A program made the position numbers and the translations under genes. From Acrocarpospora macrocephala (GTDB lineage: Bacteria; Actinomycetota; Actinomycetes; Streptosporangiales; Streptosporangiaceae), in the NCBI RefSeq assembly GCF_009687865.1, contig NZ_BLAE01000097.1:1-37904 (forward strand): a DNA stretch of 37,904 bases. The letters are read 5' to 3'. Under the pieces are notes generated by a model. That model made no database searches, was not told the origin of the DNA, and was given only the letters and a program-made list of their open reading frames with translations. Of the stretch, positions 1 through 37,904 are shown one piece after another; within the stretch, counting starts at the first letter, position 1, and each line of letters starts with the position of its first letter.

Positions 1-17
1 ACCTGGTTTTGGGTGGG

Positions 18-968
18 TTAGGGGTTGGTGAGGAGGGTGGTTATTTCGCGGGCGCAGCCCCAGGACATGCTGACGCCGGTGCCGGCGTGGCCGTAGCAGT
101 GGATCAGGTGGGGGTTGGTGGGGTCGGGTTCTAGGCGGATGGTGGGGCGGCCGGGGCGGAGGCCTACCTCTACGGCGAGGATTTTGGCGGTGGCGAGGCG
201 GGGGTCGATGGCGATGCAGCGGGCGAGGATGGCTTGGGTTTCGGTGTCGTCGGGGGTGAGGCTCCAGTTGCCGGGGGTGGCGTTGCCGCCGAGGACCACG
301 CGGCTGGCGTGGGGCATGTAGCAGGTCCAGTCGGTTTCGACGCCGCCCTCGTAGAAGAAGTCGTCCAGGCCGGGGTTCTCGACGACGACGTGCTGGCCCC
401 GGATGGGGTGGACCTGGTTGTCGTTGGCCAGGGCGGCGGCTCCGACGCCGGTGCAGTTGACGACGACGGGGGCGGCGGCGGCCGGTTCCGCCAGGGAGCT
501 CACGGTGCGGACTTCGATGTCGCCGCCTGCCGCGATCAGTCGGTCTATGAGGTAGTCCAGGTAGACGGGCATGTCGACGAGGGGTGAGGTGATCCAGAAG
601 GCGACGGGGAAGCCGGCGCTCTCGTCGGGAGTGCAGGGCCGGAAGCCGGGGAGCTCGGTCGCCCACGGCGGGATGCTGTTGCCGAGGCGGCTGACCAGAC
701 GGCCGCGGGCGACTCTTGAACCGGTGCCCGGATCCTTAGCGAGTTCGGTGAACTCGTCCATGGAGGCGCGCTGCCAGCGGACGGTCGATGCCAGCGGCTC
801 GCTGAAGACCGGGCCGCCGATCATGGCTCCGGCCACGGCGGACGTGGTGCGCTCCCGGAACAGCGAACCCCACACCTTGACCCGCAGGCCGCTTTCCGCG
901 AGGCATACGGCCGTGGTCAGGCCGATGACGCCGCCGCCGACGACTATGACATCTGCTCTGTCTGCCAT
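18..968 (-). CDS. FAD-dependent D-amino-acid oxidase
   Basis: The 316-aa product fits the D-amino-acid oxidase/DAO family, which uses FAD to oxidise D-amino acids to 2-oxo acids, ammonia and hydrogen peroxide. It opens with a Rossmann dinucleotide motif, VVGGGVIGLTTA, at residues 9-20, and has the typical late glycine-rich segment (YGHAGTGVSMSWGCA) near residue 300 that closes on the FAD. The length is slightly short for the family (about 320-350) but no domain is missing. There is no signal peptide, so it should be cytosolic. The start is ATG at 968. The shortened DUF4396 gene lies 43 nt upstream on the same strand. The substrate cannot be read from the sequence; a glycine oxidase or another DAO-fold amine oxidase is the alternative. 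Confidence 0.88.
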   Translation of the reverse strand: MADRADVIVVGGGVIGLTTAVCLAESGLRVKVWGSLFRERTTSAVAGAMIGGPVFSEPLASTVRWQRASMDEFTELAKDPGTGSRVARGRLVSRLGNSIPPWATELPGFRPCTPDESAGFPVAFWITSPLVDMPVYLDYLIDRLIAAGGDIEVRTVSSLAEPAAAAPVVVNCTGVGAAALANDNQVHPIRGQHVVVENPGLDDFFYEGGVETDWTCYMPHASRVVLGGNATPGNWSLTPDDTETQAILARCIAIDPRLATAKILAVEVGLRPGRPTIRLEPDPTNPHLIHCYGHAGTGVSMSWGCAREITTLLTNP

Positions 969-1011
969 GGTGTCCCCTCGACGAGCCTGATGTCAGGATC
1001 ATGCCCGTCAG

Positions 1012-1269
1012 TCAGTGGTGATAACTGTGCAGGACGGCGTGCCCCCGGCCGCGGCCGATGATCCACTTGTTGATGGGCGTGGTAACGACGAAGGCCACCG
1101 CCAGGGAGCCGATCAGGGTGCCCCAGAACAGCGCGGTCGTCAATCCCGCGTCCATCGCGCCTGGAACCGCCAGCATGACGGTATTGTCCACGATCTCCAT
1201 CACCAGAATCGACAGCGTGTCGGACTCCAGGGCCAGCAGCGTCAGCGCGTACCCAAAGAAGGCCAGCAT
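1012..1269 (-). CDS. DUF4396-type membrane protein, apparently truncated
   Basis: About 85 codons encode a small membrane protein whose C-terminal half looks like actinobacterial DUF4396 proteins: the blocks SDTLSILVMEIVDN, VPGAMDAG, FWG and TTPINKWIIGRGRGHAV with a His-rich tail are recognisable. I place the start at ATG 1269 because the open frame upstream, up to 1428, runs through a 33-bp palindrome and a better small ORF in another frame. From memory of the family, intact members are longer: they have an extra N-terminal membrane hairpin and about 20 residues between the FGYALT block and the SDTLSI block. Both are missing here, so this may be a decayed or pared-down copy. No good ribosome binding site precedes 1269. 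Function of the family is unknown. Confidence 0.55.
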   Translation of the reverse strand: MLAFFGYALTLLALESDTLSILVMEIVDNTVMLAVPGAMDAGLTTALFWGTLIGSLAVAFVVTTPINKWIIGRGRGHAVLHSYHH

Positions 1270-1301
1270 GCTGGCCAGCGGCTTCGGCCGGAAGAGGATC
1301 G

Positions 1302-1334
1302 GGCGCCCGTCCTCCACGGTGGAGGACGGGCGCC
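1302..1334. terminator. 33-bp near-perfect palindrome between the 35-codon ORF and the DUF4396 gene
   Basis: Bases 1302-1317 and 1319-1334 are exact reverse complements (16-bp arms, one central base), so RNA from either strand folds into a very stable GC-rich hairpin. On the minus strand it starts 5 nt after the stop of the 35-codon ORF and lies before the DUF4396 start. There is no U-tract, so a Rho-independent terminator is only one reading; attenuator or processing hairpin are others. Confidence 0.6.
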
Positions 1335-1339
1335 GGGGT

Positions 1340-1447
1340 TCAGCGATCGGCTGGGGCGGCCAGCCGTTCTGCTTCCCAGTGCAGGGCCTCGACGAGGACG
1401 AGTTCCAGGTGGAGCTCGGTGTCGACAAGGCTGTCCAGGACGTCCAT
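1340..1447 (-). CDS. 35-aa small ORF with strong Shine-Dalgarno site
   Basis: An ATG at 1447 is preceded by AGGGAGG with 5 nt spacing, a near-ideal actinomycete ribosome binding site. The 35 codons are GC-ending and encode an acidic, leucine-rich peptide starting MDVLDSLVDTELHLELVLVE. It has no signal peptide and would form an amphipathic helix. The stop is followed at once by the 1302-1334 palindrome and then the DUF4396 gene, so it could be a translated leader or a small regulatory protein. I do not recognise a family. The evidence is ribosome site and codon pattern only. Confidence 0.5.
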   Translation of the reverse strand: MDVLDSLVDTELHLELVLVEALHWEAERLAAPADR

Positions 1448-1600
1448 TAGGGCCTCCCTGACAATCATGACGCCCCATCAGTCACATAGGTTCACACCCT
1501 CTGGCCACAAAACCGAAAGAGATTCAAGTGGGTCGATCGGCGGACAGGATCCGGCTCCCGCGAGCCACTTCGGGTGCCGCCCAGAGGCGGGACAGCCTGG

Positions 1601-2878
1601 TCAGGGAAGGGTGGGGAGCTTTGCCGTGTAGAGCCAGGAGGAGAAAAGGGCATCGAGGGGTTCTGGTGTGAAATGTCGGGCTAAATCGGTGAACATGCCG
1701 GTGTTGATGGTGCCGTGCCGGTGGGCGGTGGTCCATTCGCGGAGCATGGAGAAGAAGGGGACGTCGCCGAGGGTGTGGCGGAGGGCGTGCAGGGTGAGGG
1801 CGCCGCGTTTGTAGACGCGGTCGTCGAAGAGGCGGCGCGCGCCGGGGTCGGCGAGGACGAAGTCCTGGGGCGCGGTGGCCAGGCGGCGATGCCACCGCCG
1901 GGCGTGTACGGCGGCCGGATCCCCGCCGGACGCCTCCGACCACACCCACTCCGCGTACGCCGCGAACCCCTCATGCAACCAGATATCCCGCCAATGCCCC
2001 AACGTCAGGCTGTTCCCGAACCACTGATGCGCCAGCTCATGCGCGACCAGCCGCTCACTCCCACGCCGCCCGTCGACATGATTGGCCCCGAACACCGACA
2101 TCCCCTGCGCCTCGACCGGGATCTCCAGCTCGTCGTCGGTGACCACCACCGTGTACCCCCCGAACGGATAAGGCCCGAACCGATCGGCGAACGTCGCCAT
2201 CATGCGATCCTGCCGCCCGAAATCATGCTGGATCCGGGTGGCCAGCCGGGCCGGGTAGTACACCCGCTGCGGCACGACCCCATCCAGATCCACCGAGGTG
2301 TACCGCCCGATCTGCACGCTCGCGAGATAAGCCGCCATCGGCTCCGCCTGCTCATACACCCAGGTCGTGGTCGACGCCCCCCGCGTCGAAGAGATCCGCA
2401 CCCCGTTCGCCACCACCTGGTACGGCGAAGCCGCCGTCACCGCGATCCGATACGTCGCCTTCTCCGCCGGCCGGTCGTTACACGGAAACCACGACGAGGC
2501 CCCGATCGGCTGGCTGGCCACGATCACCCCGTCCGCCAGCTGATCCCACCCCAGCTCCCCCCACGGACTGGACACCGGCCGCGGATTCCCCGCATACCGC
2601 ACCTCCACCGAGAACGGCCGCCCCTCCGCCAGCCAGCTCCCCGGCGTGACCCTGAGCTTGCCGTCCCGATGCGTGAACCGCGCCCGCGCCCCGTTGACCA
2701 GCACCTGCCCGACCCGGAACACCCCCAGATCCAGCTCGAACCGGTCCAGCGGCGCGGTCGCGACGGCGGCCAGCACGGCGGTCCCGGTCAGCCGGTTGGT
2801 GACGATCCGGTAGTCCAGCGTGAGATCGTAGTGCAGGACGCGGTAACCCTCGTTACCACGCTTCGGAAAATAGGACAC
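1601..2878 (-). CDS. M1-family zinc metallopeptidase
   Basis: The 425-aa product has the gluzincin signature HELAHQWFG at residues 280-288 (two zinc histidines and the catalytic Glu) and the third ligand in WLHEGFAAY, Glu303, at the usual spacing. An N-terminal beta-saddle domain (about 1-190) precedes it, including the PCNDRPAEK block common to M1 enzymes. The exopeptidase GXMEN loop is replaced by VEAQGM at 255-260. It is much shorter than aminopeptidase N (about 850 aa) because the C-terminal helical domain is absent, as in compact actinobacterial M1 enzymes. No signal peptide is visible. The GTG start at 2878 has GGAGAG upstream, overlapping the stop of the Pls-like gene 9 nt away, so the two are translationally coupled. 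The pairing suggests that it trims or degrades the synthetase product, or gives self-protection (inference). Confidence 0.9.
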   Translation of the reverse strand: MSYFPKRGNEGYRVLHYDLTLDYRIVTNRLTGTAVLAAVATAPLDRFELDLGVFRVGQVLVNGARARFTHRDGKLRVTPGSWLAEGRPFSVEVRYAGNPRPVSSPWGELGWDQLADGVIVASQPIGASSWFPCNDRPAEKATYRIAVTAASPYQVVANGVRISSTRGASTTTWVYEQAEPMAAYLASVQIGRYTSVDLDGVVPQRVYYPARLATRIQHDFGRQDRMMATFADRFGPYPFGGYTVVVTDDELEIPVEAQGMSVFGANHVDGRRGSERLVAHELAHQWFGNSLTLGHWRDIWLHEGFAAYAEWVWSEASGGDPAAVHARRWHRRLATAPQDFVLADPGARRLFDDRVYKRGALTLHALRHTLGDVPFFSMLREWTTAHRHGTINTGMFTDLARHFTPEPLDALFSSWLYTAKLPTLP

Positions 2879-2887
2879 CGCTCTCCA

Positions 2888-5800
2888 TCAGAACCACGCC
2901 GCGATCGGGTTTCCGAACCAGCGGGTCTGGGCGGGCAGGGATTCCCCGCGCATCACCAGGGACGCCGGTCCGACCGTGGTGTTCTCCCCGACCACCGCGG
3001 CGGGCAGGACGACCCCGTGCGGGCCGAGCGTCGATCCGTCCCGCAGGACGACAGTATCGATGCTCATCACCCGATCGTGGAACAGGTGGGTCTGCAGCAC
3101 GCATCCCCGGTTCACCGACACGCCGTTCCCCAGCGTGACCAGGTCGATCTCCGGCAGCCAGTAGGTCTCGCACCACACCCCGCGCCCGATCTTGGCGCCC
3201 AGCGCGCGCAGCCACAGGTTCAGCGGGGCGGTGCCGAGGAACGGCTGCGCGAACCAGGGCGCGGCGAGCACCTCGACGAAGTTGTCGGCCAGCTCGCTGC
3301 GCCACACGAACGAGCTCCACAGCGGCCGGTTGCCGGGCCGGATCCTGCCTACCAGCGCCCATTTGGCGGCCACGGCGACCAGCGCCGCGAGGAGTCCGGC
3401 GGTGGCCAGGACGAACCCGCCGAGCAGGGCGGCGATCGCGAAGCCGTACCGGATGGTGAGGGTTTCGAAGGCGGCCAGGACCAGGACGGCGACGGCGACG
3501 GTGGCCATCGCGGGGATGATCCTGCACGATTCGACCGCGGCGCGGGCCAGTTTGAGGCGCAGCGGCGGGTCGTAGGTGCGGCTGCGGTCGGCGTCCTCGG
3601 CGGTGCGGCGCAGCTCCACGGGCGGCATGCCCAAGTACGACGAGCCCGCCTTGGCCTTCTTCGGAGCCGCGGAGAGCACGCCCACCAGGCCGTCCTTCGG
3701 GACCTTGCGGCCGGGCGCGGTCATGCCGGAGTTGCCGAGGAAGGCGCGCTTGCCGATCCGGACGTGGTCGATGCGCATCATGCCGCCGTCCAGCTCGTAC
3801 GGCGCGACCATCGTGTCGTCGGCCAGGAAGGCGCCGTCCCCGACGGCGGTCATGGACGGCAGCGCGAGCACGGTCGACAGCTCGACGTCCCGCCCGACCT
3901 TCATCCCCAGGGCGCGCAGCCAGACGGGCGTGAACGCGCTCGCGTACAGCGGGAACAGCCACACCCGGGCCGTCGACATCAGCCGCGCGGTCATCCAGGC
4001 CTGCCACGCGGTACGGCTGTGCACAGGATGGCTGCCCGCGTGCAGGCAGATGGCCAGCATGCGGACCGAGACCACGGTGAGCAGCGCGAACGTCGCCATC
4101 GAGAGCACGGTCGCGAGCGGCACGCCCAGCAGCGCCCCGGTGAGGGCCGAGCCGGGCGAGGATCCCATGAACGCGCGCAGCACCAGCAGGCCCGGCAGCG
4201 CCGCGACGGCGGGGAGCAGGCTGAGCAGCAGGGCGGACACGGCGTACTGGGCGACCCAGCGGCGCGAGCGCGGCGGGCGTTTGGCGGGGTGGCGGGCCTT
4301 CCCGGTCCGCGTGGCGGGAGCGCCCGCCCAGCGTTCCCCGGCCGGAACCGCCTTGCGCATCGCGGATCCGGCGACGACCTGCGCGTTCTTCCCGATCCTG
4401 GCCCCGGGGAAGATCGTCGACCGGGCCCCGAGCGTGGCGCCCGCGCCGATCCTGATCTCGCCCACCCGCAGCAGGTCGCCGTCCAGCCAGTATCCGGTCA
4501 GATCGACCTCGGGTTCGACGGCCGCGTGCTTGCCGAGCCGCAGCATGCCGGTGATCGGCGGCAGCGTGTGCAGATCCGCGTCCTGCCCGATCTGCGCGCC
4601 CAGCGCCCGCGCGTAGTGCGTGATCCACGGCGCGCCGGACTCTTCCGCCACGCCGATCCTGGCCGCGAACTGCTCAGCGAACCACAGCTTCAGGTGCGTG
4701 GCGCCGCCGCGCGGGTACGCCCCCGGCTTCAGCCCGCGCAGCAACCCGCGGGCCACGCCCGCCGCCAGGCCCATCCGCCCCAGCGGGGAGACGACCAGCA
4801 GCCAGCCCAGCGCCACATACCACCACGACACGACCGGCATCCAGGGCAGGCCGACGATGTTGTTCAGCGCGGCCAGTCCCACGATCCAGCGCAGCGCGCC
4901 CACCGTGAGCAGCGGAATCATCAGCGCGGCCTGGATCAGCGCGGCCTTGCGGGGGAGTGGCGTCACGGCCCGGTCATTGGCGGCCAGGTCGTGGGCGTCC
5001 ATCGCCTTCAGGAACGCGCCGAGCCCGCGCAGGGTCGGATGTTCGTACAGGTCGGCGACGCCGACGCCCGGGTACTGGTCGCGCAGCACCGACACCAGCC
5101 GTGCCGCAGCCAGGCTGGTCCCGCCGAGGGTGAAGAAGTCCGCGGCCGGATCGCCCGAGGTGACGCCGAGGATCTCCTGCCACCGCTCGGCCAGCCACTT
5201 CTCCACGCCGGACAGGCCGCCGGTGTCCTCGGTGGCGGCCAGCGGCCACGGCAGCGCGTCCCTGTCGATCTTGCCGGAGGTGCGCGTCGGCAGCTCGTCC
5301 ACCACGGCGAGCCGGGGGACCAGCGCGGCCGGGAGCGCCTCGCGCAGCCGATCCCTGGCGGAACCGGGATCGAAGTCGTCGGCGGCCACCACGTAACCGA
5401 CCAGCAGCTGATGGCCCGCGCCGGTGGTCCGCACGGCCGCGGCGGCGCCGGCCACGCCGGGCAGCGCCCGCAGCGCGGCGTCGATCTCGCCCAGCTCGAT
5501 CCGGCGGCCACCGATCTTGATCTGCTCGTCCGCGCGGCCGACGAACAGCAGCCCTTCCGGCTCCGCCTTGACCAGGTCGCCGCTGCGGTAGGCGCGCTCC
5601 CAGCCCAGCGCGGGCAGCGGCGCGTACTTCTCGGCGTCCTTGACCGGGTCCAGGTAGCGGGCCAGGCCGACGCCGCCGATCACCAGCTCGCCGGTCTCGC
5701 CCATCGCGACCGGCGTGCCGGTCCGATCGACCACGGCGAGATCCCAGCCGTCCAGCGGCAGCCCGATCCGGACCGGCTCCTGCCCGAGCGGCGCCGCGCA

Positions 5801-6736
5801 GGCCACCACGGTGGCCTCGGTCGGCCCGTAGGTGTTCCACACCTCACGCCCGGGCACCGCCAGCCGGTCGGCCAGCTCGGGCGGGCAGGCCTCGCCGCCG
5901 AAGATCAGCAGCCGGACCTCGTCCAGCGTCTCCACCGGCCACAGCGCGGCCAGCGTCGGCACGGTGGACACCACGGTGATGCCCTTGTCGATCAGCCAGG
6001 GCCCCAGATCCATGCCGGTGCGCACCAGCGCCCGCGGCGCCGGGACTAGGCAGGCGCCGTGCCGCCAGGCCAGCCACATCTCCTCGCAGGAGGCGTCGAA
6101 CGCCACGGAGAGCCCCGCCAGCACCCGGTCTCCGGGGGCGATCGGCTCGGCCGTCAGGAACAGCCGTGCCTCGGCGTCGACGAACGCGGCGGCGCTACGG
6201 TGCGAGACCGCGACGCCCTTGGGCTTCCCGGTGGAGCCGGAGGTGAAGATGATCCACGCGTCGTCGCCCGGTCCGGGCCGCCCGCGCTCGCCGGTGGGCT
6301 CGCGCCGGATCGTGAGCGTACGGCTCTCGCCGACGACCGCGCACGCCTCCGCCTCGGCGAAGACCAGCTCGGCCCGCTCGTCCGGATCGTCGGCGTCCAC
6401 GGGGACGTAGGCCGCGCCCGCCCGGAGGACGGCCAGGATCGCGACGTACAGATCGGCCGTTCCCGACGGGACCCGCACGCCCACCCGGTCGCCACGGCCC
6501 ACTCCGGCCAGGACCAGTTCGGCCGCGAGCCGGGTCACTTCGAAGGCGAGCTCGGCGTAGGTGAGGCCGACAGTGCCGTCGTCGAGGGCCGGCGCCCGGG
6601 GATGCCGCCTTACGGTCGCGTCGAAGACGTCGAGCAGCGTACGCGGCTGGGGGGCAGCCGCACCGGCGAGAAAGAGAGCCGCGGGTTGTGTCGTTTGCCA
6701 GGTGGGCAACGCCAGGTCGGACAGCGATGAAGGCAA
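2888..6736 (-). CDS. Pls/PosA-type single-module non-ribosomal peptide synthetase
   Basis: The 1282-aa protein has the layout of epsilon-poly-L-lysine synthetase (Pls, about 1319 aa). An adenylation domain (about 35-495) shows FTSGSTGKPKG at 164, FDASCEEMW at 213, NTYGPTEA at 301, YRSGDL and GRADEQIKIGGRRIELGEID near 400, and the catalytic Lys in RTSGKID near 488. A thiolation domain follows, with Ser541 in FFTLGGTSL for phosphopantetheine. After about 595 come three pairs of membrane helices alternating with three left-handed beta-helix (hexapeptide-repeat) domains, which in Pls form the chain-building tandem domains. There are no condensation or thioesterase domains. The product should be a homopoly-amino acid or short isopeptide. 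The substrate is not assigned, although the A4 region D-A-S-C-E would allow a cationic amino acid. The start is TTG at 6736 behind GGGGGAAA. Confidence 0.92.
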   Translation of the reverse strand: MPSSLSDLALPTWQTTQPAALFLAGAAAPQPRTLLDVFDATVRRHPRAPALDDGTVGLTYAELAFEVTRLAAELVLAGVGRGDRVGVRVPSGTADLYVAILAVLRAGAAYVPVDADDPDERAELVFAEAEACAVVGESRTLTIRREPTGERGRPGPGDDAWIIFTSGSTGKPKGVAVSHRSAAAFVDAEARLFLTAEPIAPGDRVLAGLSVAFDASCEEMWLAWRHGACLVPAPRALVRTGMDLGPWLIDKGITVVSTVPTLAALWPVETLDEVRLLIFGGEACPPELADRLAVPGREVWNTYGPTEATVVACAAPLGQEPVRIGLPLDGWDLAVVDRTGTPVAMGETGELVIGGVGLARYLDPVKDAEKYAPLPALGWERAYRSGDLVKAEPEGLLFVGRADEQIKIGGRRIELGEIDAALRALPGVAGAAAAVRTTGAGHQLLVGYVVAADDFDPGSARDRLREALPAALVPRLAVVDELPTRTSGKIDRDALPWPLAATEDTGGLSGVEKWLAERWQEILGVTSGDPAADFFTLGGTSLAAARLVSVLRDQYPGVGVADLYEHPTLRGLGAFLKAMDAHDLAANDRAVTPLPRKAALIQAALMIPLLTVGALRWIVGLAALNNIVGLPWMPVVSWWYVALGWLLVVSPLGRMGLAAGVARGLLRGLKPGAYPRGGATHLKLWFAEQFAARIGVAEESGAPWITHYARALGAQIGQDADLHTLPPITGMLRLGKHAAVEPEVDLTGYWLDGDLLRVGEIRIGAGATLGARSTIFPGARIGKNAQVVAGSAMRKAVPAGERWAGAPATRTGKARHPAKRPPRSRRWVAQYAVSALLLSLLPAVAALPGLLVLRAFMGSSPGSALTGALLGVPLATVLSMATFALLTVVSVRMLAICLHAGSHPVHSRTAWQAWMTARLMSTARVWLFPLYASAFTPVWLRALGMKVGRDVELSTVLALPSMTAVGDGAFLADDTMVAPYELDGGMMRIDHVRIGKRAFLGNSGMTAPGRKVPKDGLVGVLSAAPKKAKAGSSYLGMPPVELRRTAEDADRSRTYDPPLRLKLARAAVESCRIIPAMATVAVAVLVLAAFETLTIRYGFAIAALLGGFVLATAGLLAALVAVAAKWALVGRIRPGNRPLWSSFVWRSELADNFVEVLAAPWFAQPFLGTAPLNLWLRALGAKIGRGVWCETYWLPEIDLVTLGNGVSVNRGCVLQTHLFHDRVMSIDTVVLRDGSTLGPHGVVLPAAVVGENTTVGPASLVMRGESLPAQTRWFGNPIAAWF

Positions 6737-6954
6737 GGTTTCCCCCGGTGGTCAACGGAGAGCAGCCACCGCCCGAGCGGAGTCCCCCGCTCGCTCGGGC
6801 CGGTCTTCCGGGCCGCCGGGCGCTGTTGGCGCCATCTGCATTCAATCACCCGGTGCTTAGTAACATTCCCGATGCGCCCGGTTTATACCCATAACATTGC
6901 GAATAGGAATAATCATGGAGTGAACCTGACACGGCATCCCCGCGTATCTCGATT

Positions 6955-7419
6955 GTGTTGACAAGTTCGCGCCAGATCGCGCTCGCCGTCTCGGCATTCG
7001 CACTGCTGTCCACCGTGGCCTGCTCAGGGAGCGAGCCCGGCGGTGAGACGGCCAACACGGAGGCCGTCCTCGGCCCTCCCCCCACCGTCGAGCAGCTCGC
7101 CGCCAAGGTCGGCTGCACGCCGGACATCCAAGTGGACGCCGCGGAGCTGCGCACCGGCGCCTGCAAGACCGACGACGGCCAGTTCTTCGTGAACACCTTC
7201 GCCACCCAGCAGGGCAAGGACGAATGGATGGACCAGGCCCCCGAATACAACCCGCACCTGGTCGGGAACCTCTGGACGGTGCTGGGCGAACGCCCGGTCC
7301 TGGACGCCCTCAGGGTCAGGCTCGGCGGCGACCTGCACCTCAGCGACCACCGGGTGAAGAGCCCGGCCCCGGCCGCCGACCCGGTGGTGGATACGGGCTC
7401 GGACACGGGCGGCTACTAG
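6955..7419 (+). CDS. Small secreted lipoprotein of unknown function
   Basis: The 154-aa product begins with a type II signal peptide: a basic start, a hydrophobic stretch IALAVSAFALLS and the lipobox STVAC, so it should be lipidated on Cys23 and anchored outside the membrane. The mature part has a Ser/Gly/Glu linker, then a compact domain with two further cysteines (in KVGCTPD and TGACKTDD) that may form a disulfide, and an acidic Gly-rich tail. It resembles small actinobacterial lipoproteins without known function. The GTG start at 6955 lacks a clear ribosome site. It is divergent from the Pls-like gene across 218 bp, so a shared control region is possible. Confidence 0.75.
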   Translation: MLTSSRQIALAVSAFALLSTVACSGSEPGGETANTEAVLGPPPTVEQLAAKVGCTPDIQVDAAELRTGACKTDDGQFFVNTFATQQGKDEWMDQAPEYNPHLVGNLWTVLGERPVLDALRVRLGGDLHLSDHRVKSPAPAADPVVDTGSDTGGY

Positions 7420-7492
7420 GCAGCGAACCGGGGTTCTCCCACCCACCCTCCCTTTGATTTCCCCCGGGCTCCGCCCGGCCCCGCCGGGCCCC

Positions 7493-7585
7493 GTGGTCGC
7501 CCAAACGAAGCGACCCGGGTCCCGTGGTTGCCCGGACGAAGCGACCCGGGCACTGTGGTTGCCCGGACGAAGCGACCCGAAGGCG
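7493..7585. repeat. Three tandem copies of a 31-bp unit
   Basis: Copies begin at 7493, 7524 and 7555 and share the core GTGGTYGCCCRRACGAAGCG followed by ACCCG. Spacing is exactly 31 bp and the copies differ at only a few positions. The block lies between the lipoprotein stop (7419) and the TSUP start (7623), in 203 bp that otherwise hold GC-rich sequence with no gene seen. It is a simple tandem duplication. The 31-bp period does not match a regulator site that I know. Confidence 0.8.
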
Positions 7586-7622
7586 ACGGCTTCCTGGGGG
7601 CCGGTGAAACCCGATCCCGCCG

Positions 7623-8372
7623 ATGTGGTTGGGTTTCCGGGTGGTCGCGGGGGAGATTCTTGGTCTGTTCGCCGCCGGTGTGCTGGCCGGGTTGCTGAGC
7701 ACGGTCGTCAGCCTGGCGTCGATCGTCTCCTACCCGGCGCTGCTGGCGTTCGGCCTGTCGCCGCTGGCCGCCAACGTCACCAACACGGTCGCGCTCGTGT
7801 TCACCGGACTCGGCGCTGCGGCGGGCTCCCGGCCCGAGCTGTCCGGGCAGGGCCCGCTGCTGCGCCGCCTAGGCGTGGCCGCCGCACTCGGGGGTGCGGC
7901 GGGCGCGGCATTGCTGCTGGTCACGCCGCCGAGCGCGTTCGAGTTCGCGGCCCCGCTGCTGGTCGCCACCGCTTCGCTGCTGCTGCTCCGGCCGCCGCGC
8001 CCACGCCCCCACGAGCGCCTGCCGGTACGGCTGACGGTGTTCGCGGTGGCGATCTACCTCGGCTATTTCGGCGCGGCCGGAGGCGTGCTCATGTTAGCCG
8101 TGCTGATGGCGGCGCTGCCCGAGCTCCCGGCCAGGATCAACGCCGTCAAGAACGTCCTGGGCGTGTTCGCCAACGCGGTGGCCGCACTCGGTTTCGCCCT
8201 GTTCGGCCCGGTCGACTGGCTGGCCGCGATCCCGCTCGCCGCCGGCCTGCTGCTCGGCGGCCGCCTCGGCCCCGGCCTCGTCCGCCGCCTCCCCGGCCAG
8301 AGCCTGCGCATCCTCGCCGCCACCTGCGGCCTGCTCGTCGCGATCAAACTCGGCATCACCGCGTACGCCTAG
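7623..8372 (+). CDS. TSUP/TauE-SafE family membrane transporter
   Basis: The 249-aa product is almost entirely hydrophobic with about seven to eight membrane segments. It shows the TSUP pattern: an N-terminal LFAAGVLAGLLSTVVSLASI helix with small residues, the SYPALLAFGLSPLAANVTNT block with conserved Pro and Asn, and a repeat in the second half (GYFGAAGGVLML followed by LPARINAVKN). TSUP proteins move sulfite, sulfonates or other organic anions by secondary transport; this substrate cannot be assigned. The ATG at 7623 has no strong ribosome site, and a GTG at 7641 is a possible alternative. The stop overlaps by 2 bp that of the HPr/LuxR remnant on the other strand. Confidence 0.88.
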   Translation: MWLGFRVVAGEILGLFAAGVLAGLLSTVVSLASIVSYPALLAFGLSPLAANVTNTVALVFTGLGAAAGSRPELSGQGPLLRRLGVAAALGGAAGAALLLVTPPSAFEFAAPLLVATASLLLLRPPRPRPHERLPVRLTVFAVAIYLGYFGAAGGVLMLAVLMAALPELPARINAVKNVLGVFANAVAALGFALFGPVDWLAAIPLAAGLLLGGRLGPGLVRRLPGQSLRILAATCGLLVAIKLGITAYA

Positions 8373-8530
8373 CGCGCCAACCCCGCCTGAATGATCGCCT
8401 GCGCCCGATCGGCCACCTGAAGCTTCGCGAACACCGCGGACACGTTGTCACGCACGGCCTTAGGCGCCGGCACCGCGGCCGCGGGCCGGGCGTGCAAGCC
8501 GGTCGCGATCGTCACGGTCCTCTCGGGAAC
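8369..8530 (-). pseudogene. Chimeric remnant: HPr N-terminus fused to LuxR-type HTH tail
   Basis: About 53 codons remain open. The first part reads PERTVTIATGLHARPAA, the start of an HPr phosphocarrier including its active-site GLHARPAA block, though shorter by about two residues. Without a frame break it passes into VRDNVSAVFAKLQVADRAQA, the end of a LuxR/NarL-type helix-turn-helix domain. The expected start codon (8530) is GTT rather than GTG, 4 nt behind GGGAGA and 14 nt after the dehydrogenase stop, where ptsH would sit in such an operon. The simplest reading is that a deletion removed most of HPr and of a neighbouring response regulator and joined the ends. A functional 50-residue hybrid is unlikely. 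Confidence 0.65.
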
Positions 8531-8544
8531 CGTCTCTCCCGTTC

Positions 8545-9570
8545 TCAAGGTTCGATGGTCACCTTGATGGCCGCGCCGCGCGCCACCGTGTCGATCGCGG
8601 CCAGGATGTCGGTCAGCGGCAGCCGTTCGGTGATCAGGTCGGCGACCGGGACCGCGCCGGTGGCGATCAGGTCCAGCGCGCGGGCGTTGTGGGCCGGGCT
8701 GGAGCCGTTGGCGCCGACGATCGTCAGCTCCCGGTAGTGCACCAGGTTGGAGTCGCAGGCGATGATCGGGTTGTCCTTGGGCAGGCCGCCGAAGAAGCTG
8801 ATCCGGCCCTGGCGGGCGGCCATCCGGATCGCCTGCTCCTGCGCGGAACCCGCCGCGGCGGCGGTGATGATCACGTCGGCGCCGCGGCCGTCGGTCAGCT
8901 TGGCGATCTGCTCCTCGATGTCGGTGTGGATCGCCGCGTCGGGCCGTACCAGCGCGGCGGCCATGGCGAGGCGGTCCGGGTTGATGTCGGCGAGGAAGAC
9001 CCGGGCGGCGCCCCTGGCCCGCGCGAGCCGTACATGCAGGCAGCCGATCGGGCCCGAGCCCATGATCACCACATCGTCGCCCGGGCCCACCCTGGCCAGC
9101 TCCTGGCCGTTGAGCACGCAGGCCAGCGGCTCGGCCACCGAGGCCTCGGCGAAGCCGACCCCATCCGGGATCCGGTTGAGCCCGTCCACGGCGAGCACCT
9201 TCGCCGGGACGGTCAGGTATTCGGCGAAGCCGCCGTCGTAGTGGTAGCCCATCGACTCCTGGTTCGGGCAGACCGTCATCCGGCCGCGCGCGCACTCCGC
9301 GCAGCGGCCGCAGGGGATCGCGGCGATCACCTGCACCCGGTCTCCCGGCGACCAGCCGGGGGCCGCCGACTCGACGATCTCCCCGGCGATCTCGTGGCCC
9401 ATCACCCGGGGCGGGTCGATGTGGTGGTGGCCGTGCTTGTAGATCTTGACGTCGGTGCCGCAGGTGGAGCAGTTGCGCACCCGGATCTTGACCTCGCCCG
9501 GGCCGGTGACCGGCTCGGGCGCCTCCTCGACGCGCAGGTCGCCGGGGGCGTGGAAACGCGCGACCTTCAC
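8545..9570 (-). CDS. Zinc-dependent medium-chain dehydrogenase (sugar/polyol type)
   Basis: The 341-aa product is a medium-chain dehydrogenase/reductase. The catalytic zinc site is seen as CGTD (Cys37) and GHE (His59-Glu60), and the structural zinc loop has four cysteines in IPCGRCAECARGRMTVC. The NAD(P) fold has VVIMGSGPIGCL, followed by an acidic Asp in FLADIN, which favours NAD. The family includes sorbitol, galactitol-1-phosphate and threonine dehydrogenases. Its place last in a PTS operon suggests oxidation of an imported polyol phosphate (inference). The start is GTG at 9570, overlapping the EIIA stop by GTGA, so it is translationally coupled. Confidence 0.88.
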   Translation of the reverse strand: MKVARFHAPGDLRVEEAPEPVTGPGEVKIRVRNCSTCGTDVKIYKHGHHHIDPPRVMGHEIAGEIVESAAPGWSPGDRVQVIAAIPCGRCAECARGRMTVCPNQESMGYHYDGGFAEYLTVPAKVLAVDGLNRIPDGVGFAEASVAEPLACVLNGQELARVGPGDDVVIMGSGPIGCLHVRLARARGAARVFLADINPDRLAMAAALVRPDAAIHTDIEEQIAKLTDGRGADVIITAAAAGSAQEQAIRMAARQGRISFFGGLPKDNPIIACDSNLVHYRELTIVGANGSSPAHNARALDLIATGAVPVADLITERLPLTDILAAIDTVARGAAIKVTIEP

Positions 9571-10001
9571 GCGCCACCGCCCAGGATCGCGATGACCTCG
9601 TCCACCTCGGCGGTCTCCCGCAGCACCCGGGCCCGATCAGGGTCGAGCAGGATCTCGGCCAGCTCGGCCAGCACGGCGACATGACGGTCGCCGGTGGCGG
9701 CGATGCCGATGCAGATCGTCACCCGCTCGCCGCCCCAGTCGACCCCGTCGGGGAAGCGCAGGAACGACAGCGCGTCCCGCAGCACCGCGTCCTTCCCGGC
9801 CAGCGTGCCATGCGGGATCGCCACCCCCTCCCCGACGTAGGTGGAGATCGACTGCTCCCGCTCCAGCATCGTCACCAGGTACGGCTCCCGCACCGCCCCC
9901 ACCGCCAGCAGCGCCTGCCCGCACTGCCGGATCGCGTCCTCCCGGTTGACCGCGACCGCTTTGAGATGCACGGCCCGCCGGTCCAGCACGCCCTCAGCCA
10001 T
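9567..10001 (-). CDS. PTS EIIA component, mannitol/fructose type
   Basis: This cytosolic phosphotransferase domain (144 aa from ATG 10001) accepts phosphate from HPr and passes it to EIIB. The active-site histidine is in GEGVAIPHGT (His64), the classic EIIA motif of the mannitol-fructose family. The protein is a stand-alone domain of normal size. I chose ATG 10001 because it overlaps the EIIB stop by 8 nt; an upstream ATG at 10016 would add five residues. It belongs to the DeoR-EIIB-EIIA-dehydrogenase operon. No EIIC gene is in the window, so any sugar transport must use a membrane subunit from elsewhere, or the proteins now act only in regulation. Confidence 0.9.
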   Translation of the reverse strand: MAEGVLDRRAVHLKAVAVNREDAIRQCGQALLAVGAVREPYLVTMLEREQSISTYVGEGVAIPHGTLAGKDAVLRDALSFLRFPDGVDWGGERVTICIGIAATGDRHVAVLAELAEILLDPDRARVLRETAEVDEVIAILGGGA

Positions 10002-10302
10002 GAACGGTGCCACCATTCTTGATCGTGGAGATCAGCCCGGTCACCGCCGGGTCGCCGATGAAGATCTGGAACGGGATCAGCACCGTGCCAGGCGCCGACG
10101 CCCGGGCCCTGGCCGCCAGGCCGGCGTGGCAGAGCACCACGTCGGCGTCGGCCGGAATCGCGTTGACGGGAGTGTGCGCCACCTCGATGTCCTGGCCCTT
10201 CAGCGTCTTGCGCAGCTGCCCGGCCAGCATCACGCTGCTGCCCATGCCGGCGTCGCAGGCGACGATGATCTTGTGGATGTCCTTGCTCTCGATGCTCGCC
10301 AT
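9994..10302 (-). CDS. PTS EIIB component, mannitol type, stand-alone
   Basis: The 102-aa product is an EIIB domain. The phosphorylated cysteine lies in IIVACDAGMGSS (Cys16), the P-loop-like motif of mannitol EIIB. It takes phosphate from EIIA and passes it to the sugar bound by EIIC. In most actinobacterial mannitol-like systems EIIB is fused to or followed by EIIC; here it is separate and EIIC is absent. The ATG start is at 10302, 24 nt after the DeoR gene. The fold ends normally and no frameshift is seen, so this gene looks intact. Confidence 0.88.
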   Translation of the reverse strand: MASIESKDIHKIIVACDAGMGSSVMLAGQLRKTLKGQDIEVAHTPVNAIPADADVVLCHAGLAARARASAPGTVLIPFQIFIGDPAVTGLISTIKNGGTVHG

Positions 10303-10326
10303 CTGATCAGGCCTCCGATTTCACGG

Positions 10327-11088
10327 TCATGCGCGGATCACCTCGGGTCCGGCGGCGGCCAGGTCGGCGGCCAGGCCGCTGTCCAGGCCGGTGTCGGTGA
10401 CGACTGTGTCGATGTCGGCCAGGGTGGCGAACCTGGCCAGGTAGCTGTTGCTGAACTTGGTGTGGTCGGCCAGCAGGACCGTGCGGTGGGCCGCGGCGAT
10501 CATCGCCCGCTTGATGGCGGCCTCGGCCGGGTCGGGCGTGGTCAGGCCCCGGCTCACCGTGCAGCCGTTGGTGGCCATGAAGGCCACGTCCACGTGCAGG
10601 TTGTCGAGCGGGCGCAGCGCCCAGTCGTCGACGGTGGCGAGGGTGCGCCCGCGCACCCGGCCCCCCAGTATGATCACCGACAGGTTGGCCCGGGTGGCCA
10701 GCACCGTGGCCAGCGGCGGCGAGTTGACGATGACCGTGAGCTCCCGGTCGGCGGGCAGCACCTGGGCCAGGCGGCCGGTGGTGGTGCCCGCGTCGATGAT
10801 GATCGCGCCGTCCTGGGGGAGTTCGGCCAGGGCGGCCTTGGCGATACGCTCCTTCTCGGCGGTCAGCACCTCGTCCCTGGCGGCCAGGGCGGGCTCGAAG
10901 CCCAGCCGCTCCACCGGGATGGCGCCGCCGTGCACCCGGCGCAGCACGCCGGTCCGCTCCAGCGCGGTCAGGTCCCGCCGGATGGTCTCGGTGGTGACCA
11001 GCAGCTCCTCGGCCAGCGTGACCACGTCCACCCGCCCGGCCTCCCGGGCTCGGCGCAGGATCTCCTGCTGGCGCTCCTCCGCGTACAT
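10327..11088 (-). CDS. DeoR/GlpR-family sugar-phosphate-responsive repressor
   Basis: The 253-aa protein has the DeoR winged helix-turn-helix at residues 1-60 ([10 protein letters not shown], then [23 protein letters not shown], of which TETIRRDL is the recognition helix). The C-terminal sugar-phosphate sensor has the IIDAGTTT loop near residue 98 and LADHTKF near 205, which bind a phosphorylated effector. It is first in the operon with EIIB, EIIA and the dehydrogenase and should control it. The leader between the predicted promoter and the start holds two GAAAC half-sites (in TGAAACCAAATGGAAACGG), a possible operator. The ATG start is at 11088. Confidence 0.9.
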
Positions 11089-11126
11089 GATGTTGATTAA
11101 CCGCCGTTTCCATTTGGTTTCATTTT

Positions 11127-11155
11127 TATTTACACCTGTATGTGTTGGATGTCAA
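11127..11155 (-). promoter_or_regulatory. Predicted sigma-70-type promoter of the DeoR/PTS operon
   Basis: On the minus strand TTGACA (11155-11150) and TAAATA (11132-11127) are separated by 17 nt, a near-consensus vegetative promoter. The expected transcript start is about 30 nt before the DeoR ATG. It faces away from the muropeptide operon that starts at 11227. Confidence 0.65.
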
Positions 11156-11170
11156 CGTGACCCCGTTGTG

Positions 11171-11213
11171 TAGGAAATCTTCCCCCTCTTGTAGATTTTT
11201 GGAAGGTATCTCC
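11171..11213 (+). promoter_or_regulatory. Candidate operator region ahead of the muropeptide operon
   Basis: The leader of the kinase gene holds the small palindrome GGAAATCTTCC (11173-11183) and, 28 bp on, a related GGAAGGTATCTCC (11201-11213). Similar AT-centred sites flanked by GG and CC occur before the binding-protein gene (14505-14550). They could be sites for the MurR/RpiR-type regulator encoded in the operon. This rests on visual similarity only. Confidence 0.3.
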
Positions 11214-11226
11214 AGAGGGGACGGCT

Positions 11227-12150
11227 GTGACTGCTTTGATCATCGGGTTGGACGGCGGGGGGACCAGCACGCGGTGCGTGGTGGTCAGCGAGACGGGGGA
11301 GGTGGCGGGGCGCGGGCGCGCGGGCGGCGCGAACGTGGTCTCGGTCGCCGATCCGGCCGCCAACCTGCTCGCCGCGCTCCGCGCCGCGATGGACGGCCTC
11401 GATCCCGCGCTCGTCGCGGGTGGTGTCTTCGGCCTGGCCGGGTCGGGCGCCGAGCGGGCCAGGCGGCTGGCGGGGGAGGCGTGGCGCTCGGCCGGGCTGC
11501 CCGGTCACCCGTCCGTCGTGGCGGATGTGCTCGTGGCCTTCGCGAGCGCCACCGCCGAGCCGGACGGCACGGTGCTGATCGCCGGGACGGGCGCGGTGGC
11601 GGCCCGGATCGCGCGGTGGGAGATCGCGGCGGTCGCCGACGGCCACGGCTGGCTGGTCGGCGACGAGGGGTCCGGGGTGTGGATCGGCAGGCGGGCCGTG
11701 ACGGCGGCGCTGAAGTCGCTCGACGGCCGCGCCGGGCCCACCGTGCTGCTCGACCGGCTCGCCGCGCTCGGGACCTCGGTGGGCGATATCGTCTCCACCG
11801 TGTACGCCCAGGTGGCCGACTCGGGCCCGGCCTGGCTCGCGACCTTCGCCCCGCTCGTGGACGCGGCGGCCCGCGAGGGCGACGAGGCCGCAAGCGCCAT
11901 CCTCGACGAGGCCGCCTGTCGCCTCGCCGCCACGGCGCGCGCGCTCGGCCCCGGCGAGGGACCGCTGGTCCTGGCGGGCTCCCTGCTCACCCAGCCCACC
12001 GAGCTGGCGCGCCGGGTCCGGGCCGAGTTCGGCGACGCCGCCCGCCCCATCCCCGCCCGCGACGGCGCGGCCGGGGCCGCCGCCCTCGCGCTCCGCGCCG
12101 CCTTCCCCTCGGCCGACCTGCACCGGCGAGTCATCGGGGAGTGCGCGTGA
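11227..12150 (+). CDS. BadF/BcrA-family amino-sugar kinase (GlcNAc/MurNAc kinase-like)
   Basis: The 307-aa product has the ASKHA-fold ATPase landmarks of the BadF/BadG/BcrA/BcrD family: phosphate-1 loop GLDGGGTSTRCVV at residues 7-19, the IAGTGAVAAR loop near 119 and the VGDEGSGVWIGRRAV segment near 145 found in N-acetylglucosamine kinases. Clostridial MurK, which phosphorylates both GlcNAc and MurNAc at C6, belongs to this family. Next to MurQ and NagZ this gene is best read as the kinase making MurNAc-6-P and GlcNAc-6-P in the cytosol. The GTG start at 11227 follows GAGGGGA. It overlaps the next gene by GTGA and starts the operon. GlcNAc-only specificity is the alternative. Confidence 0.85.
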   Translation: MTALIIGLDGGGTSTRCVVVSETGEVAGRGRAGGANVVSVADPAANLLAALRAAMDGLDPALVAGGVFGLAGSGAERARRLAGEAWRSAGLPGHPSVVADVLVAFASATAEPDGTVLIAGTGAVAARIARWEIAAVADGHGWLVGDEGSGVWIGRRAVTAALKSLDGRAGPTVLLDRLAALGTSVGDIVSTVYAQVADSGPAWLATFAPLVDAAAREGDEAASAILDEAACRLAATARALGPGEGPLVLAGSLLTQPTELARRVRAEFGDAARPIPARDGAAGAAALALRAAFPSADLHRRVIGECA

Positions 12151-13601
12151 ATCTTGAGCGGACGGCGATGAGCGTCCTGCAGCCGGGATTCGACGGGACC
12201 GCGCCGCCCGACTGGCTGCGGCGGGCGCTCGGGGACGGGCTCGGCGGGGTCGTCCTGTTCGCGCGCAACCTCGCGGACGGGGGGCGGACGGCGGACCTCG
12301 TGGCCGCGATCCGCGCGGAGAGCCCGGACGTCATCGTCGCGGTGGACGAGGAGGGCGGGTCCGTCACCCGGCTCGAGGCGAGCACCGGCAGCTCATGGCC
12401 GGGAAACCGGGCGCTCGGCGTCGGCGGCGACCTGGCCGTGACCGGGAGGGTGGCGCGGCGGATCGGCCGCCTGCTCGCCGCCGCAGGGATCACGCTGGAC
12501 TACGCGCCGGTGGCCGACGTCAACGCCAACCCGGCCAACCCCGTCATCGGCGTCAGGTCCTTCGGCCCGGAACCCGGCCTGGTGGCCCAGCACACCGCCG
12601 CCTGGATCGGCGGGCTGCAGGGCGCGGGGGTGGCGGCGTGCGCCAAACATTTCCCCGGGCACGGCGACACGGTGACCGACTCCCACCTGGAGCTGCCCAC
12701 CGTGACCGCGTCGCGGGAGACGGTCGAGGCCCGGGACCTGCCGCCGTTCCGCGCCGCCATCGGGGCGGGCGTACGGGCGATCATGTGCGGGCACCTGCTC
12801 GTGCCCGCGCTCGACGACGTGCCCGCCACGCTGAGCCGCCCCGTGCTGACCGGGCTGCTCCGGCAGGAGCTGGGCTTCGAGGGCCTGGTGGTGACCGACG
12901 CGATCGAGATGCGCGCCGTCGCGGCCTACCACGAGCCCGGCGAGATCGCCGTCCGCGCCCTGGCCGCCGGGGCCGACGCCGTCTGCGCGGGCATCTCCTC
13001 GCCCGACGGGTCCAGCGTGTACGCCCTCCGCGACGCCATCGTGGCCGCCGTACGCCAGGGACGCCTGCCCGAGGAACGCCTGGCGGAGGCGGCGGCCCGG
13101 GTGCGGGCCCTCGTCGACTGGCACGCCGGGCAGGCGCCCGCCAGAGCCGCCGCCGCGAACGACCCCGACGACGATCTCGGCCTGACCGCCGCCACCGCGG
13201 CACTGCGGGTGACGGGCCAGGTGCGACGGCCCGTGCTCGCGCGGGCTCCGCTGGTCGTCGAGCTGTCGGCGCGGCAGAACCAGGCGGTGGACGGCGTCGC
13301 GCCGCCCGGGTTCGCCGGGGCGGTCGCCGAGCTGCTGCCCGGGACCCAAGGGATCTCCGTGCACCCCGGGGACCCGCTTCCCGATCTGCGCGACCGCGAG
13401 CGGCCCCTCGTGATCGTCGTGCGGGACGCCGCCCGCCACGGCTGGATCCAGGAGCTTCTCGGGGAGGCCCTGCGGGCCAGACCGGACGCGGTGGTGGTGG
13501 AGATGGGCCTGCCGGGGCCGCCCGCGGGAGCGGTGTACGTCGCCACCCACGGAAACTCCCGCGCGTCGGCGCGTGCCGCCGCGCGCTGGCTCACCAGTTG
13601 A
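12147..13601 (+). CDS. nagZ: GH3 beta-N-acetylhexosaminidase, NagZ-like
   Basis: The 484-aa product is a glycoside hydrolase family 3 enzyme. The substrate loop AVDEEGGSVTRLE is near residue 67, the NagZ signature KHFPGHGDTVTDSH is at 167-180 (carrying the Asp-His general acid/base pair), and the nucleophile Asp251 is in VVTDAIEM. A C-terminal domain of about 150 residues follows the barrel, as in Bacillus NagZ. NagZ releases terminal GlcNAc from GlcNAc-MurNAc muropeptides. No signal peptide is present, so it acts in the cytosol, unlike the secreted Bacillus enzyme. The GTG start at 12147 overlaps the kinase stop and follows GGGGAG; another in-frame GTG lies at 12141. Confidence 0.88.
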   Translation: MNLERTAMSVLQPGFDGTAPPDWLRRALGDGLGGVVLFARNLADGGRTADLVAAIRAESPDVIVAVDEEGGSVTRLEASTGSSWPGNRALGVGGDLAVTGRVARRIGRLLAAAGITLDYAPVADVNANPANPVIGVRSFGPEPGLVAQHTAAWIGGLQGAGVAACAKHFPGHGDTVTDSHLELPTVTASRETVEARDLPPFRAAIGAGVRAIMCGHLLVPALDDVPATLSRPVLTGLLRQELGFEGLVVTDAIEMRAVAAYHEPGEIAVRALAAGADAVCAGISSPDGSSVYALRDAIVAAVRQGRLPEERLAEAAARVRALVDWHAGQAPARAAAANDPDDDLGLTAATAALRVTGQVRRPVLARAPLVVELSARQNQAVDGVAPPGFAGAVAELLPGTQGISVHPGDPLPDLRDRERPLVIVVRDAARHGWIQELLGEALRARPDAVVVEMGLPGPPAGAVYVATHGNSRASARAAARWLTS

Positions 13602-13624
13602 CCCCCCGAACAGGAGAACCCCCG

Positions 13625-14491
13625 ATGAGCACGAACCTGGTGGCGAGCGTGCGGGCCGTGCTGCCCTCACTCACCCCGTCGGCGCGGTCCATCGCCCGGC
13701 TGATCCTCGACGATCCCGCGACGGTGGCCAAGAGCACGATCACCGAGCTGAGCGCGGCGTCGGGCACGAGCCAGGCCACGATCGTGCGCACCGCCCGCGC
13801 GCTGGGCTTCTCGGGCTACTCCGAGCTGCGCCTGGCGCTGGCGGCGGCGTCGGCGCAGGGGGAGCGGGACCGGCTGGTGCCCGGCGACCTGGCCCCCGGC
13901 GACCCGCTGGCCGAGGTGATCGCGAAGGTGACCCGGGCGGAGTCCGACGCGCTCGCGGACACGGCGGCCCAGCTCGCGCCCGAGCGGCTGGGCGCCGTCG
14001 TGGACGCCCTGATCGGCGCCAGGAGGGTCAGCGTGGTCGGCGTGGGCGCGTCCGGCCTGGTGGCGGCGGACATGGCGCAGAAGCTGATGCGCATCGGCAT
14101 CGCCGGCCACCCCTTCGCGGACGTGCACCTGGCCCTCACGGCGGCGGCGCTGGCCGGGCCGCAGGACGTCTGGGTGGCCGTGAGCTGCACGGGCGAGACG
14201 GCCGACGTGGTCGAGCCGGTCAGGACCGCGCGCGAGGCGGGGGCGACGACGGTCGCCATCACCAACAACCCGCGCTCCACGCTCGCCGATCTGGCCGGCC
14301 ACGTGCTGATCTCGGCGGGCCGCGAAACCGCCTTCAGGCCCGGCGCGCTCGCCAGCCGCATCAGCCAGTTGCTGATTGTCGACTGCGTCTTCGTGGGCGT
14401 CGCGCAGCGCACCTTCGAGCGCTCCGACGCCGCCCTGAGGGTCACGAAGGGTGCTCTCGACAGGTACGGTGGAAGGCGTATCCGCAGCTAG
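13625..14491 (+). CDS. MurR/RpiR-family transcriptional regulator
   Basis: The 288-aa protein has an N-terminal RpiR helix-turn-helix (residues 1-75, with ITELSAASGTSQATIVRTAR as the core) and a C-terminal SIS sugar-phosphate-binding domain (about 110-260; VVGVGASG and AVSCTGETADV loops). MurR of E. coli uses this fold to sense MurNAc-6-P and represses murQP. Here the gene sits between nagZ and the ABC importer, so control of this operon by MurNAc-6-P is likely. The ATG at 13625 is preceded by AGGAGA and lies 23 nt after the nagZ stop. Effector identity is inferred from context. Confidence 0.88.
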   Translation: MSTNLVASVRAVLPSLTPSARSIARLILDDPATVAKSTITELSAASGTSQATIVRTARALGFSGYSELRLALAAASAQGERDRLVPGDLAPGDPLAEVIAKVTRAESDALADTAAQLAPERLGAVVDALIGARRVSVVGVGASGLVAADMAQKLMRIGIAGHPFADVHLALTAAALAGPQDVWVAVSCTGETADVVEPVRTAREAGATTVAITNNPRSTLADLAGHVLISAGRETAFRPGALASRISQLLIVDCVFVGVAQRTFERSDAALRVTKGALDRYGGRRIRS

Positions 14492-14504
14492 ACGGGCATT
14501 GGTA

Positions 14505-14572
14505 AAAATTAACTCCACGTTTGCCGTCGCGGAAGAAAATAATTGACGGGCCTGGGAGCCCGCGCGTAAGGT
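14505..14572 (+). promoter_or_regulatory. Internal promoter with candidate RpiR operators before the importer genes
   Basis: TTGACG (14543-14548) and TAAGGT (14567-14572), 18 nt apart, make a plausible vegetative promoter with a start about 22 nt before the binding-protein ATG. Two AT-rich sites lie upstream of or overlapping the -35: GGTAAAAATTAACTCC and GGAAGAAAATAATTGACG. They resemble RpiR-type A/T-centred palindromes and stand out in GC-rich surroundings. Control by the adjacent MurR-like protein is inference. Confidence 0.45.
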
Positions 14573-14600
14573 CCGGGCAATCGGCATCCAGGAGCAGTTC

Positions 14601-16385
14601 ATGAGACGACTCGCGGCGATCACGGTCACCGCGCTGATCGCCACCGTCACCGCGTGTGGCGGCGTGGGGGGGTCCGCCGACTCGGGCGTCTACACCACGA
14701 TCGACGGCGCCAAGCAGATCGACGCCACCGCGCCGATCAACCCGTTCAATCCCCAGGGGAACACGTTCCTGGGCTACGACGCGATGACGCTGGCGTGGCC
14801 CAAGAACGACCCGGTCGACCCCAACAGGTTCTACCCGGGCATCGCCGCGAGCTGGACCGTGACACCCGACCAGGGCGAGGTCGTCATCCACCTGCAGCCG
14901 AAGGCCAGATGGTCCGACGGCAAGCCGGTGACCAGCGAGGACGTGCGCACCTCCATCGGCCTCGCCTACACCCAGGGCGGCACGGCGTACGCGGTGGACC
15001 CGAAGGCGGCCGGCTCGGCGGCCGATGTGCGGGTGGTGGACGCGCGGACCGTCAAGGTCACGCAGGGCGCCAGCAAGAGCAACCTGTTCCTCCGCAACGT
15101 CCTGTCGACCGTCGTCGTGCCCGCGCACGTCTTCGGCCACCTGCTGCCCGCCGACTTCTGGACCACGCTGAAGGCGGCCCGGGGGACCGGCCCCGCCGCC
15201 GAGAAGGCCAAGGCGCAGATCACCGGGCTGGCGGAGAAGGTCATCTCCTTCGCCCCCGCCAAGGACGTCTCGGCGGGCCCGTTCACGCTGGAGCGGGTCA
15301 ACCCGGGCGAGGCGCTGCTGGTGCGGAACAAGCACTTCTACGCGAACCAGAACATCGCCCCCGACCGGGTCAAGGTGCTCAACTACACGGGCAACCAGCA
15401 GATCTGGAACTACCTGATCTCCGGCTCCCTCGACAGCGCGCCCTTCACGGCGGTGCCGACCGGGGTGCTGAAGCGCATCCGCGAGACCGAGGGCAACGAG
15501 GTGGTCAAGGGCTTCTCGCCGGTCGCGGTGTCGCTGGCCTTCGGGCAGACGCGCAAGCCGTACGACAACGTGCACGTGCGCAGAGCCCTGGCGTACCTGA
15601 TCGACCGCAGCCAGGTCACCAAGGTGGCCTCGCCCGAGGCGGGCACCCCCGCCAAGACGACCACCGGCATCCACGCGAAGTCGGCCCAGGCCTGGCTGGG
15701 TAACGGGATCGGCGAGCTGGACCAGTACCAGGTCGACCCGGCCAAGGCGGCCAAGGAGCTGGAGGCCGCCGGGATGACCAGGAAGGGCGGCAAGTGGGCG
15801 ATGCCGGACGGCACGCCGTGGAAGGTGGAGATCCACGTCCCGGCGTCGTTCTCCGACTGGGTCGCCGCCGCCAAGGCCATCACCAGCCAGCTCAACGACC
15901 ACGGCATCGACGCGACCGTGCTCACGGCGGCGGACTACACGCTGTACCTGGACGAGCTGGCGGCCGGGAAGTACGACGTCGGGTTCTGGCTGATGGCGCT
16001 CGGCCCGTCGCCGTACAACATCTACCAGCGGATCTACGGGTCGGCCAACGGATGGCAGCTCCTCGCGGGGCAGCTCACGCACGTGCCGCCGGGCACGCAG
16101 GGCAACTGGATGGGCGGGCCGGAGATCATCGACGGGATCAACCCGGGCGCGCTCACCAGCCGGCTCAACGCGGCCAACCCGGACGAGCAGCGGCGGATCG
16201 TCGGCACGCTGGCCAAGCTGACCAACCAGCAGCTTCCCGTCATCCAGCTCTACGACTACGTCAACACCCAGTTCGTCAGCACCTCCCGCTACACCGGCTG
16301 GCCGCCCGCCGACAGCGACGTGCTGCGGCTCCCGGCGGGCGTGTGGATGCAGCTCGGCATGATCAAGGAGAAGGCAGGCTCATGA
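14601..16385 (+). CDS. ABC importer substrate-binding lipoprotein, family 5 (peptide/muropeptide)
   Basis: The 594-aa protein starts with a lipoprotein signal peptide (MRRLAAITVTALIATVTACG; lipid Cys19) and continues as a family 5 solute-binding protein of the OppA/DppA type, with PASWTV-like and KARWSDGKPVTSEDV segments near residues 90-120 typical of the family. It would catch the ligand outside the membrane and deliver it to the two permeases that follow. Family 5 proteins bind peptides, but MppA/OppA-type members take murein peptides and some bind sugars. In this operon a muropeptide or MurNAc-peptide is the expected ligand (inference). The ATG at 14601 follows AGGAGC, and the stop overlaps the next ATG. 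Confidence 0.9.
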   Translation: MRRLAAITVTALIATVTACGGVGGSADSGVYTTIDGAKQIDATAPINPFNPQGNTFLGYDAMTLAWPKNDPVDPNRFYPGIAASWTVTPDQGEVVIHLQPKARWSDGKPVTSEDVRTSIGLAYTQGGTAYAVDPKAAGSAADVRVVDARTVKVTQGASKSNLFLRNVLSTVVVPAHVFGHLLPADFWTTLKAARGTGPAAEKAKAQITGLAEKVISFAPAKDVSAGPFTLERVNPGEALLVRNKHFYANQNIAPDRVKVLNYTGNQQIWNYLISGSLDSAPFTAVPTGVLKRIRETEGNEVVKGFSPVAVSLAFGQTRKPYDNVHVRRALAYLIDRSQVTKVASPEAGTPAKTTTGIHAKSAQAWLGNGIGELDQYQVDPAKAAKELEAAGMTRKGGKWAMPDGTPWKVEIHVPASFSDWVAAAKAITSQLNDHGIDATVLTAADYTLYLDELAAGKYDVGFWLMALGPSPYNIYQRIYGSANGWQLLAGQLTHVPPGTQGNWMGGPEIIDGINPGALTSRLNAANPDEQRRIVGTLAKLTNQQLPVIQLYDYVNTQFVSTSRYTGWPPADSDVLRLPAGVWMQLGMIKEKAGS

Positions 16386-17386
16386 ACACCGTCATACGGC
16401 GTCTCACGGGCCACCTGGCCCGCGGGATCGCCATGATCTGGGTGGTCACCACGATCAGCTTCGTGATCATCCGCAACATCCCCGGCGACCCCGTCAGGGG
16501 CCAGTACGAAAAGCTCATCGAACAGGGCATGGGCCCCGACCAGGCCGAACGGGCCACGGCCGCGCTGTACGGCTTCCTGCCGACCGGCAGCCTGTGGGAT
16601 CAGTACACCGGCTACCTGAACGGCCTGATCCACGGCGACCTGGGCCAGTCGCTCAGCACCCCGGGCACCGGCGTGGCCACGCTCATCGGGTCGGCGGCCA
16701 AGTGGACCGTCCTGCCCGTGCTCGGCGGCACCCTGCTGAGCTTCCTGCTCGGGGTGACGCTGGGCGTCTACGCGGCGATCAAACGCTCCGGCAAGCTCGG
16801 CGACGCGCTCGCCATCTCCGGCTCGCTGCTGCACGGCGTTCCGCAGTACGTCATCGGGCTGCTGGTCACGGCCATCTTCACGACGCTGTGGCCGATCCTG
16901 CCCGCGGGCGGTCCGGTGGACATCTCGTTCGAGCCCGGCTTCAACGCGGCCTATATCGTCTCGCTGGTCCAGCACGCCACGCTGCCGGTCCTGACGTACG
17001 CGCTGGCGAGCTACGGCGGCTGGATCCTGGCGATGAAGTCGAGCGTGGCCACCGTGCTCGGCGACGATTTCATCCTCGCCGCCGAGCTGCGCGGCCTGAA
17101 ACGCAGCGTGCTGTTCCGATACATCGCCCGCAACGCGATCCTGCCGCTGTTCACGATCCTGGCGCTGTCGCTGGGCATGCTCTTCGGCGGCGCCATCTTC
17201 ATCGAGACGATCTTCAACTATCCGGGGCTCGGCCTGCTGCTCGTCAACAGCATCGGCGCGCGCGACTACGCGCTGATGGGCGGGACCTTCCTGGTGATCA
17301 CCGTGGCGATCGTCGTCGCCAACATCGCGGCCGACCTGCTGTACGCCGTGATCGACCCCCGAGTCCGGACGGGAGGCGCGGCATGA
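16382..17386 (+). CDS. ABC importer permease, DppB type
   Basis: The 334-aa membrane protein has about six helices. It carries the DppB-type N-terminus (VVTTISFVIIRNIPGDPVRG), the binding-protein-dependent transport inner-membrane fold, and the EAA loop near residue 235 (AAELRGLKRSVLFRYIARNA) that contacts the ATPases. It forms the channel with the next permease. The ATG at 16382 overlaps the upstream TGA by ATGA, and its own stop overlaps the next start likewise, so the genes are coupled. Confidence 0.9.
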   Translation: MNTVIRRLTGHLARGIAMIWVVTTISFVIIRNIPGDPVRGQYEKLIEQGMGPDQAERATAALYGFLPTGSLWDQYTGYLNGLIHGDLGQSLSTPGTGVATLIGSAAKWTVLPVLGGTLLSFLLGVTLGVYAAIKRSGKLGDALAISGSLLHGVPQYVIGLLVTAIFTTLWPILPAGGPVDISFEPGFNAAYIVSLVQHATLPVLTYALASYGGWILAMKSSVATVLGDDFILAAELRGLKRSVLFRYIARNAILPLFTILALSLGMLFGGAIFIETIFNYPGLGLLLVNSIGARDYALMGGTFLVITVAIVVANIAADLLYAVIDPRVRTGGAA

Positions 17387-18279
17387 CCGTCACCCAGCTG
17401 CTGCCCGCGCCCGCCACGCCGCGGCGCAACTTCTGGCGCGGCGTGCTGCGGGTCATGCGGCGCAAACCCAGCCGGATGGCGGGCGTCGCCATCGTCGCGC
17501 TGTTCGCGTTCATGGGCCTGTTCGGGCCGCTGCTCTACCCGAGCCCGCTGCCCCGCGACGACAACGCGCTCTACGCCGCGCCGAGCTGGGCCCACCCCTT
17601 CGGCACCGACTTCGAGGGCACCGACGTGCTCGCCCTGGTCGTCACCGGCACCAGGTACGTCCTGCTGGCCGGCCTCGCCACGGCCGTCATCACGGTCGCG
17701 CTCGGCACCGGGATCGGGCTGCTCGCCGGGTTCCACCGGGGGCGCTGGGACACCGTGCTCATGCGCCTCACCGACCTGCAGCTCACCATCCCCGGGCTGC
17801 CGCTGCTGCTGGTGCTGTCCACCGTGTGGAAGTTCACCAGCCCGCTGGAGATGGGCGTGGTCCTCGGGGTGCTCGGCTGGGGCGGCATCGCCCGCGCGGT
17901 GCGGTCGCAGACGCTGTCCCTGCGCGAGCGCGGGTTCATCGAGGCGGCCAGAGGGCTCGGGCTGTCCACCCGGCACATCGTCGGGCGCGAGCTGCTGCCC
18001 AGCATGGCGCCGTATATCGCGATGAACATGCTCATCGCCGTCACCGGGGCGATTTATGCGCAGGTGGGGTTGTTCTTCCTGGGAGTGCTGCCGTTCGACG
18101 CCAACAACTGGGGCGTGATGCTGAACCTCGCGGTCTTCGGCGGCGGGGCGCTGACCAGCGCGGCGGCGTTGCCGTACCTGCTGGCGCCGCTGCTGGCGAT
18201 CCTGCTGCTGACGCTGGGCATCGTGCTGGTCGTCGACGCGATGGACGAGATCTTCAACCCACGGCTGCGTGAGGAGTAG
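17383..18279 (+). CDS. ABC importer permease, DppC type
   Basis: The 298-aa membrane protein starts with a cytosolic segment rich in Arg (RVMRRKPSRMAG) before the first helix, as in DppC proteins, then has the periplasmic PFGTDFEGTDVL block (usual form GTDxxGRDV). The EAA loop (EAARGLGLSTRHIVGRELLP) lies near residue 187. It pairs with the DppB-like protein. The start was set at ATG 17383, which overlaps the preceding stop by ATGA. The ATPase gene follows after 6 nt. Confidence 0.9.
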   Translation: MTVTQLLPAPATPRRNFWRGVLRVMRRKPSRMAGVAIVALFAFMGLFGPLLYPSPLPRDDNALYAAPSWAHPFGTDFEGTDVLALVVTGTRYVLLAGLATAVITVALGTGIGLLAGFHRGRWDTVLMRLTDLQLTIPGLPLLLVLSTVWKFTSPLEMGVVLGVLGWGGIARAVRSQTLSLRERGFIEAARGLGLSTRHIVGRELLPSMAPYIAMNMLIAVTGAIYAQVGLFFLGVLPFDANNWGVMLNLAVFGGGALTSAAALPYLLAPLLAILLLTLGIVLVVDAMDEIFNPRLREE

Positions 18280-18285
18280 GGGCAG

Positions 18286-19296
18286 ATGACCGAATCTTTC
18301 GCGCCGGGCGTGCGCGTTCAGGACCTTACCGTCGTCTACCGGACGCCGGTGGGTGAGCTGCCCGCCCTCGCGGGCGTCGGGCTCACGCTCGCGCCCGGCA
18401 CCATCACCGGGATCGTGGGCGAGTCCGGTTCGGGCAAGTCCACCCTCGCGCTGTCGCTGCTCAACGCGGTCCAGCCGCCCGGCAGGATCTCCGGCGGGAG
18501 CGTCGAGATCGACGGCCTCGGGGATGTCGTGCGGCTGACCGGAGACGATCTCCGGCGCGCCCGTGGCCGCCAGGTGGGCTACGTCTTCCAGGCCGCGCAG
18601 AACTCCCTCAACCCATTGAAGACGGTCGGCAAGCAGCTCCTGGACCTCGGCCGCTCGCACGACGTGGCCGACCTCCCGGCCCTGCTGCGCGAGGCCAGGG
18701 CGCTGCTCGGCCGGATGGGGCTGGACGGCGGGCGCGTGCTCGACTCCTACCAGCACGAGCTGTCCGGCGGCATGCGGCAGCGTGTCGGGATCATGCTCGC
18801 GCTCGTGCTCAACGCCCACCTGGTCGTGCTCGACGAGCCCACCACCGCCCTCGACATGATCACCCAGGCGACCATCCTGCGGATCGTCAAGGAGGTGCAC
18901 CGCGAGCGCGGGCTCACCACGCTCATCGTGACGCACGACATCGGCGTCGCGGCCGAGGTCACCGACAGCCTCGCCGTCATGTACGGCGGGCGCGTCGTCG
19001 AGCACGGTCCCACCATGGACGTGCTCGGCTCGCCCAGGCATCCGTACACGCGGGGCCTGATCCGCGCGATCCCGCGCCTGTCCGGCGACATCGGCGAGGC
19101 CACGGCGCTGCCGGGGCGGCCGCCCACGCTGGGGACCATCCCGGCCGAGGGGTGCGTGTTCCGGGAGCGCTGCCCGCTGCGCATGGCCGTCTGCGACACC
19201 GTGGACCCGGCCCCCGCCGCCTACGGCGAGCGCACCGTCGCCTGTCACGCGGTCGGCCGGCCGGTCAACCTCGCCGTCCGGAAGGAGTACGTGTGA
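18286..19296 (+). CDS. ABC importer ATPase, DppD type
   Basis: The 336-aa ATPase has Walker A GESGSGKS near residue 45, signature LSGGMRQRV near 160, Walker B VVLDEPTTALD near 180 and switch His in VTHDIG. After the ATPase core comes the oligopeptide-transporter C-terminal region with a Cys cluster (CVFRERCPLRMAVC plus a later Cys) that in many DppD/OppD proteins holds an iron-sulfur cluster. It powers the importer together with the next gene. The ATG at 18286 has GAGGAG upstream, and the stop overlaps the GTG of the DppF-like gene. Confidence 0.92.
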   Translation: MTESFAPGVRVQDLTVVYRTPVGELPALAGVGLTLAPGTITGIVGESGSGKSTLALSLLNAVQPPGRISGGSVEIDGLGDVVRLTGDDLRRARGRQVGYVFQAAQNSLNPLKTVGKQLLDLGRSHDVADLPALLREARALLGRMGLDGGRVLDSYQHELSGGMRQRVGIMLALVLNAHLVVLDEPTTALDMITQATILRIVKEVHRERGLTTLIVTHDIGVAAEVTDSLAVMYGGRVVEHGPTMDVLGSPRHPYTRGLIRAIPRLSGDIGEATALPGRPPTLGTIPAEGCVFRERCPLRMAVCDTVDPAPAAYGERTVACHAVGRPVNLAVRKEYV

Positions 19297-20291
19297 TCAC
19301 GGGGACCGGCGTCACCAAGACGTACAGGCAGCGCGGGAACCTGCTCGGCGGGCGTGATGTCCAGGCGTTGCGGGGTGTGGACTTCGCCATCGAGAAGGGC
19401 GGGGCCGTCACGTTCATCGGCGAGTCCGGCTGCGGGAAGACCACGCTGGGGCGGATTGTCGCCGGGCTGGAGACCTATGACTCCGGCGAGATCGTCATCG
19501 ACGGGACGCCGATGTCGGGGTTGCGGCACCGGCAGCGGCAGGCGCACTTCCGCAGGGTGCAGCTCATTCACCAGGATCCGTACTCCGCGCTCAACCCGAC
19601 CCGCACGATCCATCAGACCCTGCACGCGCCGCTGGCCTTGCGCGCGCGGCAGAAGGGCCGATCGAAGGCGTGGGCGGAGGAGCGGGCGCGCGAGCTGCTG
19701 ACCCTGGTGGGCATCGATCCCGGGTACGTGCTGCCGCGCTACCCGCACCAGCTGTCCGGCGGCATGCGGCAGCGTGTCGTCATCGCGCGGGCGCTCACCG
19801 TCGATCCGGAGGTGCTCGTCGCGGACGAGTCCGTGTCGATGATCGATGTGTCGCTGCGGCTTGGCATTCTCGCTCTGCTCAAGGACCTGCGGGAGCGGCT
19901 GAACGTCAGCGTGCTGTTCATCACTCACGACATTGCCACGGCCAGGTATATCGGTGACGATGGCGAACTGTACGTCATCTATCGCGGGCAGGTTGTGGAA
20001 CGCGGGCCTACGGAGGCCGTCATCTCCGAGCCCGTGCATCCGTACACGCAGGCGCTGCTCTCGGCGATCCCCGTGCTGCGCGGGGTCGAGCGGCCGGGGG
20101 CGGAGCGGGTCGTGCCCACCGAGGCGCTCGACGAGCGGCACGCGGACACCGGCTGCCTGTTCGCGCGCAGGTGCCCATTCAGGACCGAGCGCTGCGAGAG
20201 TGAACGGCCTTCCCTGGAAGGTACGGTGCACGGACACGCGTGCTATCACCCGCAGCCTCGCGCCGTCATCCCCGTGGAGGCCAGCGCGTGA
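19293..20291 (+). CDS. ABC importer ATPase, DppF type
   Basis: The 332-aa ATPase (GTG 19293, in a GTGA overlap) has Walker A GESGCGKTTLG near residue 48, Q-loop HQDPYSALNPTRT, signature LSGGMRQRVVIARAL near 157 and a Cys-rich C-terminal region (CLFARRCPFRTERC). The Walker B/D-loop reads VADESVSMIDVS instead of the usual VADEPVSALDVS; the catalytic Glu is kept, so ATP hydrolysis should be possible. It completes a five-gene Dpp-like importer. Its stop overlaps the acetyltransferase start by GTGA. Confidence 0.92.
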   Translation: MITGTGVTKTYRQRGNLLGGRDVQALRGVDFAIEKGGAVTFIGESGCGKTTLGRIVAGLETYDSGEIVIDGTPMSGLRHRQRQAHFRRVQLIHQDPYSALNPTRTIHQTLHAPLALRARQKGRSKAWAEERARELLTLVGIDPGYVLPRYPHQLSGGMRQRVVIARALTVDPEVLVADESVSMIDVSLRLGILALLKDLRERLNVSVLFITHDIATARYIGDDGELYVIYRGQVVERGPTEAVISEPVHPYTQALLSAIPVLRGVERPGAERVVPTEALDERHADTGCLFARRCPFRTERCESERPSLEGTVHGHACYHPQPRAVIPVEASA

Positions 20292-21142
20292 TCGACATCC
20301 TTCCTGCTCCTCTCGACGCGGGCGAGCTGGCCCGGGCCGCGCTCACCCTGGACGACGCCGCGCCGGAACTCGTGGCCCGGCTGGCCGCGCCTCCTCCGGG
20401 ACGCCGGTGGACGGCACTCGCCACACCGGACCTCGACGGCGTGATCTTCGCCTCCATGTCCGGAAATATCGGGCATGTGGACTTGCTGGCCGTCGATCCC
20501 GGCGCCCGGCGGCGCGGCCTGGGCCGCGCGCTGGTCGGGGCGGCCGAGGAGTGGCTGCGCGCGCAGGGGGCCGAGGAGGCGCGCTTCGCCGGCAACCCGC
20601 CCTGTTACGCCTGGCCCGGCATCGACGTGCGCTACACCCCCGCCCACTGCCTCGCCGAGAGCCTCGGCTACGAGCGGTATCACGCCGCCTGGAACATGAC
20701 CGTGGACCTTAGCGGCGACCTCTCCTGCGACGCCGACCTCGCCCGCCTCGCGAACGAGGGGATCACCGTGCGGGCGGCCCCGGCGGGGGAGCGCGCCGAG
20801 GTGGTCGAGTTCGTGCGGAAGCAATGGCGCGACTCCTGGGCGTGGGAGGCCGAGCAGGCGGCCGGCTGTCACTACGCCGAGCGTGAGGGCGAGATCCTCG
20901 GTTTCGCCTCCTGGGGGGCGCGGCCCCTCTGGTTCGGCCCCATGGGCACGGCCGAGGCGGCGCGCGGGCTCGGCGTCGGCCGGGTCCTCCTGCGGCGCTG
21001 CCTCGCCGACCAGGCCGCCGCCGGGCTGCGCAGCGCGCAGATCGGCTGGGTCGGCCCCATCCACTTCTACGCCAAGGCGGTCGGCGCGCGGGTCGAGCGG
21101 GTCTTCTGGCTCTACCGCCGCCGCTTCAAGGAGGTGTCATGA
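20288..21142 (+). CDS. Double-domain GNAT acetyltransferase, possibly amino-sugar N-acetyltransferase (GlmA-like)
   Basis: The 284-aa product contains two GNAT folds. The first (about 1-145) has the acetyl-CoA loop VDPGARRRGLGRAL near residue 72 and NPPCYAWPGIDVRY after it. The second (about 155-280) has GTAEAARGLGVGRVLLRRCL and ends in IGWVGPIHFYAKAVGA. Clostridium GlmA, a glucosamine/glucosaminide N-acetyltransferase in an operon with nagZ and murK, is also a two-GNAT protein and, as I recall, ends with a similar IGWVGP-FY block. The same gene company makes re-acetylation of de-N-acetylated wall sugars plausible. The start is GTG 20288 overlapping the ATPase stop; the open frame extends upstream without a ribosome site. 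Another amine substrate is possible. Confidence 0.75.
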   Translation: MIDILPAPLDAGELARAALTLDDAAPELVARLAAPPPGRRWTALATPDLDGVIFASMSGNIGHVDLLAVDPGARRRGLGRALVGAAEEWLRAQGAEEARFAGNPPCYAWPGIDVRYTPAHCLAESLGYERYHAAWNMTVDLSGDLSCDADLARLANEGITVRAAPAGERAEVVEFVRKQWRDSWAWEAEQAAGCHYAEREGEILGFASWGARPLWFGPMGTAEAARGLGVGRVLLRRCLADQAAAGLRSAQIGWVGPIHFYAKAVGARVERVFWLYRRRFKEVS

Positions 21143-22038
21143 CTCAGTCGCTTGGTGCGCTGGTCACCGAACAGAGCGATCCGCGGTACCGCCGGATCGA
21201 CAGGCTGTCCACCGAGGAGATCGCCCGACGCATGAACACGGCCGACGCCACCGTGCCCGGCGCGGTGGCCCTCGCCATCCCGGCGATCTCCGCCGCCATC
21301 GACGCGATCGCCGCGCGGATGGCGCGCGGCGGGCGGCTGCTGTACGTCGGCGCGGGCACCTCGGGGCGGCTGGCCGTGCTCGACGCCTCCGAGTGCCCGC
21401 CGACCTTCGGCACCGACCCTGACCTGGTGTGCGGCATCATCGCCGGTGGCGCGGAGGCGCTCGTCCGGTCCGTCGAGGGAGCCGAGGACGACGCGGGCGC
21501 GGGGGCGGCCGCCATCCGGGCCGAGGGCGCTGGCTCGCTCGACTCCGTAGTGGGCATCTCCGCCAGCGGCCGGGCCCCGTTCGTCGTCGCTGCGGTCACT
21601 GAGGCTCGCCGCGTCGGCGCGCTCACGGTGGGCCTGTCCTGTAACACTGGAGGCCCGCTCTCGGCTGCTGCGCACCACGCCATCGAGGTCGTCGTCGGGC
21701 CCGAGGTGGTGACCGGGTCCACCCGCCTGAAGGCGGGCACCGCCCAGAAGCTGGTCCTCAACATGATCTCCACGATCACGATGATCAGATGCGGGCGCAC
21801 CTACGGGAACCACATGGTCGAGATGGCCGCGACCAACACGAAGCTGGCCGATCGCGCCGCCCGCATCGTCAGCGACATCACCGGTGTCGGCCTCCACGAC
21901 GCCCGAGCCATCCTGGAGGCCGCGGACCTCGAGCTGAAGACCGCCGTCATCATGATCGAACGCCGGGTGACGGCAGAGCATGCTCGTGTCATCCTCGCCG
22001 CCTCAGGGGAGCGCCTGGACAACGCCTTGAACGCGTGA
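21139..22038 (+). CDS. murQ: N-acetylmuramic acid 6-phosphate etherase MurQ
   Basis: The 299-aa SIS-domain enzyme cleaves the D-lactyl ether of MurNAc-6-P to give GlcNAc-6-P and D-lactate. The phosphosugar loop LLYVGAGTSGRLAVLDASEC lies at 68-87, followed by PPTF. Glu85 and Glu116 match the two catalytic glutamates known from E. coli MurQ (Glu83, Glu114). ISASGRAPFV and GSTRLKAGTAQK further on are also typical. The length is normal. The ATG overlaps the acetyltransferase stop by ATGA. The last codon and stop lie inside the first unit of the 25-bp repeat block that follows. It is the diagnostic enzyme for MurNAc catabolism in this operon. Confidence 0.95.
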   Translation: MTQSLGALVTEQSDPRYRRIDRLSTEEIARRMNTADATVPGAVALAIPAISAAIDAIAARMARGGRLLYVGAGTSGRLAVLDASECPPTFGTDPDLVCGIIAGGAEALVRSVEGAEDDAGAGAAAIRAEGAGSLDSVVGISASGRAPFVVAAVTEARRVGALTVGLSCNTGGPLSAAAHHAIEVVVGPEVVTGSTRLKAGTAQKLVLNMISTITMIRCGRTYGNHMVEMAATNTKLADRAARIVSDITGVGLHDARAILEAADLELKTAVIMIERRVTAEHARVILAASGERLDNALNA

Positions 22039-22262
22039 CGGGTGCTCCTTGAAGTGCACGTGAGAGATGTTCCTTGGAGTGTGCGTGACGGGTGTTCCTG
22101 AGGGGTGCGCGTGACGGGCTTCCTTGGAGTGTGCGTGACGGGTGTTCCTGAGGGGTGCGCGTGACGGGCTTCCTTGGAGTGTGCGTGACGGGTGTTCCTC
22201 AGGAGTGTGCGTGATGGGTGTTCCTTAGAAGTGCGCATGACGGGTGTTCTTTGAAGTGAGCG
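22033..22262. repeat. Tandem repeat block of about nine 25-bp units
   Basis: Units starting with GCGTGACGGG or variants begin at about 22033, 22056, 22083, 22109, 22133, 22159, 22183, 22209 and 22234, with a last partial at 22260. Spacing alternates between 23 and 27 bp. Bases 22083-22132 and 22133-22182 are identical 50-bp copies, so the recent unit of duplication is a pair. The block overlaps the murQ stop and reaches to about 18 bp before the AmiE-like start. It fills the whole gap, leaving no ordinary promoter. Confidence 0.9.
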
Positions 22263-22279
22263 TATGTGGCGAGGGCCGA

Positions 22280-23311
22280 ATGCTTGACGACCTGCTCAGG
22301 GCGGCGGTGCCGGAGGCAGCCTCGGCGGCTGTGGCCATCATCGGGGTGGACGGGGTTCCTATGGCCGCGGCGGTGGCCGGGGAGGTCGTCAGGTACGCGG
22401 ATGCGGCGGGTACTCTCGCAGCCGAGCGGCCCGCCGCCCGGATCGACACCATCTTCGACATCGCGTCGATCACCAAGCTGTTCACCACGGTGGTCGTGCT
22501 GTCCCTGGCCGAGGACGAGCGCCTCGGGCTCGACGAACCGGTCGCGACCTGGCTGCCCGGTTACTACGGCGACCGGCCCGCGGTCACGGTCAGGCACCTG
22601 CTCACGCACACCTCCGGCCTGCCGCCGGTACAGCACGTCGACGCGGCGCCGCCGGGGGACCCGCGATGGGACCTGATGCTTTCCACGCCCTCGGGCCCGC
22701 CCGTGGAGTACGTCTACTCCGACGTCGGCATGATCACGCTGGGACGGGTCGCCGAGATCGCGGGCGGGGCGCCGCTGGACGTGCTCGTCCGCGACCGGGT
22801 CACCGGGCCGCTGGGGCTCGCCGACACGACATACCTGCCCGATCCCGGCCTCGTGCCGAGAATCGCCGCGACCGAGTACAAGCCCTGGCGCGGTGGCTGC
22901 GTACGAGGTCAAGTGCACGACGAGACCGCGCACGCGCTCGGCGGCGTCGCCGGTCACGCGGGCCTGTTCTCCACGGCGGGGGACCTGCTGCGCTTCGGCG
23001 AGATGCTCCGCACCGGAGGCGCGGGCGTCATCTCGCCGGACACGGTCGCCGAGATGACGCGCGACCAGAACGTGACGGGCGCCGACTTCCGCCAGGGACT
23101 CGGCGTGCGCATCGGCGACCCCGCGATAGTGGGCCCGCTCTCCGACGCCTACGGCCACTCCGGATTCACAGGCACATCCCTGGTAATCGACCCCGGCCAC
23201 ACCCTGACGGTCGTCCTACTCACCAACAACATCCACCCAAGACGGGGCAGACCCGGCATCCGCGACCTCAGAACCGCCACCGCCACCGCCGCCCTCCGCC
23301 ACCACCTTTAG
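22280..23311 (+). CDS. Serine hydrolase of the beta-lactamase fold, AmiE-like
   Basis: The 343-aa protein has the three class C beta-lactamase/penicillin-binding motifs: SITK at 63-66 (nucleophile Ser63), YSD at 146-148, and HSG near 293 in place of KTG. LLTHTSGLPP near 107 is also typical. Bacillus AmiE (YbbE), an N-acetylmuramoyl-L-alanine amidase next to nagZ and murQ, is in this family, so removal of the stem peptide from MurNAc is the favoured role. No signal peptide is seen, which suits intracellular action like the NagZ here. ATG 22280 follows GAGGG. It is separated from murQ by the repeat block but lies on the same strand. An esterase or D,D-peptidase is the alternative. Confidence 0.8.
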   Translation: MLDDLLRAAVPEAASAAVAIIGVDGVPMAAAVAGEVVRYADAAGTLAAERPAARIDTIFDIASITKLFTTVVVLSLAEDERLGLDEPVATWLPGYYGDRPAVTVRHLLTHTSGLPPVQHVDAAPPGDPRWDLMLSTPSGPPVEYVYSDVGMITLGRVAEIAGGAPLDVLVRDRVTGPLGLADTTYLPDPGLVPRIAATEYKPWRGGCVRGQVHDETAHALGGVAGHAGLFSTAGDLLRFGEMLRTGGAGVISPDTVAEMTRDQNVTGADFRQGLGVRIGDPAIVGPLSDAYGHSGFTGTSLVIDPGHTLTVVLLTNNIHPRRGRPGIRDLRTATATAALRHHL

Positions 23312-23682
23312 CCGTCACCTACGCCGTGCAGATCCACCTGGGCGCTGGGCGCCAAGGGCGGTCCGGTGACCGACGCCACCGGGAACGTGCTGCGTGCCTT
23401 CGGCGGGCCAGCGGCCCGCGGGTGGGGCTGGCGGTTCCGGCGTCGGGCCCGTAGTCGCCCCATGAGACGGTGCCGGTCGCCACCTTTAGCCGCCAGCACC
23501 TTAGGTCGCGACCACCACCTTTGGGCGTGACCGCCTTTGGCCGGCATCGCCATCGCTCTTGAGCAGGATCGCGCCGGGTCCCTCCGGGATCCCGCTTGGT
23601 AGTGCCCCTGGTGAGCCGGATGCGGCGGTATTGAGGCAACGCCGCCAGAGACAATAGATGACTTGTCGGTCATCATCCGGAC
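23312..23682. other. 371-bp gap with degenerate short repeats, no gene seen
   Basis: Several copies of a short motif around CACCTTTAGCCG or its variants occur at about 23302-23320 and 23480-23550. No open frame has a ribosome site and plausible codon use on either strand. The nuclease promoter should lie in its last 60 bp, where AACAATAGATGA-like AT-rich sequence appears, but no clear -35/-10 pair could be assigned. Confidence 0.5.
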
Positions 23683-24390
23683 ATGGGGACGCGGAACATG
23701 GTCGCCGTGCTCGCGGCCGGGGTGGTGGTGGCGTCGCTCGCCGGGCAGACCGGGGTCCGGGAGCGCGCCAACCCCCTGGACAACCCGGACGGCACCAAGC
23801 CCGGCCTGGTGCCGATCACCTCGGCGAGGGACCGCTCCGCCGCGCTCGACCTGATCCGCTCGCTGCGGGTGGCCGGGATGGGGCCCAAGACCGGTTACCG
23901 GCGCGACCGGTTCGGCGAGAACTGGGCCGACGCCGCGACCGCCGTGCCGTACGCGCGCAACGGCTGCGACACCCGCAACGATCTCCTCGCCCGGGACGGC
24001 GACGACGTTCGTTTCCGCGAGGGCTCCACCTGCGTGGTGGAGGCGATGACCCTGGACGATCCGTACACGGGACGGACGATCCACTGGCGCAAAGCGGACG
24101 CCGACCGCATCCAGGTCGACCACGTCGTCCCGCTCTCCTACGAATGGCGCATGGGCGCGTCCCGCTGGTCCCGCGCCAAACGCCTCCGCATCGCCAACGA
24201 CCCCCTCAACCTCCTCCCCGTGTACGGCCCCGCCAACGAAGCCAAAGGCGGCTCAGGCCCCGCCTCCTGGCTCCCTCCCTCCCGCCGGATCCGTTGCGCC
24301 TACGTCGTACGCTTCGCCCAGGTCGCCCTGAAATACGACCTCCCGGTCACCCGCCTGGACAAATCCCACATGCTCGCCCAATGCCGGTGA
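23683..24390 (+). CDS. Secreted HNH-type nuclease, DUF1524 family
   Basis: The 235-aa product begins with a hydrophobic signal segment (MVAVLAAGVVVASLAG at 6-21), so export is likely. The rest resembles DUF1524/GmrSD-like HNH nucleases common in actinomycetes: the metal-binding His in VDHVVPLSYEW, the LRIANDPLNLLPV strand and NEAKGGSGPASWLPP helix that complete the beta-beta-alpha metal fold, and a C-terminal CAYVVRFAQVALKYDL helix. Three other cysteines could form disulfides after export. It would be an extracellular DNase. The ATG at 23683 has GG-rich upstream sequence but no clear site; Met6 is another possible start. It is the last gene before a convergent terminator. Confidence 0.85.
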   Translation: MGTRNMVAVLAAGVVVASLAGQTGVRERANPLDNPDGTKPGLVPITSARDRSAALDLIRSLRVAGMGPKTGYRRDRFGENWADAATAVPYARNGCDTRNDLLARDGDDVRFREGSTCVVEAMTLDDPYTGRTIHWRKADADRIQVDHVVPLSYEWRMGASRWSRAKRLRIANDPLNLLPVYGPANEAKGGSGPASWLPPSRRIRCAYVVRFAQVALKYDLPVTRLDKSHMLAQCR

Positions 24391-24392
24391 CG

Positions 24393-24482
24393 CTAGTGGG
24401 TGTCTCCGAACCTTGACCCGGTTCGAGGGCTGCCGACCGGGAGCGCGAATCACCGGGTCAAGGTTGCGGGCCGGGCCACTAG
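24393..24482. terminator. Inverted repeat between convergent genes
   Basis: AACCTTGACCCGGT (24409-24422) is the exact reverse complement of 24452-24465, and outside it CTAGTGG (24393-24399) pairs with 24476-24482. The nested arms form one large stem between the nuclease stop (24390) and the polyprenyl synthase stop (24479), which it overlaps. It probably ends transcription from both sides. Confidence 0.65.
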
Positions 24483-25516
24483 ACCATGCGGTGGGTCATC
24501 AGCCCGGCCAGCGTGGTGAGATCCGCGGCCGGGCGGGGAGCCAGACCGGCCGCGTTCAGGCGGGTGAGAGCCTCTTCCAGCAGGGCGTCGGCCGTGGACT
24601 GGCTCCACGCCCTGCCCCCGGCCTCCTCGATGAGACCCGCGGCGCGGGTGAGCTCGTCGTCGGAGAGCAGGGCCTCGCGCCGGTAGAGGGCGGCCAGCTC
24701 GCGCCCGGCGGCCGTGCCGGAGGTGAGCGCGGCCACCACGGGAAGCGACTTCTTACGATTCGCCAGATCCGAGTAGACCGGTTTGCCGGTGACCACCGGA
24801 TCCCCCCAGATGCCGAGCAGATCATCGGCCAGCTGGAACGCCAGCCCTAAGCGGTCGCCGAAGGCCCGCAGATGTTCGACCTGCGCCGCCGTCCCGCCGC
24901 CGAAGATGCCGCCCAGCGCGCACGCGCACGCGATCAGCGCGCCGGTCTTGCCGCTCGCCATGCGCAGGCACTCGGCCAGCTCCACCTCCGCCCGGCCCTC
25001 GAACTCGACGTCCGAACTCTGCCCGTTCAACAGCTCCTGCACCGTCGCGCTGAGCGCCGACACGCCCTCCCGGGCGAGCGGGTGACCGCTGGACGCCAGC
25101 ACGTCGAACGCCAGCGTCAGCACCGCGTCACCCGCCAGGATGGCCTGGCTCACCCCGAACGCGCTCCAGGCCGTCGGCCGGTGCCGCCGGGTCGCGTCCC
25201 CGTCCATCACGTCGTCATGGAGCAGGGAGAAGTTGTGCACCAGCTCCACCGCGACCGCGGCGGGCAGCGCCTCGCCCGCCTCGCCACCGGCCGCCTCGCC
25301 CGCCAGCAGCACCAGCGTGGGCCGCACCGCCTTGCCGCCCCCGCCGGCCTCGGCCGGGACGCCGTGCGCGTCCCACCAGCCCAGGTGATACCCGGTGATG
25401 TGGCGCATCGGGGCCGGCAGCTGGTCCACCGCCGGGCCCAGGGCCGGGCGCAGCAGCGCCCGGCCCCAGTCCAGCACCGCACCGGCCGTGCGCCGCTCGA
25501 TCGACTCCGCGGTCAT
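24479..25516 (-). CDS. Polyprenyl diphosphate synthase, putative encapsulin cargo
   Basis: The 345-aa protein is a trans-prenyltransferase. The first Asp-rich motif DDVMD is at 101-105 (in LVHNFSLLHDDVMDGD) and the second, DDLLGIWGD, at 231-239. The lysines in KAVRP near 62 and KKSLP near 253 bind diphosphate. It joins isopentenyl units to make a linear prenyl diphosphate; chain length is not readable. The ATG at 25516 overlaps the encapsulin stop (TGATG), so the two are coupled. In family 2B encapsulin operons this enzyme is a known cargo type. Only about 10 residues precede the catalytic fold, so the long disordered targeting tail found on other cargos is absent from this start. Confidence 0.9.
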   Translation of the reverse strand: MTAESIERRTAGAVLDWGRALLRPALGPAVDQLPAPMRHITGYHLGWWDAHGVPAEAGGGGKAVRPTLVLLAGEAAGGEAGEALPAAVAVELVHNFSLLHDDVMDGDATRRHRPTAWSAFGVSQAILAGDAVLTLAFDVLASSGHPLAREGVSALSATVQELLNGQSSDVEFEGRAEVELAECLRMASGKTGALIACACALGGIFGGGTAAQVEHLRAFGDRLGLAFQLADDLLGIWGDPVVTGKPVYSDLANRKKSLPVVAALTSGTAAGRELAALYRREALLSDDELTRAAGLIEEAGGRAWSQSTADALLEEALTRLNAAGLAPRPAADLTTLAGLMTHRMV

Positions 25517-26889
25517 CAGTGCCCGAGCTCCACGTTCTCCAGCACGCCCAGCGCGTCCGGGATCAGCACGGCCGCCGAGTAGTACGCGCTGACCAGATAC
25601 GAGATCACCGCTTGCTCGTTGATCCCCATGAACCGCACGTTGAGCCCCGGCTCGACCTCGTCCGGCAGGCCCGTCTGGCGCAACCCGACCACGCCCTGGT
25701 CCTCCTCGCCGGTCCGCATCGCCAGGATCGAGGTGGTCTGGGAGTCGCTGATCGGGATCTTGTTGCAGTTCAGGATCGGCACGCCCCGCCAGGCCGGGAC
25801 ATGGCTCCCGTTCACGTCCACCACCGGCGGATACACCCCGCGCTTGGTGCATTCGCGGCCGAAGGCGGCGATGGCGTGCGGGTGCGCGAGGAAGAACTGC
25901 GTCTTGCGCCTGCGGCTGAGCAGCTCGTCGAGGTCGTCGGGCGTGGGCGGCCCGGTCCTGGTGTGGATGCGCTGCTTCAGGTCGGCGTTGTGCAGCAGCC
26001 CGAACTCGCGGTTGTTGATCAGCTCGTACTCCTGCCGCTCGCGCAGCGCCTCGATGGTGAGGCGCAGCTGCTGCTGCGTCTGGTTCATCGGGTCGTTGTA
26101 GAGGTCGGCGACCCGGGTGTGCACGCGGAGCACGGTCTGGGCGACGCTCAGCTCATACTCCCGAGGGGAGACCTCGTAGTCGACGAACGTGCCCGGCAGG
26201 ACGGCCTCGCCGTGGTGCCCGGCCGCGAGCGCGATGGCGGCCTGGCCGTGACCGTCCTGCGGCCGGTCGGCCGCCGACAGGTAGCCGTCCACCTGGGCGC
26301 GCAGCGAGTCGGACTGGGCCAGCAACTCTTCGAACGCCCGCCGGGCCAGGGTCAGCACGGTTCCCGCCGTGGTCGCCTTGACCGTGAACTCCCAGGTGCC
26401 GGGCCCGAGCAGGGACCTGTCCCCGAGATGGTCCCCGTCCGCCAGGTTCCCCAGCACCGCCTCGTCCCCGTAGGGGCCGACCCCCAGCCGGTCAAGCTTC
26501 CCGTGCGCCACCAGCACCACCTCGTCGGCGGGGTCGCCCGAGGCCACGATGATGTCACCCGGCTCGAAGTCACGCTGGGTGAACCGGCCCGCCAGGCGCT
26601 CCAGCGTGTCCGTGTCCTCGTAGCCGCGCAGCAGCGGCAGCTCGCACAACTCCTGCGGGACGACCCGGATCGAGGCCCCCACATTGGTGAAGCTGACCCG
26701 GCCGTCGCCGACGGTGTAGGTGAGCCGCCGGTTGACCCGATAGGCCCCGCCCGACACCTCCACCCACGGCAGCACCTTCAGCAGCCACCGCGACGTGATG
26801 CCCTGCATCTGCGGCACGGTCTTGGTGGTCGTGGCGAGCTTCCGCGCGGCGGCGGTGCCCAGGCTCAGCTGATCGTTCTGAACGGTCAC
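25516..26889 (-). CDS. Family 2B encapsulin shell protein with cyclic-nucleotide-binding domain
   Basis: The 457-aa product matches the SrpI-like family 2 encapsulins, virus-capsid-fold (HK97) proteins that self-assemble into enzyme-holding shells. An N-terminal arm (1-75, with [20 protein letters not shown]) leads into a Crp-like cyclic-nucleotide-binding domain inserted at about 85-205 ([20 protein letters not shown] and [17 protein letters not shown]), which defines subfamily 2B. The HK97 shell domain follows (about 220-457, including [16 protein letters not shown] and the [21 protein letters not shown]-terminal block). It is often mis-annotated as a Crp-type regulator, but no HTH is present. 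GTG 26889 follows GAGGAG. The coupled polyprenyl synthase is the likely cargo. Confidence 0.93.
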
Positions 26890-26979
26890 AATTCACTCCT
26901 CAGGTCGCGAAGCGGAGTGGCCCTATGGCGCCGGGCCGGTGACATCCATTCCGGAGGAAACGCCCTCCAGGTCCTGCTC

Positions 26980-27078
26980 TCAGCGGCCGATGGTTTCGCT
27001 GACGTCGAATTCGGTGGCCTTCGGTGGTTTACGTGCGGCAGCCGTACCCAGTCTCAGCTGGTGCTTCTCCACCGTCAC
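26980..27078 (-). CDS. 32-aa ORF repeating the encapsulin N-terminus
   Basis: GTG 27078 follows GGGAGG at 7 nt. The peptide starts [17 protein letters not shown], matching the encapsulin start ([17 protein letters not shown]) at 12 of 17 positions, then continues with 15 unrelated residues (PPKATEFDVSETIGR) to a stop. It lies 90 bp upstream of the shell gene on the same predicted transcript. It may be the 5' remnant of a second, lost encapsulin gene, or a small peptide that mimics the shell arm. The good ribosome site and clean stop keep the second option open. Confidence 0.5.
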   Translation of the reverse strand: MTVEKHQLRLGTAAARKPPKATEFDVSETIGR

Positions 27079-27167
27079 TAGCCACCCTCCCGACGATCGG
27101 CGAAAAATAACCGGGGCACGGTATTTGACTCAACCTTTAGACGACTTTGGGCCCCCGGTCGGGATCA

Positions 27168-27217
27168 ATAATGGTCCGCGCCCATTCCCGGTGTCAAATT
27201 CGAGTTCTCATTCGAAT
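27168..27217 (-). promoter_or_regulatory. Predicted promoter and inverted repeat for the encapsulin operon
   Basis: On the minus strand TTGACA (27197-27192) and CATTAT (27173-27168) are 18 nt apart, a good vegetative promoter with a start near 27160. Right behind the -35 lies the inverted repeat ATTCGA-N8-TCGAAT (27198-27217), a candidate activator or repressor site. The 5' leader of about 80 nt leads to the 32-codon ORF. Confidence 0.55.
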
Positions 27218-27362
27218 GCGCAAACACAATTTCAAAGTAAATAAACGAAATTGCGGGATATGTCGCGATTGGCCAAGGATTCCCGGAGTGGACGCGGGTA
27301 ATGTTGTGGCGCGCGCGGGAGCGGCGTTTGGTCCGTCACCGATTGGTTTGACCGTTAGGCGG

Positions 27363-27509
27363 TCATGGAGGAGGGTGAAGGTTCATGCCGCCGAACACCT
27401 GCCCGGCCTGGATCGCCGTTTCATGGACGCGCGCGTCTCCGCCGACCGTGTTGGTCGTGGTGTGCGATTGCTGGACGAGTTGCGCGTTGGCGGAGTCCCA
27501 CGAGGACAA
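27363..27509 (-). CDS. Possible 48-aa ORF or gene remnant with a Q-A-G / G-G motif
   Basis: From TTG 27509 a 48-codon frame ends in ARVHETAIQAGQVFGGMNLH followed by three prolines. This resembles the N-terminus of the NB-ARC protein encoded at 35160-37235 (GTVHGPAVQARDVRGGIHIH), a short pattern seen in actinobacterial STAND proteins. There is no convincing ribosome site, and the frame stays open further upstream without a good start. It may be the broken end of a larger gene rather than a working one. The rest of 27079-27640 holds no other gene I can support. Confidence 0.3.
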   Translation of the reverse strand: MSSWDSANAQLVQQSHTTTNTVGGDARVHETAIQAGQVFGGMNLHPPP

Positions 27510-27584
27510 TATGGCCTGGTCGGCGAGTCGCGAGAGAAGTGGGCAGTCGGCGTAGTTCGCGGAAGATCGCGATTTCGTATTATT

Positions 27585-27620
27585 CTGGATGAGAGACGAA
27601 CATTACCGCCTCTCATCCAG
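27585..27620 (-). terminator. 11-bp hairpin downstream of the secreted-peptide ORF
   Basis: CTGGATGAGAG and CTCTCATCCAG (27585-27595 and 27610-27620) form a perfect 11-bp stem with a 14-nt loop. On the minus strand it comes 20 nt after the peptide stop and is followed by AATAATACG, so it is a plausible terminator without a full U-tract. The 20 nt before it read GTGTAGCTCAGCGGCAGA, which looks like a tRNA D-arm, but no complete tRNA can be folded. Confidence 0.45.
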
Positions 27621-27640
27621 AGTCTGCCGCTGAGCTACAC

Positions 27641-27766
27641 CTAATTGCTTATGCTTGTTACGCTATGCTTGGTGTGACTCGGCGAAGAATTCACGAAATC
27701 GGCAAACTGCACCGACGTCATGAACATGAGAGCGCTCGCGAGGAGCGCTGCACATTTCTTCTTCAC
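27641..27766 (-). CDS. 41-aa putative secreted peptide, candidate signal for the adjacent AfsR-type regulator
   Basis: GTG 27766 follows GGGAG at 4 nt. The peptide starts VKKKCAALLASALMFMTSVQ: a lysine-rich start and a 17-residue hydrophobic core, a textbook signal peptide. Then come FADFVNSSPS and a polar, Ser/Thr/His-rich tail ending SVTSISN. Cleavage after QFA would leave about 18 residues. The frame is open further upstream, but only this start has a ribosome site. It lies 205 bp downstream of the AfsR-type gene on the same strand, with its own predicted promoter and hairpin. Short exported peptides next to TPR regulators are the hallmark of RRNPP-type signalling in Firmicutes; here that role is inference. 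I recognise no family. Confidence 0.5.
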   Translation of the reverse strand: MKKKCAALLASALMFMTSVQFADFVNSSPSHTKHSVTSISN

Positions 27767-27855
27767 TTGTCTCCCAGAGGAGCTTGATCTCGACGTGGGC
27801 AGGGCACACGTATATGAAGCACATATATGGCGATGTGCCCGGCGTTGCGAGAGTA

Positions 27856-27895
27856 ATTCTATACCTTCAGATAGGTGCCCTTGACCGCCAGATAG
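27856..27895 (-). promoter_or_regulatory. SARP-like promoter upstream of the secreted-peptide ORF
   Basis: On the minus strand two exact CTATCTG heptamers (27895-27889 and 27874-27868) lie 21 bp apart, close to two helical turns. The second ends 4 nt before a TATAGA -10 box (27863-27858). There is no good -35. Direct heptamer repeats in place of the -35, on one DNA face, are how SARP regulators act. The expected transcript starts about 85 nt before the peptide GTG. Confidence 0.45.
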
Positions 27896-27971
27896 CACCC
27901 ATTTTTCGGGCTGTTAGGGTGTTTGTGAATAGAATAGCTATTGCTAGATATATGGGGTGGTCTGTCGGGTT

Positions 27972-30900
27972 TTAGTCGTATCTCTCTACTTGCGCGAGTC
28001 GCAAGCGTGCCGCAGGGCCCTCCGGCACGCCCATACGTTCGAACTCCCCGATTGCCTGGCGCCAGTACCGTTCCGCCTGGCTGGGGTCGCTTCGCACGAG
28101 CGCGCTGCCCATCCGATCCAGGTTCAGCGACTCCTGATACACGTCGCCTATGCCCCGGGCGATCTCCAGAGCCTGCCGGTAGTAGTCCAGGGCGGTCTCC
28201 AGCCGACCGGCCCTCTCATAGACCTCGCCCATGCCGCGCAGAGCCAGGCACTGCTCGTACCTCTCGGAGATCTCCCGAGCGAGCGACAGGGCCCTCTGAT
28301 GGTGCGCCAGGGCCTGGTCATCGCGATCCATGAGCCCATAGCAGAAGCCGGTCTGGTTGAGCACATCCGAGATTCCCCGGCGGTCGCCCACCTGGCCGTA
28401 AATCTGCGACGATCGGCGATACGAGTCAAGAGCCGCTGAATAGTCGCCGATGTGCTGCAGGACGTTGGCCATGTTGCACAACCAAATTGCCTGGTGCTGG
28501 CGGCTCATGTCGGGGCTGATCGTCGCCGCCTGCTCCAGAAGCGCCCGCGCCGAGGCGTACCGGCCCAGGCGGAGTTCGAACTCCTGCCAGTTGTTCAGGG
28601 TGACCAGTTGCCCCCGCGCGTCCCCGAGCCGCTGATAGACCCGCAGCGCCTGCTGCATCCGCTCGGCCGCCTGTGAGAAATCCCCCTGATGATAGGCGAG
28701 GATGCTGATGCTGTTCAGACTCGCCGCCTCGCCCCGCAGATCCCCCAGCGACCGGCGGATGTCCAGCGCCTGCCCGCAGTAGTCGAACGCGGCCTCGAAG
28801 TCCGAACGATGCCAGTGAACCAGCCCGATCTGGTCTAGGAGTTCCGCCACCCCGGCCTGGTCGCCGAGCCCGCGCCGGATGGCCAGTCCCTCCGTCGCGT
28901 GCCGTAGCGCGTGCTCCAGGTTCCCGCCTCGCCACCGAACCTTGGCGAGATCGCTCAGGGCGGTGGCCAGCCCCGCTTGGTCTTCCAGTTCGTGCCATGC
29001 GGTGACCGCGCACTCGTGCAACTCGGCGGCCATGTCCCAGTGCCCGGCGTCTTCCAGGAAGGTGCTGAGCACATGCGGGAGCAGGGCCGCGTGCCGGGTC
29101 CACCGCTCTTCGGCGGCGTGCCGGACGAGTTGCCGCAGATTATCGAGTTCGGTCTCCAGCCAGTCTCGCGCTTGCTCCGCGCTGGCCATGCCAGGCCGTA
29201 CCGGCGGCAGATAGGTCACCACGACGGCGGCGCGCTCGCGCTGGGGGTGGAGGAGGCGGTCGGCCTGGTCGGCGGCGAAGAGGTACAGATCGAGGATCCT
29301 GATCAAGGTCTGGCGGCGCTGGGCGAGCGGCTCGCGACCGGCTAACAGGCGGGCGTACTCGCCGATGAGGTCGTGGAAGCGGTACCGGCCGTGCTGGGGT
29401 TCGGCGATGAGGTGGTGGTCGAGAAGGCCGTCCAGGACGCCTTCGACCGTGGCCTTGTCCCCCTGGAGCAGGGCGCACGCGGATTCGATGGTGAAATCGG
29501 TGCCGGGATGCAGGCCGAGAAGGCGGAACGCGCGCTGGTGAACCTCGTCGAGTTCGTGGAAGGACAGTTCGAAGGCGGCCGTGATCTCGCGGTTCCCCGC
29601 GTGGATTTCGGACAGCCGGCGCCGCTGGTCACCGAGTCGGGCCAGCAGGTCGGCGACGCGCAGGGCAGGGCGGACGCGCAGACGGCTGCCGACGAGCTGG
29701 ATGGCGAGCGGAAGATAGCCGCAGAGCCGGACGACCGAGGCGATGTGCAAGGCCTCGCGGTGGCGGCGCGGGCCGATGACGCGGTCGAACAGGGTGGTGG
29801 CGTCGTCGGGCGGGAGGGCGTCGAGGGTGACCGACAGCACGTCGTCGAGCCCGGCCAAGCGGCGGCGGCTGGTGATCAGGACCAGGCAGCCGGGCGTGCC
29901 GGGCAGCAGGTGGCCGATCTGGTCGTGGCCGGTGGCGTCGTCCAGGACGATGAGCATCCGGCGCCGGGCCAACTCGGTGCGCCAGAGGGTGGCCCGCTCC
30001 TCCAGGCCCTGCGGGATCTGCGCGGCGGGCACTCCCAGCACGCGGAGCAGCCGTCCCAGCGCGGTGGCGGCGTCGACCGAGGATTGTTCCGCGTGATGGC
30101 CGTAGAGGTTGAGGTAGAGCTGCCCGTCAGGGTATTCCGGGGTGAGCCGGTGTGCCAGGTGCAGGGCCAGCGCGGTCTTCCCGACCCCGGGCATGCCGTC
30201 CACAGCCAGCACCGTCACCGCGTTCGCCCGTGCCGCCGCCATGGCCGTGAGCTGCCGGATCTCATCCGTACGTCCGGTGAAGGTGAACACGTCGCGCGGC
30301 AGGTTGTTGGGCGCGTCCGGCCGGCGGCGCGGAGCGGGCCGCAGCGACGGGTCGCCGCGCAGGATGCGCTGGTGGAGTTCGCGCAGGCGGTGGCCGGTCT
30401 CGGTGCCGTGGTCGGTGGTGAGGCGGCGGTGCGCTGCCCGGTAGACCTCCAGAGCGCTGGTCACCCGCCCACTGCGGTGCAGGGCGAGCATCTGCAGTTC
30501 GACCAGCTTCTCGTCGTACGGATAACGCGCGATGAGTTCGGCGAGTTCGGCGGTGATGTCGGCGTGGTGGCCGAGCCGGAGTTCCAGTTTGCTCCGCTCG
30601 ACGCTGGCCGCCAGGAACTCGTCGTCAAGGTTCTGCCTGGTCCTGGCCACCCACGAGCCGGAAAGGCCGCCCAGCGGCTCGCCCCGCCAGAGTCCGACCG
30701 CCTCCCGCAGCAGTTGCGCGGCCTGCTCGCCGTCGCCGGTTCCCTCGATGGTCCTGGCCTGCGCCCGCAATTGCCGGAACCGGTGATAGTCGACGTTCTC
30801 CGGATCGGTTTCTAGAACATATGCGCCAGAACGATGGTGCAGATATGCGTCTTCTCCGATATCCTGCAGTCGAGCCTTGATCCGCGACATGTTGGTGTGA

Positions 30901-31085
30901 ATTCCGGACCGTGCTTTTGGTGGCGGATCGTCGTCCCATATCTTGTTCATCAGAGAATCGATGGATACCGGCTGGCCCGGGGCGAGTGCTAGAACTGCCA
31001 GGATGAGGCGTTCTCGGGCATAGCCAGCGTGATGGCGTTCCCGGGCAGCCCAGAGTTCTACCGGGCCCAATATGCGAAATTCCAC
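27972..31085 (-). CDS. AfsR/SARP-family regulator with BTAD, NB-ARC and TPR domains
   Basis: The 1037-aa protein has an OmpR-like winged helix (1-95), a bacterial transcriptional activation domain (BTAD, about 96-245; DYHRFRQLRAQA, ALEVYRAAHRRL), a STAND-type NB-ARC ATPase (about 265-560; P-loop GMPGVGKTAL at 297-306, Walker B MLIVLDDA) and a long TPR array (about 690-1030) with repeats such as ALDSYRRSSQIYGQVGDRRG. AfsR of Streptomyces has the same order and activates secondary-metabolite genes; the TPR part senses a partner. GTG 31085 follows AAAGGGG at 5 nt. The secreted-peptide ORF and its SARP-like promoter lie just downstream, so autocrine control is possible (inference). No biosynthetic cluster adjoins it except the distant Pls genes. 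Confidence 0.93.
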   Translation of the reverse strand: MEFRILGPVELWAARERHHAGYARERLILAVLALAPGQPVSIDSLMNKIWDDDPPPKARSGIHTNMSRIKARLQDIGEDAYLHHRSGAYVLETDPENVDYHRFRQLRAQARTIEGTGDGEQAAQLLREAVGLWRGEPLGGLSGSWVARTRQNLDDEFLAASVERSKLELRLGHHADITAELAELIARYPYDEKLVELQMLALHRSGRVTSALEVYRAAHRRLTTDHGTETGHRLRELHQRILRGDPSLRPAPRRRPDAPNNLPRDVFTFTGRTDEIRQLTAMAAARANAVTVLAVDGMPGVGKTALALHLAHRLTPEYPDGQLYLNLYGHHAEQSSVDAATALGRLLRVLGVPAAQIPQGLEERATLWRTELARRRMLIVLDDATGHDQIGHLLPGTPGCLVLITSRRRLAGLDDVLSVTLDALPPDDATTLFDRVIGPRRHREALHIASVVRLCGYLPLAIQLVGSRLRVRPALRVADLLARLGDQRRRLSEIHAGNREITAAFELSFHELDEVHQRAFRLLGLHPGTDFTIESACALLQGDKATVEGVLDGLLDHHLIAEPQHGRYRFHDLIGEYARLLAGREPLAQRRQTLIRILDLYLFAADQADRLLHPQRERAAVVVTYLPPVRPGMASAEQARDWLETELDNLRQLVRHAAEERWTRHAALLPHVLSTFLEDAGHWDMAAELHECAVTAWHELEDQAGLATALSDLAKVRWRGGNLEHALRHATEGLAIRRGLGDQAGVAELLDQIGLVHWHRSDFEAAFDYCGQALDIRRSLGDLRGEAASLNSISILAYHQGDFSQAAERMQQALRVYQRLGDARGQLVTLNNWQEFELRLGRYASARALLEQAATISPDMSRQHQAIWLCNMANVLQHIGDYSAALDSYRRSSQIYGQVGDRRGISDVLNQTGFCYGLMDRDDQALAHHQRALSLAREISERYEQCLALRGMGEVYERAGRLETALDYYRQALEIARGIGDVYQESLNLDRMGSALVRSDPSQAERYWRQAIGEFERMGVPEGPAARLRLAQVERYD

Positions 31086-31301
31086 ACAAGCCCCTTTGTG
31101 GGGGACGTGTATTCCTTAGGCCAAAGTTTTTCACCTTCGTCAATGGAAATCCAGTTGACCAGGTCGCGTGAACTGTACTGACAGAGTCAGTAAGGTTTCC
31201 GCAAGGGTTTCTGCAAGGTCTGGCGCGGACGCTCACGACAAGGGGTGATTCGGGGGGATTGCCCACATCTGGAGCGTGAGCGAGGGGGCTGCAGAGGCAG
31301 T
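31086..31301. promoter_or_regulatory. Divergent control region with short repeats
   Basis: The 216 bp between the AfsR-type gene and the transferase gene contain TTGACG (31143-31138) and TAAGGA (31118-31113) on the minus strand with 19-nt spacing, a weak promoter candidate. A perfect palindrome ACTGAC-AGA-GTCAGT lies at 31177-31191. Two tandem 12-bp units, GGTTTCCGCAAG and GGTTTCTGCAAG, lie at 31194-31217. The direct repeats could be SARP or other activator sites for the rightward operon. Confidence 0.4.
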
Positions 31302-32528
31302 ATGCCAAGTCTGGAATGGAGCCGGGTCCCGGTCGGGCCCGAGGCCCGCAGATGGGTCACACGAGGGAACTGCAAGACCGTTCTGGTGGTCGTCCACACC
31401 GTCACGTCGGGACAGCGCCTGCTGGAGGCGGTCCAGCTGGTCCAGTCGGACCTGCGGGTCCAGGTGCTGTTCACGATCGCGAAGGATGTGTTCAACAACG
31501 GGGTCGAAGAGTTCGTGGAGAGCCTCGACGGCGGGGTGCTGCTGCCCTGGCAGCAGGCCGTGAACGAGCGCTTCGACCTGGCCATTGCGGCCAGTCTCGG
31601 GTCGGTACACGAGATCAACGCGCCGCTGATCGTGATGGAACATGGGGCCGGATTCAACAAGTTCGTCCCGCGTACGCCCGGCCGGCGCGTGGCCGGCGCG
31701 CGCGCCACGTACGGGATGGACCCGCAGCGCCTGCTCCGGGACGGCGCCGTCATCCCGGACGCGATCGTGCTGCCGCACCAGAGCGATCTGGTCCGGCTGG
31801 CCAGGCAATGCCCGCAGGCGCTGCCGTCGGCGGAGGTGATCGGCGACCCGATCTACGACCGGCTGGCGGTCAGCCTCGACGATCGCGCGCTGTACCGGCG
31901 GGCGCTGGACGTACGGCCCCGCCAGAAGCTGGTCGCGGTCAGCTCCACCTGGGGCACCGAGTCGTTGTTCGGCAAATCCGACCTGATGAGCCGCCTGGTC
32001 CGCCAGCTGCCCGCCAGCGAGTACAAGGTGGTCGCGCTGCTGCACCCCAACATCTGGTCCGCGCACGGGGCGAGGCAGGTCCGCGCCTGGCTGGCCGACA
32101 GCCAGCGCCGGGGGCTCCAGGTGGTGCAGCCCCAGGACGAATGGCTCGGCGTGCTCGTCGCGGCCGACTGGGTGGTCGGCGACCACGGTTCCGCAACGCT
32201 TTACGGCGCGTCCATCGGCAAGCCGACCCTGCTGGCCAGGTTCCCGTCCGAGGACGTGGACCCGAACTCCCCGCTCGGCGAGCTGGCCGCGGTCGCGCCG
32301 CGGATCAACCGCTACCAGCCGCTGGCGACCCAGCTCACCCGGGCCGCCGCCGCGCTCAAGCCCGAGCACTCCCAGCGGGTGGAGGAGCGGCTCACCTCGG
32401 CCCCCGGCCAGTTCCACCGCAACATGCGGCGGCTGATGTACCGGCTGATGAACCTGCGCCAGCCCGCGTCCATCCCGGTCGCCACCCCGGTCCCGATGCC
32501 GTTCCTCACCCCGTACCACGGAGGCTGA
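31302..32528 (+). CDS. CDP-glycerol glycerophosphotransferase-like (GT-B fold) protein
   Basis: The 408-aa cytosolic protein has two Rossmann-like halves. The first has VLVVVHTVTSGQRLLEAVQL and a NAPLIVMEHGAGFNKF block. The second has LVAVSSTWGTESLFG, VVALLHPN and VVGDHGSATLYGASIGKPTLL. The order of a histidine-containing HP-N loop and a GDHGS nucleotide/phosphate site is that of CDP-glycerol:poly(glycerophosphate) transferases and related GT-B enzymes. It could add a polyol phosphate or sugar to a wall polymer or a small molecule. I chose ATG 31302, with AGAGG just upstream. The gene after it starts 2 nt past its stop. Assignment is by motif pattern and substrate is unknown. Confidence 0.6.
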   Translation: MPSLEWSRVPVGPEARRWVTRGNCKTVLVVVHTVTSGQRLLEAVQLVQSDLRVQVLFTIAKDVFNNGVEEFVESLDGGVLLPWQQAVNERFDLAIAASLGSVHEINAPLIVMEHGAGFNKFVPRTPGRRVAGARATYGMDPQRLLRDGAVIPDAIVLPHQSDLVRLARQCPQALPSAEVIGDPIYDRLAVSLDDRALYRRALDVRPRQKLVAVSSTWGTESLFGKSDLMSRLVRQLPASEYKVVALLHPNIWSAHGARQVRAWLADSQRRGLQVVQPQDEWLGVLVAADWVVGDHGSATLYGASIGKPTLLARFPSEDVDPNSPLGELAAVAPRINRYQPLATQLTRAAAALKPEHSQRVEERLTSAPGQFHRNMRRLMYRLMNLRQPASIPVATPVPMPFLTPYHGG

Positions 32529-32530
32529 TC

Positions 32531-33103
32531 GTGCTCGACAAACTCGTCGTCGCCCACTTCTTCGGGCAGCGCCAGCCGCTGGCGCTGGACCGGACGCCGC
32601 CGCTCGCCCCGCGCGCGGCCGTGCCCGCGGTCCTGGTCATCCCCCGGGAGGGTCCGCCGCTCGAGCCCCACCTGATGGTGGTGACCGGCCCGTCGGCCGC
32701 CCAGGGCCTGCCATCCGCCGACGCCCACATCGTGGTCGACTCCGACGACGCCCGGGACCAGCGCTGGCAGGAACTGGCCGACGTGCTGATCACCCGGCAC
32801 GAGGTGGCGGGCCTGCTGGACCGCCACGTCGGCTGCGCGGTCGCCGTGGCCCGGCAGCCGGGCGGCTGCCTGGTCGGCCTGCGGCACGGCCCGCTGGCGC
32901 AGATCACCGGGCTCGCCGGGCTCCTCGCCGGCGCCGACCCGTGGCCCGCCACCTTCGGCTCGCTGCTCTACTGCTGGCTGTCCGCCAGGCTCCCGCTGTA
33001 CGGCCTGACCACGGCCACCGTGATCGCGGGCCACTACCGGGACGGCCGCCACTTCGAGGTGGCCGGCCGCGTACGGATCACGGTGAGCGAGGCGGCGGCA
33101 TGA
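32531..33103 (+). CDS. Protein of unknown family, middle gene of the GT-B/PfkB operon
   Basis: GTG 32531 gives a 190-aa soluble protein of mixed alpha/beta character. No catalytic signature, membrane segment or signal peptide is evident. It has LMVVTGPSAAQG and HIVVDSDDARDQRW early on, and LLYCWLSARLPLYGLTTATVIA and the strand pair EVAGRVRITVSEA at the end. The start lies 2 nt after the transferase stop, and its own stop overlaps the kinase start (ATGA), so it is made with both neighbours and probably works with them. I cannot name a function. The frame is open upstream through the previous gene, but that part is a shadow. Confidence 0.7.
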   Translation: MLDKLVVAHFFGQRQPLALDRTPPLAPRAAVPAVLVIPREGPPLEPHLMVVTGPSAAQGLPSADAHIVVDSDDARDQRWQELADVLITRHEVAGLLDRHVGCAVAVARQPGGCLVGLRHGPLAQITGLAGLLAGADPWPATFGSLLYCWLSARLPLYGLTTATVIAGHYRDGRHFEVAGRVRITVSEAAA

Positions 33104-34017
33104 CCCCGACCATCGTGGTCGCCGGCGCGACCAGCTTCTACCTCTCCCTGGGCGTGGCCGAATTCCCGGTCCACTACCTGCCGACCTGCACGCCCAGGTG
33201 GCTGACCGGCGGCGTCTCCGGCGCGGCCGCCCACATCGCCCGCACCGTGCGCACCCTGGGGAGCCACGCCAGGCTCTGCACGGTCGTCGGCACCGACCTG
33301 GTCGGCGCCGGCATCCGCGCGGACCTGGACGCGCACGGGCTGCTCGGCCCGGGGGTGATCTCCGGCGAGGGCTCCTCGATGGGCGTCGTCCTGGTCGGCC
33401 CCGACGGCCGCCGGATGGGCTACCCGTACCTGGCCCCCGTCAACGACGTCAACTACCCGTTCGACGTGCTCGCCGGGCAGTGCCGGGACGCCGACCTGCT
33501 GGTGCTGACGAACGCGAAGTTCGTCCGCCCGCTGGTGGCCCGCGCGGACGGCCTGGGCATCCCGATCGCGGTGGACGCCCACCTGATCGCGGACCCGGGG
33601 GACCCGTACAACGAGCCGTGGCTGCGGGCCGCGCGCGTGCTGTTCTGCAGCCACGAGCGCCTCCCGGTGCCACCGGAACGCTGGATCGCCGAGATCTTCG
33701 GGCGGTATCCGCGCTGCGCGCTCGTCGGCGTGGGGCTGGGGGCGCGCGGCGCCATGCTGGGCCTGCGGGACGGGCGTCTGATCACGGTCCAGGCGGTCGC
33801 GCCACGCGGCGTGCTCAACACCTCGGGCGCCGGTGACGGGCTGTTCGCCACGTTCCTGCATCTGTGGGTGAGCACCGAGGATCCCGTACGGGCGCTGCAG
33901 GGCGCGGTACTCAACGCGGGCTGGAAGGTCGGCGACCGCACCCCGGCGGGCGCCTCCCTCACCTCGGCCGACCTTCGCGCGATCCCACCACCCCCGACTA
34001 TCGTGGGGTTGTGGTGA
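33100..34017 (+). CDS. PfkB/ribokinase-family sugar or nucleoside kinase
   Basis: The 305-aa product has the PfkB fold. The N-terminal substrate region includes GGVSGAAAHIARTVRTLG (33-50; usual form GGxxxNxA), and the C-terminal signature LNTSGAGDGLFATF near 244 carries the catalytic Asp and the anion hole. The GGVSGAAAH version lacks the usual Asn, which also occurs in divergent members. It would phosphorylate a sugar, nucleoside or similar alcohol with ATP. The ATG at 33100 overlaps the upstream stop. With the CDP-glycerol-transferase-like gene it may make and transfer an activated phosphorylated sugar or polyol (inference). Confidence 0.87.
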   Translation: MTPTIVVAGATSFYLSLGVAEFPVHYLPTCTPRWLTGGVSGAAAHIARTVRTLGSHARLCTVVGTDLVGAGIRADLDAHGLLGPGVISGEGSSMGVVLVGPDGRRMGYPYLAPVNDVNYPFDVLAGQCRDADLLVLTNAKFVRPLVARADGLGIPIAVDAHLIADPGDPYNEPWLRAARVLFCSHERLPVPPERWIAEIFGRYPRCALVGVGLGARGAMLGLRDGRLITVQAVAPRGVLNTSGAGDGLFATFLHLWVSTEDPVRALQGAVLNAGWKVGDRTPAGASLTSADLRAIPPPPTIVGLW

Positions 34018-34034
34018 CATAACTACACAAAGGG

Positions 34035-34058
34035 GTTTTAACGGGATAAATCGGGTAC
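34035..34058 (+). promoter_or_regulatory. Sigma-B-type promoter of the envelope gene pair
   Basis: GTTT (34035-34038), 14 nt and GGGTAC (34053-34058) match the SigB/SigF-family promoter consensus of actinomycetes (GTTT-N14-16-GGGTAY), used in stress and development. Transcription would start about 20 nt before the ATG at 34087, leaving the GAAGGAGG ribosome site in the leader. The surrounding bases are AT-richer than the genes. Confidence 0.6.
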
Positions 34059-34086
34059 GCGAAGTAGATGGGGGAAGGAGGGACCA

Positions 34087-34512
34087 ATGTCTGTCCACCA
34101 GAGAGAGACTCAGTCCACCGCGTCCACCGCCGAGCTCGTGCAGCAGGCGTCCGACCAGGTATCCCGCCTGATCAAGGATGAGATGCGCCTGGCCAGGGCC
34201 GAAGTGGTGGGTAAGGGGCGGCAGGCGAGGACGGGCGCCGCCCTGTTCGGCGGCACCGGCGTCATGGCGCTGCTCGGCGCGGGGGCGCTGGTAGCCTGCG
34301 CGATCATCGCCCTGGCGATCCCGTGGCCGGCCTGGCTGGCCGCCCTGGTCGTCGGCGCCGCCCTGCTGATCATCGCGGGGATCATGGGCGCCATCGGCAA
34401 GAACCGCGTCAAGGGGGCCATGCCGCCCAAGCCGACGCAGGCGGTGAACGGCGTCAAGAGCGACATCGACGCGGTCCGCTCCGGCGTCACCGAGGGGAGG
34501 GCGCATCGATGA
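34087..34512 (+). CDS. Holin-like (Phage_holin_3_6 family) membrane protein
   Basis: The 141-aa protein has a polar N-terminal helix (TAELVQQASDQVSRLIKDEMRLARAE, amphipathic), two membrane helices (GGTGVMALLGAGALVACAII and PAWLAALVVGAALLIIAGIM) and a charged tail. This is the usual form of actinobacterial proteins called phage holin family 3_6, most of which are chromosomal envelope or stress proteins rather than true phage holins. No phage genes are nearby. It is coupled to the DUF3618 gene by ATGA and lies behind a sigma-B-type promoter. Role unknown; modulation of the membrane under stress is a guess. Confidence 0.85.
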   Translation: MSVHQRETQSTASTAELVQQASDQVSRLIKDEMRLARAEVVGKGRQARTGAALFGGTGVMALLGAGALVACAIIALAIPWPAWLAALVVGAALLIIAGIMGAIGKNRVKGAMPPKPTQAVNGVKSDIDAVRSGVTEGRAHR

Positions 34513-35153
34513 CCCGTCCGCACCGGACAGCGTCCGAGGACGTCGCGGCGATCGCGGAAGACGCCGAGCGGACCCGGGAGGAACTCGGCCGGACGGTGGC
34601 CGCCCTCGCCGCCAAGACCGACGTCAAAGGCAGAGCCAAGACCAGCGTCATGGCCAAGGCCCAGACGGCCAAGTCCGGGGCCCACCGGGTCGCGGACAAG
34701 GCCGGCCGGCACCCCGGCGCCGTCTTCGCGACCCTGGCCATGCTCGGGGGCGCGCTGGTCCGGGCCCTGTTCAAGCGCAGGAGACCGCAGCCCCGCGGCC
34801 GCATGTTCGGCGGGCGCCGCCGCGGCGCCATGCCCATGTCCATGCGCTCGCGGCGCCGCCAGGCCAGGGGCGCGAGAGGCATGATGGCGCGCTTGATGAC
34901 CGGGATCATGGGCAGATCCACGAACAAGACCATGATGGGGCGAATGCGCGCTCCCATGGGCAAGTCCATGATGGGGCGAATGCGTGCTCCCATGGGCAAG
35001 ACCATGATGGGCAGAACCATGGGCAAAGCGCGTACTCCTATCGGAAAGACGATGATGGGCGGAAGCATGGGCAGAGCGCGCACGTCCATCGGTAAGACGA
35101 TGGGCAAGACCATGGGATCGCCCGTCCGATATCCCGGCAGGATGACGCGCTGA
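34509..35153 (+). CDS. DUF3618 protein with a Met/Gly/Lys/Arg-rich repeat tail
   Basis: The 214-aa protein begins with a DUF3618 helix (about 10-45; EDAERTREELGRTVAALAAK), then AGRHPGAVFATLAMLGGALV as a single membrane helix (about 65-88), then a very basic stretch. From about residue 120 to the end it is built of short repeats (MMGRMRAPMGK and degenerate TPIGKTMMGG, TSIGKTMGK forms), rich in Met, Gly, Lys and Arg and almost free of acidic residues. Most DUF3618 proteins stop soon after the helix, so the tail is an unusual addition; binding to acidic polymers or DNA is possible. ATG 34509 overlaps the holin-like stop. The stop lies 6 bp from that of the convergent NB-ARC gene. Confidence 0.85.
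   Translation: MTRPHRTASEDVAAIAEDAERTREELGRTVAALAAKTDVKGRAKTSVMAKAQTAKSGAHRVADKAGRHPGAVFATLAMLGGALVRALFKRRRPQPRGRMFGGRRRGAMPMSMRSRRRQARGARGMMARLMTGIMGRSTNKTMMGRMRAPMGKSMMGRMRAPMGKTMMGRTMGKARTPIGKTMMGGSMGRARTSIGKTMGKTMGSPVRYPGRMTR
34932..35003 (+). repeat. Two 36-bp in-frame tandem repeats in the DUF3618 gene
   Basis: Copies begin at 34932 and 34968 and differ at single bases; each encodes MMGRMRAPMGK plus Ser or Thr. More diverged copies follow to about 35120. The 36-bp period keeps the frame, so the tail can lengthen or shorten without breaking the gene. Confidence 0.8.
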
Positions 35154-35159
35154 GCCGCG

Positions 35160-37235
35160 TCATTCCAGCTGGGCGAGCAGCCGGTCCAGCCGGGTGGTGG
35201 CGGAACCCATTCCGTTCAGCACCTGGCGGGCCCGGCTGAGGAGTTCGCGCGCGTCCTCGGGCCGCCCGTGGCGCAGGGCGACCTCGCCCAGCGTCTGGAG
35301 CGCGAACGCCTCGCCCGAGGCGGAGCCAAGCTCGCGCATCACCTGGAGTCCCCGGTTGATGTCCGGCTCGCTCCCCTGGACGCGCCCCAGCAGGATGAGC
35401 GCCCGGGTCCGGTTGTACCGATCGGACTCGGCCGCCTCATACGCCGCCGTCAGGTACGGCACCGCCTCCTCGGCCCGGCCGCTCTCCACCAGCGCCCGGC
35501 CCAGATCGCATCGGGCCAGCGCCACCCGCCTGACCTCACCGGCCGCCTGGTACCCATCGAGCGCCTCGGTGAACAGCCTGATCGCGGCCTCCGGCCGATC
35601 CCGATCCAGCTCCAGCCAGCCGAGCCGCCGATACCCGCCGGCCACCCGATACGCGTTGCCCAGCCCTCGCCAGATCTCCAGCGCCCGCCCGAAATCCTCG
35701 GCGGCCTCGTCCCACCGCCCGAGCGTGCGTAGCGAAACCCCGGTCCTGTTCAGCATCTTGGCCTCGCCGACCGGGTCCCCGGCGGCCCGCGCGGCGGCCA
35801 GCCCGAGCCGATCCACCTCCAGCCGCTCGGCGTAGAAACCGCGATGCAGGAACAGCGGCCACAACGCGTCCACCAGCTGCCAGGCGATCTCGTGCCAGCC
35901 CCGCTCGAACGCGACCTGCGCCGCCGCGCGCAGGTTGCGGAACTCCCGATCCATCCAGTCAAGCCCGTCCGCCGCGTCGGCGAACTCCATCGCCCCCGTT
36001 GCCACTGGAATCCGCCGGTACGGCGCCGCCGCGTCACTGGCCGCCCTGGCGGTGTCCAGAAACCAGCTCACCGCCCGCCGCACGCTCTCCTCCCGCGCGG
36101 TCGCGGAATCCTCCAGCTCGGCCGTCTCCCGCGCGTGCAACCGGACCAGATCGTGAAACCGGTACTCCCCGCCGGGCAAGTCGTCGAGCAGGTTCGCGTC
36201 GGCCAGCACCCCCAGCAGCCGCCGGCTCTCCTCCGGCGGCAGCCCGGCGGCCGCGGCCGCCGCCGCGCCGCCGAAACTCCCCCCGGGAAACAGCCCGAGC
36301 AGCCGGTACAGCCGCGCCGCGTCCGGCGCCAGATTCTGGTACGACAACGTCAGTGCGGCCCGGATCGTCATATCGTCCTCCACAGAAAGCGCGCTGAGCC
36401 GTCGGCTCTCCTGCGCGAGAGCAGCCACCATCTCGGTCAAGGGCCAGCGCGGCCGGGTGGCCAGCCGGGCGGCGGCCACCGACACGGCGAGCGGCACCCC
36501 GGCGCACAGATCCACCAGCTCGGTGGCCGCGGCCAGCTCATCGCCCACCCGATCGTCCCCGAGCGTGTGCCGGAGCAGGTCGAGCCCCGCGTCCACGCCG
36601 AGGCGTTCCACCTGGAGCCCGCGCGCGCCGCCTACCACCAGCCCGGCCAGCCGCCACCTGCTGGTCACCAGGACCATCCCGTCTCCGGACGCGGGCAGCA
36701 GCGGCCGCACCTGCGCCGCCGAGATCGCGTCGTCCAGCACCACCACGATCCGACGCCCGTTCACCAGCGACTGGTAGAGCGCGGCCCGCTCGGCCAGGCC
36801 GCCCGGAATCCGGTCCGGCGCGATCCCGAACGCGCGAATGAACAAACCCAGGACTTCGGCCGGATCGACCGGGGGATCGGTGGCATGTCCGCGTAAATCC
36901 GCGTACAGCTGGCCGTCCGGGAAATGGTCGTGATTCCGGTGCGCCCAATTCAGGCTGAGGGTTGTTTTCCCGACCCCCGCCGGGCCGCTCACCACCACCA
37001 CGACGGGGGACCCGGACGCGGATCGGCGGCCGTTCACCCGATCCAGAAAGGCGAGCGTTTCCCGCCGGTCGATCAGGAGCCCGGCGGGCGGTAACTGGCG
37101 TGGCGTGGGCAACGGAACGGACGTCTGATGAATGTGAATACCGCCTCTGACGTCCCGCGCCTGGACCGCAGGCCCATGCACGGTACCGTCCAGGCTGTTG
37201 ATGTGCTCGCTATGGGGATCTCTGCTCATCACCAT
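35160..37235 (-). CDS. NB-ARC/TPR STAND protein without DNA-binding domain
   Basis: About 690 aa from ATG 37235 (or 37229). A short N-terminal segment with GTVHGPAVQARDVRGGIHIH at 15-34 leads to an NB-ARC ATPase (about 50-400; P-loop GPAGVGKT at 82-89, Walker B RRIVVVLDDA, VLVTSRWRLAGL sensor), a winged-helix part (FHDLVRLHARETAE) and a TPR-like C-terminal array with repeats of the form WDEAAEDFGRALEIWRGLG. It is like the AfsR-type protein at 27972-31085 but lacks the HTH and BTAD, so it probably signals through protein contacts, as STAND sensors do. The start lacks a good ribosome site; the open frame runs further upstream but its codons look non-coding. Confidence 0.85.
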   Translation of the reverse strand: MVMSRDPHSEHINSLDGTVHGPAVQARDVRGGIHIHQTSVPLPTPRQLPPAGLLIDRRETLAFLDRVNGRRSASGSPVVVVVSGPAGVGKTTLSLNWAHRNHDHFPDGQLYADLRGHATDPPVDPAEVLGLFIRAFGIAPDRIPGGLAERAALYQSLVNGRRIVVVLDDAISAAQVRPLLPASGDGMVLVTSRWRLAGLVVGGARGLQVERLGVDAGLDLLRHTLGDDRVGDELAAATELVDLCAGVPLAVSVAAARLATRPRWPLTEMVAALAQESRRLSALSVEDDMTIRAALTLSYQNLAPDAARLYRLLGLFPGGSFGGAAAAAAAGLPPEESRRLLGVLADANLLDDLPGGEYRFHDLVRLHARETAELEDSATAREESVRRAVSWFLDTARAASDAAAPYRRIPVATGAMEFADAADGLDWMDREFRNLRAAAQVAFERGWHEIAWQLVDALWPLFLHRGFYAERLEVDRLGLAAARAAGDPVGEAKMLNRTGVSLRTLGRWDEAAEDFGRALEIWRGLGNAYRVAGGYRRLGWLELDRDRPEAAIRLFTEALDGYQAAGEVRRVALARCDLGRALVESGRAEEAVPYLTAAYEAAESDRYNRTRALILLGRVQGSEPDINRGLQVMRELGSASGEAFALQTLGEVALRHGRPEDARELLSRARQVLNGMGSATTRLDRLLAQLE

Positions 37236-37270
37236 GCAGGAGAAATTAATTCGTACCGTTCGATTGCTTA

Positions 37271-37405
37271 TCACAGAAATCCCGCCAGTTGACTTTCCTC
37301 CCCTCGATAGTAAGGATCTGTAGAGCCTGAGATCCTTTTCAGTGGTGCGGGTCCACTTTCGCTGAGAAGGCGAACCAGTTCGGCGACGTAGCAAATGACA
37401 GCCAT
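37271..37405 (-). CDS. Possible 44-aa leader ORF upstream of the NB-ARC gene
   Basis: ATG 37405 with a weak AGGAA ahead opens 44 codons (MAVICYVAELVRLLSESGPA and onward) that end 36 bp before the NB-ARC start. The first 17 residues could form an amphipathic helix. The group II intron begins 20 bp upstream of it, so a longer gene may have been interrupted. Codon use is mixed and there is no family match, so this is a weak call. Confidence 0.25.
   Translation of the reverse strand: MAVICYVAELVRLLSESGPAPLKRISGSTDPYYRGEESQLAGFL
37312..37337. terminator. 8-bp hairpin followed by TTTTC
   Basis: AAGGATCT (37312-37319) and AGATCCTT (37330-37337) form a perfect stem with a 10-nt loop. On the plus strand the run TTTTC overlaps and follows it, so it could end plus-strand transcription before the intron; on the minus strand it lies in the leader of the NB-ARC gene. 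Confidence 0.4.
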
Positions 37406-37425
37406 GTTTCCTAGTACGGCAGCCG

Positions 37426-37904
37426 GTGCGCCCAGAGATCACGGAGGTGATTGTCCAGCGATCATGACCTGATCGGAAGCTCGTCGTCGCCTGCCGGTGT
37501 GAGTCCGGTCCGGGTAATCGCCAGGGAGCCCGGTAGCAGGCTGGCGGCCCGGTCTGGAAACGGGCCGGGTCGAAGCCCAGCGTCGAAAGCCCCGTTGGGG
37601 GAAGCAACTGAGCGGTCCGTAGCGGAAGCGAAGCCTGCCGCGTCGTTAGACACCGAGAGAGAGCCGAGCCGGGCGACTCACGGCGAAGGCCATGGAAGCG
37701 GTGAAGATCCTGGAGTGCTGCCGTCAGGGACTCTCCGGCGTAAGAGGGCGCGGAACGTTCAGAGGGTGGCGGCGGGAACTGGGGAGGCCCTCCCCGGCCG
37801 GAGCGTGCTGCGGATAGGCGTGGACGACGCCGTCTTATAACCGGTGTGGAGCCGGGAAGTGGGCGGCGGCCGGGAGGGAGTCGGAGGCGGTCGTAGTACC
37901 GATC
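37426..37904 (+). mobile_element. Group II intron, 5' RNA region (runs off the window end)
   Basis: The sequence begins with the group II 5' consensus GTGCGCCCAGA and continues for 479 bp as GC-rich, stem-forming DNA without a convincing reading frame. Landmarks of domain I include repeated GAAA-type loops (GGTCTGGAAACGGGCC, CGTCGAAAGCC) and the GAGCCGGGCGACTCACGG segment. It ends in GGCGGTCGTAGTACCGATC, like the leader before intron-encoded reverse transcriptases, so the maturase gene should start just past the edge. A stem-loop at about 37713-37737 exposes GCTGCCGT, the complement of ACGGCAGC at 37416-37423 in the upstream flank, a candidate EBS1-IBS1 pair although offset by 2 nt from the junction. 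The exact 5' junction is inferred from the consensus. Confidence 0.75.

What the first reader, a model, noticed from the sequence alone, without database searches (positions are those of the whole stretch)
27641..31085. AfsR-type TPR regulator paired with a downstream secreted-peptide gene: possible peptide signalling system
A 1037-aa HTH-BTAD-NB-ARC-TPR regulator is followed on the same strand by a 41-aa ORF with a clear signal peptide, good ribosome site, own promoter and hairpin. TPR regulator plus adjacent exported pro-peptide is the RRNPP layout of Firmicutes. I know of no such described pair with an AfsR-type protein.
Basis: partly seen in the sequence, partly recalled or inferred. Interest (0 to 1): 0.78.

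Follow-up and report, generated by a model that had tools for sequence, protein, structure and literature searches.

The report
Peptide gene paired with AfsR-type regulator
In a group of related actinomycete bacteria a very small gene for a short, greasy, sometimes exported-looking peptide sits next to one kind of large antibiotic-type regulator, which suggests an undescribed peptide signalling system.

Summary
The regulator at 27972-31085(-) is a 1037-aa SARP-NB-ARC-TPR protein. The 41-aa ORF at 27641-27766(-) belongs to a family of short hydrophobic peptides. Of 141 related regulator loci, I curated a partner peptide in 64, from 11 genera in two families. Peptide type follows regulator clade: (V/I)HMT, IYMT, (M/I)FMT, IWM, IMMG, FQMI. 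Some look like Sec-type precursors with one to three copies of the core; 15 of 64 are only 11-16 aa. A fixed pattern hits 44 of 91 downstream regions, against 0-3 of 91 in controls. Fifteen ORF pairs show purifying selection. A profile made without the window ranks its ORF first of 848 frames.

Two further parts: a divergent GT-B (TagF-like) gene beside 58 of 64, and a SARP-type operator (ACCTTGCGG repeats) between it and the regulator. The operator was not found before the peptide gene.

Best reading: the peptide is the ligand of the TPR domain and sets regulator output at the divergent promoter. Pairing, selection and repeats are shown. Binding, processing, export and re-import are inferred. 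It is not RRNPP by membership, though it may work like one. Eight word searches listed no paper describing it.

The parts
27641..27766 (-). Peptide gene, 41 aa (GTG start): MKKKCAALLASALMFMTSVQFADFVNSSPSHTKHSVTSISN
   Evidence: partner peptides curated in 64 of 141 loci examined
27716..27727 (-). Codons of the conserved core MFMT
   Evidence: aligned with FMT/IWM-class peptides of relatives
27771..27775 (-). Ribosome-binding-like GGGAG upstream of the peptide start
   Evidence: sequence
27584..27621 (-). Hairpin after the peptide gene (terminator-like, no U-run)
   Evidence: z -4.8
27972..31085 (-). Large SARP regulator, 1037 aa: OmpR-type DNA-binding domain and BTAD (1-250), NB-ARC and linker (about 260-630), TPR superhelix (about 636-1036)
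27975..29180 (-). TPR superhelix of the regulator, proposed peptide-binding groove
   Evidence: AlphaFold model, blocks mostly above pLDDT 90; LGN TPR domains with bound partners are among the nearest solved folds; binding not tested
31188..31219 (-). SARP-type operator: ACCTTGCAG-aaa-CCCTTGCGG-aa-ACCTTACTG, direct repeats at 12 and 11 bp
   Evidence: only match of a three-repeat pattern in the 12.1 Mb genome, but the reversed control pattern has 7
31302..32528 (+). Divergent GT-B protein, TagF/CDP-glycerol-transferase-like fold (ORF listed from GTG 31245; ATG 31302 is where homologues begin, by eye)
32525..33103 (+). Small uncharacterised protein behind the GT (about 192 aa; start not settled)
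   Evidence: homologue in 10 of 21 neighbourhoods, window included
33100..34017 (+). PfkB-type kinase
   Evidence: homologue in 8 of 21 neighbourhoods, window included
35160..37904 (-). Second NB-ARC/TPR protein without SARP domain (frame runs off the window)
   Evidence: such a protein in 20 of 21 neighbourhoods, window included

Best explanation
A peptide-sensing regulatory cassette. The short gene makes a hydrophobic peptide whose core (here MFMT; VHMT, IYMT, IMMG and others in relatives) is the ligand of the TPR superhelix of the adjacent SARP-NB-ARC-TPR regulator. Binding shifts the STAND (NB-ARC) switch and so lets the SARP domain act, or stops it acting, on the ACCTTGCGG repeats in the divergent promoter. 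That promoter serves the regulator itself and/or the GT-B operon. In the HMT/YMT clade the peptide would be released from a Sec-type precursor, sometimes carrying two or three copies, which points to an exported and re-imported signal. In leaderless and FMT types, export or processing must differ. Shown: conserved pairing, selection on the peptide frame, clade-matched peptide types, operator-like repeats, TPR fold (predicted). Inferred: binding, export, import, direction of the effect, target operon.
For: Strict pattern, downstream + strand: 44 of 91 loci; DN- 2, UP+ 0, UP- 3, inside gene 0; 60 shuffles mean 1.4, max 5. Motif-free signal-peptide rule with ribosome site: 32 of 91 against 3, 3, 0, 0. 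[HYFW]MT near the C-terminus: 22 of 24 loci of the HMT/YMT clade, 0 of 24 in each of three controls. Fifteen pairs: pS 0.388, pN 0.185, p 1.2e-12. Peptide class follows the regulator tree: 48 of 56 and 13 of 14 rows in two clades. Window ORF ranks first of 848 frames. Operator 27 of 58 against 0 of 57 before the peptide gene and 1 of 290 shuffles. N-terminal 250 aa match AfsR in its RNAP complex, TM 0.88-0.91 by target length; LGN with bound partners among the nearest TPR folds. Core copies, variants included, repeat 2-3 times in 11 of 64 peptides.
Against: No binding, expression or peptidomic evidence. The core lies inside the hydrophobic stretch in the window's own class. 77 of the 141 loci lack a curated peptide, including 16 with a divergent GT and four second copies in the window's genus. 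In the later set of 40 distant loci the pattern gave 2 hits downstream and 1, 1, 1 in the controls, so the pairing is limited to one subfamily. Without the ribosome-site rule the signal-peptide test drops to 38-46 against 6-18 of 91 in intergenic controls. Class-specific residues are no denser in TPR (16/407) than elsewhere. No operator before the peptide gene, so no sign of the usual autoinduction loop. No recurrent exporter, protease or importer appeared among the clustered neighbours. The window ORF was in none of the 15 pairs.
Confidence: 0.62

Rival explanations
1. The peptide acts inside the cell only: a small protein partner of the regulator (an AfsS-like relay or a built-in anti-activator), never exported.
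For: Very short forms such as MHYMFMWLVGL and MRCIFMWLFPEDH; core inside the hydrophobic stretch in FMT and IWM classes. AfsR also has an adjacent small gene, afsS.
Against: Signal-peptide-like precursors with repeated C-terminal cores in the HMT clade are hard to explain without export. The operator was not found before the peptide gene, unlike afsS.
Confidence: 0.18
2. The peptide is the precursor of a modified peptide (RiPP) or an antimicrobial, made or decorated by the GT-B protein and related to FxSxx/HaaA systems.
For: NCBIfam scores the regulator against HaaT and FxSxx TPR proteins, below cut-off. FxSxx systems pair AP-ATPase/TPR proteins with small proteins whose C-terminal peptide is conserved (section 24 of PMC7159879).
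Against: 1 of 273 called neighbour proteins has CxxxCxxC and 6 have HExxH, two of these the regulators themselves. A GT match also occurs in 18 loci without peptide, and FQMI/QWMPN peptides occur without it. Several cores (IMMG, FMW, FQMI) have no Ser/Thr/Cys.
Confidence: 0.1
3. The peptide is a small membrane protein or toxin (type I toxin-like), and the regulator gene is merely linked.
For: Short, hydrophobic, basic N-terminus; hairpin downstream.
Against: Clade-matched cores, repeats, very short forms and pairing with one regulator subfamily. A generic toxin would not be expected to keep a C-terminal VHMT while the hydrophobic part diverges.
Confidence: 0.06
4. The window's own 41-aa ORF is a decayed or chance copy although the family is real.
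For: Its profile score (16.2 bits) is below those of all 15 training peptides (20.2-52.6); no clear cleavage site; it was in no pair.
Against: Right place, ribosome site, hairpin, core and tail spacing; first of 848 frames.
Confidence: 0.06

Closest known systems
RRNPP systems of Bacillota (Rap, Rgg, NprR, PlcR, PrgX)
   Same: TPR-containing intracellular receptor next to a short precursor gene (PMC10075063, passages); leaderless and tandemly duplicated precursors exist there too (PMC10518010 and PMC11343458, start of abstract in a listing)
   Different: SARP DNA-binding and NB-ARC domains instead of the XRE-type HTH or Rap N-terminus (that feature recalled); actinomycetes; no evidence yet of export, import or binding
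AfsR-afsS of Streptomyces
   Same: Large SARP with NB-ARC and TPR; small adjacent gene; direct-repeat operator (PMC10972967 passages, PMC10936776 passages)
   Different: AfsS is described as a sigma-factor-like protein and its promoter carries the AfsR box; here the repeats lie in the divergent promoter, not before the peptide. Whether an inducer binds AfsR's sensor domain is unknown
FxSxx-COOH / HaaA peptide systems of actinomycetes
   Same: AP-ATPase/TPR protein associated with a small fast-evolving protein whose C-terminal peptide is conserved
   Different: There with a metallopeptidase and, for the FxSxx type, radical SAM; no SARP domain is described there; such enzymes do not recur here by motif scan
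MalT-type STAND regulators
   Same: Transcription activators switched by inducer and then ATP (passages)
   Different: Inducers there are sugars or sugar alcohols (maltotriose for MalT, glucitol for GutR); DNA-binding domain differs (recalled)

Membership tests
Large SARP (AfsR-type) regulators | SARP domain (OmpR-type DBD + BTAD), NB-ARC, C-terminal TPR | tested here: met
   Pfam; Foldseek TM 0.88-0.91 (by target length) to AfsR SARP domain
Large SARP (AfsR-type) regulators | Direct-repeat operator at about 11-bp spacing | tested here: met
   repeats at 11-12 bp; the consensus was taken from these same regions; binding and the 8-bp distance to the -10 element not tested
AfsR orthologue | NCBIfam AfsR equivalog cut-off (1430 bits) | tested here: not met
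   571.7 bits
RRNPP | XRE-type HTH or Rap N-terminus, no NB-ARC (recalled) | tested here: not met
   17 families with Trans_reg_C, BTAD and NB-ARC; none XRE-type
RRNPP | Adjacent short precursor gene | tested here: met
RRNPP | Peptide binds the TPR domain after export and import | not testable with these tools
FxSxx-COOH / HaaA systems | TPR protein above NCBIfam cut-off | tested here: not met
   HaaT 499.9 of 1125; FxSxx 104.3 of 300
FxSxx-COOH / HaaA systems | Radical SAM and/or metallopeptidase partner | tested here: not met
   motif scans only, of 273 crudely called ORFs in 21 neighbourhoods: 1 with CxxxCxxC, 6 with HExxH of which 2 are the regulators; no profile search

The most novel reading that the evidence does not exclude
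A whole class of actinomycete cell-to-cell peptide signalling in which NLR-like (STAND) SARP regulators are the receptors. Precursors range from leaderless 11-mers to Sec-exported multi-copy forms, with clade-specific pheromone types, and a second NB-ARC/TPR protein and a cell-wall-type transferase as further parts. By extension, AfsR itself and its many paralogues may sense peptides.
Probability: 0.44. Interest if true: 0.93.

Novelty: new variant of a known kind. Interest (0 to 1): 0.85.

Why it matters
Large SARPs control antibiotic production, and what their TPR 'sensor' domain detects is an open question: the 2024 AfsR structure paper says it remains elusive whether an inducer binds it (passages). 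This finding names a candidate ligand for one subfamily, with exact sequences to synthesise and a candidate operator to use as reporter. If true, peptide signals with intracellular TPR receptors would extend from Bacillota to actinomycetes, whose signals are described as typically small molecules (passages).

Tried and rejected
SARP box before the peptide gene: the window has CTATCTG twice, 21 bp apart. Across the 64 curated loci spacings 10 and 11 are only slightly above the others, and the ACCTTGCGG repeats score 0 of 57 there (7 of 64 intergenics are under 120 nt and were left out). I dropped direct activation of the peptide gene.

Specificity residues concentrated in the TPR: not seen (16/407 against 3/97, 6/153, 9/250 and 6/130). 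Phylogeny confounds this test.

Second copies in the window's genus (L002, L033, L036, L063): no convincing peptide up- or downstream by eye, though the loose motif scan flagged an upstream ORF in each; no GT.

The search for related loci on genome contigs with the single protein gave one weak relative, L060, not used. Defence-system profiles: only generic TPR hits. Plasmid search: all 83 records under 60% identity. GT by sequence: no convincing Pfam or PDB sequence match; only the fold was informative.

Limits of the counts. The motif was chosen after seeing the first 91 loci. In the later set of 40 it hit 2 downstream (L144, L147, the only two above 40% identity) and 1, 1 and 1 in the three controls. 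Of 10 class-level loci one, L125, passes by a 48-aa ORF that I did not curate. Of 28 own-genome paralogues none passes, but 10 hold under 450 nt downstream, and L015 has a signal-peptide-like ORF. Curated peptides and start codons were chosen by eye; L144 and L147 starts are uncertain. Some loci are near-duplicates (L042/L086, L066/L067, L070/L071). The 15 pairs were chosen by me. The operator consensus was read from the same regions it was scored on; its shuffles keep base composition only. In the own genome the three-repeat pattern has 1 match against 7 for the reversed control, and the two-repeat pattern 4 against 2, so its rarity alone proves little. Paper listings were cut at 20 of 28, 85 and 95.

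Full report
What is there. The window lies in a 12.1 Mb genome of 166 contigs. On the minus strand, 27972-31085 encodes a 1037-aa protein with OmpR-type DNA-binding and BTAD domains, NB-ARC and several TPR families. Some 205 nt after its stop, 27641-27766 encodes MKKKCAALLASALMFMTSVQFADFVNSSPSHTKHSVTSISN, with GGGAG before its GTG and a strong hairpin behind it (-30.9 kcal/mol, z -4.8). A promoter scan gave one site against 0.4 expected, so 'own promoter' stays open.

Relatives. Searches with the regulator found matches in 35 of 198 genomes (E up to 1e-150, own genome included) and in 115 of 341 genomes of the family (E up to 1e-140); most but not all matches span the whole protein. I examined 141 loci: 91 in a first set (window and own paralogue L002 included), 10 from a class-wide search and 40 more distant ones. 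The 28 further SARP/NB-ARC hits of the own genome taken as loci served as a control.

The peptide family. Downstream of many regulators lies a short ORF. Types, by core: VHMT or IHMT at or near the C-terminus, usually behind a signal-peptide-like N-terminus (L083 MAKRLFAVVGLAAAFLALTAAQASAAVLVHMT; L093 ending AWAVHMT); IYMT (L037, L038, L091); MFMT, IFMT and similar (window, L031, L074, L075, L088, L116; L084 and L101 on the opposite strand); IWM (L034, L065-L067, L072); very short forms (L068 MRCIFMWLFPEDH, L073, L089, L092, L041); IMMG, often in two or three copies (L044, L048, L094, L099, L108); FQMI (L042, L086, L090, L115); QWMPN (L056, L118). I curated 64: 62 of the first 91, 0 of the 10, 2 of the 40. 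Starts of the 62 same-strand ones lie 82 to 517 nt after the regulator stop; in the two inverted cases the start lies 191 nt from it. By the genus codes the 64 come from 11 genera in two families.

Statistics. With a fixed pattern, ribosome-site and length rule, 44 of 91 downstream regions hit on the coding strand, against 2, 0, 3 and 0 in four controls; 60 dinucleotide shuffles gave mean 1.4, maximum 5. The two opposite-strand hits are probably L084 and L101, inverted peptide genes (seen). The pattern was made after seeing these data, so further tests matter. A motif-free signal-peptide rule gives 32 of 91 against 3, 3, 0 and 0; without the ribosome-site requirement it is 38-46 against 6-18 in intergenic controls. 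The later set of 40 gave 2 hits downstream and 1, 1, 1 in controls; the two hits are the only loci above 40% identity, so this set bounds the family rather than confirming it by number. A profile of 15 FMT/IWM peptides, window left out, ranks the window ORF first of 848 frames, E 0.0029, next 5.4. In the 24 loci of the HMT/YMT clade, [HYFW]MT near the C-terminus occurs downstream in 22 and in 0 of 24 in each of three controls; in the other loci 3 of 117 downstream, and 0, 1 and 0 in controls. Fifteen ORF pairs have pS 0.388 and pN 0.185 (p 1.2e-12), which indicates a translated, constrained frame in those loci; the window was in no pair.

Congruence. On a FastTree phylogeny of 141 regulators, one clade of 56 carries 48 peptides and one of 14 carries 13; peptide class follows the sub-clades. 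Large clades have none. Presence and absence need at least 10 changes. The program warned of long branches. Absences include L032, with a transposase-like gene right behind it (identified by eye), and the second copies in the window's genus.

The rest of the cassette. In 21 neighbourhoods of up to 20 kb, 20 share a divergent gene next to the regulator (window 31302-32528). Among all loci it stands next to 58 of 64 peptide-bearing regulators; the six without are the FQMI and QWMPN types, of which L115 has no upstream sequence held. It has no convincing Pfam family; its model (pLDDT 85.8) matches TagF (TM about 0.6) and UDP-GlcNAc 2-epimerase folds. Behind it lie a small protein (10 of 21) and a PfkB kinase (8 of 21). 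An NB-ARC/TPR protein without SARP match is present in 20 of 21. Genes were called by a simple script.

Operator. The divergent region holds direct repeats ACCTTGCGG at 11-12 bp, a SARP-type site: 27 of 58 peptide+GT loci reach 20 of 27 matches over three repeats, 4 of 18 GT loci without peptide, 1 of 63 without GT, 0 of 57 regulator-peptide intergenics, 0 of 58 on the reverse strand, 0 of 58 inside the gene, 1 of 290 shuffles. The HMT clade has a variant (CTTGACG..AACTTGCA) below that threshold. In the window it is 31188-31219(-). The three-repeat pattern occurs once in the genome, at this place; the reversed control pattern has seven matches and a two-repeat pattern has four against two, so the place, not the rarity, carries the weight. 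I infer that the regulator acts locally at this promoter and not on the peptide gene. A lag scan before the peptide gene showed only a slight excess at 10-11 bp.

Structure. The regulator model has mean pLDDT 91.4, pTM 0.70. Residues 1-250 match the AfsR SARP domain in its RNA polymerase complex (TM 0.88-0.91 by target length). The best hit overall is a STAND-TPR protein; LGN TPR domains solved with bound partners are among the nearest TPR folds (TM about 0.4-0.6 by target length, about 20% identity), along with Apaf-1. This fits a peptide groove but does not show binding.

Mechanism. AfsR's NB-ARC and TPR domains inhibit its SARP domain, ATP relieves this, and whether an inducer exists is unknown (passages of PMC10936776). 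I propose that here the peptide core is the inducer or anti-inducer. Multi-copy signal-peptide-like precursors argue for export; RRNPP-like re-import is inferred. In the window's own class the core lies inside the hydrophobic stretch, so processing must differ, or the peptide acts inside the cell. I give 0.62 to 'ligand of this regulator' and about 0.44 to a true intercellular signal.

Literature. Eight word searches listed no paper on a SARP-peptide pair; three of the listings were cut at 20 papers. The RRNPP_detector paper was applied to Firmicutes and viruses and states that actinobacterial signals are typically small molecules (passages). In the structural RRNPPA phylogeny the terms AfsR, NB-ARC and Streptomyces do not occur (term search). 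The nearest published idea is the FxSxx-type peptide with AP-ATPase/TPR partner, proposed as toxin or signal (section 24 of PMC7159879 read). Preprints outside PMC and closed journals were not searchable.

Noticed in passing
24479-26889 (-): Family 2B encapsulin shell gene (784 bits, cut-off 400) followed by a polyprenyl synthetase, perhaps its cargo (recalled association), downstream of the peptide gene.
   Followed up: partly
26980-27078 (-): A 32-aa ORF ([32 protein letters not shown]) that by eye resembles the first residues of the encapsulin shell protein, as if a partial duplication lay just upstream of it.
   Followed up: no
35160-37904 (-): Second NB-ARC/TPR protein; a SARP-less NB-ARC/TPR protein recurs in 20 of 21 neighbourhoods, so it may be a working part of the cassette.
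   Followed up: partly
L124, L136, L141 downstream of more distant regulators: Short ORFs with signal-peptide-like starts but other C-termini; other large-SARP subfamilies may have their own peptide types.
   Followed up: no
L032, 144 nt after the regulator: Transposase-like gene (by eye) sits where relatives have the peptide gene.
   Followed up: no
L050 and L053 downstream: A gene that looks like a nitric oxide synthase oxygenase domain (by eye) follows regulators of a peptide-less clade.
   Followed up: no
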